64,000 nucleotides of DNA from Bosea sp. (in: a-proteobacteria). Its GTDB lineage: Bacteria; Pseudomonadota; Alphaproteobacteria; Rhizobiales; Beijerinckiaceae. Positions 1 through 64,000 of this stretch are shown piece after piece. The stretch covers positions 3,400,698-3,464,697 of the forward strand of contig JAAVVV010000001.1 of the NCBI GenBank assembly GCA_023910605.1, written 5' to 3'. Made by a program: the position numbers and the translations under genes. How positions within the stretch are numbered: the stretch's first letter is position 1; each line of letters starts with the position of its first letter. Below the pieces are notes generated by a model that saw only the letters and a program-made list of their open reading frames with translations, did not search any database and was not told where the DNA came from.

Positions 1-1
1 C

Positions 2-322
2 TGGCTCGCCACCAGCGGCGCCGAGGCCGTGATCATCTGGCCCTTCCAGGGCGACGGGCCCATGGGCAAGGCCCCACGCGAATGCGGCGTCCGGCGCTCG
101 CGCGTCACGCAGGTCGCCTTCCATCCCGGCGCCTATGTCATCGCCGCAGGCTATGATGATGGCTGCATCCTTCTGCTGCGGCTCACCGATGGCTCCGAGC
201 TTCTCGCGCGGCCCGCCGTCAAGGGTTCGGGCGTCACCGCGCTGAGCTGGGACAAGGCCGGCAAGCACCTGATCTTCGGATGCGAGGACGGCGCCGCCGG
301 CCTGCTCACCTTGCCGACCTGA
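2..322 (+). CDS. WD40 repeat protein, C-terminal part (cut by window edge)
   Basis: The frame is open from base 2, so the start lies upstream of the window. About 106 residues are visible. They carry the pattern of WD40 beta-propeller blades: a SGAEAVIIW strand at the left edge, then VAFHPGAYVIAAGYDDG and LSWDKAGKHLIFGCEDG, each a short strand followed by a Gly-Asp turn. WD40 proteins are scaffolds for protein interactions. In several Rhizobiales a WD40 gene sits beside a CobW-type metal-chaperone GTPase, but that neighbour would be outside the window, so the role is not fixed here. The stop is five bases before the next start, suggesting co-transcription. Confidence 0.75.
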   Translation, partial: WLATSGAEAVIIWPFQGDGPMGKAPRECGVRRSRVTQVAFHPGAYVIAAGYDDGCILLLRLTDGSELLARPAVKGSGVTALSWDKAGKHLIFGCEDGAAGLLTLPT

Positions 323-327
323 CGCCC

Positions 328-600
328 ATGCGGCTTGGCCTGTGGAAAAAGGGGTTGGGCGCCGAAGAGCCGGATGCAGCCGCCCTCGCCCGCATCAAGG
401 CGCAGACGCGCGAGATCCTGGGCCTCGAGGAAGACGCCAGCATCTCGGCCAACGAGATCGTCTGCGCCGACCCGGCCTGCCCCGGAACCGAGACGGTGAT
501 TCTGGTGATGATCCCCGGCCGCCGCACCAGGGCCTACAAGGTGCAGCTTCCGGCAGCCGACGTCACGATCGAGGCCCTGCGCGAGGCGCTGACCGCCTGA
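328..600 (+). CDS. Small conserved protein of unknown function
   Basis: A 90-residue protein beginning at an ATG five bases after the WD40 stop. It has a Lys/Arg-rich start, a helix-forming stretch (AALARIKAQTREILGLE), then a Cys pair in the segment NEIVCADPACPG followed by beta-strand-like ETVILVMI and a helical tail. The DPxCP segment looks like a conserved motif, not random sequence, but I cannot assign a domain. An in-frame GTG further upstream at 280 would overlap the WD40 gene and is less likely. It converges on priA with nine bases between the stops. No signal peptide or membrane segment is visible. Confidence 0.65.
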   Translation: MRLGLWKKGLGAEEPDAAALARIKAQTREILGLEEDASISANEIVCADPACPGTETVILVMIPGRRTRAYKVQLPAADVTIEALREALTA

Positions 601-609
601 TCCGCCCCT

Positions 610-2808
610 TCAGAAGAAGCTTTGCGGATCGACATCCACCATCACCCGAACCGAGCCGCGCTGCTTCGGCCCACGCGCAAGCCAGGCCCGCAGATAGGCC
701 TGAAGGTCCACCTGCCGCTCGGTCTTGACCAGAAGCCGGAAGCGATGGCGGCCGCGCAGCAGCGCGATGGGGGCTTCGGCAGGTCCCAGCACCATCACGC
801 CATCCGGCGCCTCCGCCACGCGGGCGAGATCGCGGGCATGGCGCTCCGCATCCGGCCGCTCGGCTGCGGAGACGATGAGCGCGGCGAGCCGGCCGAATGG
901 GGGCATGCCGGCAGCCTCGCGACTCTCGATTTCGGCGCGGTAGAAGCGCTCCGGCTCGCCCGACAGCAGAGCGAGCATCACCGGGTGGCGGGGCTGATAG
1001 GTCTGGAGCAGGGCCTGTCCCGGCCGGTCGCCGCGCCCGGCGCGCCCCGTGACCTGCTGCAGCACCTGGAAGGTGCGCTCCGCGGCGCGCGGGTCGCCAG
1101 AGGCGAGGCCGATATCGGAATCGATGACGCCGACCAGCGTCATGCCCGGGAAGTTATGCCCCTTCGCGACCAGCTGCGTGCCTATCACGATCGAGAACTC
1201 GCCGTCCGCCACGGCCTGCAACTCTTGCTTGAGCCTTTCCGCGCCGCCGGGGAAATCGCTAGAGAGCACGATCGTCCTGGCATCGGGGAAGGTCGCCGCC
1301 ACCTCCTCGGCCAGCCGCTCCACGCCGGGGCCGCAGGCAGTCAGCGAATCGACCGCATCGCAGCGCGGACATTGCTCGGGCCGCCGCTCGATGTGGCCGC
1401 AGTGGTGGCACACGAGCGCGCGCCGGAAGCGATGATCGACCAGCCAGGTGGAGCAGTTGGGGCACTGGAAGCGGTGGCCGCAGCTGCGGCACAGGGTCAG
1501 CGGGGCGTAGCCGCGCCGGTTGAGGAACAGCAAGGACTGCTCCCCCGCTTCGAGATTGCGCCGCACGGCGTCCTCGAGCCGCGGCGAGATCCAGCGCCCG
1601 CGCGGGGCCGGCTCGCGGGTGAGGTCGATGGCGGCAAGCTCGGGCAGGCTGCGCCCGCCAAAGCGTTCGGGCAGGCGCACGTGCCGGTAGCGCCCGCGTT
1701 CGGCATTGACCCGGCTTTCGATGGACGGCGTGGCGGAGGCAAGGATGACGCTTGCATCCTCGAAGCGTGCCCGCACCACGGCCATGTCACGCGCATGGTA
1801 GCTGCCGCCTTCCTCCTGCTTGTAGGCCGCCTCATGTTCCTCATCGACCACGATGAGGGCCAGATCCCGGAAGGGCAGGAACAGGGCCGAGCGGGCGCCT
1901 GCCACCACAAGCGCCTCCCCATTGGCCACGGCGGCATGCAGCCTCTCCCGGCGGCGGCCTGAAACCCCCGAATGCCAGAGCCCCGGCGACACGCCGAAAC
2001 GGGCGGCGAAGCGATCGATGAACTGCGCTGTCAGCGCGATCTCCGGCATCAGGATCAGGCATTGCCGACCCTGCCGCACCACGGCGGCCACCGCCTCGAA
2101 ATAGACCTCCGTCTTGCCGGAGCCTGTCACCCCCTCCAGCAGCGCCGTCGCGAAGGCGCGTCCCGACGCCATGGCGGCGAGCGTGGCGGCCGCCTCGGCC
2201 TGCGCCTGCGAGAGCGGTGGATGGGCATGGTCCGGGTCAGGACGCGGGGCGGCTTCCACCAGGGGCAGCGCCTCCACCACGAAAGTGCCTTCATCGACCA
2301 GCGCGTCGATCACCGCCGCCGATACGCCGGCGAGGTCCATCAACGCGCTCTTGGCATGAAGCAATCCGCCCTGCGCGGCGGCGATCAGGCGGCTGCGCGC
2401 CGGCGTCATGCGCTGCGGTGGGGGGCCGGCGAGGCGCACGCCCAGACGCGGCCGCCCGGGCCGGTCATCCGGAGCCGGCATGCGAAGGGCCAGCGCCAGC
2501 GCCGAGCCCCTGGGGTTGAGCGTGTACCAGGCCAGCCAGTCCACCAGCCGCCGCATCCGCTCGCTGAGCGCGGGGGCGTCGATGCGCCCGATCACCGGCT
2601 TGAGATTGTCGCCCCGCCCCTGCTTCAGCGACCAGACCACGCCCGCCGCCTCGCGCGCGCCCAGCGGCACCCGCACCAGATCGCCCTCAGCCAGCGCCAT
2701 GCCCGCCGGCACGCGATAGGAATAAGCCGTGTCGACCCCGACCGGGACCAGCACATCTGCGATGCGCGCCTCGTCAGCCCTTCCCGGATCTTCGCGCTGT
2801 TCGGACAT
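610..2808 (-). CDS. priA: Primosomal protein N' (replication restart helicase PriA)
   Basis: PriA binds stalled replication forks and, as a 3'-5' DNA helicase, reloads the replicative helicase. The 732-residue product has the full family layout. An N-terminal DNA-binding part (about 1-110) is followed by Walker A GVTGSGKT (226-233), the DEEH Walker B box (322-325) and eight zinc-binding cysteines between 440 and 483 (CRSC, CPNC, CHHC, CPRC). The C-terminal helicase motifs include GTQLVAKGHNFP and QVTGRAGRG. Length agrees with the family. It starts at ATG and is divergent from xerC with 78 bases between them, a pairing also seen in other Rhizobiales. Nothing is missing or broken. Confidence 0.97.
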   Translation of the reverse strand: MSEQREDPGRADEARIADVLVPVGVDTAYSYRVPAGMALAEGDLVRVPLGAREAAGVVWSLKQGRGDNLKPVIGRIDAPALSERMRRLVDWLAWYTLNPRGSALALALRMPAPDDRPGRPRLGVRLAGPPPQRMTPARSRLIAAAQGGLLHAKSALMDLAGVSAAVIDALVDEGTFVVEALPLVEAAPRPDPDHAHPPLSQAQAEAAATLAAMASGRAFATALLEGVTGSGKTEVYFEAVAAVVRQGRQCLILMPEIALTAQFIDRFAARFGVSPGLWHSGVSGRRRERLHAAVANGEALVVAGARSALFLPFRDLALIVVDEEHEAAYKQEEGGSYHARDMAVVRARFEDASVILASATPSIESRVNAERGRYRHVRLPERFGGRSLPELAAIDLTREPAPRGRWISPRLEDAVRRNLEAGEQSLLFLNRRGYAPLTLCRSCGHRFQCPNCSTWLVDHRFRRALVCHHCGHIERRPEQCPRCDAVDSLTACGPGVERLAEEVAATFPDARTIVLSSDFPGGAERLKQELQAVADGEFSIVIGTQLVAKGHNFPGMTLVGVIDSDIGLASGDPRAAERTFQVLQQVTGRAGRGDRPGQALLQTYQPRHPVMLALLSGEPERFYRAEIESREAAGMPPFGRLAALIVSAAERPDAERHARDLARVAEAPDGVMVLGPAEAPIALLRGRHRFRLLVKTERQVDLQAYLRAWLARGPKQRGSVRVMVDVDPQSFF

Positions 2809-2886
2809 GATCGGGCATTAGCATCGATTCGCCGATGGGCGTCAGAGCGTTTTCTGTCCGTTAAGCCTGCCCGGCGAGGATGAGCC

Positions 2887-3870
2887 ATGCCCCGACCAGC
2901 GCGACCGGAACCTCCCGAATCCACCGGCCCGGACTTGTCCCGGCCGCTCAACCCGGCGCTCGCCGCCGCGGCCGCAGCCTGGCTGGGCACGCTCGAGCAC
3001 GAAAGACGGCTCTCCAGGCACACGCTTGAGGCCTATCGCCGCGATGTCTTCCAGTTCCTCGCTTTCCTTCACAGCCATCTGGGCGATGCGCCGACCCTTG
3101 CGGCGCTGGGGCGGCTGCGTCCTCTCGACATCCGTTCCTTCCTCGCCGCGCGCCGGCGGGAGGGCGCGGAAAGCCGCACGCTGATGCGGCAGCTCGCGGC
3201 GCTGCGCTCCTTCGCCCGCCATCTCGAACGGCATGGCCTGGCCTCGGCCTCCGCCATCGTCAACGTACGCGGTCCCCGCATCCCCCGCACCCTGCCACGG
3301 CCGATCGTGGCGAAGGCGGCCCGTGCCATGATCGGCGTCGATATCCGCGCCGGCGAGGAGCGGGAGCCGTGGATCCTGGCGCGGGATGCCGCGGTGCTGT
3401 CGCTGCTCTATGGCTGCGGCCTGCGCATCTCCGAAGCGCTGGGGCTGACGCGGCGCGACGCGCCGGTCGGCGGCAAGGACACGGTGATCGTTCTCGGCAA
3501 GGGCGGAAAGCGCCGCGAGACGCCGGTCATCGCCCCGGTCAGCGCGGCCATCGCCGAGTATCTGGCGCAGTGCCCCAGGACGCTGCCGGCCGAGGGGCCG
3601 CTCTTCGTCGGCGCCAAGGGCGGCCCGCTGTCGCCCCGCATCATCCAGCTCGCGGTCGAGCGCATGCGTGGCGCGCTCGGCCTGCCCGACAGCGCCACCC
3701 CCCACGCGCTGCGCCATTCCTTCGCGACGCATCTTCTCGGGCGCGGCGGCGACCTGCGCGCCATTCAGGAACTGCTGGGCCATGCCTCGCTTGCCACGAC
3801 GCAGATCTATACGAGCGTCGATTCGAGCCGCCTGCTCGCAGCCTACCGCAGCGCCCATCCGCGCGCCTGA
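2887..3870 (+). CDS. xerC: Tyrosine recombinase XerC
   Basis: XerC acts with XerD at the chromosomal dif site to resolve chromosome dimers. The 327-residue protein has an N-terminal SAM-like core-binding domain (about 30-120) and the catalytic domain. The catalytic residues can be read directly: Arg180 (GCGLRISEALG), Lys205 (GKGGKRR), His273 and Arg276 (HALRHSFATHLL), His299 (LLGHAS) and Tyr308 (TTQIYTSV). The ATG at 2887 follows a GAGG ribosome site seven bases upstream. The divergent priA neighbour and absence of phage genes argue for the housekeeping recombinase, not a phage integrase. XerC and XerD are hard to separate by eye. I chose XerC on context and the HASLATTQIYTSV box. Confidence 0.9.
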   Translation: MPRPARPEPPESTGPDLSRPLNPALAAAAAAWLGTLEHERRLSRHTLEAYRRDVFQFLAFLHSHLGDAPTLAALGRLRPLDIRSFLAARRREGAESRTLMRQLAALRSFARHLERHGLASASAIVNVRGPRIPRTLPRPIVAKAARAMIGVDIRAGEEREPWILARDAAVLSLLYGCGLRISEALGLTRRDAPVGGKDTVIVLGKGGKRRETPVIAPVSAAIAEYLAQCPRTLPAEGPLFVGAKGGPLSPRIIQLAVERMRGALGLPDSATPHALRHSFATHLLGRGGDLRAIQELLGHASLATTQIYTSVDSSRLLAAYRSAHPRA

Positions 3871-4348
3871 AGGCGGGGTTTAAGCGGTCTGTCCGCTGCG
3901 GAGGAGCTTAACTGATCGGCACCCACGCGCGGCGTAAGGTTCGCGAGGCGGGTCCCGGTTCCGGCTGGATGTAGGGTCAAACAGGCTCGTTTCATCCCAG
4001 CCCGGTTCCAGGACATGCCGTATCCCTACAGCCAGGAGGACTTCAGCCACATCACCATCGTGGTGGCCGATGCAGCGCCTCGGCCTGAACCACGTCCTGC
4101 GCAGGCCCTTCCCCACGCGCGACATCGACGCGCTCCTTCACGCCGCGCACAAGCTGCGTCGCCCCAATCTCATGAACGCGATGATGATGAACGCCGCGAG
4201 CGCCGTTCGCATGAGCTGAGGCCCGCACGGTCCCGCCGCTGCACGCAGGCTGCGCCTGCGCGGATTGACACTGGCGCATCGTGCCGGCGCGCGGCATTGT
4301 GCACATGATGCCCTGCGACTGGGGCAGGCCTGAGGCCAGGGGGCAGCA
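3871..4348. other. 478-base gap between xerC and the SDR gene
   Basis: No intact gene of convincing length lies here on either strand. Just after xerC there is a small hairpin (AGCGG, TCTGT loop, CCGCT at 3883-3897) without a following T run, so it is at best a weak terminator. The middle part holds two overlapping short frames that together resemble the two ends of a response-regulator receiver domain (see the pseudogene entry). The stretch 4225-4348 up to the SDR start has no clear promoter. A TTGACA at about 4264 has no matching -10 box. Confidence 0.5.
4015..4219 (+). pseudogene. Possible remnant of a receiver-domain protein (frameshifted, internally deleted)
   Basis: Frame one from the ATG at 4015 gives MPYPYSQEDFSHITIVVADA, like the first strand and acidic turn of a CheY-type receiver. 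The overlapping frame beginning at ATG 4070 gives MQRLGLNHVLRRPF, then PTRDIDALLHAAHKLRRPN, ending at 4219. The second piece resembles the end of a receiver: a Gly before the last strand, then an RRPF in place of the usual KPF, then the last helix. The middle of the domain, including the phosphorylated Asp, is absent and the two pieces are in different frames. This reading is inferred from pattern only. The second piece could instead be a small independent gene or chance. Confidence 0.3.
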
Positions 4349-5095
4349 ATGGCGGGACGGTTGAAGGGCAAGACGGCGCTGGTGACCGCAGCGGGCCAGG
4401 GCATCGGCCGCGCCATCGCGGAGGCGTTCATCGCCGAGGGCGCCGCGGTGGTGGCCACGGACCTTGATCTCGCCAAGCTGGCCGATCTGCGCCGCGCCCG
4501 TCGCCGCAAGCTCGATGTACGCTCGACCCGCATGGTCGAGGCGCTGGCCGCCAAGCTCGGCGCCATCGACATCCTCGTCAACGCCGCCGGCTTCGTGCAC
4601 CATGGCACGATCCTCGATTGCAGCGAGGCAGACTGGGATTTTTCCTTCGATCTCAACGTCACCTCCATGCACCGCATGATCCGGGCCTTCCTGCCCGCCA
4701 TGCTGGCGGCGGGCGGCGGCTCGATCGTCAACATCTCCTCGGGGGCCAGTTCGGTGCGCGGCATCCCCAACCGCTATGTCTATGGCGCGACCAAGGCTGC
4801 CGTGATCGGCCTCACCAAGGCCGTCGCGGCCGATTTCATCAAGAAGGGCATCCGCGCCAACGCCATCTGCCCGGGCACCATCCAGTCGCCATCCCTCGAC
4901 CAGCGCATCGAGGCGCTCGCCGCCGCCACCGGCGTGAGCGTGGCGCAGGCGCGACAGGCTTTCATTGATCGCCAGCCCATGGGACGGCTTGGAACGGCGG
5001 AGGAAGTGGCGGCCCTTGCGGTCTATCTCGCCTCCGACGAGTCCAGCTACACCACCGGCCACATCCATCTCATCGACGGTGGATTCGCCCTCTAG
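4349..5095 (+). CDS. SDR family oxidoreductase (sugar-acid dehydrogenase type)
   Basis: A classical short-chain dehydrogenase of 248 residues that uses NAD(P). The dinucleotide-binding TAAGQGIGRA lies at about 13-22, the structural NAAG at 78-81, the catalytic Ser at about 130-131 (NISSGASS), Tyr145 and Lys149 (YGATK) and the C-terminal GHIHLIDGG. The TAAGQGIG form of the glycine motif and short length recall 2-dehydro-3-deoxy-L-fuconate 4-dehydrogenases and DHRS6/BDH2 enzymes. A sugar-acid substrate also fits the neighbour 32 bases downstream, an erythronate-dehydrogenase-like gene. The exact substrate cannot be read from sequence. Confidence 0.85.
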   Translation: MAGRLKGKTALVTAAGQGIGRAIAEAFIAEGAAVVATDLDLAKLADLRRARRRKLDVRSTRMVEALAAKLGAIDILVNAAGFVHHGTILDCSEADWDFSFDLNVTSMHRMIRAFLPAMLAAGGGSIVNISSGASSVRGIPNRYVYGATKAAVIGLTKAVAADFIKKGIRANAICPGTIQSPSLDQRIEALAAATGVSVAQARQAFIDRQPMGRLGTAEEVAALAVYLASDESSYTTGHIHLIDGGFAL

Positions 5096-5127
5096 GCGAG
5101 CGCCATCGAAAACGCGAGGACAGACAG

Positions 5128-6111
5128 ATGCATATCCTGGTTCTGGGCGCCGCCGGCATGGTCGGCCGGAAGTTTCTGGAGCGCGTCGCGCGCGATGGCG
5201 GCATTGGTGGCGCAGCCGTCACGCGCGCCACCCTTCATGACGTGGTGATGCCCGCGCCGCCGGCCGGCGCGGCCTTCCCCTGCGCCTGCAGCGCCAGCGA
5301 TCTGTCCGCGCCGGGCGAGCCCGCAAGGCTGGTGAGCGAGCGGCCCGATCTGATCGTGCATCTGGCCGCCATCGTCTCGGGCGAGGCGGAAGCGGACTTC
5401 GCGAAGGGCTACCGCATCAACCTCGACGGTACGCGGGACCTGTTCGAAGCCATCCGCCAGATCGGGGATGGCTATCGGCCGCGCCTGATCTTCACCTCCT
5501 CGATAGCCGTCTTCGGCGCGCCCTTCCACGAGCGCATAACGGACGAGTTCCATCTCACGCCGCTCACGAGCTACGGCACCCAGAAGGCCATCGGGGAACT
5601 CCTGCTGTGCGACTACACGCGCCGCGGCTTCTTCGACGGCGTCGCCATCCGCCTGCCGACCGTGTGCGTGCGCCCCGGCAAGCCCAACAAGGCGGCTTCA
5701 GGCTTTTTCTCGAACATCATCCGCGAGCCCCTTGCCGGCCATGAGGCCGTGCTGCCGGTTTCCGAGGATGTGCGCCACTGGCATGCGAGCCCGCGTTCGG
5801 CCGTGGGCTTCCTGATGCACGCCGCCACCATGGACCTCGCCGCGATCGGCCCGCGCCGCGCGCTCAGCATGCCGGGCCTGTCCTGCACCGTGGGCGAGCA
5901 GATCGCTGCGCTCGAGCGCGTCGCGGGCTCTGCCGTGACAGCCCGCATCCGGCGCGAGCCTGACCCTGTGATCCAGGGCATCGTGGCCGGCTGGCCGCGC
6001 GATTTCGAACCGGCGCGCAGCGTGGTTCTCGGCTTCCGCGCCGAAAGCAGCTTTGACGAGATCATCCGCGCCCATATCGATGACGAACTGGGCGGTTCCT
6101 TCGTCGCCTGA
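5128..6111 (+). CDS. denD: NAD-dependent epimerase/dehydratase family, D-erythronate dehydrogenase-like
   Basis: An extended SDR of 327 residues. The Rossmann motif is LGAAGMVGRKF (about 6-16), the substrate/cofactor loop is LIVHLAAIVSGEAE, and the active site has Ser (FTSSIAVFG) with Tyr and Lys in SYGTQKAIGELL. The opening MHILVLGAAGMVGRK and the length match the DenD group, which oxidises D-erythronate to 2-oxo-tetronate. The usual kinase, decarboxylase and isomerase partners (otnK, otnC, otnI) are not in the window, so the pathway assignment is an inference and the symbol tentative. It is probably co-transcribed with the SDR gene 32 bases upstream. It converges on the next gene with four bases between stops. 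Confidence 0.75.
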   Translation: MHILVLGAAGMVGRKFLERVARDGGIGGAAVTRATLHDVVMPAPPAGAAFPCACSASDLSAPGEPARLVSERPDLIVHLAAIVSGEAEADFAKGYRINLDGTRDLFEAIRQIGDGYRPRLIFTSSIAVFGAPFHERITDEFHLTPLTSYGTQKAIGELLLCDYTRRGFFDGVAIRLPTVCVRPGKPNKAASGFFSNIIREPLAGHEAVLPVSEDVRHWHASPRSAVGFLMHAATMDLAAIGPRRALSMPGLSCTVGEQIAALERVAGSAVTARIRREPDPVIQGIVAGWPRDFEPARSVVLGFRAESSFDEIIRAHIDDELGGSFVA

Positions 6112-6115
6112 ACAC

Positions 6116-6871
6116 CTACGGCTGGACCTTGCGCAGCGAGAGATCGGCAGATCCGGCAGGCTCCTTGCGCCACTCGCCTTCGCCAGCGGGAACGAGGCTC
6201 ATCTCGTGGCCGCGCCGCGCGATGAGGTGGATGCGCCAGCCCGTGTAGCGCCACGCCACGAGGTCGAACACCTGAAGCCCCTTGTCACGGCAGCGCGCGG
6301 GATGACGCGTGAGGAAGCGGCCTTCCGCAGCGCCCGGATCGGTGCTGAGCTGGACGCGGCACACCTCCTGCCCGCCCTGGCGCAGCATGGCATAGATGCC
6401 CGGTATGCTCTCCCGCGGGGGACCGCGGGTGGGATCGAACGGCACGCGCGGCGCGGGCGGGGTCGCGGCCCTCGCCACATAACGCCGCGACCGCCCCATC
6501 GAATCGAGCTGGTAATCGACCCCGTCGGCCTGGGCCTTTAGCTTTAGGGCGGCTGCATCATCCTCGAAGGCGAGAACCGGCTTACCCTCGGCATCGAGCA
6601 AGATGACATAGCCATCATCCGACACTGACCAGGCGACGACCCGTCCGAGCACAGGCAGGGAGCGGCGGCAGGCGACGGGATAGCCCACCAGCCGCCTGCC
6701 CTTGGCCATGTCGGGCCGAAGCATCAGCCGGCACTTGCGCGCGCCGCCCTGCGATGTCAGCTCCCAGCTGCCCTGGAGCAGCGCGACGGCGGACGTCGAA
6801 GGCGCCTGCGCGGCGGCAGGAGCTGCGATAGCCAGCACGAATGAAACGAGGGCGGGCGCAAGCTTCAGCAT
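6116..6871 (-). CDS. Secreted protein with AprI/Inh-type protease-inhibitor-like domains
   Basis: A 251-residue protein with an N-terminal signal peptide (hydrophobic segment ending near AIAAPAAAQA). It then appears to hold two repeats of the small beta-barrel Inh fold. The first reads GSWELTSQGGARKC, with a later Cys in VACRR and a VVAWSV strand. The second reads GIYAMLRQGGQEVC with ARCRDK and LVAWRY. Each repeat has a Cys pair placed as in the AprI/Inh metalloprotease inhibitors and Omp19. It probably acts in the periplasm or outside the cell. Its stop-to-start spacing to the 2-hydroxyacid dehydrogenase upstream is four bases, so the two are likely one transcript although the functions look unrelated. 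Assignment is by pattern only. Confidence 0.6.
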   Translation of the reverse strand: MLKLAPALVSFVLAIAAPAAAQAPSTSAVALLQGSWELTSQGGARKCRLMLRPDMAKGRRLVGYPVACRRSLPVLGRVVAWSVSDDGYVILLDAEGKPVLAFEDDAAALKLKAQADGVDYQLDSMGRSRRYVARAATPPAPRVPFDPTRGPPRESIPGIYAMLRQGGQEVCRVQLSTDPGAAEGRFLTRHPARCRDKGLQVFDLVAWRYTGWRIHLIARRGHEMSLVPAGEGEWRKEPAGSADLSLRKVQP

Positions 6872-6875
6872 GGCG

Positions 6876-7832
6876 TCAGGCTCTCGCCGGCCATGGCGTT
6901 TCCGCCACGGGGGTCAGCGGGCCGCGGCCATCGAACCAGGCCGTGAGATTGTCGACCACGAGCTGGCCCATGGCCTCGCGCGTATGGACGGAAGCGGAGC
7001 CTACATGCGGCAGCAGCACGACATGATCCATCGCGATCAGCTCCGCTGGCACGCGCGGTTCGTCCTCGAACACGTCAAGCCCCGCCGAGAGGATGGTCTT
7101 GTCCCGGAGCGCCGCGATCAGCGCCATCTCGTCGACGACGCTGCCGCGGCCGACATTGACGACGATGCCTTGCGGCCCAAGCGCCTTCAGCACCCCGGCA
7201 TTGATGAGGTGGTGTGTGGCGGCCCCGCCCGGCACCACCGAGACCAGCGTGTCCACATCCTCGGCCATCGCCACAAGCGACGGATAGTAGCGGTAGGGCA
7301 CGTCAGCCTGCCGGTTGCGGCCATGATAGGCGATCGGCACGCCGAAGGCCGTCAGCCGATGGGCTACGGCCTTGCCGATGCGCCCCAGCCCGACGATGCC
7401 GACCGAACGGGTGCGCAGCGAGGGCGTGAGCGGATAGGCCCGTTCGAGCCATTTGCCGTCGCGAAGATAGCGCTCGGCCTGCGGCAGTTGCCGGATCGTC
7501 GCCAGCAGCAGGGCGATGGTGAGGTCGGCGACCTCATCGGTCAGCACATCGGGCGTGTTGGTGACGGTGATGCCGCGCGACGCAGCCGCCGCCACATCGA
7601 TGGCGTCATAGCCGACGCCGAAATTCGCGACGACCTCGAGGCTCGGCAGCAGGTCCATCAGCGCGCCGTCCATGCGCCGCGGCGAGCCTGACATGGCGAC
7701 CCCGCGCACATGCCCCAGTGAGGCGAAGCCCGCTGATTCGGCAGGAAGCTGGTGCACATCGAACGCGGCCTCCAGCCGCGCGAGCACATAGGGCATCTGC
7801 CGCCCTACGACGAGAATGGGAGTCCTTGACAT
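6876..7832 (-). CDS. D-isomer specific 2-hydroxyacid dehydrogenase
   Basis: A 318-residue NAD(P)-dependent dehydrogenase that reduces or oxidises 2-oxo/2-hydroxy acids such as glyoxylate or hydroxypyruvate. The substrate Arg/Gly region reads NFGVGYDAIDV. The Rossmann GxGxxG is VGIVGLGRIGKA, the cofactor-side segment is VNVGRGSVVDE, the catalytic Glu lies in LDVFEDEP and the catalytic His in LLPHVGSA. A GTG 12 bases earlier is possible, but the ATG giving MSRTPILVV fits the family start. The lacI gene lies 63 bases upstream on the same strand, suggesting local control, and the setting with an SDR and a DenD-like enzyme suggests sugar-acid catabolism. Confidence 0.88.
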   Translation of the reverse strand: MSRTPILVVGRQMPYVLARLEAAFDVHQLPAESAGFASLGHVRGVAMSGSPRRMDGALMDLLPSLEVVANFGVGYDAIDVAAAASRGITVTNTPDVLTDEVADLTIALLLATIRQLPQAERYLRDGKWLERAYPLTPSLRTRSVGIVGLGRIGKAVAHRLTAFGVPIAYHGRNRQADVPYRYYPSLVAMAEDVDTLVSVVPGGAATHHLINAGVLKALGPQGIVVNVGRGSVVDEMALIAALRDKTILSAGLDVFEDEPRVPAELIAMDHVVLLPHVGSASVHTREAMGQLVVDNLTAWFDGRGPLTPVAETPWPARA

Positions 7833-7895
7833 GAAGCGCCGCACCGGTTGGCAGAGGAAGAGCGACGATCACATTCCGGGCAAAGCCCGGCAGCG

Positions 7896-8954
7896 TCAAG
7901 CCGCAGCGCGCGCCGTGGTGCCGCGCACCACGAGCGCAGGCGCCACGCGCAGGCGCTTCTGCGGCATGGTCGGATCGTTCATCCGCTCGTTGAGCACGTC
8001 GAGGGCGCGATGCACCATCTCGACATGGTTGCCCCGCACGGTGGTGAGCCCGGGGAAGGACGCCGCCGCCTCGGCAATGTCGTCGCAACCGATAATCGAC
8101 ACGTCGCGGCCGGGCTCGATGCCCTGCTGGCGCATCCCCACCATGGCGCCCAGCGCCGTCAGGTCATTGTAGCAGTAGATCGCGGTCGGCCTGTCGCGGC
8201 GCTCCAGCAACCAGTGGGCGCCGTTGATCCCGGCTTCGCGCGTCTCGGCGCCCTGCACATGCCAGGAGGCGTCGGTCGGCAGGCCCGCAGCCTGCATGGC
8301 CTTGCAGTAGCCGGCATGGCGCGCGCGCCCGGTGGAGACGCCCATCGATCCGCCCAGCATGGCGATGCGCCGGTGACCCAGAGAGACCAGATGATCGACC
8401 GCAAGCCGCGCGGCCTGCTCGTCATCGACGCCAACGAAATCGAAGCCGGTGTCCTCGATCTCGCGCACGATCTGCACCACGGGGATGCCGGAGGCGATGA
8501 GGTGGTCGAGATGCTCGGTTTCGGTGCCCACGGTCGGGCAGAACAGCAGCCCGTCCGGGCGATATTCGCGCAGCGTCGTCAGCACCCGTTCCTGACGGTC
8601 CGAATCGCCGGCGCAGCTGCCAAACATCACCGTCCGGCCGCTCTCGATGGCGCGCTGCTCCACAGCAGAGAGAATCTCGGCGAAATAGGGGTTGAGGATG
8701 TTGTGCAGCGCGACCGCGATGATGTTGGTGCGAGCCATGCGCAGGGCCGCGGCGCTGCGGTTATAGGTGTATCCAAGGTCCCGGGCGGTCTTCTTGACCT
8801 TGCGCTTGGTGGCGTCGGCCACGAGCGGGCTGTCGCGGAGCGCAAGCGAAACGGTGGCGGTGGACACGGCGAGTTGACGGGCAATCATCTGGAGCGTCAC
8901 GCGGGAACCGGCCGCCCGGCCGCTGCCGGGATCGATATGGCCGTAGCTGCTCAT
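7896..8954 (-). CDS. LacI family transcriptional regulator
   Basis: A 352-residue repressor-type regulator. The N-terminal helix-turn-helix reads VTLQMIARQLAVSTATVSLAL and is followed by the hinge helix region (NRSAAALRMARTNIIAV). The rest is a periplasmic-binding-protein-like sugar-binding domain (GVDDEQAARLAVDHLVSLGH, FPGLTTVRGN). I place the start at the ATG at 8954 because GGGGAAA stands about six bases before it. A GTG at 8993 is in frame but lacks a site. It likely senses a sugar acid and controls the downstream 2-hydroxyacid dehydrogenase and perhaps the SDR-DenD pair. Its leader carries a good promoter and two palindromes (separate entries). Confidence 0.9.
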   Translation of the reverse strand: MSSYGHIDPGSGRAAGSRVTLQMIARQLAVSTATVSLALRDSPLVADATKRKVKKTARDLGYTYNRSAAALRMARTNIIAVALHNILNPYFAEILSAVEQRAIESGRTVMFGSCAGDSDRQERVLTTLREYRPDGLLFCPTVGTETEHLDHLIASGIPVVQIVREIEDTGFDFVGVDDEQAARLAVDHLVSLGHRRIAMLGGSMGVSTGRARHAGYCKAMQAAGLPTDASWHVQGAETREAGINGAHWLLERRDRPTAIYCYNDLTALGAMVGMRQQGIEPGRDVSIIGCDDIAEAAASFPGLTTVRGNHVEMVHRALDVLNERMNDPTMPQKRLRVAPALVVRGTTARAAA

Positions 8955-8968
8955 GGCGCTTTCCCCAT

Positions 8969-9009
8969 GGAATATTCCGTGAAGCGTTGGCACTTCATCG
9001 CACTGAAGT
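8969..9009 (-). promoter_or_regulatory. Two palindromes in the lacI leader, candidate operators
   Basis: Between the lacI promoter and its start are a perfect 10-base palindrome GGAATATTCC at 8969-8978, which extends to CAnGGAATATTCCnTG, and an inverted repeat ACTTCA-n6-TGAAGT at 8992-9009. LacI-family proteins bind such dyads as dimers, so either may be an autoregulatory operator. The palindromes are seen directly. Their function is inferred. Confidence 0.4.
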
Positions 9010-9041
9010 ACCCGGGGGACTTCGTCTATTCAAGGGATGTA

Positions 9042-9069
9042 AGATTACGTAGACGCCTGAGCCTGTCAA
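9042..9069 (-). promoter_or_regulatory. Sigma-70-type promoter for the lacI transcript
   Basis: Read on the minus strand, TTGACA (9064-9069) is followed after 16 bases by TAATCT (9042-9047). It points towards lacI with a leader of roughly 80 bases. Two palindromes lie within that leader. Confidence 0.55.
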
Positions 9070-9114
9070 GATTGATAGACACAAAGACTGTCTGTTCCGC
9101 TCGCCGCGCCTCGG

Positions 9115-9843
9115 CTAGCGGCGCCGGGAGGCGCGCCCCTCCGCCAGCAGCGCATTCGATGAGGTCTCGATGCGCTCCTTCATCAGCGCGAAGAAGGCGT
9201 CCCGCTTGAGGCCCGGAGCAATGGGTTCGCAGATTTCGACGACGATGGTGCCGGGATAGCGCAGGAACTTGCGGCGCGGCCAGAAGAGGCCTGAGTTGAT
9301 CCCCACCGGCAAGCAGCTTATGCCCATCTGCTCGTACATGTGCGCGATGCCATACTTGTAGGATGGCGGAGCCCCGGCCGCCGTGCGCGTGCCTTCAGGA
9401 AAGATCACGATCTGCCGGCCGGCTGCGGCCTCCTCCGCCGCCCGCGCGTTCATGGCCAGCAGCGCCGACGCCCCGCCCTTGCGATTGACCGGGATCGAGC
9501 GGGCCTTGATCGTGTACCAGCCGAACATGGGCACCCACTGGAGTTCGCGCTTGGTCACGAAGGCCGGATCGTCGAACACGCAGAACAGCGCGAAGGTTTC
9601 CCACATCGACTGGTGCTTGCACGCGACCAGGAAGCCGCCCTGTGGCATGCGTTCCGCGCCGCGCAGTTCGAACCGGGTGCCGCAGATCACGCGCAGCAGC
9701 CACAGCGACGACCGCGCCCAGGCGCGCGCGGCCCGCATGAAGGCCATGCGCGGCAGCAGGAAGGTCGGCAGCAACACGATCATCCAGGCGATGATGTTGA
9801 CATAGAACAGGATGTTGAAGACCAGGGAGCGCAGACGGATCAT
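9115..9843 (-). CDS. plsC: 1-acyl-sn-glycerol-3-phosphate acyltransferase
   Basis: PlsC transfers the second acyl chain to lysophosphatidic acid to make phosphatidic acid at the inner membrane. The 242-residue protein has a membrane-entering N-terminal segment (NILFYVNIIAWMIVLLPTFL). Acyltransferase motif I reads KHQSMWETF, an HX4E form also found in other PlsC proteins in place of HX4D. Motif III is FPEGTRTAAG and the later LPVGINSG strand follows. I use the ATG giving MIRLRSLVFN. A start 36 bases upstream is in frame. It stands in the ftsE-ftsX-ydcF-plsC order on one strand, 81 bases after ydcF. Confidence 0.9.
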   Translation of the reverse strand: MIRLRSLVFNILFYVNIIAWMIVLLPTFLLPRMAFMRAARAWARSSLWLLRVICGTRFELRGAERMPQGGFLVACKHQSMWETFALFCVFDDPAFVTKRELQWVPMFGWYTIKARSIPVNRKGGASALLAMNARAAEEAAAGRQIVIFPEGTRTAAGAPPSYKYGIAHMYEQMGISCLPVGINSGLFWPRRKFLRYPGTIVVEICEPIAPGLKRDAFFALMKERIETSSNALLAEGRASRRR

Positions 9844-9924
9844 GCGGCGGTCAAACACGACCCATGCGGTCCACGTCAACCCCGAACCGCTTCAGCGCCG
9901 ACGATTGGCGGCGCCGGTTATCCA

Positions 9925-10674
9925 TCAGAGCGGATCGGCGCGGTCGATCGGCAGCGGACCCAAAGGCTTCTGACGCCCCACCAGCACGGGAAGACGCGAG
10001 TGCTCCGGGTCGCTCTCGACCATCTGCCGGAGCCAGGACACCACGAACTTGGCGTATTCACCGACCACGAGGCGGAAGGCGCCGGCATCGGTCCACATCT
10101 GCGTGATGTCCACGCTGTCGCTGACCACGGGATAGCCCTGGACGGAAACCCCGCTCAGCACATGCGCGAACTCTCCGAGCGTGCGTGGCATGTGATAGTT
10201 CGACGTCACCACCAGCAGAGACGAAAAGCCGTTCTCCCGCGCCCAGCGCCGCGCTTCGATGGCGTTGCCGATCGTGTTCCGGGCACTTTTGCCAAGATCG
10301 ACGCAGCAGGCCAGCATGGCGCGCAGATGGCTGGCGTTGCGGGCGATCTCGTCGCGGCCGGTGCGCTGATGCACCCCGCTGATGAGCAGCCGCTTGCCAC
10401 GCCCCTCCGCCAGCAGCGTCAGGGCATCCGCAAGCCGCTGCGATCCGCCGGTGAGGACCACGATGCCATCGGCCCGCGCCACCGCGCGCGGCTCCAGCAC
10501 GGGAATGGCACGGGTGAAGGCCGTGAAGGACGCCGCGATCCCGGCAACGCCCAATGCCACGAAGGCCAGGACGATCCAGCCAAGCACATGACGGGGCCCC
10601 CGCCATCGCAGACGGCGTGATACGGCCGACCCCTCGGCCTCGGCCGGCATCTCATGACCGCGCAACAACGACAT
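9925..10674 (-). CDS. YdcF/SanA-type DUF218 membrane protein
   Basis: A roughly 249-residue protein with one N-terminal membrane segment (VLGWIVLAFVALGVAGIAASF) followed by a DUF218 domain. Conserved pieces are GIVVLTGGSQRLADAL, GKRLLISGVH, ARNTIGNAIEARRWA and LLVVTSNYHMPRTL. DUF218 proteins (YdcF, SanA, ElyC) are linked to envelope integrity in other bacteria, but the reaction is unknown. The start is uncertain. The ATG at 10674 gives a short cytoplasmic lead before the membrane helix, while a GTG at 10722 and an ATG at 10650 are also in frame. It lies between ftsX and plsC on the same strand. Confidence 0.8.
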   Translation of the reverse strand: MSLLRGHEMPAEAEGSAVSRRLRWRGPRHVLGWIVLAFVALGVAGIAASFTAFTRAIPVLEPRAVARADGIVVLTGGSQRLADALTLLAEGRGKRLLISGVHQRTGRDEIARNASHLRAMLACCVDLGKSARNTIGNAIEARRWARENGFSSLLVVTSNYHMPRTLGEFAHVLSGVSVQGYPVVSDSVDITQMWTDAGAFRLVVGEYAKFVVSWLRQMVESDPEHSRLPVLVGRQKPLGPLPIDRADPL

Positions 10675-10809
10675 GGAAAACTGGTAAATCCCAATCGGGG
10701 CATCAAAAAGACACGCAGCCACGGCACAGCGCGAGGCAAATCATAGCGGCACGGGGCGATTAAGCAATTGGCCCGCGCCAGAGGCCGCAGCCGGCGGGCC
10801 GGGCCCCTG

Positions 10810-11886
10810 TCAGGCCATCTCGCGCAGGTGCCGGCGCACGGTGAAGCGCGACACCAGCCCCGCGATCAGCGCCACCATGGCCGCGATCAGGACCACGATC
10901 AGATAGCCCATGAGCCCGATCTCGAAGGAACCGAACAGAGCCTGGATCTGGTCCGCTCCCGGCCCCGAGCTCCAGCTCAGGCTGATCCAGCCCAGCACGA
11001 TCATGACCACCAGCGCCGCCATGCCCCCGACCGCCCCGCCCTCCAGCCCGAGCTTGAGGAACCGTTCCTGGAACTCGCGGGCGATGAACTGGTCATCGGC
11101 GCCCACGAGATGGAGCACTTCGACAGAGTCCTCGCTGCCGGCCATGGCCCCGCGCGTCGCGAAGGCGACGGCTAGCCCCGCAGCCAGCGTCACCAGCATC
11201 ACGACGACCACCCCGGCGAGGATCAGCGTGTTCGCCATCGTCGAAAGCCGTCCCACCCAGAGCTGGTGATCATCGAGGCTGGCGGTCGGCGCGTCGCGGC
11301 GCAGGGCCTGCCGCAGCGCGGCGACATCGGGCCGCGAGCCGCGCGCGAGCGTCACCACGACGAGCCGCGGAACCGGCAGATCCGCCAGATCGAGGCCGGT
11401 TCCAAGCCATGGCTCGAGCAGGCGCTCCGACTCGGCGCGCGGCACCACGCGCACCGCCTCGACCCCCGCCGCGCTTCGGAACAGCTCGGCCGCGCGGGCC
11501 ACATCGTCCTCGATGTTGCGCCTGACATCCGGCTTCACCTGGATTGTCATTTCGTTGGACACGGCGCTGCGCCAGTCCTGCGACGCCCGCGCGACCATGT
11601 GGGCCGCCCCTCCCGCGAGAGCGGCCAGGAAGGTGAGAATCGCGATCACGGCAACGAGCGCACGGCTCGCGGCCGAATCCACCGGGATCAGCGACTGTTC
11701 GCGCTTGAGCCCGGCCGGAAGTCCCGGGATCTGCGGCATCGCGGTGCGATCCGGCGGCGCGGGCGCACCCCTTGCGCGGGCCTGGATCGCGCTCAGGGCA
11801 TGGCGCCCGGCCGCCGCGACATCCTGCGTCCAGGCGCGCAGACGCTGGACAAGGGCAGGCCAGCGAGCGCCGGAGCCGTTCTTCAT
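10810..11886 (-). CDS. ftsX: Cell division protein FtsX
   Basis: FtsX is the membrane partner of the ATPase FtsE. In other bacteria the pair controls peptidoglycan hydrolysis at the division site. The 358-residue product has a long Arg/Pro-rich cytoplasmic N-terminus, a first membrane segment (ALVAVIAILTFLAALAGGAAHM) and a periplasmic region (about 90-190, including RNIEDDVARAAELF). Three C-terminal membrane segments follow in the FtsX/MacB permease style (LILAGVVVVMLVTLAAGLAVAF, the AALVVMIVLGWISL region and the GYLIVVLIAAMVALIAGLV region). It starts three bases after the ftsE stop, so the two are translated from one message. Confidence 0.93.
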   Translation of the reverse strand: MKNGSGARWPALVQRLRAWTQDVAAAGRHALSAIQARARGAPAPPDRTAMPQIPGLPAGLKREQSLIPVDSAASRALVAVIAILTFLAALAGGAAHMVARASQDWRSAVSNEMTIQVKPDVRRNIEDDVARAAELFRSAAGVEAVRVVPRAESERLLEPWLGTGLDLADLPVPRLVVVTLARGSRPDVAALRQALRRDAPTASLDDHQLWVGRLSTMANTLILAGVVVVMLVTLAAGLAVAFATRGAMAGSEDSVEVLHLVGADDQFIAREFQERFLKLGLEGGAVGGMAALVVMIVLGWISLSWSSGPGADQIQALFGSFEIGLMGYLIVVLIAAMVALIAGLVSRFTVRRHLREMA

Positions 11887-11889
11887 CGC

Positions 11890-12549
11890 TCAGCCATCCA
11901 CATGGATGTAGCCATCGGCAAGCACGAGGCGCCGCGCGTCGTACTGGTCCATCAGGTTGAGGTCGTGCGTCGCGATGACCACCGCCGTGCCGAGCTGCTG
12001 CAACTCCATGAAGAGCCTGAGCAGGCGCCGCGCCAGCGTCGGATCGACGTTTCCGGTGGGCTCGTCGGCGAGCAGAAGCTCGGGCTTCACGATCAGGGCC
12101 CGTGCGATCGCCGCGCGCTGCTTCTCGCCGCCCGAGAGCACAGGCGGGATCGAGTGCATCCGCTCGCCGAGCCCCACCCAGCGCAAAAGCTCGATCACCT
12201 CGGCCCGGTAGGTGGCCTCATCACGGCCCTTGACGCGCATCGGGAGCGAGACGTTCTCATAGACGGTGAGATGGTCAAGCAGGCGGAAGTCCTGGAAGAC
12301 CACGCCCATCCGGCGGCGCGCGGCGCTCAGCGCATCGTTCTGCCGACGCGTCACATCATGGCCGAACAGGTTGATGAGACCGCGCGTCGGCTTGAGCGAG
12401 AGCAGCATGAGCCTGAGCAAGGTTGTCTTGCCCGCGCCCGAGGGCCCGGTCAGATACTGGAAGGAGCACGGCTCGATGCTGAAGGTGATGTCCCTCAGCA
12501 CTTCCGGACCCATTCCGTAGCGAAGGCCGACGCCCTCAAACCGGACCAT
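11890..12549 (-). CDS. ftsE: Cell division ATP-binding protein FtsE
   Basis: An ABC ATPase of 219 residues that couples ATP hydrolysis to FtsX in the divisome. Walker A is GPSGAGKTTLLRL, the Q-loop region is VVFQDFRLLDHLTV, the signature is LSGGEKQRAAIARAL, Walker B is LLADEPTGNVD and the H-loop is VVIATHDLNLM. Length and motif set match FtsE. The tight spacing to ftsX confirms the assignment against other small ABC ATPases. The start at ATG 12549 faces the zinc-ribbon gene across a 114-base gap that must hold promoters for both directions. Confidence 0.95.
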   Translation of the reverse strand: MVRFEGVGLRYGMGPEVLRDITFSIEPCSFQYLTGPSGAGKTTLLRLMLLSLKPTRGLINLFGHDVTRRQNDALSAARRRMGVVFQDFRLLDHLTVYENVSLPMRVKGRDEATYRAEVIELLRWVGLGERMHSIPPVLSGGEKQRAAIARALIVKPELLLADEPTGNVDPTLARRLLRLFMELQQLGTAVVIATHDLNLMDQYDARRLVLADGYIHVDG

Positions 12550-12614
12550 GCGTAAGATCTCTCCTGCCGCTTCAGGCTCTCTTTACCGGGCGTTAACCAT
12601 ACGTCGCGCCATCT

Positions 12615-12649
12615 GAAGCCAAGGGCCTCACAGGAGGCCGCAAGGCTTC
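12615..12649 (+). promoter_or_regulatory. Nested stem-loop just upstream of the zinc-ribbon gene
   Basis: Two paired arms nest around a four-base loop: GAAGCC (12615-12620) with GGCTTC (12644-12649) outside, and GGCCTC (12624-12629) with GAGGCC (12634-12639) inside. The inner arm contains an AGGAGG that looks like a strong ribosome site but is about 26 bases from the ATG at 12664. There is no T run, so it is not a standard terminator. It may shape the 5' leader. Function is unknown. Confidence 0.4.
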
Positions 12650-12663
12650 TAAGCTGATTCGCC

Positions 12664-13740
12664 ATGCTCATTGTCTGCCCGTCCTGCGCAAGCGGATACA
12701 GCATCGATGACGAGAAGATCGGCCCGACGGGCCGGAACGTGCGCTGCGCGAGCTGCCGCACGGATTTCTTCGTCACCCTCGCCGACGATCGCACCGCCGA
12801 GCTTGAGGCGAGCGCGCTAGCCCAGAAGATCCGCGCCGAGACGGTGCAGGCCGAGACGGTGCAGGCCGAGACGGTGCAGGCCGAGACGCAAGGAGCGACG
12901 GACACAGAGCCCGGACTGCGCACAACGCTGCCGCCGGATAGCGTCCCTTTCAATACCCTGAACGCGACGCCAGGGGAAGAACAGCCCGCCGAATTCGCCA
13001 TCACCGATAACGAAGGCAAGGCGGCCCGGCTCGACAGTGAGGAACCAGCGCAGCCGGACCCAGTCAAGGACACGCCTGCCAGCGAGGCCTTGCCCGATGC
13101 GGGCGAGCCGACGGCTGTTCCGCCGCCGCCTGTCACAGGCTGGAAGCGCTTCATCCCGCGCCTCTCACGCGCACGGGCCAAGGGTATGAGGCCGAAGGCG
13201 AAGGGCGCCCGACGCGGCCAGCCCATGCCCGGGCGAGCCTCATCGAAGGCCAGGGCATCGGCCAAAGGCGGCAAACACGACAAGGGCCTCTTGCGCAGGC
13301 TCGCAGGCCCGGCCGCGCTCGGCCTGACGGGCTTCGCCCTCATCGCGGGCCTTGTGCTGCAACGCGAGGCTGTCGTCCGCCATGTGCCGTCGAGCGCTCC
13401 CGTCTATGCCGCGCTCGGCATGGCGGTGAACGTCAACGGACTGGTTTTCCAGAACATAGCCTCCACGGCGTTTCGCGAGGGCGAGGCGCGCTTCCTCTTG
13501 GTCGAGGGCATGGTCCGCAATGTGCGGGGCGAGGCCGCTGCCGTCCCGTTGATCGAGGTCAGCGTCCGCGGCGAGGATGGCCGCACCCTCTACAGCTGGA
13601 CCGCGGAGCCCCCGCGCGCGAGTCTCAGGGCCGGCGAGGCATTGCATTTCCGCACGCGGCTTGCGACACCGCCTGAGGCAGGCCGCGCTGTCGCCGTCCG
13701 TTTCGCTGATGAGGCGCGCAGCGCGTCTGCCCCGCGCTGA
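12664..13740 (+). CDS. MJ0042-type zinc-ribbon membrane protein
   Basis: A 358-residue protein. The N-terminal zinc ribbon has CPSC at residues 5-8 and CASC near 35 (MLIVCPSCASGYSIDD, VRCASCRTDFFV). A long charged, low-complexity middle follows, with a membrane segment (AALGLTGFALIAGLVL) and a C-terminal beta-sandwich like DUF3426 (LLVEGMVRNVRGEAAAVP). Proteins of this build are found near ftsEX in Rhizobiales. Their function is not established. The middle contains a tandem repeat (12835-12888). It is divergent from ftsE and is followed 29 bases later by hpt. Confidence 0.82.
   Translation: MLIVCPSCASGYSIDDEKIGPTGRNVRCASCRTDFFVTLADDRTAELEASALAQKIRAETVQAETVQAETVQAETQGATDTEPGLRTTLPPDSVPFNTLNATPGEEQPAEFAITDNEGKAARLDSEEPAQPDPVKDTPASEALPDAGEPTAVPPPPVTGWKRFIPRLSRARAKGMRPKAKGARRGQPMPGRASSKARASAKGGKHDKGLLRRLAGPAALGLTGFALIAGLVLQREAVVRHVPSSAPVYAALGMAVNVNGLVFQNIASTAFREGEARFLLVEGMVRNVRGEAAAVPLIEVSVRGEDGRTLYSWTAEPPRASLRAGEALHFRTRLATPPEAGRAVAVRFADEARSASAPR
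12835..12888 (+). repeat. Tandem 15-base repeat within the zinc-ribbon gene
   Basis: Three perfect copies of GCCGAGACGGTGCAG (12835-12849, 12850-12864, 12865-12879) and a nine-base partial copy encode repeated Ala-Glu-Thr-Val-Gln. The unit is a multiple of three, so copy changes keep the frame. It lies in the low-complexity linker, where length variation is likely tolerated. Confidence 0.85.
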
Positions 13741-13769
13741 ACCAACCACCCCGCCTGCCGGAGCCTTCC

Positions 13770-14330
13770 ATGGCCGATCATCGCCGCGTCCGCGTCCTGT
13801 TCGATGAGGTCGCCATCGCACGCCGCAACCGGGAGGTCGCGGAGGCGATCGCGGCCAGCAACCCCAAGGACCTGCTCGTGGTCGCCGTGCTCAAGGGCAG
13901 CTTCATGTTCGCGGCGGATCTGATCCGCGCCATGCATGTCGCCGGCCTTTCGCCGCAGGTGGAGTTCGTGCATCTGAGCTCCTATCGCGAGGCCACCGTG
14001 TCATCAGGCCAGGTCGAGATCCTGCGCGACGTGCAGAGCGAGGTCGCGGGTCGCGACGTGCTGCTGGTTGACGACATCCTCGAGTCCGGCCGCACCCTGA
14101 CCTTCGCCAAGGACCTGATCACCGCGCGTGGGGCGCGCAAGGTGATGACGGCGGTGCTGCTCGAGAAGCCGGGCAAGCGGGCCGTCACAATCACGCCCGA
14201 TTATGTGGGTTTCACCTGCCCGGACTATTTCGTCGTGGGCTATGGCATGGATGTGGCCCATTCCTATCGCCAGCTGCCCTTCGTAGGCGTCATCGAGATG
14301 CATGACCAGCCCGGCTTTGACGGCATCTGA
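13770..14330 (+). CDS. hpt: Hypoxanthine phosphoribosyltransferase
   Basis: Purine-salvage enzyme that joins hypoxanthine or guanine to phosphoribosyl pyrophosphate. The 186-residue product has the PRPP-binding motif VLLVDDILESGRTL (acidic pair then SGRT), the early LLVVAVLKGSFMFAADLIRA strand-helix, the flexible loop region LSSYREATVSSG and the C-terminal PDYVGFTCPDYFVVGYGMD typical of hypoxanthine-specific enzymes. Length agrees. It sits 16 bases upstream of cpdR and 29 bases downstream of the zinc-ribbon gene, so the three are probably one transcript. Confidence 0.95.
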   Translation: MADHRRVRVLFDEVAIARRNREVAEAIAASNPKDLLVVAVLKGSFMFAADLIRAMHVAGLSPQVEFVHLSSYREATVSSGQVEILRDVQSEVAGRDVLLVDDILESGRTLTFAKDLITARGARKVMTAVLLEKPGKRAVTITPDYVGFTCPDYFVVGYGMDVAHSYRQLPFVGVIEMHDQPGFDGI

Positions 14331-14346
14331 GGACGAGGACAGATTC

Positions 14347-14739
14347 ATGGCGCGCATTCTGGTGGTCGATGACGAAGAAGCCGTGCGCTCCCTGATCGCA
14401 CGTGGCCTCGCTCTCGATGGCCACGAGGTCTCCGTGGCCGGCGATGGCGCCGAGGCCATGGACATCATCACCGATCGGGCCGGCGGCTTCGAGCTCGTGC
14501 TCAGCGACATCCGCATGCCGCTGATGGACGGCATCGCCATGGCGCTGGCCGCCAAGCGCGATTTCCCCGATCTGACCATCCTCCTGATGACCGGCTATGC
14601 CGAGCAGCGCGAGCGCGCCAAGTTCCTCGAGGACATCGTGGTGGATGTGATGACCAAGCCTTTCGGGCTGGCCGAGCTCCGCAGCACCGTGCAGCGCGTG
14701 CTCAGCAGCGCCGGCAATGCCTCAGGCGCTGCCCGCTGA
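14347..14739 (+). CDS. cpdR: Single-domain response regulator CpdR
   Basis: CpdR is a stand-alone receiver that, when unphosphorylated, helps place ClpXP and drive cell-cycle proteolysis in alphaproteobacteria. The 130-residue protein has only a receiver domain: acidic pocket VVDDEEAVRSL (7-17), the phosphorylated Asp in LVLSDIRMP (about 57), the Thr of ILLMTGYAEQRERA and the Lys of VMTKPFG. The GYAEQRERAKFLEDIVVDV segment is characteristic of CpdR and separates it from DivK and CheY. Its 3' end overlaps the opposing TspO gene by 18 bases. The ATG at 14347 is preceded by a GAGGACGAGG stretch. Confidence 0.9.
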   Translation: MARILVVDDEEAVRSLIARGLALDGHEVSVAGDGAEAMDIITDRAGGFELVLSDIRMPLMDGIAMALAAKRDFPDLTILLMTGYAEQRERAKFLEDIVVDVMTKPFGLAELRSTVQRVLSSAGNASGAAR

Positions 14740-15222
14740 GCGGTTAAGCCACCAGATTGACAGGTTGAGCACTGTCGCGAACGCCACCCAGCCGGCATAG
14801 GGCCACAGCAGCCGGGAGGCCAGCCTGTCCACCACCGCGAAGCGCTGGATGGTGAGCACGATCAGCGCCAGGAACGGCACGATCACCACGAGCCCCAGCA
14901 GCGGCGAACGCGCGCCGAAGAAGGCGAAGGACCAGCTGCAGTTCACCGCGAGCTGGACATGGAAGATCACGAGCGCGGCGTTCCGCCCCTGCCGGTCGGC
15001 GGGGATCTTCCAGACCCTGAACACCGAATAGGCCATCAGCGTGAACAGCGTCGTCCAGGCGACCGGGAACAGCCAGTTCGGCGGATTGAAGGATGGCTTG
15101 ACCAGGCCCGCATACCAGCCCGGGATCGCCGGCTGCGTGGCGAAGTTGCCCAGAAACGAGCACAGCACGATGGGAACGACCGCGTAAAGCAGCTTGTCGA
15201 GGGGAAATCTGAGTGTTGCCAT
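14722..15222 (-). CDS. TspO/MBR family tryptophan-rich sensory protein
   Basis: TspO proteins are five-helix membrane proteins that bind porphyrins and, in phototrophic alphaproteobacteria, modulate pigment genes. The 166-residue product shows the expected five hydrophobic segments and the conserved pieces KPSFNPPNWLFPVAWTTLF and VQLAVNCSWSFAFFGARSP. The last helix has LLWPYAGWVAFATVLNLSIWWLN. I use the ATG giving MATLRFPLD because it gives the family length. Longer in-frame starts exist. It overlaps cpdR tail to tail by 18 bases. Confidence 0.9.
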   Translation of the reverse strand: MATLRFPLDKLLYAVVPIVLCSFLGNFATQPAIPGWYAGLVKPSFNPPNWLFPVAWTTLFTLMAYSVFRVWKIPADRQGRNAALVIFHVQLAVNCSWSFAFFGARSPLLGLVVIVPFLALIVLTIQRFAVVDRLASRLLWPYAGWVAFATVLNLSIWWLNRSAGSA

Positions 15223-15360
15223 GCGCTGGGATATGCACCCTTTCACGTCTGGTGCAACCCGCGAGGGCTGGATCGGTTCGCCCATGCGCCAACATCACGC
15301 AGCACGCGGCGCAGCAGCGAACGCGTTGATTTGCGCGGCAGGATTGGCGACAGTCGCTCC

Positions 15361-16518
15361 ATGAACGACTTCACCTTCAACACCACCCCTTCCGTCCTGT
15401 TCGGGGAAGGCTCCATCCGGCGCCTCGGCGAGGTGGCCGCCCGCCTGCTGGGCCCGCGCGTGCTGGTGGTGACCGATGCCGGCCTCGTCGCAGCCGGGCT
15501 TGTCGGCCCTGCCATCGAAAGCCTTGAGGCCGCAGGCCTCGCCGTCACCCTCTTCACCGATGTGGCGGCCGATCCGCCCGAGGCCTGCGTTCAGTCCGCC
15601 GCTTCAGCGGCGCGCCAGGCTGCGGCCACTGGCGTGATCGGGCTCGGCGGCGGCTCGCCCATGGACGTCGCCAAGCTTGCCGCACTTCTTGCCCGGTCGG
15701 GCGAGGCGCTGGAAGGCGCCTATGGCGTGGCTCTGGCGAAGGGACCGCGCCTGCCTCTTGTGCTGGCGCCCACCACATCCGGCACGGGCTCGGAGGTCAC
15801 GCCGATCGCCATCGTGACCACCGGCGAGGCCGAGAAGAAGGGCGTGGTCTCAGCCCTGCTGCTGCCGGACCTCGCCGTGCTCGACCCGGAGCTGACGCTT
15901 GGCCTGCCAGCTTCGGTCACGGCCGCCACCGGCATCGACGCCATGGTCCACGCCATCGAGGCCTATACCTCTGCCTCGGCCAACAACAATCCGCTCTCGC
16001 AGGCGCTGGCGCGCCTTGCCCTGGCGAAGCTGGCCGGCGCCATCGAGCGCGCCGTGGCGGATGGCGCCGATCGCACGGCCAGGGGCGACATGCTGCTGGG
16101 TTCGATGCTGGCCGGGCAGGCCTTCGCCAATTCACCGGTCGCGGCAGTGCACGCGCTGGCCTATCCGATCGGCGGCATCTTCCATGTGCCGCACGGGCTG
16201 TCGAACGCACTGGTCCTGCCGCATGTGCTGCGCTTCAACGCGCCCGCCGCCGGGCCGGCTTACGCGGAGCTGGCGTCGATCATCTTTCCGGATCTGGCGG
16301 CGCTGCCGGCCGACATCCGGGCCGAGGCTTTCGCGGACGCCATCGCGGGGCTCGCCGATCGTCTGGGCCTGCCCGCCCGGCTGCGCGATGTCCGAATCCC
16401 GCACGAGGCCATCGGCCGGCTCTCCGCCGATGCGATGAAGCAGACGCGGCTGCTCGTGAACAATCCCCGCCCGCTGAACCTCGCCGATGCCGAGGCAATC
16501 TATGAGGCCGCCTGGTGA
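15361..16518 (+). CDS. Iron-containing (group III) alcohol dehydrogenase
   Basis: A 385-residue NAD(P)-dependent dehydrogenase of the Fe-ADH family. The cofactor-binding GLGGGSPMDVAKLAA and APTTSGTGSEVTPIAIV segments are intact. Metal ligands are read in LPASVTAATGIDAMVHAIEAY (Asp, then His) and the later VHALAYPIGGIFHVPHGLSNALVLPHVL (His residues). The substrate could be an alcohol, hydroxybutyrate or another short hydroxy acid and cannot be told from sequence. Its stop overlaps the next start in a GTGA arrangement, so the two genes are translationally coupled and may share a pathway. Confidence 0.92.
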   Translation: MNDFTFNTTPSVLFGEGSIRRLGEVAARLLGPRVLVVTDAGLVAAGLVGPAIESLEAAGLAVTLFTDVAADPPEACVQSAASAARQAAATGVIGLGGGSPMDVAKLAALLARSGEALEGAYGVALAKGPRLPLVLAPTTSGTGSEVTPIAIVTTGEAEKKGVVSALLLPDLAVLDPELTLGLPASVTAATGIDAMVHAIEAYTSASANNNPLSQALARLALAKLAGAIERAVADGADRTARGDMLLGSMLAGQAFANSPVAAVHALAYPIGGIFHVPHGLSNALVLPHVLRFNAPAAGPAYAELASIIFPDLAALPADIRAEAFADAIAGLADRLGLPARLRDVRIPHEAIGRLSADAMKQTRLLVNNPRPLNLADAEAIYEAAW

Positions 16519-16991
16519 GCGCGTCAGGCCAACCGGCAGGCGAGACCCGCGCCGCGCGGCTCAGCCGGGCCGATTTCAGCCAGTTCCGTCCCGTGGCGAC
16601 ACGCTGGGCCGACAATGACATCTACGGCCACGTCAACAATGTGATCTGCTACAACTGGTTCGACACCGCCGTGAACGGCTGGCTGATCGACCAGGGCCTG
16701 CTGGATCCGGCCACCAGCCCCATCATTGCCCTCGTGGTCGAGACGGGATGCGCCTATTTCGAGAGCTTCTCGTTTCCGGAAGTTCTAGAGATTGGCCTTC
16801 GGGTGGAACGGCTCGGCCGATCCTCCGTCACCTACACGCTCGGCGTCTTCCGCGCGGGTTCCGAAGTGGCGGCGGCGCAAGGGCGCTTCACCCATGTGCA
16901 TGTCGACCGGGAGAGCCGCCGGCCCGTCGCCATTCCGGAACCGGCGCGGCTGGCGATGGCCGCGCTGGGGCACGCGGCCGCCTCGCGCTGA
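16515..16991 (+). CDS. Acyl-CoA thioesterase, 4-hydroxybenzoyl-CoA thioesterase-like hotdog protein
   Basis: A 158-residue single hotdog-domain protein that would hydrolyse a thioester of coenzyme A. The family signature is RWADNDIYGHVNNVICYNWF, with the catalytic acidic residue and the GHVNN helix, followed by VVETGCAYFESFSFPEVLEIGLRVERLG. It starts at GTG, overlapping the alcohol-dehydrogenase stop by four bases. The opposing TadG-like gene ends two bases away. The acyl group it acts on is not known. Confidence 0.88.
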   Translation: MSASGQPAGETRAARLSRADFSQFRPVATRWADNDIYGHVNNVICYNWFDTAVNGWLIDQGLLDPATSPIIALVVETGCAYFESFSFPEVLEIGLRVERLGRSSVTYTLGVFRAGSEVAAAQGRFTHVHVDRESRRPVAIPEPARLAMAALGHAAASR

Positions 16992-16993
16992 CC

Positions 16994-18436
16994 TCAGTTG
17001 GTGATGCGAATCGAACCGATGCTGCCGGCGATGGCGCTGAACACTTCGTGGATCTGCGCCGCATTGGTGACCTCATAGTAGAAGTTGGGTCCGGAGGCGC
17101 AGCTCTGCAGCAGGTTCTTGTTCCCCTCGATCACCCGTACGGCATAGATCTTGATGCCCTGCGCCTTGGCGTTGTTGCAGGCGGCAAGCGCCCGCGCGTC
17201 GATCGCGGAGGCGATGTCCGTGAAGCGGTTCTCGGTGTTCTCGCCATCAGTCAGCAGGATCATGAAGCGCTGCAGGTTCGGAACCGGCGCGATGGCGTTG
17301 CTCATCGGCATCCCGTGGGTGAGCATGTTCGTGCCCCAGCTCACGCCGATGGTGAGGTTGGTGTTGCCCGAAGGCTGCATGTTGGCGAGGGATGCGATGA
17401 GGCTGGACGATTGCGTCCGCACATCCACCAACGAGGCGATGCGCGCCAGATTGTTCGAGCGGCAGGTGACGGCCGGATAGAGCGTCGCCACGGCGGACGT
17501 GTCTACGCCGCTGGCGCGCGTGTCGCGATTGTCGATCATGTCACGGTCCGACACGCAGCCGCGCCAGGTCGAGGGCGTGATGCGGCCCGAGCCGCAGCCT
17601 GGGCCAACGAAAGTCCCCGAGTCGTTGGTGTCGCTCGAGATGGTGTCCTTGTCGCGATCCGCGAAGCGGAACCAGGAACCGGAAGGAGCGCCCGTGAGGC
17701 TCCAGTTGATGCGCCGGGCGGTTGTCGGGTTGCTGCCGCAGTAGCCGGAGCCCGATGCCACGAAGGTGTCGTTCATGACCGAGCCTGAAGTGACGGCGTT
17801 CTGCACCGAGACCGGAACGCGCACGCTCGTGTCGAAGGGAACGAGGGAGACGCGGATCTGGTTGTCGTCGATGGCCGCGTCCTTCATCATCCGCACGAAG
17901 CCGGAGGTGGGGTTGGGGTTGGAGCAATCCTGAACGCCGCAAAGCGCCTTCTTCAGCTCCTGCATCTTGGAGCTCGAACTCATCGAGCCCGTATTGTCGA
18001 GCACAAGGGCGATCTCGATCTTGTTGACGCCCCAGCCCGAGGTCGAGCTGGCGGAGACTTCCGTGTTGGCGATTCCCAGCAGCGGCAGCAGGGTATTGTT
18101 GACGCGCGCCCGTGCATCGACCCTGAAGCGATCGGGCTGCTTGCTCACGGTCAGGGTCTCGAGCTCAGCGTTGAAGGGCCGTGACCAGTTGGCGTTGAAG
18201 ACGGTCCGGGCATGCGCGTTAAACTGCGACGTGGTGGAGCTCAGCGAATCCTTGGCGAGGGCCAGCGACGTCGCATCGGCAGCGGACTGCAGCGCGATGC
18301 GCACGTTGGACGCACGGGAGTAGTCGATGGCGACGCCGGCCAGGCCTAGCATCGGGATGAGCAACACACCGAAGAAAACTGCGACCACGCCGCGCTGATC
18401 ACGCTCGAAACGACGCAAAGTCCTAAAAATGGTCAA
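16994..18436 (-). CDS. TadG-like pilus-assembly protein with von Willebrand A domain
   Basis: A 480-residue protein. The N-terminus has a charged lead and one membrane segment typical of TadE/TadG pseudopilins (RDQRGVVAVFFGVLLIPMLG, then DYSRASNVRIALQSAADATSLA). A von Willebrand A domain follows, with the metal-site variant ALVLDNTGSMSSSSK and a later FMILLTDGENTENRF. Such proteins belong to Tad/Flp pilus or surface systems, but no other tad gene is in the window. I choose the TTG at 18436 because AGGAG stands eight bases upstream. The frame stays open further upstream only as antisense of purL. It is divergent from purL. Confidence 0.87.
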   Translation of the reverse strand: MTIFRTLRRFERDQRGVVAVFFGVLLIPMLGLAGVAIDYSRASNVRIALQSAADATSLALAKDSLSSTTSQFNAHARTVFNANWSRPFNAELETLTVSKQPDRFRVDARARVNNTLLPLLGIANTEVSASSTSGWGVNKIEIALVLDNTGSMSSSSKMQELKKALCGVQDCSNPNPTSGFVRMMKDAAIDDNQIRVSLVPFDTSVRVPVSVQNAVTSGSVMNDTFVASGSGYCGSNPTTARRINWSLTGAPSGSWFRFADRDKDTISSDTNDSGTFVGPGCGSGRITPSTWRGCVSDRDMIDNRDTRASGVDTSAVATLYPAVTCRSNNLARIASLVDVRTQSSSLIASLANMQPSGNTNLTIGVSWGTNMLTHGMPMSNAIAPVPNLQRFMILLTDGENTENRFTDIASAIDARALAACNNAKAQGIKIYAVRVIEGNKNLLQSCASGPNFYYEVTNAAQIHEVFSAIAGSIGSIRITN

Positions 18437-18658
18437 GAGGGCGCTCCTGCTGCACGATAGCCGACCCCCCCGACCTCTGGCAGCAATAACGGGGCCAACC
18501 CCGATCCGTGCCAGTGTGATCCAATTTCCCCGATTGTGCCCGGGAGTGGAGCACGCTATTGCCCCCGAAACAGGACAGCCGTTCCACATCGGGACAATGC
18601 GTCCGATCTGGCCGGACGACGCCTTCAGAGGCCACCGGCGCCCTAGCCGAAGGATGAC

Positions 18659-20866
<2,208 letters not shown>

Positions 20867-20881
20867 ACGCGAGGACCTGCC

Positions 20882-21118
20882 ATGCCCATGAAGGCCGATG
20901 ACATCGAGCGCATGATCCGGGACGCAATCCCGGATGCGGTCATCGAGATCAAGGATCTCGCCGGCGACGGCGACCACTATGCCGCGACGGTCACGTCTGC
21001 GGCATTCAAGGGCATGCCCCGCGTGCGTCAGCACCAGATGGTCTACGATGCCCTGAAGGGAAACATGGGCGGCGTGCTGCATGCCCTTGCGCTGACGACG
21101 GTTGTTGCCCAGAATTGA
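20882..21118 (+). CDS. BolA family protein
   Basis: A 78-residue BolA-like protein. BolA proteins pair with monothiol glutaredoxins to bind or pass on [2Fe-2S] clusters. The class II KH-like fold is visible: helix MKADDIERMIRDAIPDA, strand VIEIKDLAGDGDHYAATV with the cluster-ligand His in the DGDHY loop, then the conserved FKGMPRVRQHQMVYDAL helix with the signature RVRQHQMVY. Grx4-type glutaredoxin follows 37 bases later and purL precedes it by 15 bases, supporting a joint role in Fe-S handling. Confidence 0.95.
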   Translation: MPMKADDIERMIRDAIPDAVIEIKDLAGDGDHYAATVTSAAFKGMPRVRQHQMVYDALKGNMGGVLHALALTTVVAQN

Positions 21119-21155
21119 CGGCCTGTAGGCCTTGAACCTGCACGAGGAGATGACG

Positions 21156-21494
21156 ATGACAGACATCAACGCGGTGATCGACGCCGAAGTGAAAGCGAAC
21201 GACGTGCTCCTCTTCATGAAGGGCACGCCGCAGTTCCCCATGTGCGGCTTCTCCGGACAGGTCGTTCAGATCCTCAATTATCTCGGCGTGCCCTACAAGG
21301 GCGTCAATGTGCTGGACGACATGGCGATCCGTGACGGCATCAAGGCCTACTCGAACTGGCCTACCATTCCCCAGCTCTACGTGAAGGGCGAGTTCATCGG
21401 CGGCTGCGACATCACGCGCGAGATGTTCCAGTCCGGCGAGCTGGCCCAGCTGCTTGCGGATAAGGGCCTGGCCGTCAAGCAGACGACGGCCTGA
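21156..21494 (+). CDS. grxD: Monothiol glutaredoxin, Grx4 family
   Basis: A 112-residue single-domain glutaredoxin that binds a [2Fe-2S] cluster with glutathione and works with BolA. The active site is the monothiol CGFS in [17 protein letters not shown], the glutathione-binding part is [20 protein letters not shown], and the ends match Grx4/Grx5 proteins. The ATG at 21156 follows GAGGAG at a good distance. The ATG six bases earlier is too close to that site. It is the last gene of the purL-bolA-grxD group. Confidence 0.95.
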
Positions 21495-21614
21495 GCATAA
21501 GCCGGTTCGCGGCGCGGCGCAGGCTTGCCAGCCCCGATGCAGCCTGGCACGGCGCTGACTTCTGCAGCGCGGAGCGTTTCAGCGCCCGGCGGCTAGGCTC
21601 TGGCTTCTCATGCG

Positions 21615-22319
21615 CTAGGGGGCGAGGGAACGTCCGGCATGGACGATGTTGACCAGCGCGATGATCTCGCGCTGCACGGCCGGGCTCTTGTCGATCGAGG
21701 CATGGCCCACATTGGCGCTGTTGAGGTCCCGCCGGTTGGTTGCGAGGTCCGCATTGACCAGCATTCCATGGAAACCGGCTCCCGGCAGCACAGCCGCGCC
21801 GAAGCCGTTGCTCGACTGGTAGTAATTGAACAGATGCCGCACATTGGCCGGGGCAAGCCCCGGCGCAGTCGGGTCGACGGTAATCACGAGATCGACGCCG
21901 ATCCCCGCCGCGCCGAGCATGCGGGCAAGGCTGACCACATCATTGGCGCCCAGCGAATGGCCGATCAGCACGAGCCGGGTGGGCGCTGCGCCGGCGCGAC
22001 GGCGGCCGATGATCGCCTGCCCGATGCCGCTCCACGCCAGATGATTGTGCACCGACGACCGGATCTGGCCACGCTGCAGTCTTTCGGCCAGATCGTCCAT
22101 GCCAAGCGAGAACACATTGAACAGGCCCCGAAGGATGTAGACCTCCGTGCCGATGACAGGCCGGGCCGCCGACCTCGGCGCCGCGCCACGTGCCTCCGCG
22201 CCCCGGGGCAGCCAAAGGCCGGCGAGCAGCACCCAGATGCAAGCCATGCCTACGATGCCGATGAGGCGGGCCCCACGCCTGGCGCGCGCCGTCTGGCAGG
22301 ACGTGAGGGAGGCTGGCAT
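21615..22319 (-). CDS. Secreted or membrane-anchored alpha/beta-hydrolase-like protein
   Basis: About 234 residues. An Arg-rich start is followed by a hydrophobic segment (LIGIVGMACIWVLLAGLWL) that is either a signal peptide or an anchor. The body holds the nucleophile elbow LVLIGHSLGANDV with Ser as probable nucleophile, then VDLVITVDPTAPGL (possible acidic residue) and FHGMLVNADLATNRRDL with candidate His near VGHASID. This is the pattern of lipase or thioesterase hydrolases of unknown substrate. The start is uncertain: ATG 22319 has a GGA nearby, while ATG 22337 and GTG 22379 are also in frame. It is divergent from another GHSLGA protein. Confidence 0.65.
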   Translation of the reverse strand: MPASLTSCQTARARRGARLIGIVGMACIWVLLAGLWLPRGAEARGAAPRSAARPVIGTEVYILRGLFNVFSLGMDDLAERLQRGQIRSSVHNHLAWSGIGQAIIGRRRAGAAPTRLVLIGHSLGANDVVSLARMLGAAGIGVDLVITVDPTAPGLAPANVRHLFNYYQSSNGFGAAVLPGAGFHGMLVNADLATNRRDLNSANVGHASIDKSPAVQREIIALVNIVHAGRSLAP

Positions 22320-22477
22320 TTTCGTGCATCCGGTCATTCCCGCTACGCAGACGCAGGAAATGTCGCCAGTCTGGCCCACTCAGGCTTTACAGCCGGTTAA
22401 GTACAGCGCAGACGGAGATGGTCGTCCCAACTCAGCCGATCTTAACGAACCCAGGCACAGCAGCCGATAATCCTGTC

Positions 22478-23698
22478 ATGAAGCCTCGCTCGATCTTAAG
22501 GCGCGTTGTACATCTGGGTGGCTACGACCCGATGACTCCGGATGCCTTCATGGCGCGTTTTCGCCGTGAGTTGGCGCGCTTCGCCCGCTGCTGGGGCGTC
22601 GAGGCCCGCGTGGAGAACGTCTCGCATGATGCGGAAAGCCTGCGCTGGACTGTGGAGCTGTCCGGGGCGGGCTGGTCAAGCACCAGCGCGCACGAACTGC
22701 TGCGATGGGATGATGTGATTCATGGCCATCGCAGTGGCCCAAGCTTCGCCCGCTGGAGCGGCGGCATGCTGGCCTTCTTCGACTTCACCTGGAACGGCGC
22801 CCTCTGGCGCTATCTGCGCACCGCCTGGCGCTACGCCATCTTCTTCCTTTATCCATACAGTGCGTTGCTTGCGGCCTTCCTCATCCACGAAGGGCTCGTG
22901 CGGCTGTTCCTGTCCTGGGCAGGCGCGGCCGCTCCGGTCGCGCTGGCTGGCGGCATCGCATGCGGCGCCGGAGCCGTCTATCATCTTGTCCGCCACACTC
23001 ATGTCGGTCACCTTCTCGACGACTGGAACTTCGCCCGCGAGATTGCGCGCCGCAACGATCCTGTGATCGTGAAGCGCCTGAGCAATGCGGCGGCGCGGAT
23101 CATGGCGGAGTCTTCGGACGGGGAGGTGCTCGTCGTCGGCCACAGCCTCGGCGCAGTGCTCGCCGCGACCTTCATCGACGAGGCGTTGCGCCAGCCTGCC
23201 ACGGCTCCGGCCCGCGCACGCCCCCTCACCTTCCTTGCTCTGGGCTCGTCCATCCTCAAGATCGCTCTGCACGATGCGGCGCGCGGATTGCGCGAGACCC
23301 TGGGCCGCATCAACGCCTCGGGCCGTTTTCGCTGGATCGAGTATCAGGCGCTGAACGACGTCATGAACTTCTACCGCAGCAATCCGGTGAAGGTGCTAGG
23401 GCTCGAAGGACCCTCCCCGATCGTGCGGCAGGCCCGTTTCAGGCGGATGCTTGATCCCTCCTTCTACGCGCGGATCAAGCGCAACTTCTTTCGCCTGCAC
23501 TGCCAGTTCATCAGCGGCAATGACCGGCGCGCGCCCTATGATTACATGATGACGATCTGCGGCCCCTTCAGCCCCGGCGCGCTCGCCGCGTCACGCAATG
23601 GTGCGATCAACTGGATCGACAGCGCTGGCGCCATAACGCCCGAGGGCGAGGCCGCGCTGCATGCCGAACCCGACGCAACCCGTGAGCCTGCGCCATGA
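22478..23698 (+). CDS. Membrane protein with lipase-like GHSLGA elbow
   Basis: A protein of about 406 residues. The N-terminal 100 residues are soluble. They are followed by two or three hydrophobic segments (YAIFFLYPYSALLAAFLI, VALAGGIACGAGAVYHLV) and then a hydrolase-like domain with VLVVGHSLGAVLAATFIDEAL. The Ser of GHSLG is the probable nucleophile. Other catalytic residues cannot be fixed by eye. I prefer the ATG giving MKPRSILRRVVHLGGYDPM. An earlier in-frame start at 22418 is possible. Its stop overlaps the start of the isoprenylcysteine-methyltransferase-like gene, so the two are coupled. Lipid or ester substrates are a reasonable guess only. Confidence 0.7.
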   Translation: MKPRSILRRVVHLGGYDPMTPDAFMARFRRELARFARCWGVEARVENVSHDAESLRWTVELSGAGWSSTSAHELLRWDDVIHGHRSGPSFARWSGGMLAFFDFTWNGALWRYLRTAWRYAIFFLYPYSALLAAFLIHEGLVRLFLSWAGAAAPVALAGGIACGAGAVYHLVRHTHVGHLLDDWNFAREIARRNDPVIVKRLSNAAARIMAESSDGEVLVVGHSLGAVLAATFIDEALRQPATAPARARPLTFLALGSSILKIALHDAARGLRETLGRINASGRFRWIEYQALNDVMNFYRSNPVKVLGLEGPSPIVRQARFRRMLDPSFYARIKRNFFRLHCQFISGNDRRAPYDYMMTICGPFSPGALAASRNGAINWIDSAGAITPEGEAALHAEPDATREPAP

Positions 23699-24279
23699 GC
23701 CTCGTCATCGCCAAGACCATCTGGACCCTGCTCGTGGCGGGGTGGTATGTCCTGCGCATCCCCTTCGAGCGCAAGGCGAAGAAGGCTCGCATCGTGCGCG
23801 ACGAGCTAGGCGTGCCCGAGCGCATCCGCCTTTCGATCTCGCTCACCGGCCTCGGCATCATTCCGATGATCTATGTCTTCTCAGGCTTCCCGCGCTGGGC
23901 CGATTATCCCGTCCAGCCGCTGCTCACCGCGCTTGGCCTTGTCACGGCCGTGGCGGCGCTGACGATGTTCCGCCTCACGCACAAGGCGCTGGGCCGCAAC
24001 TGGTCCGTCAGCCTCCAGCTCAAGGATGACCACAAGCTCATCACCCACGGCATATACAGCCGCATCCGCCATCCCATGTATTCCGCCTTCTGGCTGATGG
24101 CGATCGCGCAGGCGTTGCTGCTGCCGAACCTCGTCGCCGGGCTGGCCGGCATCGTCGGCTTCGGCACGCTCTATGTGCTGCGCGTCGGTCATGAGGAACG
24201 CCTCATGATCGCGGGCTTCGGCGCCGAGTATGAAGCCTACATGCAGCGCACCGGCCGTCTGTGGCCGAAGCTGGGCTGA
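23695..24279 (+). CDS. Isoprenylcysteine carboxyl methyltransferase/PEMT-like membrane protein
   Basis: A 194-residue integral membrane protein. The C-terminal half has the methyltransferase signature of the ICMT/PEMT superfamily: GIYSRIRHPMYSAFWLMAI, followed by a helical pair and the EERLMIAGFGAEYEAYMQRTGRLWPKLG tail (Glu-Glu-x-x and tyrosines). The N-terminal part supplies membrane helices (ISLTGLGIIPMIYVFSGF, TALGLVTAVAALTMF). Bacterial members methylate lipids or unknown hydrophobic substrates. The start ATG overlaps the stop of the preceding hydrolase gene (ATGA). Confidence 0.87.
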   Translation: MSLVIAKTIWTLLVAGWYVLRIPFERKAKKARIVRDELGVPERIRLSISLTGLGIIPMIYVFSGFPRWADYPVQPLLTALGLVTAVAALTMFRLTHKALGRNWSVSLQLKDDHKLITHGIYSRIRHPMYSAFWLMAIAQALLLPNLVAGLAGIVGFGTLYVLRVGHEERLMIAGFGAEYEAYMQRTGRLWPKLG

Positions 24280-24413
24280 AGCGCGCCAGCCGCCCCTTTT
24301 CCCGATACGGCACAGCCAGCATCCGGCGCGGTTAGAACCGGAGAAACCAGACTGGCCAGAGAGTCGGCCCCGTCGGCCCGGTGATTCGGGCCGCGCAATG
24401 TGGGGTGGTGTTG

Positions 24414-24704
24414 ATGTCAGAAGCTGTTGCGTTCGTTGCGTCTGTTGTGCCCTTCCCACGCCGCGCCGCAACGCGGCAGGCCGAGACGGCGGCCCTGCTC
24501 GATGTCGTCGGCGCGGCCGGCTCGATCGAGATCGTTCCCCGCGCCTTCGCCGCTCGTGATGCCGCAGCCGCGCTCCACCTGATGGGCTTCGTGCATCTCG
24601 ACGAGATCCAGCCCGATGGGCGCCCGCGCCGCCTCAGCGCGCATGAGGCCAGCAGCGCCGCGTCCTTCCTCAACTGGCGCATCACCCGCGCCGCCGGGCG
24701 CTGA
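24414..24704 (+). CDS. Small hypothetical protein
   Basis: A 96-residue protein I do not recognise. It starts with a hydrophobic-to-basic stretch (MSEAVAFVASVVPFPRR), then two helical parts (ETAALLDVVGAAGSIEIV, ARDAAAALHLMGFVHLDEI) and a tail LSAHEASSAASFLNWRITRA. A GGGGTGG ribosome-site-like stretch lies just upstream of the ATG at 24414. A GTG at 24381 is also in frame. It ends five bases from the opposing exonuclease-CBS gene. Without it the gap would be 430 bases, which supports a real gene. Confidence 0.5.
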   Translation: MSEAVAFVASVVPFPRRAATRQAETAALLDVVGAAGSIEIVPRAFAARDAAAALHLMGFVHLDEIQPDGRPRRLSAHEASSAASFLNWRITRAAGR

Positions 24705-24709
24705 CCGCC

Positions 24710-26824
24710 TCACGCTGCCAGCGCGTCGCGCAGAAGTTCGCTCAGATTGCCCTGCCGCGCCAGAGCGGCCTTGAGCGCCTGCGTCTGCCGGGCCGTGATG
24801 GCCCGGGCCAGCACCCGGTTGCCAGGGGGCAGGCCCTCGGCGATGTCCTCCAGCTGCTGGGCCAGGATCAGTTCCAGCGCAAGCTGATGGTCCTCGTCCA
24901 GTCCGGCGAGGTCCGCAGCCCCGCCCTCGGCCAGGCCGGAGAGGCCTGAAAGCCGATCCGCTGTGGCGTGGCGCGTCACGCCATGGCGCAGGGCGAGGGT
25001 GCGGGCGGTCGTGACGATGCCCTTGAGCAACGCGCCCTTCACGTCGATGCGGCCGGCATCGTCGGTGCGGATGCGCCCCAGCAGGTTGAGATGGGAGCCG
25101 CCATCCCCCGCCGCCTGAGCCAGGAGCTTGACGAAGGGGATTTCAGCCCGCGCTGCCGCCCATGCATCGAGCCAGAGCTGGTGCGCCAGCACACGCCGGC
25201 CATGCACCGCCCGGAAGTCGAAGAAGATGTCCACCGCCAGCAGGTCGTCCGGATCGGCGCGCGTCAGCCAGCGGCCGATGCGCTGGCGCCATTCGGCGAG
25301 CGAGCCGCGGAAGGCGGGCTCGCTCGCCATGACGCCACCCTTGCACAGCGGCACGCCCACTTCATGCAGGATGGCGCACATGCGCCGTCCATGGGCCGCG
25401 AACCAGGCATCTTCCGCACTGCCCGGCTCGCCCTCCGCGAAGACCACGGCATTGTCCTGATCCATGGCAAGCAGGCTTTCCCCGCGACCGGCCGAGCCGA
25501 GCACGAGGATGGCGTAGTCGCACGGCGCCGGCCCCAGGCTGCCCGACGCCAGCTCGCTTTCGGCCAGCTGCGCGGCGCGGCGGGTCAGCGCGCCGACCTC
25601 CCGTGCAATCACCGCCGAGATCGCGCGGGCCGGCACGCCCTCAGCGCCCAGCGCCCTCGCCATCGCCGGCAGCTTGGCCCAGGCGCGCGCGAGCCCTGCG
25701 ACCCCGGTCGCGGCGTCGATGTCGTCGCCCAGCGCGATGGCGGAGCTGGCTCTGAGCTTCAGGAGATCACGTGTGGTCACGACGCCAACCACCGAATCAT
25801 CATGCCCCACCGCAGCCAGATGGCGGATGTTGCGGTTGGCCATGCGGCCAATGGCGCGATAGATCAGCGCGTCCTCGGGCACGGTCGCCAGAGGCCGGCT
25901 GGCGATGGCGCCGATGGAGAGCCCGAAGGCCTCCGCGCCGCGCTCGGCGAGGACGCGCATGATGTCGCGCTCGGTGACGATCCCGACCTCGGCCGCATCG
26001 TCGAGCCGGTCTCCCACCAGCACGGAGCTGAGCTTGCGCGTGGCGATCACCTTCAGCGCATCCTCCAGAAGCGTCGCGGCCGGCAGCGTCACCGGCGCGC
26101 GGTTCATCACCTCGCTGACCCTGTGGCGATAGGGGTAGTGATCGAGCTTTGCGAGGCTGGCCTCGACCTGTCCGGCGCCTGGCCTTGCGATCTCCCACTC
26201 GGCGGGCTGCGCGCCTGCCATGGCGTCGGTCACGGCCTTGGAGCGCGCCACCGCCTCGCCGAGCGTGCGGATGCCGACATCACGCAGGCGGGGGATCAGC
26301 GCCAGGAAGATGAGGCCCGCCGTCTCGGCATCGCCCAGCGCACGGTGGCGACGCCCTGGCTCGACGCCCAGCCACGCCGCCAGCCCCTCCAGCGAATAGG
26401 CCGAGAGCTGGTTCGACACGAGCTGCGCCAGCACGCGGACATCGAGCGCGGGCGCAGCTATGGGCGCCAGCCCGGCTCGCTCGCATTCGCGGCGCAGCAG
26501 GGCAAGATCGAAGCCCACCGTATGGCCGATCAGCACGCGCCCCTCGAGCGCGGCCTGGATGTGGCCATGCAAGCTGCCGAAATCGGGCTGGCCGGCCAGA
26601 TCGGCTGCGGTGATGCCATGGACGGCGGTGGAACTCGCCGGCACAGGCTCGGCGCAATTCACCAGCTGCTCGAGCAGCGGCTCGGGCGTCAGAATTCCAC
26701 CGTCGATGGCGAGCACGCCGATCTCGACCAGCCGCGCCTTTCGCACATCGAGGCCGGTGCTCTCCGTGTCGATGGCCGCCGCACGGAGCGCGATCAGGGG
26801 CGTGGCTTGCAGAAGCTGGGGCAT
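24710..26824 (-). CDS. DnaQ-like exonuclease fused to CBS pair and DUF294 nucleotidyltransferase
   Basis: A 704-residue multidomain protein. Residues 1-180 form a DEDDh 3'-5' exonuclease with all acidic ligands: AAIDTESTGLD, LIGHTVGFDLALL and the HRALGDAETAG box. Residues of about 240-370 form two CBS motifs (VSEVMNRAPVTLPAATLLEDAL with VGIVTERDIMRVL, and VVGVVTTRDLLKL), likely binding an adenylate. The C-terminal half is DUF294 plus its C-terminal domain, a GlnD-like nucleotidyltransferase fold with ILVLGSAGRGESLLAMDQDNAVVF (GSxxRxE, DxDxx) intact. The frame stays open upstream into the tlpA region, but the ATG giving MPQLLQATP is the sensible start. It may sense nucleotides. The reaction is unknown. 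Confidence 0.87.
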   Translation of the reverse strand: MPQLLQATPLIALRAAAIDTESTGLDVRKARLVEIGVLAIDGGILTPEPLLEQLVNCAEPVPASSTAVHGITAADLAGQPDFGSLHGHIQAALEGRVLIGHTVGFDLALLRRECERAGLAPIAAPALDVRVLAQLVSNQLSAYSLEGLAAWLGVEPGRRHRALGDAETAGLIFLALIPRLRDVGIRTLGEAVARSKAVTDAMAGAQPAEWEIARPGAGQVEASLAKLDHYPYRHRVSEVMNRAPVTLPAATLLEDALKVIATRKLSSVLVGDRLDDAAEVGIVTERDIMRVLAERGAEAFGLSIGAIASRPLATVPEDALIYRAIGRMANRNIRHLAAVGHDDSVVGVVTTRDLLKLRASSAIALGDDIDAATGVAGLARAWAKLPAMARALGAEGVPARAISAVIAREVGALTRRAAQLAESELASGSLGPAPCDYAILVLGSAGRGESLLAMDQDNAVVFAEGEPGSAEDAWFAAHGRRMCAILHEVGVPLCKGGVMASEPAFRGSLAEWRQRIGRWLTRADPDDLLAVDIFFDFRAVHGRRVLAHQLWLDAWAAARAEIPFVKLLAQAAGDGGSHLNLLGRIRTDDAGRIDVKGALLKGIVTTARTLALRHGVTRHATADRLSGLSGLAEGGAADLAGLDEDHQLALELILAQQLEDIAEGLPPGNRVLARAITARQTQALKAALARQGNLSELLRDALAA

Positions 26825-26910
26825 GATCGGGAAAACCGGGTGAGAACTCTCCGATTGGAAGCCAGAGCGTGCCGTCATGCAATGCGACACGTCAAATTCA
26901 AGGTTGGCGC

Positions 26911-27573
26911 CTAGCGTCCGAGCGCGGCCCGGATAAGGCGCTTGGCGTCCCCGCTTGCCCAAGCGGCGGGGCCATGGAGCACACCAAGCTGGCAGCCGTT
27001 CGCATCGATGAGCAGCGTGGTGGGCATCCCCACCGCCTGGCCTGCACGCTTGAGCTCCTGGAAGACCCTGGCTTCCGGGTCCGCATAGTAGGCCAGCCGC
27101 GTGATGTTGTTGTCCGCCAGCCACTGCCGCGGCCTGTCGAGATTGCGGGTGTCGATGTTCACGGCCACGACCTCGAAGGCCGGGCCTCCGAACTCGGCCT
27201 GCAGCGCGTCGAGCGCCGGCATCTCGTGGCGGCAGGGCGCGCACCATGTGGCCCAGAGGTTGAGCAGGACCGTCCGCCCCTTCATCTGCGACAGGTGGAT
27301 GGGGACCCCGGCAGGATCGTTGAAGCGCAGATCGGGCACGGCGCGCGGGCTCATGCTCTTGAAGGCGGCCAGCTCCCCCGTAGCGGCCGCATCGATCGCG
27401 GCGGTGACGTCGCGCGCCGGGCTGCACGAGCCCGCCGTCGCGCTGGCGGCTTGCGGGTTGCCGCGCGCTTGCATCGTCACGTATAGCGAAACGAGGCCAA
27501 GCCCGAGCGCGAGGCCGAGCGCAAGCCTCGCCATCATCGGCATCCGGGCAAGCGCCCGCAGGATCATCGACAT
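26911..27573 (-). CDS. tlpA: TlpA-family membrane-anchored thioredoxin
   Basis: A 220-residue protein held in the inner membrane by one N-terminal segment ([18 protein letters not shown]), with the thioredoxin domain in the periplasm. The active site is [20 protein letters not shown] with a WCAPC redox pair. The cis-Pro loop is [17 protein letters not shown]. In rhizobia TlpA helps reduce copper sites during cytochrome oxidase assembly. The gene is divergent from argH with only 27 bases between the starts, an arrangement seen in other Rhizobiales. The extra cysteines (CSPARD, NGC) are outside the active site. The symbol is by family and context. Confidence 0.9.
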
Positions 27574-27600
27574 GGCGCGCAGCCGGACAGGGATTTCGAC

Positions 27601-29001
27601 ATGAGCAACCGGATGTGGGGCGGGCGGTTCGCGACAGGCCCGGACGCCATCATGGAGGAGATCAACGCCTCCATCGGATTCGACCGGAAATTATGGCGCC
27701 AGGACATTCGCGGCTCTCTCGCCCATGCTGCGATGCTCGAAAAGACCGGCATCCTCACGGCCGAAGATGTGGCGTCGATCACCAAAGGCCTCAAGGCGGT
27801 CGAGGCGGAAATCGAAGCCGGAAGCTTCACGTTCTCGCGTGCGCTCGAGGACATCCACATGAATGTGGAGAGCCGCCTGCGTGAACTCATAGGCCCCGCC
27901 GCGGGCCGCCTGCACACCGCCCGCTCGCGCAACGACCAGGTCGCCACCGACATGCGCCTCTGGGTGCGCGATACGGTGGACCTGATCGACCAGCAGCTCG
28001 CCGACGTGCAATTCGCGCTTGCGCAGAAGGCGCGCGAGCATGCCGGGTCGGTCATGCCAGGCTTCACCCACCTGCAATCCGCCCAGCCGGTCACCTTCGG
28101 CCACCATCTGATGGCCTATGTGGAGATGCTGGCGCGGGACCGCGGCCGCTTCGCCGATGCCCGCCGCCGCATGAACGAGTGCCCGCTCGGTGCCGCCGCG
28201 CTGGCCGGCACCTCCTTTCCCATCGACCGGCACGCCACGGCCGAGACCCTGGGCTTCGACCGGCCTACCGCCAACTCGCTGGACTCGGTGTCCGACCGGG
28301 ACTTCGCCCTCGAAGCCCTCTCAGCCGCGGCGATCTCGGCCATGCACCTGTCGCGCTTCGCCGAGGAGATCGTTCTGTGGACGACGCCGCAGTTCGGCTT
28401 CATCCGCCTGTCAGACAGCTTCACGACGGGCTCGTCCATCATGCCCCAGAAGCGCAATCCCGATGCGGCGGAGCTGGTGCGCGGCAAGGCTGGCCGCGTC
28501 TTCGGCGCCCTCCAGGGCCTGCTGACCATGATGAAGGGTCTGCCGCTGACCTATTCCAAGGACATGCAGGAGGACAAGGAGGGCGTGTTCGACGCGCTCC
28601 AGACGCTTTCGCTCTGCCTCGCGGCCATTGGCGGCATGATCCGCGACATGCAGCCCGACCTCAAGACGATGAAGAAGGCTGCGGGCCTCGGCTACGCCAC
28701 CGCGACCGATCTCGCCGACTGGCTGGTGCGCGTGCTCAAGATGCCCTTCCGCGACGCGCACCACGTGACGGGCCGCCTTGTCGGCCTCGCCTCGAAAAAA
28801 GGCGTGGGGCTGGAAAAGCTCAGCCTTGACGAGATGCGCGCCGTCGAGCCGGCCATCACCGATGAGGTTTTCGCGGTGCTCGGTGTCGAGCGCTCGGTGA
28901 GGAGCCGCGTCAGCCATGGCGGAACCGCGCCGTCCCAGGTCCGCGCCCAGGCCGCCCGCTGGCTGCGCCGCCTCGAGAAGGAGCGGCTCGCAAACGGCTG
29001 A
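27601..29001 (+). CDS. argH: Argininosuccinate lyase
   Basis: Splits argininosuccinate into arginine and fumarate, the last step of arginine synthesis, as a cytoplasmic homotetramer. The 466-residue product starts [10 protein letters not shown] and contains [11 protein letters not shown], the [16 protein letters not shown] substrate segment, [18 protein letters not shown] and the superfamily signature [20 protein letters not shown] with the catalytic Ser loop. Length is normal. It is followed by lptM and lysA on the same strand, a common order. Confidence 0.98.
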
Positions 29002-29117
29002 GCGACGAAAAGCGCAAGCTGACACACCGCTTCATTTGCCCTAAAGGGTTGAAGCAGGGGCGGAGGGCTGCCCTGCCCCTGCCTGACCTCGCCGAACCTG
29101 CATCTGGACATCCGCCC

Positions 29118-29552
29118 GTGACACCGCGCTTCTGCAAGACTGGACGCCAGCCTGAACCAGGCGCTTCTGCCGCCCTGAAGCCTGCCGCGCTTGCGCTCTC
29201 GGTTCTGCTCTTGGCGACGCTGGGCGCTGGCTGCGGCCGCCGCGGCGCGCTGGAGCCGCCGCCCGGCGCGCGAGTCGTCTCTCCGGCGCAGGCCCAGGCG
29301 AGCCCCGCCAGCGATTTTGGCTCGGGCCCCAGCTTCCGCCCTGATCGGCGGCTCGATGTGGGCGACACGCCGCGCGACCCCCTGGCACCAGCAATCCCAC
29401 CGATGACTCCCGGCCAGGTCCAGCAGATCCAGAACCTGCCTGTCGGACCCCAGACCGTCAGCGCCGGCTCGGCCGGACTGCGCGCCACCCCGCGCGACCC
29501 GCGTCGCTCACCGCCGCCCGAGCGGGGCTTCATTCTCGACCCGCTGCTCTGA
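29118..29552 (+). CDS. lptM: LptM-like lipoprotein
   Basis: A small (144-residue) lipoprotein. A Lys-containing signal region and hydrophobic core (ALALSVLLLATLGAGC) lead to the lipidated Cys, followed by GRRGALEPPPGA, the typical LptM/YifL tail CG(R/K)xGxLxPP. LptM assists maturation of the LptD-LptE translocon in enterobacteria. Here the tail is longer, Pro-rich and of unknown use. The GTG at 29118 gives a signal peptide of usual size, while a longer frame from 29049 would add a non-hydrophobic lead. Position between argH and lysA (13 bases before lysA) supports the call. Confidence 0.82.
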   Translation: MTPRFCKTGRQPEPGASAALKPAALALSVLLLATLGAGCGRRGALEPPPGARVVSPAQAQASPASDFGSGPSFRPDRRLDVGDTPRDPLAPAIPPMTPGQVQQIQNLPVGPQTVSAGSAGLRATPRDPRRSPPPERGFILDPLL

Positions 29553-29565
29553 ACGGCCCTGCGCC

Positions 29566-30834
29566 ATGCATCATTTCGCCTATCGCGACGGCATTCTTCA
29601 TGCCGAAGACGTGGATCTTCGCGACATCGCGCGCGAGGTCGGCACGCCATTCTACTGCTACTCCACCGCCACGCTCGTGCGTCATTACCGCGTCTTCCGC
29701 GATGCCTTTGCAGGGGCGGACACGCTGGTGTGCTATGCCATGAAGGCCAACTCGAACCAGGCCGTGCTGCGCACGCTGGCGCGCGAGGGCGCGGGCATGG
29801 ACATCGTCTCGCTTGGCGAGCTCAAGCGCGCGCTGGCCGCCGGCGTGCCGGGCGAGCGGATCGTCTTCTCCGGCGTTGGCAAGACGCGCGAGGAGATGGC
29901 CGCTGCGCTCGATGCCGACATACTGTGCTTCAACGTCGAGTCCGAGCCCGAGGCCAAGGCCCTTTCCGAAGTCGCGCTCTCGAAGGGGCGCAAGGCCCGG
30001 ATCTCCTTCCGCATCAACCCGGACGTGGATGCGCGCACCCATGCCAAGATCTCGACCGGCCGCTTCGACAACAAGTTCGGGGTGCCTATCAGCCGCGCGC
30101 GCGACATCTATCGCTGGGCGGCGACGCTGAAGGGCCTGTCCATCACCGGCGTCGACATGCATATCGGCAGCCAGATCACCGACCTTCGGCCCTTCGACGA
30201 CGCCACGGGCCTGCTTTGCGAACTGGCGCGCGACCTGATGGCCGATGGCCACAAGCTGCACCACATCGATCTCGGCGGCGGCCTCGGCATCCCCTACCGC
30301 GAGGATAACGAGCCCCCGCCCGCTCCCGACGCCTTCGCCGCCGTCATCCGCCGGCACACCGGCCCGCTGGGCCTCAAGGTCATGTTCGAGCAGGGGCGGC
30401 TGATCGTCGGCAATGCCGGCATCCTCGTCACCTCGGTCATTTATGTGAAGCAGGGCGAGGCCAAGACCTTCGTGATCGTCGATGCGGCGATGAATGACCT
30501 CATCCGGCCCACGCTCTACGAGGCCTGGCACGGCCTCAAGCCGGTGAGCGAGCCGGGCGCGCAGACGCCCCGGATCGTGGCGGATGTGGTTGGGCCGGTC
30601 TGCGAGACAGGCGATTATCTGGCGCTGGCCCGCGAGATGCCGGCGGTGGCGGCGGGCGATCTTGTAGCCGTCATGTCCGCCGGCGCCTACGGCGCTGTCC
30701 AGTCCGGCACCTACAACACGCGCCTTCTCGTGCCCGAGGTGCTGGTCGAGGGCGATCGCTTCGCCGTGGTCAGGCCTCGCCCGGATTACGATGATGTGAT
30801 CGGGCTCGACCACATTCCGGCCTGGCTGGCCTGA
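29566..30834 (+). CDS. lysA: Diaminopimelate decarboxylase
   Basis: PLP enzyme that decarboxylates meso-diaminopimelate to lysine. The 422-residue product has the PLP lysine in CYAMKANSNQAVLRTLAREG, the phosphate-binding glycines in DLGGGLGIPY, the EQGRLIVGNAGILVT segment and the cross-dimer active-site Cys in GPVCETGDYLALARE. The AYGAVQSGTYNTR tail is also typical. Length agrees with LysA, and the argH-lptM-lysA order argues against an ornithine or arginine decarboxylase relative. Confidence 0.97.
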   Translation: MHHFAYRDGILHAEDVDLRDIAREVGTPFYCYSTATLVRHYRVFRDAFAGADTLVCYAMKANSNQAVLRTLAREGAGMDIVSLGELKRALAAGVPGERIVFSGVGKTREEMAAALDADILCFNVESEPEAKALSEVALSKGRKARISFRINPDVDARTHAKISTGRFDNKFGVPISRARDIYRWAATLKGLSITGVDMHIGSQITDLRPFDDATGLLCELARDLMADGHKLHHIDLGGGLGIPYREDNEPPPAPDAFAAVIRRHTGPLGLKVMFEQGRLIVGNAGILVTSVIYVKQGEAKTFVIVDAAMNDLIRPTLYEAWHGLKPVSEPGAQTPRIVADVVGPVCETGDYLALAREMPAVAAGDLVAVMSAGAYGAVQSGTYNTRLLVPEVLVEGDRFAVVRPRPDYDDVIGLDHIPAWLA

Positions 30835-30913
30835 ACGCCGCAGGCGCGAGGGCTGGCCAAGCCGCCCATCCATGTTAGGCTTCTCGCTTGCGCCCACTCC
30901 GGCGCGGACGAGG

Positions 30914-33619
30914 ATGGACCGGACCATGGCGGATCGCTCCGAGCTTGACCGACAGCGTGGCGGCGAAACCGTCACCCGTCCGACGCCGCGCCCCGATCCC
31001 GTGGTCGACCGCCTTGGCGATCTGGTCCGCCGGTCCCGGCTGGCGCTGTGGTGGGAACGGGTCTGGCCGTGCCTGTGGGCGCCGTTCACGGTCATTTTGC
31101 TGTTTCTCACGGTCTCATGGCTCGGCTTGTGGAATCAGGTCGGGCCCGAGGGACGGCAGGCTGGCCTCATCCTGTTCGGGCTGGCGTTCCTTGCCTCCTT
31201 CTGGCCGCTTCTGAGGCTTCGCGCCCCGCGCGAGACGGAATCGCTCGCACGTCTCGACCGCAGCGCCCCGACGGGACATCGCCCGGCCAGCGCACTGCGT
31301 GACAGCCTGGCCGTGGGCGAGGCGGACCCCTTCACCCGCGCCCTGTGGAAAACCCATCTCGCGCGCCAGCAGCGTGAGCTTGACGCCCTGAAGGTGGCTG
31401 CGCCGGCGCCGGGCATGGCGCGGCGCGACCGCTGGGCCCTGCGCGCGGCTCCCATGCTCGCCGCCGTGGCCAGCTTCTTCGTGGCCGGCCCCGATGCGGC
31501 GGACCGCATCGCCGCCTCCTGGCACTGGAGCGAGCCGACGGCGCCCTCGCCGCAGGTGCGCATCGACGGCTGGATCGATCCGCCGGGCTACACTCGCCTG
31601 CCGCCGATCATGCTGACCTTCGGCGGCCCCGGCGAGGTCATCCGCGCGCCGGCCCGCTCCACCATCATCGTGCGTGTGTCTGGCGCGCCGGGCGCCACCA
31701 TCGAGGCGCAAGGCGGGCTCGAAGCGCAGGCAGCGCCGGCCGACCTGCGCGAGGGCATCGAGCGGCGCTTCGTCGTCGCGGGCGACGGCACGGTCAGGCT
31801 CGGCGGCGCCGGGGTCCCGGCCGGCGACGTGGCCATAGCCATGGTGCCCGACCGCGCCCCCTCCATCGCCATGACAGAGGCGCCGCAGCCGGGGCAGCGC
31901 GGCCAGCTCTCGGTCACCTACCGCGCGCGGGATGATTACGGCATCGCCTCGATCGAGGCCGCCTTCCGCCCGGTCGCGCAGACAGCCCGTCCGGGCGCGC
32001 GCCCGCTGATCGCGCCGCCGCGGCTGCCCCTGCCCAATCCGGGCGATGTCAGCGGCGAGGCCGACCTCAAGGCCACGCTCGAACTCGCCGAACATCCCTG
32101 GGCCGGCGCTTTGGTGCAGATGACCCTGACCGCGCGCGACGATGCCGGCCAGGAGGGCGTTTCCGAGCCGCGCGAGGTGACATTGCCGCAGCGCGCCTTC
32201 AACAAGCCGCTCGCCCGGGCGCTGGTCGAGGTGCGCCGCTGGCTGGTCCTTGATGTCACCGACCGTCGGCGCGTGCAGACGGCGCTCGACGCGCTGATGA
32301 TCGAGCCTTCCGAATACATGAAGGAACCGGGCGCCTATCTGGGCCTGCGCCTCATCACCGAGAAACTCCGGAGCGCGCGCGACGATGCCCGGCTGCTCGA
32401 GGTGGTGGATGATCTGTGGCAGCTCGCGATCATCCTGGAGGATGGCGACCTCTCCGACGCCGAGCGTCAGCTCAGGGCCGCGCAGGACCGTTTGCAGCAG
32501 GCCATGGAGCGCGGCGCGGACCAGCAGGAGCTTTCGCGTCTGACCCAGGAACTGCGCGAGGCGATGAACCGCTACATGCGCGAACTTGCCGAGCAGATGC
32601 AGCGCGACCAGCAGAACGGCCGGCAGAACGAGATGTCGCAGATGCCGGAGAATCTCCGCACCGTGACGCCGCGCGATCTCAACAACATGCTCAACCGCAT
32701 CGACGAACTCAACAAGCGCGGCGAGACCGAGGAAGCCAAGAGGCTGCTCAACGAACTCAACAACATGATGCGCAACCTCCAGCAGGCGCGCCCCGGCCAG
32801 ATGGACCAGCGCCAGCGCGAGATGCAAAACCAGCTCGGCGAGCTCGATCGCATGGCGCGCGAGCAGCAGGAACTGCGCGACGACACCTTCCAGCAGGGTC
32901 AGGAGGAGCGCAGCCAGCAGCGCAGCCCGCGCGCGCAGCAGGGCCAGCGCGGCCAGCAGCAGGCGCGCCCCAATCAGGGGCAGCGCCAGCAGGGACAGCG
33001 CGGCCAGCAGGGGCAAGAGGGCCAGGAAGGTCAGGAAGGCCAGGAAGGCCAGGAAGGGCAAGAGGGTCAGCAGGGCCGGCAAGGCCAGCAGGGCCGCGAG
33101 CAATTGGCCCAACGCCAGCAGCAGCTGCGTGAGAGGCTGCGCGACATGCAGCGGCGCATGCAGCAGCAGGGAGCGCCCAACCAGCCAGGGCTCGGCGAGG
33201 CCGAATCAGCCATGGGCGAGGCGGAAGGCGCATTGGGCCAGGGCGATATGAACGGCGCCGCGGAGGCGCAGGGCCGCGCCCTGGAAAGCCTGCGCAATGG
33301 CGCGCAACAGCTGGCCCAGCAGATGCAGCAGGAAGGCCAGGGCGAGGGAGAGGGCGAGGGCATGGCCGATGGCGACCCGACCCAGGGCGGCCGCGACCGG
33401 GCCGGCAGCCGCCAGACGCAGCAGCGCGATCCGCTCGGCCGCGAAGGTCAGCAGCGCGAATCGAGCCGCGGCATCGTCTCGGGCGACACGCGCGTTCCGG
33501 GCGAGGCGCCGCAGGTGCGCGCCCGGCGCATCCTCGAGGAGTTGCGCCGGCGCCTGGGCGAATCGCTGCGCCCGCAGGAAGAGCTGGAATATCTGGAGCG
33601 CCTGCTGCGACGGCAATGA
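30914..33619 (+). CDS. TIGR02302 (DUF4175) family large membrane protein
   Basis: About 901 residues. Two N-terminal membrane segments (APFTVILLFLTVSWLGLW, AGLILFGLAFLASFWPLL) are followed by a third hydrophobic stretch near residue 180 and a beta-rich periplasmic-type region (GWIDPPGYTRLPPIMLTFGG, SVTYRARDDYGIASIEAAF). A long helical Gln/Arg/Glu-rich region holds a Gln-Gly-Glu repeat tract, and the C-terminus is RRRLGESLRPQEELEYLERLL. The DDYGI and LEYLERLL pieces are characteristic of TIGR02302, which usually follows lysA in Rhizobiales. Function unknown. The start is uncertain between 30872, 30914 and 30926. Confidence 0.87.
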   Translation: MDRTMADRSELDRQRGGETVTRPTPRPDPVVDRLGDLVRRSRLALWWERVWPCLWAPFTVILLFLTVSWLGLWNQVGPEGRQAGLILFGLAFLASFWPLLRLRAPRETESLARLDRSAPTGHRPASALRDSLAVGEADPFTRALWKTHLARQQRELDALKVAAPAPGMARRDRWALRAAPMLAAVASFFVAGPDAADRIAASWHWSEPTAPSPQVRIDGWIDPPGYTRLPPIMLTFGGPGEVIRAPARSTIIVRVSGAPGATIEAQGGLEAQAAPADLREGIERRFVVAGDGTVRLGGAGVPAGDVAIAMVPDRAPSIAMTEAPQPGQRGQLSVTYRARDDYGIASIEAAFRPVAQTARPGARPLIAPPRLPLPNPGDVSGEADLKATLELAEHPWAGALVQMTLTARDDAGQEGVSEPREVTLPQRAFNKPLARALVEVRRWLVLDVTDRRRVQTALDALMIEPSEYMKEPGAYLGLRLITEKLRSARDDARLLEVVDDLWQLAIILEDGDLSDAERQLRAAQDRLQQAMERGADQQELSRLTQELREAMNRYMRELAEQMQRDQQNGRQNEMSQMPENLRTVTPRDLNNMLNRIDELNKRGETEEAKRLLNELNNMMRNLQQARPGQMDQRQREMQNQLGELDRMAREQQELRDDTFQQGQEERSQQRSPRAQQGQRGQQQARPNQGQRQQGQRGQQGQEGQEGQEGQEGQEGQEGQQGRQGQQGREQLAQRQQQLRERLRDMQRRMQQQGAPNQPGLGEAESAMGEAEGALGQGDMNGAAEAQGRALESLRNGAQQLAQQMQQEGQGEGEGEGMADGDPTQGGRDRAGSRQTQQRDPLGREGQQRESSRGIVSGDTRVPGEAPQVRARRILEELRRRLGESLRPQEELEYLERLLRRQ
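33011..33091 (+). repeat. Nine 9-base repeats within the TIGR02302 gene
   Basis: Nine consecutive units of the form GGCCAGGAA (with variants GGTCAGGAA, GGGCAAGAG, GGTCAGCAG, GGCCAGCAG and GGCCGGCAA) encode Gly-Gln-Glu or Gly-Gln-Gln triplets. The two exact neighbouring copies at 33038-33055 suggest recent slippage. The surrounding protein is already Gln-rich, so this is an expandable linker, not a separate element. Confidence 0.85.
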
Positions 33620-33798
33620 TCGCGCCGGCTTTTTCACGCCGAGAGCGGTGGCGCCGGCCTGCCGGTTGCCAGCACTGGCCACGTCATCGGCGTTCCCGAC
33701 GGCGCTGCAGCGCCCTGCGCCCGCGACATGCCGGCGCAGGGCACACCCTTCCATCTCGCATGATTTACCCCGCGCCCCATCTTGCCTAAGAGAAGCCG

Positions 33799-33990
33799 AT
33801 GAATGTTGTCATGAACGCTCTCGTCCCCATCGCTGTCGGCTCCGTCGCCGTCGTGCTGCTCCTCGGCCTCGTCAACATGATGCGCGGCGGCTCCGCCTCG
33901 AAGGCCCAGACGCTCATGCGCCTGCGCGTGCTGCTTCAGTTCGCCGCCCTTGTGGTGATCATGGGCGTGATCTGGTGGCGCACCGCCTGA
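33799..33990 (+). CDS. Twin transmembrane protein, HIG1-domain type
   Basis: A 63-residue protein with two hydrophobic helices (LVPIAVGSVAVVLLLGLVNM and LLQFAALVVIMGVIWW) joined by a basic turn with MMRGGSASKAQTLMRLRV. This is the HIG1/RCF layout, and the MRLRVLLQ segment after the turn is typical. HIG1 proteins associate with respiratory complexes in mitochondria. The bacterial role is not settled. It leads the cobalamin adenosyltransferase, rhomboid and etf genes on one strand, an order shared with other Rhizobiales. Confidence 0.85.
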   Translation: MNVVMNALVPIAVGSVAVVLLLGLVNMMRGGSASKAQTLMRLRVLLQFAALVVIMGVIWWRTA

Positions 33991-34089
33991 GGCAGCGCCC
34001 AACTTGAGCTGCTGCGCCGGGCATGACGGATCGCAGCGCCGCCCTATAACGCTGCAAGGCACGCTCGACATTTCTGGAAGGCTCGCGAC

Positions 34090-34671
34090 ATGGTCGTTCT
34101 GAACCGCATCTACACCCGCACTGGCGATCAGGGCACCACGGCGCTGAGCACCGGCGAGCGTCGTCCCAAATATGACCTGCGGGTCGCCACCTACGGCACG
34201 GTGGATGAAACCAACGCCACGCTCGGCATGGCGCGTCTGCACACCGCCAGCGAAGACCCGCGCCTCGACGAGATGCTCAATCGCATCCAGAATGACCTTT
34301 TCGATCTGGGAGCCGAGCTGGCCACGCCGGAAACCGGCGAGAAGCTGGCCTGGGAGCCGCTGAAGATCGTGCAGAGCCAGGTCGATCGCCTCGAGCGCGA
34401 GATCGATGAACTCAATGGCGGCCTCGAGCCGCTGCGCTCCTTCGTGCTGCCGGGCGGGACCCCCGGCGCGGCCTGCCTGCATCTGGCGCGCACGGTGTCG
34501 CGCCGGGCCGAGCGCATGATGGTGGAGCTGGCCCAGACGCCCGGTGAGACAGTTGCCGAGCCAGCGCTCAAATACATGAACAGGCTGTCGGATTTCCTGT
34601 TCGTGGCGTCGCGCCACCTCAATCGCCTCGCCTCCGGCGACGTGCTGTGGGTGCCGGGCAAAAACAGGTGA
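34090..34671 (+). CDS. Cob(I)yrinic acid a,c-diamide adenosyltransferase, PduO type
   Basis: Transfers the adenosyl group of ATP to reduced corrinoid to make coenzyme B12. The 193-residue product has the N-terminal ATP-binding signature RIYTRTGDQGTTALSTGERR, the VDETNATLGMARLH helix and the FVLPGGTPGAACLHLARTVSRRAER segment with conserved Arg residues, as in PduO-type enzymes. It is unrelated to the CobA/BtuR type. No other cobalamin gene is nearby. The neighbours are the HIG1 protein and a rhomboid protease 58 bases downstream. Confidence 0.94.
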   Translation: MVVLNRIYTRTGDQGTTALSTGERRPKYDLRVATYGTVDETNATLGMARLHTASEDPRLDEMLNRIQNDLFDLGAELATPETGEKLAWEPLKIVQSQVDRLEREIDELNGGLEPLRSFVLPGGTPGAACLHLARTVSRRAERMMVELAQTPGETVAEPALKYMNRLSDFLFVASRHLNRLASGDVLWVPGKNR

Positions 34672-34729
34672 CGCCATGCCGTCAACGGCGGGGGCCATGA
34701 ACTCACCGGGCATCAGGAGATGAGGCCGC

Positions 34730-35422
34730 ATGTTCCTGCCGCTCTATGACGGCGTCCCGATGCGCAACCTGGCTTCACCGGTGGTCACATGGGCGATCAT
34801 CGGCCTGTGCGTCCTCATCCATGCCGCGGCGTTCACAGGCGCGCTGCCTCCGGTCGAGCCGCTGCTGGCGGTGGGCTTCGGCATTATCCCCAAGGTCGTG
34901 CTGGGCGGGGCCTACCTGCCCGAGGACATCGCCCAGGCGCCGGGCTGGCTCACGCCTCTCACCAGCCTCTTCCTGCATGGCAACCTCATGCACCTTGCAG
35001 GCAACATGCTGTTTCTCTGGGTCTTCGGCGATAATGTCGAGGACAGCATGGGCCATTGGCGCTTCCTGGCATTCTTCCTGCTGTGCGGCGTGATGGCGGC
35101 CTTCGGCCATGCCCTGAGCCATCCCGATTCCGTGCAGCCGCTGATCGGCGCTTCGGGCGCCATCTCGGGCATCATAGCAGCCTATCTTCTGCTTCACCCC
35201 CGGGTGCGCGTCTGGGGACTTGTGTTCAAGTATCTGCCGATTGCGGTGCCGGCCTGGGTGGCGATCGGCGCCTGGATCGCGGTTCAGGTCCTTCAGGGCT
35301 TCTTTGGCGGCGAGAGCGCCATTGCCTGGTTCGCGCATCTGGGCGGGCTGGCTGCCGGCGTGCTGCTCGCCCCGCTCTTCATCCGGCGCGACATCTCGAT
35401 CCGCCAGCGCTGGGCGCGCTGA
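34730..35422 (+). CDS. Rhomboid family intramembrane serine protease
   Basis: A 230-residue six-helix membrane protease that cleaves other membrane proteins within the bilayer. The catalytic Ser is in LIGASGAISGIIAAYLLLHP (GASG) and the catalytic His in FAHLGGLAAGVLLAPLF. The oxyanion-side HGNLMHLAGNMLFLWVFGDN motif is intact. There is no extra domain. The start gives MFLPLYDGVPMRN, usual for this subfamily. It lies between the adenosyltransferase and etfB, but I see no functional link. Confidence 0.94.
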   Translation: MFLPLYDGVPMRNLASPVVTWAIIGLCVLIHAAAFTGALPPVEPLLAVGFGIIPKVVLGGAYLPEDIAQAPGWLTPLTSLFLHGNLMHLAGNMLFLWVFGDNVEDSMGHWRFLAFFLLCGVMAAFGHALSHPDSVQPLIGASGAISGIIAAYLLLHPRVRVWGLVFKYLPIAVPAWVAIGAWIAVQVLQGFFGGESAIAWFAHLGGLAAGVLLAPLFIRRDISIRQRWAR

Positions 35423-35461
35423 TCGCCCTGCGCGGCACGGAACGGCAGCGCCAGCGCGGCG

Positions 35462-35489
35462 TTGACAATCAACCATGCGTCGCTAGGGT
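35462..35489 (+). promoter_or_regulatory. Candidate promoter for the etfB-etfA-hbd group
   Basis: TTGACA (35462-35467), 16 bases, then TAGGGT (35484-35489), the -10 being weak but of a form common in alphaproteobacteria. It stands in the 161-base gap before etfB, about 95 bases from its ATG. Confidence 0.4.
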
Positions 35490-35583
35490 CGCGGCCTTGA
35501 AACGAAACGCGTCCGGGTCCCAGGCGCGAGCGCGGCCTGCGTGACCGCGCCGTGACGCAGGCCCTCATCAATGGTGCCACATC

Positions 35584-36330
35584 ATGAAAATCCTCGTGCC
35601 GGTGAAGCGCGTGGTCGACTACAACGTCAAGATCCGGGTCAGGCCCGATGGGTCGGGCGTGGAGCTCGCCAACGTCAAGATGTCGATGAACCCCTTCGAC
35701 GAGATCGCCGTCGAGGAAGCCATCCGCCTGCGCGAGGCCGGCAAGGCCACCGAGATCGTGGCCGTGTCGATCGGCCCGCAGGGCGCGGCCGAGACGATCC
35801 GCACCGCGCTCGCCATGGGCGCCGATCGCGGCATCCATGTGAAGACCGATGCCGCGGTCGAGCCGCTGGCCGTGGCCAAGCTGCTGAAGGCGATCATCGC
35901 CAACGAGAACCCCGGCCTGGTCATCATGGGCAAGCAGGCCATCGATGACGACATGAACGCCACGGGCCAGATGCTCGCGGCGCTGCTCGGCTGGCCGCAG
36001 GGCACCTTCGCCTCAAAGGTCGCGGTCGATGGCGACAGCGTCGATGTCACGCGCGAGGTGGATGGCGGCGCCCAGACCGTCGGGCTCAAGCTTCCGGCCA
36101 TTGTGACCACGGATCTGCGCCTCAACGAACCGCGCTACGCGAGCCTGCCCAACATCATGAAGGCCAAGAAGAAGCCCCTCGATGAGACCAGCGCCGAGGC
36201 GCTCGGGGTCGACATCACGCCGCGCCTCAAGGTACTCAAGACCGTGGAGCCTCCGACGCGCGGGGGCGGCATCAAGGTCAAGACTCCCGCCGAACTCGTC
36301 GACAACCTCCGGACCTCGGGCCTGCTGTGA
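35584..36330 (+). CDS. etfB: Electron transfer flavoprotein subunit beta
   Basis: The smaller ETF subunit, which binds AMP and docks acyl-CoA dehydrogenases, passing their electrons to ETF:ubiquinone oxidoreductase. The 248-residue protein starts [19 protein letters not shown] and has the signature [29 protein letters not shown]-like region, [21 protein letters not shown] and the recognition-loop segment [16 protein letters not shown]. Its stop shares a base with the etfA start, so the subunits are coupled. The gene opens a short-chain fatty acid oxidation group. Confidence 0.98.
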
Positions 36331-37274
36331 TGACCACGCTTCTGATCGCCGAGCACGACAACGCCACCATCCGTGACGCCACCGCCAAGGCCATGACCGC
36401 GGCGAAGGCCCTGGGCGCCCCTGTCCATGTGCTGGTCGTGGGCTCCGGCTGCCGGGGCGCAGCCGAGGCCGCAGCAAAACTCGATGGCGCGGCCAAGGTG
36501 CTGCTGGCTGACGCGCCCGCCTACGATCACATGATGGCTGAGCCGACCGCCGCGCTCGTGGCCTCGCTTGCATCGGGCTATGACGCCATCGTCGCCACCT
36601 CGACCGCGAACGGCAAGAACGTTGCCCCGCGCATCGCAGCCCTCATCGACAGCCAGATCATCTCCGACGTCATGAAGGTCGTGGCGCCCGACACCTTCGA
36701 GCGCCCCATCTATGCCGGCAATGCCATCCAGACCGTGCAGTCGGCCGATGCGAAGAAGGTGATGACCGTTCGCACGGCCTCCTTCCAGCCGGCCGCCATG
36801 ACAGGCTCCGCATCGATCGAGGCCGTCGCCCCGGCGGCCGATCCCGGCCTGTCCAGCTTCAAGGGCGAGGAAGTCGCCAGGTCGGACCGTCCGGAGCTTG
36901 GCGCGGCCAAGGTGATCGTCTCGGGCGGACGTGCGCTGGGCTCGGCCGAGAAGTTCAAGGAGATGATCGAGCCGCTGGCCGATCAGCTCGGCGCCGCCAT
37001 GGGCGCGAGCCGCGCGGCGGTGGATGCGGGCTATGCCCCCAATGACTGGCAGGTCGGGCAGACCGGCAAGGTGGTGGCGCCCGAGCTTTACATCGCCATC
37101 GGCATTTCAGGGGCCATCCAGCATCTGGCCGGCATGAAGGACTCCAAGGTCATCGTCGCCATCAACAAGGACGAGGAAGCCCCGATCTTCCAGGTGGCCG
37201 ATTACGGCCTGGTGGGCGACCTGTTCACGATCCTGCCCGAGCTGAGGACCGAACTGGCCAGGACCAGACGCTGA
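36330..37274 (+). CDS. etfA: Electron transfer flavoprotein subunit alpha
   Basis: The FAD-carrying ETF subunit, 314 residues. The C-terminal FAD-binding domain has [54 protein letters not shown] and [22 protein letters not shown], all complete. The N-terminal domain has [14 protein letters not shown]. The ATG at 36330 overlaps the etfB stop by one base. A 3-hydroxybutyryl-CoA dehydrogenase follows 64 bases later, consistent with beta-oxidation. Confidence 0.98.
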
Positions 37275-37338
37275 GCTCCATGGACGCAGAAGCACGACAT
37301 CCCTTCGGCAGCGCCGCCCACGATCGACGGAAGAATCC

Positions 37339-38220
37339 ATGAGCCTGACCATCAAGACCCTCGGCATCGTCGGCGCTGGCCAGATGGGCAGCGGCATCGC
37401 CCATGTCTGTTCGGCGGCGGGAATCGACGTGCGCCTCAACGACGTGTCTGAGGAGCGAATCAACGGCGCCCTTGCAACGATCAACGGCAACATGGCGCGC
37501 CAGGTCGCCAAGGGCGCGCTGAGCGAGGAGCTTCGCCAGGAAGCGCTGGGCCGCATCAGCGCTGCCCGCAGCTATGACGATCTGGCGGGCTGCGATCTGG
37601 TGATCGAGGCCGCCACCGAGAATGAGGAGATCAAGCGCTCGATCTTCGTGCACCTGAGCCGCGCCCTGCCGCCCGAGACGCTGCTGGCCACCAACACATC
37701 GTCGATCTCGATCACGCGGCTGGCCGCCGCCACCAACAGGCCCGAGAAGTTCATCGGCATACACTTCATGAACCCGGTCCCGGTGATGCAGCTTGTCGAG
37801 CTGATCCGCGGCATCGCGACCGAGGACGCCACCTTCGAGACCGCGAAGGGCTTCATCAACCGGCTCGGCAAGACCTTGACCGTGTCCGAGGATTTCCCTG
37901 CCTTCATCGTCAACCGCATACTGCTGCCGATGATCAACGAGGCGGTCTACACGCTTTACGAGGGCGTCGGTTCGGTCGAATCGATCGACACCGCCATGCG
38001 TCTTGGCGCCAATCACCCGATGGGCCCGCTGCAGCTGGCCGATTTCATCGGCCTCGACACCTGTCTTTCCGTGATGCAGGTGCTCCATGACGGGCTGGCG
38101 GATTCCAAGTATCGCCCCTGCCCGCTTCTGGTGAAGTATGTCGAGGCCGGCTGGCTGGGCCGCAAGACCAAGCGCGGCTTTTACGACTACCGCGGCGACA
38201 AGCCCGTCCCAACCCGCTGA
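37339..38220 (+). CDS. 3-hydroxybutyryl-CoA dehydrogenase
   Basis: NAD(P)-dependent enzyme interconverting acetoacetyl-CoA and 3-hydroxybutyryl-CoA. The 293-residue protein has the Rossmann motif VGAGQMGSGIAHVCS, the catalytic Ser/His pair region TNTSSISITRLA and IGIHFMNPVPVMQLVELI, and the C-terminal domain with GANHPMGPLQLADFIGLDT. The ending RKTKRGFYDY is typical. No hydratase domain is attached, so this is the stand-alone short-chain form (Hbd/PaaH/FadB-like). It is commonly found with etfBA in this order. The exact symbol varies between genomes and is left empty. Confidence 0.94.
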   Translation: MSLTIKTLGIVGAGQMGSGIAHVCSAAGIDVRLNDVSEERINGALATINGNMARQVAKGALSEELRQEALGRISAARSYDDLAGCDLVIEAATENEEIKRSIFVHLSRALPPETLLATNTSSISITRLAAATNRPEKFIGIHFMNPVPVMQLVELIRGIATEDATFETAKGFINRLGKTLTVSEDFPAFIVNRILLPMINEAVYTLYEGVGSVESIDTAMRLGANHPMGPLQLADFIGLDTCLSVMQVLHDGLADSKYRPCPLLVKYVEAGWLGRKTKRGFYDYRGDKPVPTR

Positions 38221-38294
38221 CCTCGCGAAGACGGGACCAGGCCCTGCTCGGCGCTTCACAAGGCTGACATGTTCGGCATACATTTGTCAGATGC

Positions 38295-38312
38295 GGAATC
38301 ATTGGTGATTCC
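38295..38312 (+). promoter_or_regulatory. Dyad GGAATCA-TTGG-TGATTCC with two GANTC sites
   Basis: A seven-base perfect inverted repeat with a four-base loop lies 27 bases upstream of the HNH gene start. Each arm contains a GANTC (GAATC 38296-38300, GATTC 38307-38311), the CcrM methylation target in alphaproteobacteria. It could be an operator or a methylation-sensitive control site. Confidence 0.45.
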
Positions 38313-38338
38313 ACGCATGACAGTTGGAGAAACGTGCG

Positions 38339-38908
38339 TTGACCGTGCACGTGCCACCGGTGGTCTCGCCGGACGCCTGTCCGGCACTTGTGCTCAATGC
38401 CGATTTTCGGCCTCTGAGCTATTATCCTCTGTCGCTCTGGAGCTGGCAGGACGCGCTCAAGGCCGTGTTCATGGACCGGGTCAACATCGTCTCGGAATAT
38501 GATCGCGTCGTCCGCTCGCCGAGCTTCCTGTTCCGCCTGCCCTCGGTGGTCTGCCTCAAGACCTATGTGAAGCCCTCGCGTCATCCGGCCTTCACGCGCT
38601 TCAACGTCTTCCTGCGGGATCGTTTCAGCTGCCAGTACTGCACGGCGCGCGAGGAGCTGACCTTCGATCACGTCATCCCGCGCTCCAAGGGTGGCCTGAC
38701 AACCTGGGACAATGTCGTGGCGGCCTGCTCGCCGTGCAACCTGCGCAAGGGCGACAAGCTGCCGGCCGATGCGGAGATGTTCCCGTTGCAGAAGCCGTTC
38801 GCGCCCACGGTCACCGATCTGCACAAGGCGGGGAAGCTGTTCCCGCCCAACTTCCTGCATGAAAGCTGGATGGACTATCTCTACTGGGACAGCGAGCTCG
38901 AGCCCTGA
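38339..38908 (+). CDS. HNH endonuclease family protein
   Basis: A 189-residue protein with a central HNH nuclease fold. The first Cys pair is FSCQYCTAREELTFDHVIPRSKGG, carrying the catalytic DHVIPRS His, then WDNVVAACSPCNLRKGDKLP with the Asn and second Cys pair binding zinc. The N-terminus ALVLNADFRPLSYYPLSLW is characteristic of a widely conserved stand-alone HNH family whose cellular job is unknown. I choose the TTG at 38339 because GGAGA stands eight bases upstream. A TTG 15 bases earlier is in frame. No methylase is adjacent, so it is not a simple restriction gene. It overlaps dsbB tail to tail by 28 bases. Confidence 0.85.
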   Translation: MTVHVPPVVSPDACPALVLNADFRPLSYYPLSLWSWQDALKAVFMDRVNIVSEYDRVVRSPSFLFRLPSVVCLKTYVKPSRHPAFTRFNVFLRDRFSCQYCTAREELTFDHVIPRSKGGLTTWDNVVAACSPCNLRKGDKLPADAEMFPLQKPFAPTVTDLHKAGKLFPPNFLHESWMDYLYWDSELEP

Positions 38909-39438
38909 GGCCCGCGCTGTCCTGCCGCGATGGCCGCGATGGCGGCCAGTGACGCAAGCACTGCCGAAAACACCGCATTCCACCCGGCCAGCGACAGCCC
39001 GAGCCAGCGCCACGCCGCCTCGGTGCAGCTCACCACGCGCGTGGTCTGCAACTGCCTCATGAAATCCTGCATCGAGCCGGCAACTGCCGGGCCGGCCCCA
39101 CCGCAATCGGAAGGACCCATGAAAAAGCCCCACTCCACACCGGCATGATAGGCGCCCATGGCGATTGACACCGTGAACAGCAACGCCAGCAGCCAGAGCG
39201 CGCCGCGCGCCAGGCGCTGCCCCCCGATGCCGGCGAGGCCGAGCGCCAGCGCCACCCCACCCACGAACAGCGCCGCATAATGGGGCCAGCGTTGCTCCAG
39301 GCACAGCTTGCACGGCAACAGGCCGAGCACGAGCTGGAACCACCAGGCCCCAGCCAGGAGCAGGGCAGAGCCCACCGTCGCCAGCACGATGGCGGCGGAG
39401 GGCTGCAACAGGCGCAGCAGAGGGGCATCGCGAGTCAT
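38881..39438 (-). CDS. dsbB: Disulfide bond formation protein B
   Basis: DsbB reoxidises the periplasmic DsbA and passes electrons to quinone. The 185-residue protein has four membrane helices. The first redox pair is in LLPCKLCLEQRWPHY (CxxC) and the second is SDCGGAG with VVSCTEAAWRWLGLSLAGWN, as in DsbB. I use the ATG giving MTRDAPLLRLL, since the in-frame extension upstream is Arg-rich and untypical. Its 3' end overlaps the HNH gene by 28 bases. Confidence 0.9.
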   Translation of the reverse strand: MTRDAPLLRLLQPSAAIVLATVGSALLLAGAWWFQLVLGLLPCKLCLEQRWPHYAALFVGGVALALGLAGIGGQRLARGALWLLALLFTVSIAMGAYHAGVEWGFFMGPSDCGGAGPAVAGSMQDFMRQLQTTRVVSCTEAAWRWLGLSLAGWNAVFSAVLASLAAIAAIAAGQRGPQGSSSLSQ

Positions 39439-39583
39439 GCGCAGTTCTAGCGCACGCCGCACCCTCTGCGAAAGGGTGCAGCGCATCCGGGTCCTGCGCC
39501 GTATGGGCCGGCTGGACTTAAGCGGACTAGACGCCGGCGCGCCGGCATGGCATCCGTCCCTTCAGGCTTCCTGTGCCATCCAA

Positions 39584-39667
39584 GCGGGCGTGGCGAAACG
39601 GTAGACGCAGCGGACTCAAAATCCGCCGTAGCAATACGTGTCGGTTCGAGTCCGACCGCCCGCACCA
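39584..39667 (+). tRNA. tRNA-Leu (anticodon CAA)
   Basis: A complete cloverleaf. The seven-base acceptor GCGGGCG pairs with CGCCCGC. The anticodon stem GCGGA/TCCGC closes the loop CTCAAAA (anticodon CAA, codon UUG), a long variable arm is present, and the T loop is GGTTCGAGTCC. The CCA end is encoded. The long variable arm and anticodon both indicate leucine. Confidence 0.96.
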
Positions 39668-39754
39668 GTTTCCTCGACGAAGGAATTGATCCCGCGTTGG
39701 GATGCGCCTCCCGCGCCGAGAGAGCGAACGCCGAGGCGGCGCCGAAACGCTGGC

Positions 39755-39967
39755 TCAGCCCTTCGCACGCCGTGGCGTCAGGCAGCGCGAGCCGGAAGAG
39801 GGCATCATCTTCAGCCGCTCGGGAAGCTGGGCCATGATCTCGCGCCGCTGGCCCGGATGCATGCCGATCCAGCCACCGATCTCGGCGCCTGTGCGCCCGC
39901 AGCCCACGCAAAGGCCCGTCGCGGCGTCGAGCAAGCAGATCTTGTTGCAGGGCGAATCGATGGACAT
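39755..39967 (-). CDS. DUF1289 family protein
   Basis: A 70-residue protein with the DUF1289 cysteine motif: SPCNKICLLDAATGLCVGCG, followed by RTGAEIGGWIGMHPGQRREI. The four cysteines probably bind a metal ion, perhaps zinc or an Fe-S cluster. Function is unknown across the family. The ATG giving MSIDSPCNK matches the usual short form. It is divergent from the DUF465 gene and lies just after tRNA-Leu on the opposite strand. Confidence 0.88.
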   Translation of the reverse strand: MSIDSPCNKICLLDAATGLCVGCGRTGAEIGGWIGMHPGQRREIMAQLPERLKMMPSSGSRCLTPRRAKG

Positions 39968-40140
39968 GCGGCACGTTCCCGGAGCCTCCAAGCCTTGGGC
40001 GAAGCGGCACGTCGCCGCAAGCCAGAAATCCGGACCTCGATGAGACTGCAACCGGATGCCGCACCATCCGCGCTTGATCTGCCGCAAAACCTCTCACGCA
40101 GCGAGGCCCTAGCCTCTGGCCCCAACAAGGAGGACAATTC

Positions 40141-40377
40141 ATGTCGCACACACCCCACGAACTGGCCGACGAATTTCCGGAGCATGTCGCGCGGATTCAG
40201 GCGCTCAAGCAGAGCGACGCCCACTTCGCCAGGCTTGCGGAGGCCTATCACGAGATCAATCGCGCCATCCACCGCGCCGAAACCAACATCGAGCCGGTGG
40301 ACGGCATGATCGAAGAAAGCATGCGCAAGAGAAGGCTGCATCTGAAGGATCAGATCCATGCCGTCCTCGCAGGCTGA
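40141..40377 (+). CDS. YdcH family protein (DUF465)
   Basis: A 78-residue coiled-coil-like small protein of the DUF465/YdcH family. Readable family pieces are HELADEFPEHVARIQALKQSD, HFARLAEAYHEINRAIHRAE and MRKRRLHLKDQIHAVL. Its function is unknown. A good AAGGAGG ribosome site precedes the ATG. The last 20 bases overlap the start of the cytochrome gene in another frame. Confidence 0.92.
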   Translation: MSHTPHELADEFPEHVARIQALKQSDAHFARLAEAYHEINRAIHRAETNIEPVDGMIEESMRKRRLHLKDQIHAVLAG

Positions 40378-40735
40378 GCCCGCGCGCCCCGGCCTCAAGC
40401 GCGTCACAGCCGCGCTGGTCATGCCGGCCGGGACGCTTATGGCGGGGCTCGCAGCCGTCCTGGCCGCAGCGCTCGCCCCTCCGGGGGCAGCCGCGCAGGG
40501 CGGCAGGCCGCCGGCAATCGCCGAATGCGCGGCCTGCCATGGGGAGGAGGGCATCGCACGCGATATAGAGGTTCCGCACCTTGCCGGCCAGAACGAGCGC
40601 TATCTCTACAACCAGATGGTCGCCTTCCGGAACGGGCGGCGCCAGCATCGCGAGATGCGCCACATGGCCCGCGAGATGACGATCTCTGAGATCGAGGCGA
40701 TCGCGGCCTATTACGCCAGCCTGCCGCCGCGATGA
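40358..40735 (+). CDS. Small c-type cytochrome (class I)
   Basis: A 125-residue exported protein. It has a basic N-terminus and hydrophobic signal segment (AGLAAVLAAALAPPGAAAQ), then the haem-binding CAACH in IAECAACHGEEGIARD. The axial-Met region is RHMAREMTISEIEAIAAYYASLPP, the end pattern of small cytochromes c that shuttle electrons in the periplasm. It overlaps the DUF465 gene by 20 bases, suggesting translational coupling although the functions seem unrelated. The partner oxidase or dehydrogenase is not nearby. Confidence 0.9.
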   Translation: MPSSQAEPARPGLKRVTAALVMPAGTLMAGLAAVLAAALAPPGAAAQGGRPPAIAECAACHGEEGIARDIEVPHLAGQNERYLYNQMVAFRNGRRQHREMRHMAREMTISEIEAIAAYYASLPPR

Positions 40736-40823
40736 GCGGCTTGACCCAGGTCAAGATGGCGACCGCCCATGAGCCTAGCCTGAACCGTCAGGGCTGGCGC
40801 CCGGTCAGCTCATGGAGTGCAGC

Positions 40824-41921
40824 ATGGACGGATCATCCGAGGCGAAGAAACCCACGCAATCGAAGGCGCCCGCGCCCGCTGCCGCCAGCGCGGCCAACGG
40901 AGCGGGCGGGATCGTTCGCGCAGCGGGCGCGCTCGCTGCGGACGCGACAGGGGACATCGCCCAGCCTGCCGCGGCGGGCGGCGCCGCCGCGCCCATGGCC
41001 GAACCAGCCGCCGAGGCCCAGACCCGTCGATCGACCCGCACGGAGCGGCGTGCGGCGCTCAAGCGCGCGCAAGCCGACCCCGACGCCATCCGCCGAGCCT
41101 TCGAGACGGGCGCCTATCCTTATGATGACCGCCTGACCGAGGGCGCCTATCAGCGCCAGATGGCGGCGCTGCAGGTGGAACTGCTCAAGGCGCAGAACTG
41201 GGTGAAGGAGACAGGCGAGCGGGTCGTCATCCTGTTCGAGGGCCGCGACGCCGCCGGCAAGGGCGGAACCATCAAGCGCTTCATGGAGCACATGAACCCC
41301 CGCGGCGCGCGCGTGGTCGCGCTCGAGAAGCCGACCGAGCGCGAGCGTTCGCAATGGTATTTCCAGCGCTATGTCGAACATCTGCCCGCCGCGGGCGAGG
41401 TCGTGTTCTTCGATCGCTCCTGGTACAACCGCGCCGGCGTCGAGCGCGTCATGGGCTTCTGCACGCCTGCGGAGTATCTCGAATTCATGCGCCAGGCGCC
41501 GCTGCTTGAGCAGATGTTCGTGCGCTCGGGCATCCGCCTTTACAAATACTGGTTCTCCGTGACGCGCGAGGAGCAGGTGCGGCGCTTCAAGTCCCGCGAG
41601 ATCGACCCGCTCAAGCAATGGAAGCTCTCGCCGATCGACATCGCCTCGCTGGACAAGTGGGACAGCTACACAGAGGCGAAGGAGGCCATGTTCTTCTACA
41701 CCGACACCGCAGACGCGCCCTGGGTGATCGTCAAATCCGACGACAAGAAGCGCGCACGGCTCAACTGCCTGCAGCACTTCCTGTCCTCGCTCGACTATCC
41801 CAGGAAGGACCACGACCTTGTCGTCGGCGCTGACCCTCTGATCGTGGGCTCTACCCGTCATGTCGTCGGACAGGCCCGGCACATCCTTGGCAGGACCGCG
41901 GAGCAGCGCAAGCCGGCCTGA
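40824..41921 (+). CDS. ppk2: Polyphosphate kinase 2 family protein
   Basis: PPK2 uses polyphosphate to phosphorylate nucleoside diphosphates or monophosphates. The 365-residue product has an Ala-rich, probably disordered lead of about 90 residues. The kinase domain follows, with Walker A VILFEGRDAAGKGGTIKRF, the ERSQWYFQRYVEHLPAAGE lid region and Walker B VVFFDRSWYNRAGVERVMGF. The ends SLDYPRKDHDLV fit class I PPK2. The ATG at 40824 has GGAG six bases before it. An ATG 12 bases earlier is in frame. It converges on the YcaQ-type gene. Confidence 0.93.
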   Translation: MDGSSEAKKPTQSKAPAPAAASAANGAGGIVRAAGALAADATGDIAQPAAAGGAAAPMAEPAAEAQTRRSTRTERRAALKRAQADPDAIRRAFETGAYPYDDRLTEGAYQRQMAALQVELLKAQNWVKETGERVVILFEGRDAAGKGGTIKRFMEHMNPRGARVVALEKPTERERSQWYFQRYVEHLPAAGEVVFFDRSWYNRAGVERVMGFCTPAEYLEFMRQAPLLEQMFVRSGIRLYKYWFSVTREEQVRRFKSREIDPLKQWKLSPIDIASLDKWDSYTEAKEAMFFYTDTADAPWVIVKSDDKKRARLNCLQHFLSSLDYPRKDHDLVVGADPLIVGSTRHVVGQARHILGRTAEQRKPA

Positions 41922-42027
41922 CGGCCGCGCGACCTTCTCCGGAGCGAGAGGGGTGGACATGGCGCGGGGCGCGGGGACGAGCCCTCTCACCCTTTGCATG
42001 AGCAGGCCCACCACGGCTTGCGCCGTG

Positions 42028-43290
42028 TCAGGCGCGCGCCATCGCGCCGGCGAGCATCCCCGAAAGCGCCCCGGCAAGCGCCATGGCGATGTCCCCGCGC
42101 GGCGTGACCACGATGCGCCCGAGCCCGAGCCAGTCGGCCATCAACCTGAGCTCGGCTGCGAGCGGCTGGACAACGGCGCCGCCATCGACATCAGGCTCGC
42201 CATGCGCCGCCTGCACCTTCAGCGTGCCGGAGGCCCGGTCGGCCTTGAGATCCACGCGCGCCGCCACACGCTCGCCCAGCACGAAGGGCAGGACATAGTA
42301 GCCATGCACGCGCTGCTCTGCCGGGGTGTAGATCTCTAGCCGTATCCGCGCGCCGAACAGGGTTTCGGCACGCTCGCGCTGCCAGATCAGCGGATCGAAC
42401 GGCGCCAGCAGGGCCCTCGCCTCCATGCGGCGAGGCGCCCGCGCCGCATGCCAGAGATAGGCGGGATGCTTCCAGCCTTCGACCGCCACGGGCACAAGTT
42501 CGCCGGCCTCGACCAACTCGGCCAGCCGCGAGCGGGCCTCGTGCACGCCCAGCCGGTAATAGTCACGCAGGCAGCGCTCGGTCGCGATGCCGAGAGCCGC
42601 CGCCGAACGGCGCAAGAGCTCGCGCTGCGCCTCCTCCACAGGGGGGGTGGGCGCCTCCAGCACGGCCCGCGGCAGGACCCGCTCCGTAAGGTCATAGACC
42701 CGCTCGAAGGCGCCGCGCCGCGTGGCCGTGGTGAGGATGCCCGCCCAGAACAGCCACTCCACCGCCCGCTTGCCGTCGGACCATCCCCACCAGCCACCCT
42801 CGCCCTTGTGCTGATGCGAAAGCTCCGACGCAGCGAGCGGCCCGCGCGCCGCGATTTCCTGCCGCACCAGCGCGACCAGGTCGCCCCGCTCCCGGCCGAA
42901 GCGGGCGAGCCCGGCATAGATGCCCTCACCGCAACGGGCGCGCGCCATACGCCAGCGAAACAGCGGCTGCATCGAAACCGGCAGCAGCGACGCCTCATGC
43001 CCCCAGTATTCGAAGAGCCTGCGCTTGCGTCCGTCATAGGCCAGCGCCTCGAGGTCGGCGGCGGCATAAGGCCCGAGCCGCGAGAAGGCCGGCAGCAGAT
43101 GCGCGCGGGCCAGAACGTTGACGCTGTCGATCTGCAGCACGCCGAGCCGGCCCACCAGCCGGTCGAGCTCACGCCGGCTCGCGGGGCCAGCCTCGCGCGA
43201 TGCGCCGAAGCCTTGCGCCGCCAGCGCGATGCGCCGGGCCTGCCGAAGCGAAACACTGCTGGATCGGGCGGGAATCGCGAGCGGGGCCAT
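42028..43290 (-). CDS. Winged-helix DNA glycosylase of the YcaQ/AlkZ family
   Basis: A 420-residue HTH_42 protein. Family members remove alkylated bases and unhook interstrand crosslinks. The proposed active-site motif reads GVLQIDSVNVLARAH (a Gln-x-Asp form like that of YcaQ), and other family landmarks are LFEYWGHEASLLP, WSDGKRAVEWLFWAGIL, the LLAPFDPLIWQRER region and IYTPAEQRVHGYYVLPFV. The ATG giving MAPLAIPARS is taken. A longer in-frame start exists. It is a single gene, convergent with ppk2 and divergent from ugd, with no antibiotic-synthesis genes nearby, so a general repair role is likely. Confidence 0.85.
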   Translation of the reverse strand: MAPLAIPARSSSVSLRQARRIALAAQGFGASREAGPASRRELDRLVGRLGVLQIDSVNVLARAHLLPAFSRLGPYAAADLEALAYDGRKRRLFEYWGHEASLLPVSMQPLFRWRMARARCGEGIYAGLARFGRERGDLVALVRQEIAARGPLAASELSHQHKGEGGWWGWSDGKRAVEWLFWAGILTTATRRGAFERVYDLTERVLPRAVLEAPTPPVEEAQRELLRRSAAALGIATERCLRDYYRLGVHEARSRLAELVEAGELVPVAVEGWKHPAYLWHAARAPRRMEARALLAPFDPLIWQRERAETLFGARIRLEIYTPAEQRVHGYYVLPFVLGERVAARVDLKADRASGTLKVQAAHGEPDVDGGAVVQPLAAELRLMADWLGLGRIVVTPRGDIAMALAGALSGMLAGAMARA

Positions 43291-43461
43291 GCTGGGCCAA
43301 GCTTGCCACCACGGCCTGCGCGCCGCCACCCGAAAGCCGCGCGAGCGGCGCGGCCGCTTCAACGCGCGCCGGCACCATATCGATCAGCCATCGCCTTCCG
43401 CTGCATTTTGACTTAAACGGCAAGCGCCGCGATTGTTGCGCGGGCCGGGCGAGGACATTTC

Positions 43462-44823
43462 ATGAAGATCGCTGTCGTGGGCACTGGTTATGTGGGCCTC
43501 GTCACAGGAGTGTGCCTGGCGCTCGACGGGCATGAGGTCACCTGCATCGACAGGGATGCGGCGAAAGTGGCGATGATGGCGCGCGGCGCCTGCCCCATCT
43601 ACGAGGACCAGCTCGAAGCACTGATGCGGCAGGCCCTTGCGGGCGGCCACCTTGCCTTCACCGCCGACATCGCGGGGCCCGTCGCCGGGGCCGATCTCGT
43701 CTTCATCTGTGTGGGCACGCCGCCACGCCCCTCCGATGGCCATGCCGACATGGCGCAGGTTCATGCTGCCGCGGCCGAAATCGGGCTCGCGCTGAGCGCG
43801 GATGCATCCCGCGAGACGATCGTGGCGCTCAAGTCCACTGTTCCGGTCGGCACGGGCGACGAGGTTCATGCCATCATGGCGCGGGCCAACCCCCCGGCCC
43901 GCTTCACGGTGGTGTCGAACCCGGAGTTCCTGCGCGAGGGCTCGGCCGTGCGCGATTTCCAGAACCCGGACCGCATCGTGGTCGGCGCGGAGAGCGAAGC
44001 CGCGACTGCGCGCATGAAGGCGCTTTACGCCGCCCACCTGTCGCGCGGCGTGCCGCTGCTCGCCACCAACCGGCGCACATCGGAGCTCATCAAATATGCG
44101 TCCAACTCCTTCCTCGCGCTGAAGATCACCTTCATCAACGAGCTTGCCAACCTGTGCGAGGAGATCAGGGCGGACGTGCAGGATGTCTCCCATGGCATGG
44201 GGCTGGACACCCGCATCGGGGCGAAGTTCCTCCAGCCGGGGCCCGGCTTCGGTGGTTCGTGCTTTCCCAAGGACATGCTGGCGCTGATGAAGACGGCCCA
44301 GGATCACGGCGTGCCGCTGCGCACCATCGAGACGGCGGTGGCCGTCAATGACAGCCGCAAGGGCGAGATGGTGCGCAAGATCACCAGCGCCGCAGGGGGC
44401 TCGGTCGAGGGCCGGACCATCGCCGTGCTGGGCCTGACCTTCAAGCCCGACACGGACGACATGCGCGCCTCGGTGTCGCTGGTCGTCATCCCGCAGCTCG
44501 TCAAGGCCGGGGCGACCATCCGCGCCTATGATCCGGTGGGGATGGACAATGCGCGCCCGCTTCTGCCTGACATCGCCTTCGCCGCCAGTGCGGCAGAGGC
44601 CCTGCGCGGCGCCGACCTCGCCGTGATCCTGACCGAATGGGCCGAGTTCCGCACGCTCGATCTCACCGCGGTCGCGTCCTTGCTGAACGAGCCGGTGATG
44701 GTGGACCTGCGCAACATCTTCAGCCCCGAAGCCGCCGCAGCCGCCGGCCTCGCCTATCACTCCATCGGCCGCGCCCCACGCCGGCGCGGGCCGCGCCCTG
44801 CGGATGTGCGAAAGGCCGGTTGA
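43462..44823 (+). CDS. ugd: UDP-glucose 6-dehydrogenase
   Basis: Oxidises UDP-glucose to UDP-glucuronate, a precursor of surface polysaccharides. The 453-residue protein has the N-terminal NAD motif VVGTGYVGLVTGVCLAL, the KSTVPVGTGDEVHAI segment, the substrate-binding SNPEFLREGSAVRDF and the catalytic Cys in PGFGGSCFPKDMLALM. A second nucleotide-binding domain reads VLGLTFKPDTDDMRASVSL. The C-terminal tail is Arg/Pro-rich and a little longer than usual. No capsule genes are adjacent. Confidence 0.95.
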   Translation: MKIAVVGTGYVGLVTGVCLALDGHEVTCIDRDAAKVAMMARGACPIYEDQLEALMRQALAGGHLAFTADIAGPVAGADLVFICVGTPPRPSDGHADMAQVHAAAAEIGLALSADASRETIVALKSTVPVGTGDEVHAIMARANPPARFTVVSNPEFLREGSAVRDFQNPDRIVVGAESEAATARMKALYAAHLSRGVPLLATNRRTSELIKYASNSFLALKITFINELANLCEEIRADVQDVSHGMGLDTRIGAKFLQPGPGFGGSCFPKDMLALMKTAQDHGVPLRTIETAVAVNDSRKGEMVRKITSAAGGSVEGRTIAVLGLTFKPDTDDMRASVSLVVIPQLVKAGATIRAYDPVGMDNARPLLPDIAFAASAAEALRGADLAVILTEWAEFRTLDLTAVASLLNEPVMVDLRNIFSPEAAAAAGLAYHSIGRAPRRRGPRPADVRKAG

Positions 44824-44925
44824 GCACGGGCATCTCCGTGCCGGCGGCAAGATCGATGGAAGCAATATGGAAGCAGGATCGCTGCGGCGTCTGCCGCAGG
44901 GTGCGCCCGGATGGCCGACGCTGAG

Positions 44926-45001
44926 TGGTGCCGCTTGAGGGATTCGAACCCCCGACCCCCTCATTACGAATGAGGTGCTCTACCAGCTGAGCTAAAGCGG
45001 C
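44926..45001 (-). tRNA. tRNA-Thr (anticodon CGT)
   Basis: A 76-base cloverleaf on the minus strand. The acceptor GCCGCTT pairs with AAGCGGC, the D arm is GCTC-AGCTGGTA-GAGC, the anticodon stem CCTCA/TGAGG closes the loop TTCGTAA (anticodon CGT, codon ACG) and the T loop is GGTTCGAATCC. CCA is encoded. No integrase or duplicated tRNA end is seen nearby. Confidence 0.96.
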
Positions 45002-45069
45002 AACGAACCCGCGCATAGCAGCCGGGCCGGTCCTTGGCAAGCAGCGCGGCGCCCCCCGCCACGCTGCGT

Positions 45070-46848
45070 TCAGCGCGAGAAGAAGCCCCAGAACGAACGC
45101 TTCCGGAGAGTCGGGGCATCGCGGTCAGCGCCCGGATCATCGGGCGGCCGGCTGAAATCCGGCCCTTTCGGCGGCGCCCCGGCAGCTGCGGCTGCGCCCG
45201 CCGGCTCGCTGACCGGCGCGGACGAGTGGTCGATGCGGACAGCGCCCTTTGCCGCAATCGGCTCGGCCATGGATACAGACCGGATCGCCTGCGGCTGGGC
45301 GCCGTTGCGGGTTGCGTGCGGCGGGACATTGGCTGCCTCCGGCAAGGCCTCCACGCGCGCCATGGACGGCGCGGCGCGAGGCGGAGGCACAGCCTCGGCC
45401 TCCGCCGTCATCGCGCTGGACGTCATCGGGCTGGAGTTGGCTGCGGGAGCGATGGCGATTGCGGGCGGCTCCGCCGCCGTGCCGGAGGGCGCATCCAGCG
45501 CTGCGGGCGCCAAGGCATCGGGCGCGGGCTCGATCCAGTCTTCCAGCACCGAGCCCGCGCCGCCCAGCATTGCGGGCGGCAGCGTCCACACAAAGGCATC
45601 GAGCCGGCCCGAAATGGGCGACACCGGCAGCCATCGTTCGGACACCACGCCATCGGCGACCCAGCAATTGTCGCGCGGGGCACGCACCGAGCGGGTCAGC
45701 CACTCGCGCCCCCGGCCCGAAGAGCCATGCTCCGCATCCTCGATCTGCGCCATCAGCAGGCAGGTCCTCACCGTGGGGATGGCGGCCACCAGCGGCGACA
45801 GGGCCGATCGGGCCCGCGCGAAATCCCGTGCCTGGATGGCAGCCTGTGCAACGGCGAAGGCGCTTTCCGGATCGAGCGGCTTGAGCTTCATCAGCGCCTC
45901 GGCCCGCATAAGCCGGTCCAGCGCGCTGTCGCCATGGCGAAGGTGAAGATAGATCTGCGCAAGATCAGGGTGCGGCTGCTCGCGCCAGGCTGCTTCGACA
46001 ATGCGGGCCGCCTTGCGCAGATCCCCACGCGCGCCGAGGAGGCGCCCCGCCATGGCCGCGGCCGGAACAAGCTCTGGCGCCAGCTTGACGGCATCAAGCG
46101 CGGCCGACAGCGCTCCGGCGGCGTCATGGTCTTCCTTGGCCTGCGCCTCGGCCGCCAGCAACACGGCGCGGTGGCGGCGCGATTCGGTTTTGTCGGCGAG
46201 CCGGAGAGCGGCCCGGCGCTCTACGGCGATGCGGGCCTTGTCCCATTCTCCGGCGTTGGAATGATGCTCGAGCAGGGCGTCATTGGCCCAGGCCAGGGAC
46301 GGCGACAGGCGCACAGCCTCGTCGGCGAAAGCCCGCGCGGCCATTTGGTCGCCGCGACGCCGCGCCTCGACGAACAGGCCGCGCAGGCCCAGCACGCGGG
46401 TGGCAGGCTCGTCGAGCATCTGCTTGAAGGCCGCTTCGGCCGCAGGCTTGTCGCCGGACAGCTGCGCCGACTGCGCGCTGAGCAGCAGGCTCAGCGCCTC
46501 GCTTCCGATGAGCTTGCGCGCATCGGCGGCATGGCGGCGGGCGGCCGCGGGGTCTCCCGCGCCGATGGCCACCATGCCGCGCGACACCGCCTCGAAGCCG
46601 CGCGCCCGCTTGCGGGCGCGGGATGCGAAGGAGAAGGCTGTGGGCAGGCCGAACATGAAGCTCACCAGCGTCCACAGCATCATGCCGAGCACGACCAGCA
46701 CGACGACGCCGATGGCCGCGATGGCGACAGTGGTCTCGATGGTGAGCCCCCCCCACACGATCGAGACCTCGCCGGGGCGTTCCGCCAGCCAGACAGCGCC
46801 CATGGCGAGAGCGCTGGCAACCGCGATGAAGACAAGAATCCGCCACAT
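45070..46848 (-). CDS. hemY: Haem biosynthesis protein HemY
   Basis: This is the TPR-containing HemY of proteobacteria, an inner-membrane protein of uncertain biochemical role encoded with hemC and hemD. It is not protoporphyrinogen oxidase. The 592-residue product has two N-terminal membrane segments (ILVFIAVASALAMGAVWLAE and TVAIAAIGVVVLVVLGMMLW) around VSIVWGGLTIET. Tandem helical repeats follow (SEALSLLLSAQSAQLSGDKP, ATRVLGLRGLFVEARRRGDQ), with the NCWVADGVVSERWLPVSPISGRLDAF-type segment and an Ala/Pro-rich tail. It starts five bases after the stop of the HemD-Mic60 gene. Confidence 0.92.
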   Translation of the reverse strand: MWRILVFIAVASALAMGAVWLAERPGEVSIVWGGLTIETTVAIAAIGVVVLVVLGMMLWTLVSFMFGLPTAFSFASRARKRARGFEAVSRGMVAIGAGDPAAARRHAADARKLIGSEALSLLLSAQSAQLSGDKPAAEAAFKQMLDEPATRVLGLRGLFVEARRRGDQMAARAFADEAVRLSPSLAWANDALLEHHSNAGEWDKARIAVERRAALRLADKTESRRHRAVLLAAEAQAKEDHDAAGALSAALDAVKLAPELVPAAAMAGRLLGARGDLRKAARIVEAAWREQPHPDLAQIYLHLRHGDSALDRLMRAEALMKLKPLDPESAFAVAQAAIQARDFARARSALSPLVAAIPTVRTCLLMAQIEDAEHGSSGRGREWLTRSVRAPRDNCWVADGVVSERWLPVSPISGRLDAFVWTLPPAMLGGAGSVLEDWIEPAPDALAPAALDAPSGTAAEPPAIAIAPAANSSPMTSSAMTAEAEAVPPPRAAPSMARVEALPEAANVPPHATRNGAQPQAIRSVSMAEPIAAKGAVRIDHSSAPVSEPAGAAAAAGAPPKGPDFSRPPDDPGADRDAPTLRKRSFWGFFSR

Positions 46849-46853
46849 GCCCG

Positions 46854-48995
46854 TCAGCCCTTGTCCTGCCTGTCCGACAGGGCCTTGATGGCGCTGTCGG
46901 TGATGGTCCTGATGGCCTGCTCGGCCCCGGCGCGCTGGCGCACCTGCCTGATCCAGGCTTCCGATGCGCGCCGCGCCGGTTCGGGCAGCTGGGCCCATGC
47001 GGCGGCGGCGGCGGCGCTGTCGCCGCGCTGCAGCGCCTGATCGATGCGTGCCGTCACGGCTACGGGAGACGAGCCCTCCACCGCGCCGGTGCTGCGCACG
47101 CGCACCAGCCCATCCGTCATCCTGAGCATCCGCTCATACCATGGCGAATCCGCCGAAGCGGGTTCAATGGCCAGCGCGGCCCGCAGGGTGCGGAATTCAG
47201 CAAGGAGCGGCTGGAGCGCCGGAGCGCCGGCCGCCGCAAGCGGCTGCAGGGCCGCCATCGGCTCCGCAGCCGCGCCGAGGGAGGACAGCGTCGTCCATTC
47301 ATTCTGGAAAGGCCGCCCCTCAGCCACGGCGCGCGCCAGCCTGTCGGCCACGATCAGCCTGGCCGCGGCCAAGGCGGCTCCACCCGGCTGACTGCCGGCA
47401 CGGCTGGCCGCCTCCGCCTGCGCCACACGTCCAGCCATCGCGCCGGCAGCCTGTTCGACCTGATCGAGGCGCTGGCGCAAGGATGCGACCATGGCGGCGT
47501 CGGGGCCGGAACTCGCCTGCACCTGAGCCGGACGCGCCTCAAATCCGGCGATGCGGGCTGACAACGCATCGAACTGCTGGCGCTGCTCGGCAGCCTGCGC
47601 GCCGATGCGCTCAAGGGCCCGGTCGAGCGTCGGCGACGCCGCAGACGGGGCCTGCGCGCGCGCCTCGACCTGGGACAGTCGCGCCGACAGCGCCTCGATG
47701 CCCGGCACGGGGGGCGGCGCCACGCCGAAGCGGCCCAGTTGCGGAGCCAGATAGGCATAGACGGCCGCTCCGACGACCCCGCCCATGAACGCGGCCGCCA
47801 CCACCCCCGCCCATCCCGGGCCGGGCCGGGCTGTGGTCACCGGCACGCTCCCCGGCCTCGAAGCGCCTGCTACGCCGGCTGCCGCCAGGGCGGGATCGGC
47901 AGCGACCGGAGCCGGATCGGCCGAGGTGGATTGAGGCGTGGAGAGCATAGGCGGGACAGGCGTGGACATGGCGCTGGCGGTGGGTTCAGGCGAAGCGCCG
48001 CCGTAAGGCGGGTCAGGCGCATCCGGAAGCGCCGGGCCCGCATCATGCGCCGGGCCGATGGCGGCGTCGGAAACTATGGCGCGCGAGGCTTCGCTCGATC
48101 GCGCCGGCGGGGCGCCGGCCTGCCTCACCCGGCTCGTCGCCCGGCTCGTCACCCGGCTCACAGGGGCCCGGACCGCGGCAGAGCCGCTCGCGGCCGCTTC
48201 GGCATCGGAGACGCCGTGCGCAACGCTGTCATCGGCGCCGCCTGCCGGGTCAGCGCCCGGCTGGTCAACGCCGTCCTGGGCGGGCGCAACCAGATCGAGC
48301 AGATGATCCTCATCGGGCTGCGGCGCGACGGCGATATGGGAGAATCCCGCCGACAGCAGCGGCTCCGCCACATCCGGCGACAGCGCGATGTGGCGCACCT
48401 TGGCCCAGTTTGCTGAAGCGCCGGCATCAAGCCCGGCCCCAGCGGCGAGGGCCGCGAAGGTTTCGCTCGCGCGGCGGGAGTAATGCAGCACGGCCGTGAT
48501 GCGGCCGGCCCTGAGGGCCTCGCGCGCAGCCTCGGGCAGCGTCGCAACGGGTTCCGCGCGGTAGCGGACCCACAGCGCGATCTCGTGCCCGGCTGCGGCG
48601 AAGGCGGCGGGCAGCCCGTCCTTGTGATCCTCGCCCGTGACCAGCAGAACGCGGAAGCGCGGCGGCAGCCTGGCCAGCACCAGCCGCGTCAACGCCTTCT
48701 GGTCGCCGGAGGCTGAGGTCACCTGGGTGAAGCCGTTCTCGCGGGCGGCCTCGGCCGTGCGATCGCCCACGGCGAAGACGGGCAGGTCCGCCGCCAGATC
48801 GGCGCTCTGCGGGGTCAGCCCCGCCACGCCATTGGCGCTGGTGACGATGAGGGCGGCGAAGCGGCCATTCGGACGGTCCGCGACAGTCGGCTGGATGGTG
48901 AACAGCGGCGCTGATATGGCCAGTGCCCCTCGCGCCGCGAGCGCGGCCACAGTGCGGCTCGCGCCGGGCTCGGGTCTGGTGACAAGAACGGTCAT
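46854..48995 (-). CDS. hemD: Fused uroporphyrinogen-III synthase (HemD) and Mic60/mitofilin-type membrane protein
   Basis: One uninterrupted 713-residue frame. Residues 1-235 are a complete HemD, which closes hydroxymethylbilane to uroporphyrinogen III (MTVLVTRPEPGASRT, FAALIVTSANGV, FAVGDRTAEAARENGF, VLHYSRRASETFAAL, GFSHIAVAPQPDEDHLLDLV). Residues 240-392 are an Ala/Pro/Ser-rich linker. A membrane segment at about 395-417 (WAGVVAAAFMGGVVGAAVYAYL) is followed by a coiled-coil stretch and a C-terminal helical domain like COG4223/Mic60 (the WTTLSSLGAAAEPMAALQPL region). Mic60-type proteins shape membranes and sit in the haem operon of alphaproteobacteria, normally as a separate gene. The internal ATG at 47969 has no ribosome site, supporting a true fusion. 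Confidence 0.88.
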   Translation of the reverse strand: MTVLVTRPEPGASRTVAALAARGALAISAPLFTIQPTVADRPNGRFAALIVTSANGVAGLTPQSADLAADLPVFAVGDRTAEAARENGFTQVTSASGDQKALTRLVLARLPPRFRVLLVTGEDHKDGLPAAFAAAGHEIALWVRYRAEPVATLPEAAREALRAGRITAVLHYSRRASETFAALAAGAGLDAGASANWAKVRHIALSPDVAEPLLSAGFSHIAVAPQPDEDHLLDLVAPAQDGVDQPGADPAGGADDSVAHGVSDAEAAASGSAAVRAPVSRVTSRATSRVRQAGAPPARSSEASRAIVSDAAIGPAHDAGPALPDAPDPPYGGASPEPTASAMSTPVPPMLSTPQSTSADPAPVAADPALAAAGVAGASRPGSVPVTTARPGPGWAGVVAAAFMGGVVGAAVYAYLAPQLGRFGVAPPPVPGIEALSARLSQVEARAQAPSAASPTLDRALERIGAQAAEQRQQFDALSARIAGFEARPAQVQASSGPDAAMVASLRQRLDQVEQAAGAMAGRVAQAEAASRAGSQPGGAALAAARLIVADRLARAVAEGRPFQNEWTTLSSLGAAAEPMAALQPLAAAGAPALQPLLAEFRTLRAALAIEPASADSPWYERMLRMTDGLVRVRSTGAVEGSSPVAVTARIDQALQRGDSAAAAAAWAQLPEPARRASEAWIRQVRQRAGAEQAIRTITDSAIKALSDRQDKG

Positions 48996-49141
48996 CGCTC
49001 CCCTTTCGCCTGTTCAATCGCTGCGGGCAGGCACGGTCCCGCCTGACAGAATGTCACGCCAGCCGGGAAAGTTGCCCCGGCGGGCCTGCGGGCATCGGCG
49101 CGCTTCGGCCGGCTGCCGACGCGGGCGGTGGCGCGCCTGCA

Positions 49142-50077
49142 TCAGGCGTAGACGCCGGATGGAGCCCGGGCCCGCAGCATGGCCCCCAGTTCCTGCCCCA
49201 TGCGCGCGCAGTCCGCAACAGGGCCGCTGAGCTTGCCTTCGGCGGCATCCGAGCCGTCGGGCGAAAGGATGAGCCCCTTGAGCGTGAGCACGCCGCCGCT
49301 GATGGTGGCGTGACCGGCGATGGGCGTGCGGCATGAGCCGTCCAGAACCTTCAGCATGGCTCGCTCGGCCGTGACGCACAGCCCCGTTTCGGCACAGGAT
49401 ACGGCGTCGACCGCCCGCTGGGCCGCCTCATCGCCGTGCCTCACCACAAGGCCGATGGCGCCTTGCCCGACGGCCGGCAGCATCTCGTCGGTGGAGAGGA
49501 TGGCGCTGGCGCGGGCCGCCAGCCCCAGCCGCCGCAAGCCCGCGATCGCCAGAAGCGTGGCATGGAACTGCCCGGCCGCGAGCTTGTCGAGCCGCGTGCC
49601 CACGCTGCCGCGCAGCAGCATCACCTCGCAATCGGGCCGGGCGCGCTTGACGATCGCCTGCCGGCGCAGCGAGGCGGAGCCGATCCTCGCGCCCTGAGGC
49701 AGGCTGCCCAGGCCATCGAGCGGCCCGATGCCGATCAGTGCGTCGCGCGCATCCTCACGCGGCAGATAGCCCGCCAGCACCAGCCCCTCGGGCAACTCGG
49801 TCGGCAGGTCCTTCGAGGAATGGACGGCGATATCGACCCGGCCCGAGAGCTGCGCGGCGTCGATCTCCTTTGTGAAGAGCCCCTTGCCGCCCGCTTCCGA
49901 CAAGGCCCGATCCTGGATGGCGTCGCCCGTGGTGCGGATCACGTCGAGCGGGAAATCGCTGACGGGGCGCCCCAGCGCCTCGCCCAGCCGGGCGGCCAGC
50001 TCATGCGCCTGGGCAAGCGCCAGGGGGCTGCCCCGTGTGCCCAGCACCAGAAGCTTGTCGAGTTGTGTCGCGGCCAT
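49142..50077 (-). CDS. hemC: Porphobilinogen deaminase (hydroxymethylbilane synthase)
   Basis: Condenses four porphobilinogen units to hydroxymethylbilane. The 311-residue product has LVLGTRGSPLALAQA at the start, the catalytic Asp region VHSSKDLPTELPEGL, the LLRGSVGTRLDKLAAGQF substrate loop and the dipyrromethane cofactor Cys in LKVLDGSCRTPIAGHA. The ATG at 50077 is preceded by GGGGAGCC. Gene order hemC, hemD-Mic60, hemY on the minus strand is the usual haem group of this order, with 146 bases between hemC and the fused hemD. It is divergent from tsaD. Confidence 0.97.
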   Translation of the reverse strand: MAATQLDKLLVLGTRGSPLALAQAHELAARLGEALGRPVSDFPLDVIRTTGDAIQDRALSEAGGKGLFTKEIDAAQLSGRVDIAVHSSKDLPTELPEGLVLAGYLPREDARDALIGIGPLDGLGSLPQGARIGSASLRRQAIVKRARPDCEVMLLRGSVGTRLDKLAAGQFHATLLAIAGLRRLGLAARASAILSTDEMLPAVGQGAIGLVVRHGDEAAQRAVDAVSCAETGLCVTAERAMLKVLDGSCRTPIAGHATISGGVLTLKGLILSPDGSDAAEGKLSGPVADCARMGQELGAMLRARAPSGVYA

Positions 50078-50159
50078 GGGCTCCCCTTCTTGTTCTTGTG
50101 CGGCTTCAGCGCAATGCCGGGCCCCGCCTCCGGAGCGGCCGATTGATGCGAGCCCGGTG

Positions 50160-50188
50160 TTGGCCACTCTAGCGGAGCACACTATAGA
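50160..50188 (+). promoter_or_regulatory. Candidate sigma-70 promoter for tsaD-gpsA
   Basis: TTGGCC (50160-50165), 17 bases, then TATAGA (50183-50188), about 60 bases before the tsaD start. The same AT patch read on the other strand gives TATAGT, so it may also serve hemC, though no good -35 with normal spacing is seen for that direction. Confidence 0.45.
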
Positions 50189-50247
50189 GTTTCCAGCCCT
50201 GACCGTGCCAAACCGGCGTTTTGGCGTCTCACCCCGGAAGACTACGG

Positions 50248-51345
50248 ATGCGCGTCCTCGGAATCGAGACCACCTGCGACGAGACTGCCGCCAGCGTCGT
50301 CGAGATCGACGCGGGCGGGCGGGCGCGCATTCTCTCCAACGAGATCCTGAGCCAGATCGCCACCCACGCAGCCTATGGCGGGGTCGTGCCCGAAATAGCG
50401 GCCCGCGCGCATCTTGAGGCCATCGACCGCATCGTGGCGCGGGCCATGGACAAGGCGGGCCTGAGCTATGCCCAGCTTGATGGCGTCGCGGCCGCGGCAG
50501 GGCCGGGGCTGGTCGGCGGCGTGATGGTAGGACTGACCACGGCCAAGGCGCTGGCGCTGGTCGCGGCCAAGCCCTTCATGGCTGTGAACCATCTCGAGGC
50601 CCATGCGCTGACGGCGCGGCTCACCGATGATGTCGCCTTCCCCTATCTGCTGCTGCTGGTCTCCGGCGGACACACCCAGTTGCTGGCCGTGCTCGGCGTC
50701 GGCGATTATGTGCGCCTCGGCACCACCATCGACGACGCGGTCGGGGAGGCCTTCGACAAGGTCGCCAAGATGCTGTCCCTGCCCTATCCGGGAGGCCCCT
50801 CGGTGGAGGGCGAGGCGTTGAAGGGCGACCCGGAGGCCTTTGAGTTTCCGCGGCCGATGATGGGGCGCGCCGAGCCCGACTTCTCGCTGTCCGGGCTGAA
50901 GACGGCGGTGCGCCTCGCCGCCGAGCGGATTGCGCCGCTCTCGGATCAGGCCGTGCGCGATCTGTGCGCCTCCTTCCAGGCTGCGGTTGTGGACGTCATG
51001 GTGGAGCGCACCCGCGTTGGCCTGCGCGCCTTCCGTTCGGCCCATGGCCTGCCGAGCTGCCTTGTCGTGGCCGGCGGCGTGGCGGCGAACCAGTCGATCC
51101 GGCGCGGCCTCGCCCGGCTGGCCACCGAGGCCGGGCTGAAGCTCGTCGCGCCGCCGCCTGCGCTGTGCGGCGACAATGGCGCGATGATAGCGTGGGCCGG
51201 GCTGGAGCGCCTGCGCCTGGGCCTCACGGATGGGCTCGAGGCTCCGCCCCGCCCGCGATGGCCCCTCGAGGCCAGGCCCGCCTCTGCGCCGCCGCCACCA
51301 GAGGAGCAGGCGAGCCCCGACGCCCCCGCCGGGATCCTGCCATGA
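50248..51345 (+). CDS. tsaD: tRNA N6-threonylcarbamoyladenosine transferase TsaD
   Basis: Catalytic subunit that places threonylcarbamoyl on A37 of ANN-decoding tRNAs. The 365-residue protein starts [18 protein letters not shown], has the metal-binding histidines in [12 protein letters not shown], the ATP-site [19 protein letters not shown] and [12 protein letters not shown], and [14 protein letters not shown] with [16 protein letters not shown] near the end. A Pro-rich C-terminal tail is extra. The stop overlaps the gpsA start (ATGA). The tsaD-gpsA pair divergent from hemC is a familiar alphaproteobacterial order. Confidence 0.97.
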
Positions 51346-52334
51346 CGCTTTTCCAGTCCATCGCCGTGGTCGGCGCTGGCGCCTGGGGCACCGCACTGGC
51401 CAATGCGGCGGCGCGGGCGGGGCGCGACGTGACCTTGATCGCCCGCGACCCGGACCATGCCGCCGAGATGGCGGCAGAACGCGAGAACCGCCGTCGCCTG
51501 CCGGGCGTGAGGCTTGAAGCGGCTGTCACCCCCACATGCGACCTCGCGCGCTCAGGCACGGCCCGCGCGGTCCTGCTGGTCACTCCCGCCCAGTCCTGCG
51601 CCACAATGGCCGAGGCGCTGGCGCTGGTGCTCAAGCCCGGCGTGCCCGTCGTGCTCTGCGCCAAGGGCATCGACCGCGCCCGCCGCCTCTTCCTTGGCGA
51701 CATCATTGCGGACGCGCTGCCGCGCCAGCCTTTCGGGGTGCTCTCTGGCCCCAGCTTCGCCGAGGATGTCTCGCGCGGCCTGCCCACGGCCGTGGTTCTG
51801 GCGAGCGCCGATGCCATCATCGCCGAGGCGCTGGCCATGGCGCTCTCGGGCAGCACTTTCAGGGTCTATCACGGCCAGGATGTGCGCGGCGTCGAGATCG
51901 GCGGCGCGGCCAAGAATGTGCTCGCCATCGCCTGCGGCGCGGTGATGGGGCGAGGCCTTGGCGAGAGCGCGCGCGCGGCCCTGCTGGCGCGCGGCTTCGC
52001 GGAGCTCACGCGCTTCGCGCGGGCCTATGGCGGGGAAGCGTCCACGCTGATGGGCCTGTCGGGCCTGGGCGATCTCGTCCTTACCGGCTCATCGCCCAGA
52101 TCGCGCAACTATGCTTTTGGCGAGGCCCTCGGACGCGGCCTCCCGCCTTCCCAGGCGTCGGGCGGCAAACTGGCCGAAGGCGCGCTGACCGCCGCGGCGC
52201 TGCTGGATCTCGCGGAGGCGCGGGGCGTGGACATGCCCATCTCGCGCGAGGTGACCCGCCTCGTGGCCGGCGAAGCGGGACTCGACGAAGCCATTGCAGC
52301 GCTCATGGCACGCCCTACAAAGGCCGAAGCCTGA
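51342..52334 (+). CDS. gpsA: Glycerol-3-phosphate dehydrogenase [NAD(P)+]
   Basis: Reduces dihydroxyacetone phosphate to sn-glycerol 3-phosphate for phospholipid synthesis. The 330-residue protein has the Rossmann motif [21 protein letters not shown], the CAKGIDR segment, [22 protein letters not shown], the catalytic Lys in [17 protein letters not shown] and [26 protein letters not shown]. All are intact. It is translationally coupled to tsaD and followed 17 bases later by a small conserved gene. Confidence 0.97.
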
Positions 52335-52351
52335 ATCGGAAGGACCTCGCA

Positions 52352-52654
52352 ATGGATTTCATCACCAAACTCGCCAAGGGCCTCGCCGCCGTGCAGGCCA
52401 CCGTGGGCTCCGATGAGCTAGGGCCGGTGCAGCCGCTGGCGCTGGAGGCGGGCGGCACGCTGAAGCTCCAGCCGCGGCGCAAGCGCGAGACGGGCCAGCG
52501 CATGCTGCGGCTCGAGACGCCCCTGGGCGAAGGCCTCGCCCGCATCGACCTCAGCGCCGCCGATGCGCGGGCGCTGGCCGAGGCGCTGACGAACTTCGCG
52601 AACAGCGTGGCGGATGACGCGAAGCCTGTCGCGACTCTGCCAAGGCCGGAGTGA
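52352..52654 (+). CDS. Small hypothetical protein
   Basis: A 100-residue protein I do not recognise. It begins with a helix (MDFITKLAKGLAAVQATVG), then a strand-like middle rich in Leu and basic residues (GGTLKLQPRRKRETGQRMLR), the acidic segment GEGLARIDLSAADARALAEAL and a polar tail. There is no signal peptide or membrane segment. A GGAAGGA ribosome site precedes the ATG. It is set tightly between gpsA (17 bases) and the EVE-domain gene (7 bases), so it is most likely translated. Confidence 0.68.
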   Translation: MDFITKLAKGLAAVQATVGSDELGPVQPLALEAGGTLKLQPRRKRETGQRMLRLETPLGEGLARIDLSAADARALAEALTNFANSVADDAKPVATLPRPE

Positions 52655-52661
52655 GCGGATC

Positions 52662-53078
52662 ATGCCCCACTGGCTCTACAAGTCCGAACCCTTCAAGTGG
52701 TCCTGGGAGGCGCAGGTCGCCGCAGGCGACAAGGGCACCTTCTGGGATGGCGTGCGCAACCATTCCGCCAAGCTCAACCTCATGGCCATGCGCAAGGGCG
52801 ATCGGGGCTTCTTCTACCACTCCAATGAGGGCCTGGCGATCGTCGGCATCGTCGAGGTGATCCGGGAGGCCTATCCGGACCCGACCGCAGCGCCCGGCGA
52901 GCCCTGGGTGGTCGTGGATCTGCGGGCGGTGAAGGCGCTGCCCCGGCCAGTCACGCTGGCCGAGGTCAAGGCGACGCCGGCCCTCGCGAAGATGAGCCTC
53001 GTGACCTCGATGCGCCTGTCCGTCCAGCCCGTGACCGAAGCGGAATGGAAGCTGGTCTGCTCCATGGGGGGCCTGTGA
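52662..53078 (+). CDS. EVE domain-containing protein
   Basis: A 138-residue single EVE (PUA-like) domain, as in THYN1. EVE domains bind modified bases in RNA or DNA through an aromatic pocket. Family pieces are HWLYKSEPFKWSWEAQ, WDGVRNHSAKLNLMAMRKGD, GFFYHSNEGLAIVGIVEVIRE and the C-terminal SLVTSMRLSVQPVTEAEW. It is complete and of usual length. In the same direction as tsaD-gpsA and seven bases after the small gene. No restriction or defence gene is nearby, so a housekeeping role is more likely. Confidence 0.93.
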   Translation: MPHWLYKSEPFKWSWEAQVAAGDKGTFWDGVRNHSAKLNLMAMRKGDRGFFYHSNEGLAIVGIVEVIREAYPDPTAAPGEPWVVVDLRAVKALPRPVTLAEVKATPALAKMSLVTSMRLSVQPVTEAEWKLVCSMGGL

Positions 53079-53136
53079 AGCCTTTCGAGCAGGGCTGATT
53101 CCAAAGTCGCGCGCCCAAAGTGCGAGGCCGGACCAC

Positions 53137-53163
53137 TTGCCCGCGCTGGACCTTCCGTATAGC
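53137..53163 (+). promoter_or_regulatory. Possible promoter of acs with adjacent GANTC
   Basis: TTGCCC (53137-53142) and TATAGC (53158-53163) are 15 bases apart (16 if the box is read as CTTGCC), short but usable. GATTC at 53164-53168 lies directly after the -10 and another GATTC lies at 53097-53101. These are CcrM targets in alphaproteobacteria. Confidence 0.3.
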
Positions 53164-53248
53164 GATTCACCATCATGAGAGCGCCGCGCGCCGACCGGGG
53201 CTTCCCCCGATTTCCGGTCACAGGCGGCCCAAACTTTGGGGAAGTAGC

Positions 53249-55195
<1,947 letters not shown>

Positions 55196-55230
55196 GGCGA
55201 GGCGCGGATCGTCAAACTCCGGAAACAAGG

Positions 55231-55254
55231 AAGGGCGCCTCGATGGCGCCCTTT
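55231..55254 (+). terminator. Rho-independent terminator of acs
   Basis: A nine-base stem AAGGGCGCC / GGCGCCCTT around the loop TCGAT, beginning 36 bases after the acs stop and ending in a short T run. Stable and well placed. Only three T residues form the run, so efficiency is uncertain. Confidence 0.75.
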
Positions 55255-55490
55255 GCATTTCGGGGATGAAGGCCCGGCCGATGAACGGCCTGCGGCGCTT
55301 CACTCGGACCTTGCAAGCCACAACCGCGCCGATCTGCCACAGGTCGAGATCGAGCAGGGCGCGCGCAGGAACGCAGCCCCAGGAAGCCCGTGGCGTCCGA
55401 TCCACCAATGCTTAACCCTGCCACCGATTCAGCCGTCGTAAAGCATGCGGGCTTACCGGCTGGTGGGGCGCGCCAGGCAAGATCGGCTCC
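55255..55490. other. Gap between the acs terminator and the L,D-transpeptidase gene
   Basis: Together with the acs terminator this is a 295-base gene-free stretch. Beyond the terminator I see no convincing gene, RNA or repeat. The promoter for the transpeptidase must lie here, but no standard -35/-10 pair is obvious. Short open frames on both strands lack ribosome sites and family resemblance. Confidence 0.5.
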
Positions 55491-56009
55491 ATGTCAGCGC
55501 GCCTGCTCCTGTCGTGTTCCGCCCTCGCCTTCGGCTTCATGCTGGCCGCCCCCCTCCCCGCAGCAGCGCGCGAGGTCGTGGCTTTCGCCGACACGCGCTT
55601 CCAGCCGGGCACGATCGTGGTGCGGACGGCCGAGCGGCGGCTCTATCTCGTGACCCGCCCGGGCGAGGCCATCCGCTACCGTGTCGCCGTCGGCAAGGCT
55701 GGCAAGCAATGGCACGGGGTCAAGTTCGTCGAGGAGATGCAGGTCGAGCCCGCATGGTCTCCGCCCCGTTCAGTGAAGCGCGACAACCCGCGCCTTCCCG
55801 ATCTCATCCCCGGCGGGGCGCCCAACAACCCGATGGGCGCGCGCGCCATCGGCCTTGGCCCCGGCGGGCAATATGCCATCCATGGCACCAATGTGCCGTC
55901 TTCGGTCGGCTCCGCAGCCTCCTATGGCTGCTTCAGGATGCACAACCAGGATGTGGTGGATCTTTACGGCCGCGTGCGCCTCGGCACGCCCGTCGTCGTG
56001 ATGCGCTGA
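55491..56009 (+). CDS. L,D-transpeptidase (YkuD domain)
   Basis: A 172-residue exported enzyme that forms 3-3 peptidoglycan crosslinks or attaches proteins to the wall. It has a signal peptide (SALAFGFMLAAPLPAAA), the ERRLYLVTRPGEAIRYRVAVG strand pair and the catalytic motif YAIHGTNVPSSVGSAASYGC followed by FRMHNQDVVDLY. His and Cys of HGTN...SxGCxRMHN are intact. It is a compact YkuD domain without LysM or PG-binding extension, as in the ErfK-like proteins abundant in Rhizobiales. Confidence 0.94.
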   Translation: MSARLLLSCSALAFGFMLAAPLPAAAREVVAFADTRFQPGTIVVRTAERRLYLVTRPGEAIRYRVAVGKAGKQWHGVKFVEEMQVEPAWSPPRSVKRDNPRLPDLIPGGAPNNPMGARAIGLGPGGQYAIHGTNVPSSVGSAASYGCFRMHNQDVVDLYGRVRLGTPVVVMR

Positions 56010-56070
56010 AGGGCGGGGCCAACGTCAGGACCTGACGCACTGACATCAGGATTGTTGCGAATGCCTCTCG

Positions 56071-56089
56071 CCACGTGAGGAAAACGTGG
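56071..56089 (+). promoter_or_regulatory. Inverted repeat CCACGT-n7-ACGTGG upstream of the DUF2853 gene
   Basis: Six-base arms at 56071-56076 and 56084-56089, some 70 bases before the DUF2853 start, in an AT-richer leader that also repeats ATCACGAA (56111-56118 and 56133-56140). It could be an operator. No regulator is known. Confidence 0.35.
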
Positions 56090-56158
56090 TTATCGTTGGG
56101 TGCGCTCGTAATCACGAAACAGTGAATACAGTATCACGAAGCCAAAGAGGGACTTTCC

Positions 56159-56476
56159 ATGGACCATATGGCCGATCTCAAGAAGTTTGCCAAGAACCCG
56201 ATCAACGAAGCTGCGGCTGCTGGCATGATGAAGTCGTATGCGCTTGTCATGAGCAAGGCTGACACACGTTATGTTGCCTGCTCGGACAAGACCGAAATTG
56301 AACGTGTCCGCGAAAATTTTTTGAAGAAAAAGCTCGGGATCGCAAGCGGCGACATGGATGCTTCCATCAAGGCTATTTGTGAAGCCATGAAGGCAGACAA
56401 GACCAAGTCGCGCCTGACTTTCTACTATTTGCTCGCCGAACATTACGGAAAGCTGGACATTTTCGTCAAGAAGTGA
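56159..56476 (+). CDS. DUF2853 family protein
   Basis: A 105-residue soluble, Lys-rich protein with the DUF2853 pattern: KSYALVMSKADTRYVACSDK, VRENFLKKKLGI and KSRLTFYYLLAEHYGKLDIF. The function of the family is unknown. A strong AAAGAGGGA ribosome site lies about eight bases before the ATG. The gene and its leader are visibly richer in A/T, with codons such as TTT, AAA, GAA and TAT that neighbours avoid. This suggests either strong expression or recent acquisition. It ends at a terminator shared with the convergent cfa gene. Confidence 0.88.
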   Translation: MDHMADLKKFAKNPINEAAAAGMMKSYALVMSKADTRYVACSDKTEIERVRENFLKKKLGIASGDMDASIKAICEAMKADKTKSRLTFYYLLAEHYGKLDIFVKK

Positions 56477-56507
56477 CGCCTGCCGCAAAGATGCGGTGAT
56501 GATGTGG

Positions 56508-56530
56508 AACGCGCCTCACCGGCGCGTTTT
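56508..56530. terminator. Bidirectional terminator between DUF2853 and cfa
   Basis: An eight-base stem AACGCGCC / GGCGCGTT with loop TCACC, followed by TT on the plus strand and preceded by a mirror A pair. It lies between two converging genes (stops at 56476 and 56576), so it can end both transcripts. Confidence 0.65.
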
Positions 56531-56575
56531 CCATTGCGCGCGCGCCAGCGCAGCCGGATGTGCTGCCCAGGTCCA

Positions 56576-57877
56576 TCAGCGATAAAGATCGGCGCGGGTG
56601 AAGGGCAGACCCGAAGGGCCGCGCGTGCGCTTGGAGACGAGCGTCTGGTTGACGTAGGCGCCGCCGCGCTGGAAGGCCATCGAGCAGCCGGCGAGATAGA
56701 GCAGCCACATCCGCGTCTTGTCCGCGCCCACCAGCGCCTCGGCCTCGGCCCTGCGCTCATGCAGTCGGCGCCACCACAGACAGGTGGTGCGCTGGTAGTT
56801 CTCCCGCCAGCCTTCCACATCGTGCACCTCGAAGCCCGTGCGCTCGAGATTGGCGATGGACATGCCCAGATGGTCGAGTTCGCCGCCCGGAAAGATGTAG
56901 CGCACCAGCGCGCGGTATTCCGACGACATCCGGGCAAAGGCGCGCTCGCTCCTCTTGGCGCGTCGCGCGATGGTGTGATGCAGATAAAGACCGCGCGGCC
57001 TCAGCAGCCGGTTCACGGTGCGGAAATAATCGAGATGATTGCGGATGCCGACCTGCTCGAACATGCCGATCGAGGCGATCTTGTCGAACTGCCCCTCCAT
57101 CTGGATGTAATCCTTGAGGTGCAACGTCACCTTGTCCTCGAGGCCGAGGCGCGCCACCTTCTCGCGGGCCAGCTTGAGCTGTTCCTCGGCCAGCGTTACG
57201 CCATGGGCCTCGACGCCGTAGTGCTGCGCCGCATGACACACCAGCGCGCCCCAGCCGCAGCCGATGTCGAGGAACCGGTCGCCGGGCTTGAGCCTGAGCT
57301 TGCGGCAGATCATGTCCAGCTTGTCGCGCTGGGCGCGGTCGATGTCGTCGTGCTCTTCCGTGAAGTAGGCGCAGGTGTAGACCATCTCCGCGTCGAGGAA
57401 GAGCCGGTAGAACTCGTTCGAGACATCGTAATGGTAGGCGACATTGGCCTTGTTGGTGTCCGGCTTGCCGTCCCTCGCGATCTCGTCGCCACGCACGGCA
57501 TCGAGAACGCTGGCCGGGCCGCGATCCGCCGACCAGAAGCGGCGCACCACATCCAGCGCCGCGAGCTTCGAGACGCTGCGCATGGCGCGGGTCACCTTCA
57601 CGTCAGGGCGCGACGCAGCCAGATCGAAGATGGTGCCGTTGACGACGTCGATCCGCCCAGCCACGTGCAGCTTGATCAAGGTATCGGGCTTGGGCCGCCT
57701 GACCATCGAGGCGATCACTCCTTCATCGGCGAGCTGGATCATCAGCCCGCCTTCGGGCCAGCTCGCCGGCACGCGCGAGCCATCCCACAGCAGGAAGCCG
57801 AGCTTGAGGCCGAGCTTCGCATGGGCATCGCCAAGCAGGGTGCGGATGGATTTCAGGCGTGCAGCGGCGTCGGACAT
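56576..57877 (-). CDS. cfa: Cyclopropane-fatty-acyl-phospholipid synthase
   Basis: Uses S-adenosylmethionine to add a methylene across double bonds in membrane phospholipid acyl chains. The 433-residue protein has an N-terminal lipid-binding domain (about 1-120), then the methyltransferase. The bicarbonate/substrate segment is YHYDVSNEFYRLFLD with MVYTCAYF, SAM motif I is FLDIGCGWGALVCHAA, and GVTLAEEQLKLA, IASIGMFEQVGIRNHLDYF and YIFPGGELDHL follow. All are intact. The thermonuclease gene lies upstream with a 55-base gap. Confidence 0.95.
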   Translation of the reverse strand: MSDAAARLKSIRTLLGDAHAKLGLKLGFLLWDGSRVPASWPEGGLMIQLADEGVIASMVRRPKPDTLIKLHVAGRIDVVNGTIFDLAASRPDVKVTRAMRSVSKLAALDVVRRFWSADRGPASVLDAVRGDEIARDGKPDTNKANVAYHYDVSNEFYRLFLDAEMVYTCAYFTEEHDDIDRAQRDKLDMICRKLRLKPGDRFLDIGCGWGALVCHAAQHYGVEAHGVTLAEEQLKLAREKVARLGLEDKVTLHLKDYIQMEGQFDKIASIGMFEQVGIRNHLDYFRTVNRLLRPRGLYLHHTIARRAKRSERAFARMSSEYRALVRYIFPGGELDHLGMSIANLERTGFEVHDVEGWRENYQRTTCLWWRRLHERRAEAEALVGADKTRMWLLYLAGCSMAFQRGGAYVNQTLVSKRTRGPSGLPFTRADLYR

Positions 57878-57932
57878 CGCGGTTCTCCGCCGGCTCTCTT
57901 AGGGGCTCGGCAGCCGTGCCGCAATCGCGGCG

Positions 57933-58508
57933 TCATGGCGCGCACCAGGACGCGCGCCGCCCGCCCCCATAGGCCCGCGCCAGGCGCTCGCCGACCAGCG
58001 CCGCGCCGGCATCGATGCCCTCCGCTGTCGACACCCGCGCCACCACGCGGCCGAAATACTTGTCGGCCTGCACATCGGCGAGAATGACGGCGCCCGAGCC
58101 GAGCAGGCTTGCAAGCCTCTCGCGCGCCGCCACGGCACGCTGATGCTCGTCGGCGCAGGCGCTGCTGATCTCGGGCGCATCGATGTCCCTGAGCCGCACC
58201 CGCGCCACAACCTCCTGGCCCATCCAGACATGGACGCGCGCCTCGATCGTATCCCCGTCGATGACTCCCAGCAGCTGCGCGCGATAGGTCCCCGCCAGCG
58301 GCGTGCGGCCTTTGACCCGCTGCGCCGGAGCCGGAACCGGGATGGGGGACGCAGGCGCAAGCAAGGCGGCGGAGGCTGCGCTCGCGGGAGCGGACAGAGC
58401 GCCAGCCGGCCATCGGGCAGGGCTTGTCGCGGTCAACCCCAGGCAGATCCCCAGCGCAGCGCCAACTGCGAAGACAAGCGCAAAGGGGGCATGACAAGAA
58501 CGGAACAT
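57933..58508 (-). CDS. Thermonuclease family (SNase-like) protein
   Basis: About 191 residues. An N-terminal hydrophobic segment (APFALVFAVGAALGICLGL) suggests secretion or an anchor, followed by an Ala/Pro-rich spacer and a staphylococcal-nuclease domain. That domain reads GVIDGDTIEARVHVWMGQ, VRLRDIDAPEISSACADE (the conserved Arg, Asp and Glu) and DKYFGRVVARVSTAEG with the second Arg. The final part is short. The ATG at 58508 is preferred over a TTG at 58544. The AT-rich bases just upstream (58509-58600) probably hold the promoter. Confidence 0.85.
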   Translation of the reverse strand: MFRSCHAPFALVFAVGAALGICLGLTATSPARWPAGALSAPASAASAALLAPASPIPVPAPAQRVKGRTPLAGTYRAQLLGVIDGDTIEARVHVWMGQEVVARVRLRDIDAPEISSACADEHQRAVAARERLASLLGSGAVILADVQADKYFGRVVARVSTAEGIDAGAALVGERLARAYGGGRRASWCAP

Positions 58509-58601
58509 GACCAAGACGATGTCATAATTCCTATGATTTGACAATAGTCCTACAACTTAACGAATAAAACACAACCTGAGGTTATGTCGATCATCCATCA
58601 T

Positions 58602-58859
58602 CTAGAAATCCGAAGCGAGGCCCTTCACCTCCCAGTCGGTGTAGCGCACTGGTTCGAGCCCGCCGCGGCCGTTTATCTCGCGGTTCTGCTGAAGCTTGGC
58701 CGCACGCGCGTCGATCACGGCCTGCCGTGCTGCGGCCTCCTCCAGAGCGCGCTTCGCCGCAGGCGTCAGCGTCTTTCCCGGCGCCGCGTTGGGCAACTCG
58801 CGGACAGGCTCGGGCTCCGGGGCCGAATCAGGGCGGGCATCGCGCGCGGTCTCGTCCAT
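58602..58859 (-). CDS. DUF1674 protein, SdhAF4-like assembly factor
   Basis: An 85-residue soluble protein with the DUF1674 end signature NGRGGLEPVRYTDWEVKGLA ending SDF, as in SDHAF4. Mitochondrial SDHAF4 helps mature the flavoprotein subunit of succinate dehydrogenase. The bacterial role is assumed to be similar. The ATG giving MDETARDARP gives the usual length. The in-frame extension upstream shows no family sequence. It is divergent from htpX, a frequent position in Rhizobiales. Confidence 0.9.
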   Translation of the reverse strand: MDETARDARPDSAPEPEPVRELPNAAPGKTLTPAAKRALEEAAARQAVIDARAAKLQQNREINGRGGLEPVRYTDWEVKGLASDF

Positions 58860-59006
58860 GCTTGTCTCATCCTGCCGATGCGCCGAGATCGCTGAGCTGG
58901 CGCGGCATCCCTGCCGGGGGCCGGGCGGGCGATGGCTTGTGCCGGCCCCGCTCCGCACCACATATGGCCCAGCGTGATGCGCTTGTCACGACGGAGGAAC
59001 GCAACC

Positions 59007-59948
59007 GTGAACTACATGCGGACAGCCTTGCTGCTGGCGGGGATGACGGCGCTGTTCGGCGTGATCGGGATGCTGCTGGGTGGCTTCAATGGCATGCTGA
59101 TCGCTCTTGGCGTCGCCGCGGCCATGAATGTGTTCAGCTACTGGAACTCCGACAAGCTGGCCTTGCGCGCCCACAACGCGCAGGAAGTGGATGAAGCGAG
59201 CGCGCCGGAGTTGCACGCCATGGTGCGCGGACTCGCGCAGCGCGCCGGCATGCCGATGCCACGCGTCTACATGATCGACGATCCGCAGCCCAACGCCTTC
59301 GCCACCGGTCGCAATCCCGAGAACGCCGCCGTGGCGGCCACAACCGGCATCATGCACCTGCTGACGCGCGAGGAGCTGGCCGGGGTTATGGCCCATGAGC
59401 TGGCCCACATCAAGAACCATGACACCCTCACCATGACGATCACCGCCACGCTCGCGGGCGCGATCTCGACAATCGCGAACTTCGGCATGTTCTTCGGCGG
59501 CGGCCGCGACCGGCCCAACATGCTGGTCACGGTCCTGGTGTCGATCCTCGCGCCAATGGCGGCGATGATCGTGCAGATGGCGGTGTCCCGCTCGCGCGAA
59601 TACGAGGCCGACAAGCTGGGCGCGGAGATCTGCGGCAATCCGGTCTGGCTGGCCGATGCGCTGGCCAAGATCGCGGGCGGCGTCGAGCGCATGCCCAGCG
59701 AAAACGCCGAGCGCCATCCCCAGACCGCGCACATGTTCATCATCAACCCGCTGTCGGGCCAGGGTTACGACAACCTGTTTTCGACCCATCCCGACACCGG
59801 CAACCGGATCGCGGCTTTGATGGATCAGGCGAGCCGAATGGGTTATGCAGCCGCTCCTGCATCGAACGGCTTCCTCGAAGGCGCGCGACGCAATCCCTGG
59901 GGTTCGCCCGGAACCGGCGGCACGCGCGCGCGCGGCCCCTGGGGGTGA
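59007..59948 (+). CDS. htpX: Protease HtpX
   Basis: Membrane zinc metalloprotease for quality control of membrane proteins. The 313-residue product has two N-terminal membrane segments ([20 protein letters not shown] and the [17 protein letters not shown] region), the zinc motif [15 protein letters not shown] and two further helices. The third ligand Glu is in [12 protein letters not shown]. The GTG at 59007 follows GGAGG at nine bases, while an ATG nine bases later is also possible. The C-terminus is Gly-rich. rsmB follows 25 bases later. Confidence 0.95.
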
Positions 59949-59973
59949 GCTTCGTCCTGGAACGGAAGCTGGC

Positions 59974-61311
59974 TTGACCGACGCTGCAACCCGAAGACGC
60001 GCCGCTGCGCACCCCCCTGGCCTGCCGGCCCGTCAGGCTGCGACGCTGGCCTTCGAGCGCACGCTCGCCGCACGCCTTCAGCTTGACGACGTGCTGGACC
60101 AGCAGATCGCCGCGACGCCGGGGCTCGAGGGCCGCGATGCCGGACTGGCGCGCGCCATAGCGGTCACCGCTTTCCGGCATCTGGGTACGCTGAGCCGGGC
60201 CATCGACGCGCGGCTCGAGCGCGGCGCTTCTTCCCTGCCGCGCTCCGTGCAGTCCATCCTGGTCACCGCTGCGGCGCAGATCCTTTATCTCGAGGCGGCC
60301 GACCATGCCGCGGTCGACATCGCCGTGGAGCAGACCAAGCTGCAGCCCAAGGGGCTGGGTTTCGCCGGCGTGGTCAATGCCGTGCTGCGGAAGGTGGCGC
60401 GCGAGGCGGACGCGATCCGCCATGGCTCCGATGCGCTGGCCCACGACACGCCGGACTGGCTGCGCGCGAGCTGGACCGCCCATTATGGCGAGGCCCGCGC
60501 CGCATCCATGGCGGCCGCGATGCGCGATGAGCTGGCGCTGGACATCACGGTGCGCGAGGACGCCGATGGCTGGGCCGGGCAACTTGGCGCCATCCGGCTG
60601 CCGACCGGCTCGCTGCGGCTTGCGGCGCGCACGCCGGTGCATGAGCTGCCGGGCTATGACAAGGGCGCCTGGTGGATCCAGGACGCGGCCTCCGCCGTGC
60701 CGGCGCGGCTTCTGGGCGTGAAGCCCGGAATGCGCGTGCTCGACCTGTGCGCCGCTCCGGGCGGCAAGACTGCGCAGCTTGCCAGCCTGGGCGCCGATGT
60801 CACGGCGCTCGACCGATCGAGCCAGCGCCTGCGTCAGCTGGAAGCCAACCTCGCGCGGCTCAATCTCAAGGCCGCCGTGGTCGTCGCCGACGCCGCGACC
60901 TTCGAGGCCGAACCCTTCGATGCAGTCCTGCTCGATGCGCCCTGCACCGCCACAGGCACAATTCGCCGCCACCCGGACGTGGCCTGGACCAAGACGCCAG
61001 CCGACGAGAGCAAGCTCGCGGCGCTGCAGGCGCGGCTTCTCGACCGGGCCTTGAACCTCACCCGCCCCGGCGGCGTTCTGGTTTATTGCACCTGCTCGCT
61101 CCAGCCTGCAGAAGGCGAGGAGCAGGTGACCGCGCTGCTCGCACGGCGTCGGGATGCAAGGCTGGCCCCGATCACCGAGTGCGAGATCGGCGTGCCGGGC
61201 GCCCTCACGGCGCGAGGGGAGTTTCGCGCGCTGCCCGATCAACTGCATGGGGAAACATCGCGTTTGTCGGGATGGGGAGGGTTCTTCGCCGCACGGTTTG
61301 TGCGACAGTGA
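59974..61311 (+). CDS. rsmB: 16S rRNA (cytosine-C5)-methyltransferase RsmB/NOP2 family
   Basis: Methylates C967 of 16S rRNA using SAM, or a related RNA cytosine. The 445-residue protein has an N-terminal NusB-like RNA-binding domain (ARQAATLAFERTLAARLQLD, VNAVLRKVARE). The methyltransferase has SAM motif VLDLCAAPGGKTAQLASLGA, the catalytic Cys pair in LLDAPCTATGTIRRHPDVAW and the release Cys in VYCTCSLQPAEGEEQV. I take the TTG at 59974 as start, giving MTDAATRRR, because it directly follows htpX and gives the family length. This start is not certain. Confidence 0.92.
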   Translation: MTDAATRRRAAAHPPGLPARQAATLAFERTLAARLQLDDVLDQQIAATPGLEGRDAGLARAIAVTAFRHLGTLSRAIDARLERGASSLPRSVQSILVTAAAQILYLEAADHAAVDIAVEQTKLQPKGLGFAGVVNAVLRKVAREADAIRHGSDALAHDTPDWLRASWTAHYGEARAASMAAAMRDELALDITVREDADGWAGQLGAIRLPTGSLRLAARTPVHELPGYDKGAWWIQDAASAVPARLLGVKPGMRVLDLCAAPGGKTAQLASLGADVTALDRSSQRLRQLEANLARLNLKAAVVVADAATFEAEPFDAVLLDAPCTATGTIRRHPDVAWTKTPADESKLAALQARLLDRALNLTRPGGVLVYCTCSLQPAEGEEQVTALLARRRDARLAPITECEIGVPGALTARGEFRALPDQLHGETSRLSGWGGFFAARFVRQ

Positions 61312-61415
61312 AACAAGCTTGACCTCAGGTCAGGTTGCGTGGCGCTGGCGGCGGCGGAGCATGTGACCCGATCAGGCGGGCGTCTGTCGCGAGGAGGCAC
61401 GCGGGTTTGGGTGGC

Positions 61416-63083
61416 ATGGGCGTGAAATGGACGCGGACAGGCTGGGCCTTTGGCGTTTTCGCCCGCCGAAGCGCCATGCTCATACGGCGCGTGGCGTCCA
61501 CGGTGCTGCCCTTGCGGCGCATGCACCTGACGCGCTTTCTCTTCGCGCCGCCCGATCTCAGGACCACCGACCCGACCATTGCAGCCGAAATCTATGCCGG
61601 CCAGTTCGTCTTCGCAGGGCGTATCATGGATGCGCGCGGCCGCTCGCCCTTCGATCTGCCGTCTCCGAGCGCAAGCTGGGCCGAGACGCTCTACGGTTTT
61701 GGCTGGCTGCGCCATCTGCAGGCCGCCAACTCCAGCCTCGCGCGCGATAACGCCCGCGCCCTCGTCACCGACCTCATGGAGCGGACGAACGCGCTGCCGC
61801 CTGCGGCGCTGAAAGCCTCGGTGATCGCCCGCCGGCTCATGGCCTTCCTCGCCCAGTCGCCCCTGGTGCTCGATGGCGCGGACCATGTCTTCTACAAGGC
61901 CTATCTCAGGGCGGTGCGGCTTGATGCGCGCCGGCTGCACGATGCGCGTCACCTGTCTGACGATCCGCTCGTCAGGCTCAATGCAGCGATCGCGCTCTGC
62001 GCGCTGGGCCTGTGCGTTGAAGGCGCCGAGCGGCTCGAAAAGCGTTTCGGACATGAGCTGGCCAAAGAGCTTGACGATCAGGTGCTGGCCGATGGCGGCC
62101 ATGTCAGCCGCAACCCGCGCGTTCTGATCGACCTTTTGCTGGATGTGCTGCCGCTGCGCTCGACCTATGCCGCACGCGGGATGCAGGCTCCCCGGGCCCT
62201 CGTTTCCGCTATCGACCGGATCGTGCCGCACCTCAAGATGCTGCGTCACCCGGACGGCTCCATCGCGCTGTTCAATGGCATGGGCGCCAGCCAGGTCGAT
62301 GCGCTGGCGACCCTTTTCGCCAGCCACGACACGGGCGGGCGCGCCGCCACCGAGGCGCCCTATGCCGGCTATCAGCGGCTCGAGGCGGGAGCTTCGGTGC
62401 TCATCATGGACACCGGTCCCTCCCCGCCCTTCGCCGCCTCTTCGGAGGCGCTCGCCGGCTGCCTCTCCTTCGAGTTCTCGCATGGCCGCCAGCGCATCTT
62501 CGTGAACTGCGGCTTGCCGCACCAGACCGGCCGCGACCTGCCGACCGAACTGCGCGCGACGGCCGCGCACACCGCTGCAAGCTATGGCGACCTGTCAAGC
62601 TGCACCTTCCTCACCCGGCTTGACGAGACGCGAATCGTCTCGGGCCCCGAGCGCGTGACTGCCGAGCGCTCGGTCGGGCCGGATGGGGAGACGCTGCGCA
62701 CCAGCCATGACGGCTTTCAGGCCTTGCACGGCGTCCTGCTCAGGCGCACGGTCACCCTTGATGCGTCCGGCGACCGCCTTTCCGGCCATGACGAAGCGGA
62801 GGGCGCAACTGGCGGCGCGCAAGGCAAACGGCTGATATGCCGATTCCATCTGCATCCCAGCCTGAGCGCGGAGTTGCTGCCCGGCGGCGAGGTCCTGCTT
62901 GCCGGCGCGCGGGGCCCGTCATGGCTGTTCACGGCATCCGAAGCGACGCTGGGGCTGGAGGAGAGCGTATTCTTCGCCGGCATGGACGGCACTCGCCGCA
63001 CCTTGCAGATCGTGGTGATGGGTCTCGAGCCGGACAGTCCCGTGAGCTGGCAGCTCAAGCGGCACGCGCCCCTCGCCGCCTAG
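61416..63083 (+). CDS. Heparinase II/III family protein
   Basis: A 555-residue protein of the heparinase II/III-like group that follows rsmB in many Rhizobiales. The N-terminal helical part includes DPTIAAEIYAGQFVFAGRIM and ETLYGFGWLRHLQAAN, with QVLADGGHVSRNPRVLIDLL as the toroid core with the conserved His. The C-terminal beta part has FSHGRQRIFVNCGLP, ATAAHTAASYGDLSSC and HDGFQALHGVLLRRTV. A polysaccharide-lyase-like fold is likely, but the substrate is unknown, and this group may act on cell-surface material. The start is uncertain (ATG 61416 or an in-frame codon at 61335). The stop overlaps the convergent Omp19-like gene by four bases. Confidence 0.88.
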   Translation: MGVKWTRTGWAFGVFARRSAMLIRRVASTVLPLRRMHLTRFLFAPPDLRTTDPTIAAEIYAGQFVFAGRIMDARGRSPFDLPSPSASWAETLYGFGWLRHLQAANSSLARDNARALVTDLMERTNALPPAALKASVIARRLMAFLAQSPLVLDGADHVFYKAYLRAVRLDARRLHDARHLSDDPLVRLNAAIALCALGLCVEGAERLEKRFGHELAKELDDQVLADGGHVSRNPRVLIDLLLDVLPLRSTYAARGMQAPRALVSAIDRIVPHLKMLRHPDGSIALFNGMGASQVDALATLFASHDTGGRAATEAPYAGYQRLEAGASVLIMDTGPSPPFAASSEALAGCLSFEFSHGRQRIFVNCGLPHQTGRDLPTELRATAAHTAASYGDLSSCTFLTRLDETRIVSGPERVTAERSVGPDGETLRTSHDGFQALHGVLLRRTVTLDASGDRLSGHDEAEGATGGAQGKRLICRFHLHPSLSAELLPGGEVLLAGARGPSWLFTASEATLGLEESVFFAGMDGTRRTLQIVVMGLEPDSPVSWQLKRHAPLAA

Positions 63084-63760
63084 CGCGACATGGCGAGATT
63101 GGCGCCGGAGCGCGCGATGACGCCCGAGAGGGACGAGCCGCTGTTGACGCGCATGCGCGCGGCGACGGAGCCGCCGGGCTGGTAAAGATAGACCTCGCCA
63201 TCGCGGTAATCCCAAGCCGTGACCTTCTGCAGATCGCGGTTGGCGCAGCCCGTGGCATTGGCCCGGTAAAGATCCAGCGCCGGCGTGCTCGACAGAACCA
63301 CGCGGCATGAGCCGCCCGTGGCTTCCCGCGCGGTCCAGCCGCCGATCACGCCGTCACGCGAGGACACTGCGCCCCGCCCGCTCGGCGCCCCGCCCAGCGT
63401 CTCGATCTCGCGACCGCCGCCACCAAGGGTTGGCGTCTCGATGGCCCGGGGTGCGGGCGGCGGCGTGGCCGGCGCGGATGGCTGGAAGAATGGATCGGCC
63501 GGCGGCTGCAACTCGGCCTCCGGCGCAGCGACGGCGCCGCCCGGCGGCGGCAGGGCCTGGCTTTCGACGCGGGAGGTCACCACGGGCGGGGCGGATGGAA
63601 GCTCCGCCGAAGGGGCAGCCTGAGCCGGGCCGATGTCGCGCGGCCCGCCGGTGAAGCGGTTGGCATTGGCGCAGCCTGCGAGCGCGAGAGCGCACAGCGC
63701 AAGCCCTGCCAGCCGCACGGCCGAAGACGAACCATCCCGCAGATTTCGTGTCGACATCAT
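63080..63760 (-). CDS. Omp19-like lipoprotein with AprI/Inh protease-inhibitor domain
   Basis: About 226 residues. The signal peptide ends in a lipobox (LALCALALAGC), so the mature protein is a lipoprotein. A long Pro/Ala-rich spacer (about 35-130) leads to a C-terminal Inh domain with GVIGGWTAREATGGSC, a second Cys in ATGCANRDLQ and the strands VTAWDYRDGEVYLYQPGG. Brucella Omp19, an outer-membrane lipoprotein inhibiting host proteases, has this build. The ATG at 63760 gives a proper signal peptide, and the longer frame upstream does not. A second Inh-domain protein lies at 6116-6871. Confidence 0.85.
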   Translation of the reverse strand: MMSTRNLRDGSSSAVRLAGLALCALALAGCANANRFTGGPRDIGPAQAAPSAELPSAPPVVTSRVESQALPPPGGAVAAPEAELQPPADPFFQPSAPATPPPAPRAIETPTLGGGGREIETLGGAPSGRGAVSSRDGVIGGWTAREATGGSCRVVLSSTPALDLYRANATGCANRDLQKVTAWDYRDGEVYLYQPGGSVAARMRVNSGSSLSGVIARSGANLAMSR

Positions 63761-63922
63761 TTCCGCCCCATGCTGCGCAGCCCGACCCTCAAGCCAAATC
63801 TGGGCACGGATGGGGCGATTGACCACCCCTGTCTGCGTCATCATGGCTGAATGGCGCATGACCCGGAAGCGACGACACGCAGCGCGCTCCGGCTGCGTCG
63901 ATGATCATTGCGCCCGGCATCG

Positions 63923-63974
63923 GACATCAGAATCAGACGTCAGGATCAGACGTCAGGATCAGACGTCAGAATCA
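63923..63974. repeat. Four tandem copies of a 13-base unit
   Basis: Copies at 63923-63935, 63936-63948, 63949-63961 and 63962-63974 follow the consensus GACGTCAGGATCA. The two middle copies are identical, and the outer two contain GAATC (a GANTC site). The last copy contains the complement of the stop codon of the gene entering from the right edge. Confidence 0.85.
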
Positions 63975-64000
63975 GACCTGGCGGGCGACCATCATCTTCT
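63972..64000 (-). CDS. C-terminal fragment of a gene cut by the window edge
   Basis: Read on the minus strand, the last bases of the window encode KMMVARQV and a TGA stop at 63972-63974. The ending is of the kind found in acyl-CoA dehydrogenases, but eight residues are too few to assign a family. The stop falls inside the 13-base repeat. The 211 bases between here and the Omp19-like start hold no other gene. Confidence 0.3.

Follow-up and report, generated by a model that had tools for sequence, protein, structure and literature searches.

We describe a gene of Bosea sp. in which uroporphyrinogen-III synthase (HemD) is joined in frame to a Mic60-type membrane protein. We hold it very probable that this is a true HemD-Mic60 fusion, made by loss of the hemD stop codon, and that it tethers at the inner membrane the genome's sole detected HemD. 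The gene lies in the window, by which we mean the whole 64,000-nucleotide stretch of DNA that was analysed.

Results

The fused gene and its domains

The fusion occupies one continuous frame with no internal stop and sits among genes of haem synthesis (Table 1). The hemC gene lies upstream, hemY starts 5 nt downstream of the fusion's stop, and tsaD opposes hemC head-to-head. Beyond hemY, a tRNA-Thr gene is followed by a frame at 43462-44823 that resembles UDP-glucose dehydrogenase, a name given from reading the sequence. The neighborhood of hemC differs at some other loci. In L077 (Bosea sp. OK403) and L084 (Bosea robiniae), tsaD directly faces the fused gene with no hemC between them, and HemC was not detected by phmmer in 67 of 167 loci, many of these 167 having short flanks. 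HemC is also missing from the operon order given for Rhodobacteraceae in excerpts of a published paper (PMC7641849).

Table 1. Features of the fused gene and its surroundings in the window.
Feature	Residues	Position	Strand	Basis or remark
Fused hemD-mic60 gene	1-713	46854..48995	-	713 aa plus stop, ATG start, stop-free inside
SD-like GGGGAG ahead of the fusion's ATG		48998..49003	-	duplex energy -8.1
Uroporphyrinogen-III synthase (HemD) domain	1-235	48291..48995	-	HEM4, Foldseek, pLDDT
Disordered Ala/Pro/Ser-rich linker	236-394	47814..48290	-	pLDDT, composition
Internal GTG just before the membrane helix	386	47838..47840	-	strong SD-like sequence, -10.3
Membrane helix	395-422	47730..47813	-	model; hydropathy peak from residue 398
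Predicted coiled-coil helices	431-532	47400..47705	-	structure models
Mitofilin-type C-terminal domain, helical	539-710	46866..47381	-	profile A3 against PDB 7pv1
hemY (membrane protein with TPR)		45070..46848	-	HemY_N, E 1.1e-25
hemC, hydroxymethylbilane synthase, upstream of the fusion		49142..50077	-	TIGR00212, 296.6 bits
tRNA-Thr (CGT), between hemY and the 43462-44823 frame		44926-45001	-	

The N-terminal domain is readily recognised as HemD. Pfam HEM4 matches residues 14-233 (E 1.2e-33; 116.6 bits against a curated cut-off of 27.5), and an AlphaFold2 model of the whole protein, built from 35 aligned fused sequences, places residues 1-235 mostly above a pLDDT of 90. Foldseek gives 13 matches of this domain at E <= 0.001, each of them a solved uroporphyrinogen-III synthase, with 3re1 at the top (E 1.3e-11). 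Since the fused gene holds the only HEM4 match in the genome, its HemD domain is expected to be a working enzyme.

Identification of the C-terminal domain depended on profiles. As a single sequence, the protein matches Pfam Mitofilin (PF09731) at residues 639-699 with E 5.8e-4, the only such match in the genome, but it scores 19.3-22.1 bits against a cut-off of 27.4. In alignment A2, a Mitofilin match at E <= 0.01 is reached by only 21 of 106 members, so the Pfam model is insensitive for this group. In a PDB search, the longer A2 profile matched the Mic60-Mic19 structure 7pv1 (E 1.8e-8) among 476 sequences, the best 60 of which are mostly coiled-coil matches. For that reason profile A3 was made without the coiled coil, from 60 C-terminal domains, and its sole significant match among 177,635 distinct PDB sequences is 7pv1 (E 2.2e-9), the next best standing at E 1. 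The C-terminal domain, on this profile match, is the mitofilin domain of Mic60. Its model is confident at residues 541-600 and 651-710 (pLDDT 90-97) and weaker at 601-650 (47-84). Foldseek found no match at E <= 0.001 for a 328-residue C-terminal model, which counts only weakly against Mic60 because long helices form much of that model.

Between the two domains, nearly all of residues 240-394 fall below a pLDDT of 50. The membrane helix and coiled-coil helices that follow are of medium confidence (10-residue means of about 47-80), and their succession, seen in the models and, for the helix, in hydropathy, is that of Mic60. The positive-inside signal is weak, with a net charge of +1 on either side of the membrane helix. 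By analogy with the topology of free Mic60, the coiled coil and mitofilin domain would be periplasmic and HemD cytoplasmic. The original prediction, made from the sequence alone, had described a continuous 713-residue frame in a haem operon, with HemD at residues 1-235 and a Mic60/mitofilin-type C-terminal part. Each of these statements is borne out, and the domain boundaries proposed agree with the AlphaFold2 model to within a few residues. It also named alphaproteobacterial Mic60 as COG4223.

The fusion is common to the sampled genus

By search, 36 other genomes were placed in the genus of the window, and all 36 loci were fetched. Every one carries HemD and Mic60 in one stop-free frame, two of the frames being truncated where a contig ends. 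One further genome of the genus, G293 (the 37th), stands outside this set, its HemD and Mic60 matches lying on different contigs. A contig search with alignment A1 as query returned 57 named loci, where a single-protein query returned no relatives. Many of these loci are named Bosea and they partly repeat the genus genomes; 44 are fused and 8 split, and in the other 5 just one of the two domains was seen. In all 12 close genus pairs, drawn from genes other than that of the window, linker dN/dS is below 1, at 0.13-0.64 against 0.08-0.20 for HemD. These observations confirm that the fusion is real and common to the whole sampled genus. A sequencing or assembly error concealing a stop is rejected for the genus, with all 36 loci in frame and the relatives' linkers constrained, and for the window we give such an error next to no credence.

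The fusion recurs outside the genus

From 24 genomes, one for each other family of the order, 21 loci were fetched; 20 hold both genes, split in every case, and the remaining one shows HemD alone. Loci L130-L140, 11 from the order that were selected because their HemD frame is long, comprise 4 fused and 7 split cases, so that within the order a long open frame predicts fusion poorly. Within the family of the window, 6 of 40 loci are fused and 34 split, about half of the 40 having been chosen as likely fusions, and the fusion occurs in four of its genera besides that of the window. The order and family loci together gave ten fusions outside the genus, in genera g32, g90, g92, g120, g127, g121 and g148. 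Genus g120 is mixed, with G292 and G329 fused and G383 split. In seven family genomes (G338, G291, G387, G378, G361, G274 and G364) hemD and the mic60 match are widely separated on one contig, and the pair is therefore not always adjacent.

A search of the class covered 240 genomes, 165 of them with a match, and candidates were drawn among the matches listed. Of 34 long-frame HemD matches taken outside the order from those listed, 31 are HemD-Mic60 fusions by profile, spread over 22 families; of the remaining three, one has no Mic60 match and two carry Mic60 in a frame of its own. None of six shorter-frame loci outside the order is fused, and one of these lacks a Mic60 match. These loci were chosen by frame length, so the counts are not class frequencies. 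At L247, the HemD frame continues into a tail of 408 residues that includes a strongly hydrophobic segment and has no Mic60 profile match; the tail may be a highly diverged Mic60 or a different partner. Plasmids were also searched with the fused protein of L222, and each of the 16 records returned covered less than 80% of the query.

Two quick trees were used to follow the state of the locus. The first, from HemC, HemD and Mic60 (100 rows, 31 fused, HemC missing for some), unites the 21 genus rows, every one fused, in a single clade, and 10 of the 79 rows outside the genus are fused. It needs 7 changes of the fused state, whether gains or losses, 6 of them forced by well supported branches. 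The second, from HemD and Mic60 only (122 rows), needs 13 changes, 7 of them forced. As the trees place it, the fusion arose several times among related bacteria and is a recurring arrangement, not a one-off. The original prediction had held that the two genes are normally separate, and had proposed comparing the hemC-hemY interval among close relatives. Separate genes are indeed the state in nearly all loci sampled in the order's other families, but as worded the claim is not supported, given a fusion that is common to the whole sampled genus, present in other genera of the family and found in 22 families beyond the order.

The junction and internal starts

In many split relatives the free Mic60 starts at a Met and runs through a polar stretch and basic residues to a P-x-T-I-D-L-like motif. 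Most fused genus genes hold a TPPTI-like motif inside the linker, and a Met ahead of it is kept in 21 of the 35 aligned (alignment A1, column 286 counted from 0). Across those 21 rows, 12 of the 105 linker columns that are mostly filled show no variation, and this Met is among the 12. The SD-like energy at the kept Met averages -5.6, against -3.3 for 537 internal ATGs drawn from the TsaD, HemY and GpsA frames only, and the p of 1e-6 is overstated since the rows are related. We read this Met, with its SD-like sequence, as the old mic60 start, now enclosed in the fused frame. By comparison with the free proteins, the linker would replace the intergenic stretch and the N-terminal region of Mic60. 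The window linker has lost both the Met and the TPPTI motif, and its own junction is therefore not directly readable.

The kept Met could also be a second translation start, and one gene may then yield both the fusion and a free Mic60 by internal initiation. The window offers a possible start of its own at GTG 386, whose SD-like energy is matched in strength by 15 of 708 internal NTG codons (2.1%) in the long frames of the window; this start was not among the three best candidates listed for any of the relatives L003, L004 and L005. Against two products stands the absence of the old-start Met from 14 of 35 genes: that of the window, its three closest relatives in the alignment, and ten more from the genus. 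Moreover, AAG GAC is the expected GC-rich coding for Lys-Asp, and the SD-like stretch may thus be coding only. Weighing the energies at the kept Met and at GTG 386 against these points, we regard dual products as doubtful. The absence of an internal ribosome site had been taken as a sign of one polypeptide. That view is upheld at the internal ATG then considered (47967-47969, residue 343; no SD-like sequence, -0.3), but it does not extend to GTG 386 or to the 21 genus genes that keep the Met.

Discussion

Our preferred reading is a fusion by stop loss. We propose a model where the ancestral order was hemC-hemD-mic60-hemY, with hemD adjoining mic60. In the ancestor of the genus the hemD stop would have been lost, an event that we infer from sequence comparison, and reading would have continued through a short intergenic stretch into mic60, turning the disordered N-terminus of Mic60 into the linker. 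The product would then be a cytoplasmic synthase followed by about 150 flexible residues, a single-pass anchor and a periplasmic coiled coil and mitofilin domain, if the topology is that of free Mic60. Being the sole copy detected, the tethered HemD is expected to provide all of the uroporphyrinogen III that goes into haem. The tether would put the enzyme at the inner membrane, where it may be held near HemY.

Whether this arrangement has a role of its own is a separate matter, and the chances seem to us evenly balanced that it has none. A single stop lost between adjacent operon genes, in GC-rich and stop-poor DNA, would suffice, and a floppy Mic60 N-terminus would make the outcome harmless. 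Such an origin is close at hand in 13 split loci (L037, L049, L050, L122, L126, L134, L139, L145, L153 and L162-L165; partly chosen, hence no frequency), in which the two genes lie in the same frame, that of mic60 being open from the hemD stop onward. These neighbors a single stop apart, together with the mixed states within genus g120, favor the ease of fusion. It is also consistent with neutrality that in 9 of 12 genus pairs identity is lower in the linker than in the three other regions compared. Less readily explained by a neutral event are a fusion common to the whole sampled genus, carrying the only HemD found and a linker that stays open and constrained, and the recurrence of the fusion elsewhere.

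Alternatively, tethering may have been selected, keeping HemD beside HemY or at membrane invaginations, which would allow an unstable intermediate to be passed on and make the supply of tetrapyrroles track membrane growth. This is a plausible but tentative reading, and we would not call it the probable one. It is in keeping with the conserved order hemC-hemD-mic60-hemY, which also appears in excerpts of PMC7641849, with the recurrent fusion seen in both trees and in the class loci, and with the existence of a HemD-HemX fusion family (NF005411). It sits poorly with family genomes such as G338 and G291, where the mic60 match is distant from hemD, and with the lack of a link to phototrophy. The genome of the window has two Photo_RC matches (G000:C1:1274426-1276100), and with reaction-centre genes present, uroporphyrinogen III probably feeds bacteriochlorophyll as well. 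Phototrophy as the cause of the fusion was nevertheless rejected, as reaction centres occur in 5 of the 25 genus genomes scanned and the fusion in all 25. Recurrence and fixation favor at least the compatibility of HemD with Mic60. It is tempting to speculate further that the two are recurrent physical partners, repeatedly joined in alphaproteobacteria because tetrapyrrole supply and inner-membrane shaping are coupled, with part of Bosea also making free Mic60 from a retained internal start, but we consider this combination unlikely.

Repeated natural fusions of HemD suggest that HemD and Mic60 can work as one molecule, and they provide a ready-made test of a link between haem synthesis and membrane shaping. 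The HemD-Mic60 arrangement is also wide enough to merit annotation as a domain architecture. No explanation for the presence of bacterial mic60 in the haem operon was found in the portions of the literature examined. Mitochondrial Mic60 descends from alphaproteobacterial Mic60, according to excerpts of two papers (PMC12631773, PMC12136173). We found no description of a HemD-Mic60 fusion in the literature searched, and one may be in print among papers on bacterial or ancestral Mic60 outside that search.

Among the nearest known systems is a HemD-HemX fusion, already recognised as NCBIfam family NF005411 (PRK06975), which, like the fusion in the window, joins HemD in frame with a membrane protein, there named HemX. 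Membership of this family was rejected by score, the window protein reaching 26.2 bits against a cut-off of 414, and HemX (PF04375) has no match in the window's genome. In excerpts of PMC7641849, the alphaproteobacterial partner is presented as a diverged HemX homologue that is also homologous to mitofilin. When whole profiles of HemX and Mic60 were aligned with hhalign, the probability was 64-69% with a local match in the coiled coil, and it was 1.1% over 16 columns for the Mic60 C-terminal domain alone; HemX-Mic60 homology is only weakly visible in these profiles.

The same excerpts of PMC7641849 describe an alphaproteobacterial operon hemC-hemD-IMMP-hemY facing tsaD-gpsA, and the window shares both this gene order and the head-to-head tsaD. 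There, HemD and IMMP are named as separate members with no mention of a fusion, whereas in the window they are one protein. With alphaproteobacterial Mic60, the fusion has in common the membrane helix, the coiled coil, the mitofilin domain and the placement between hemD and hemY. It is unlike free Mic60 in that its single sequence falls under the Pfam cut-off and in that it bears a complete HemD at its N-terminus.
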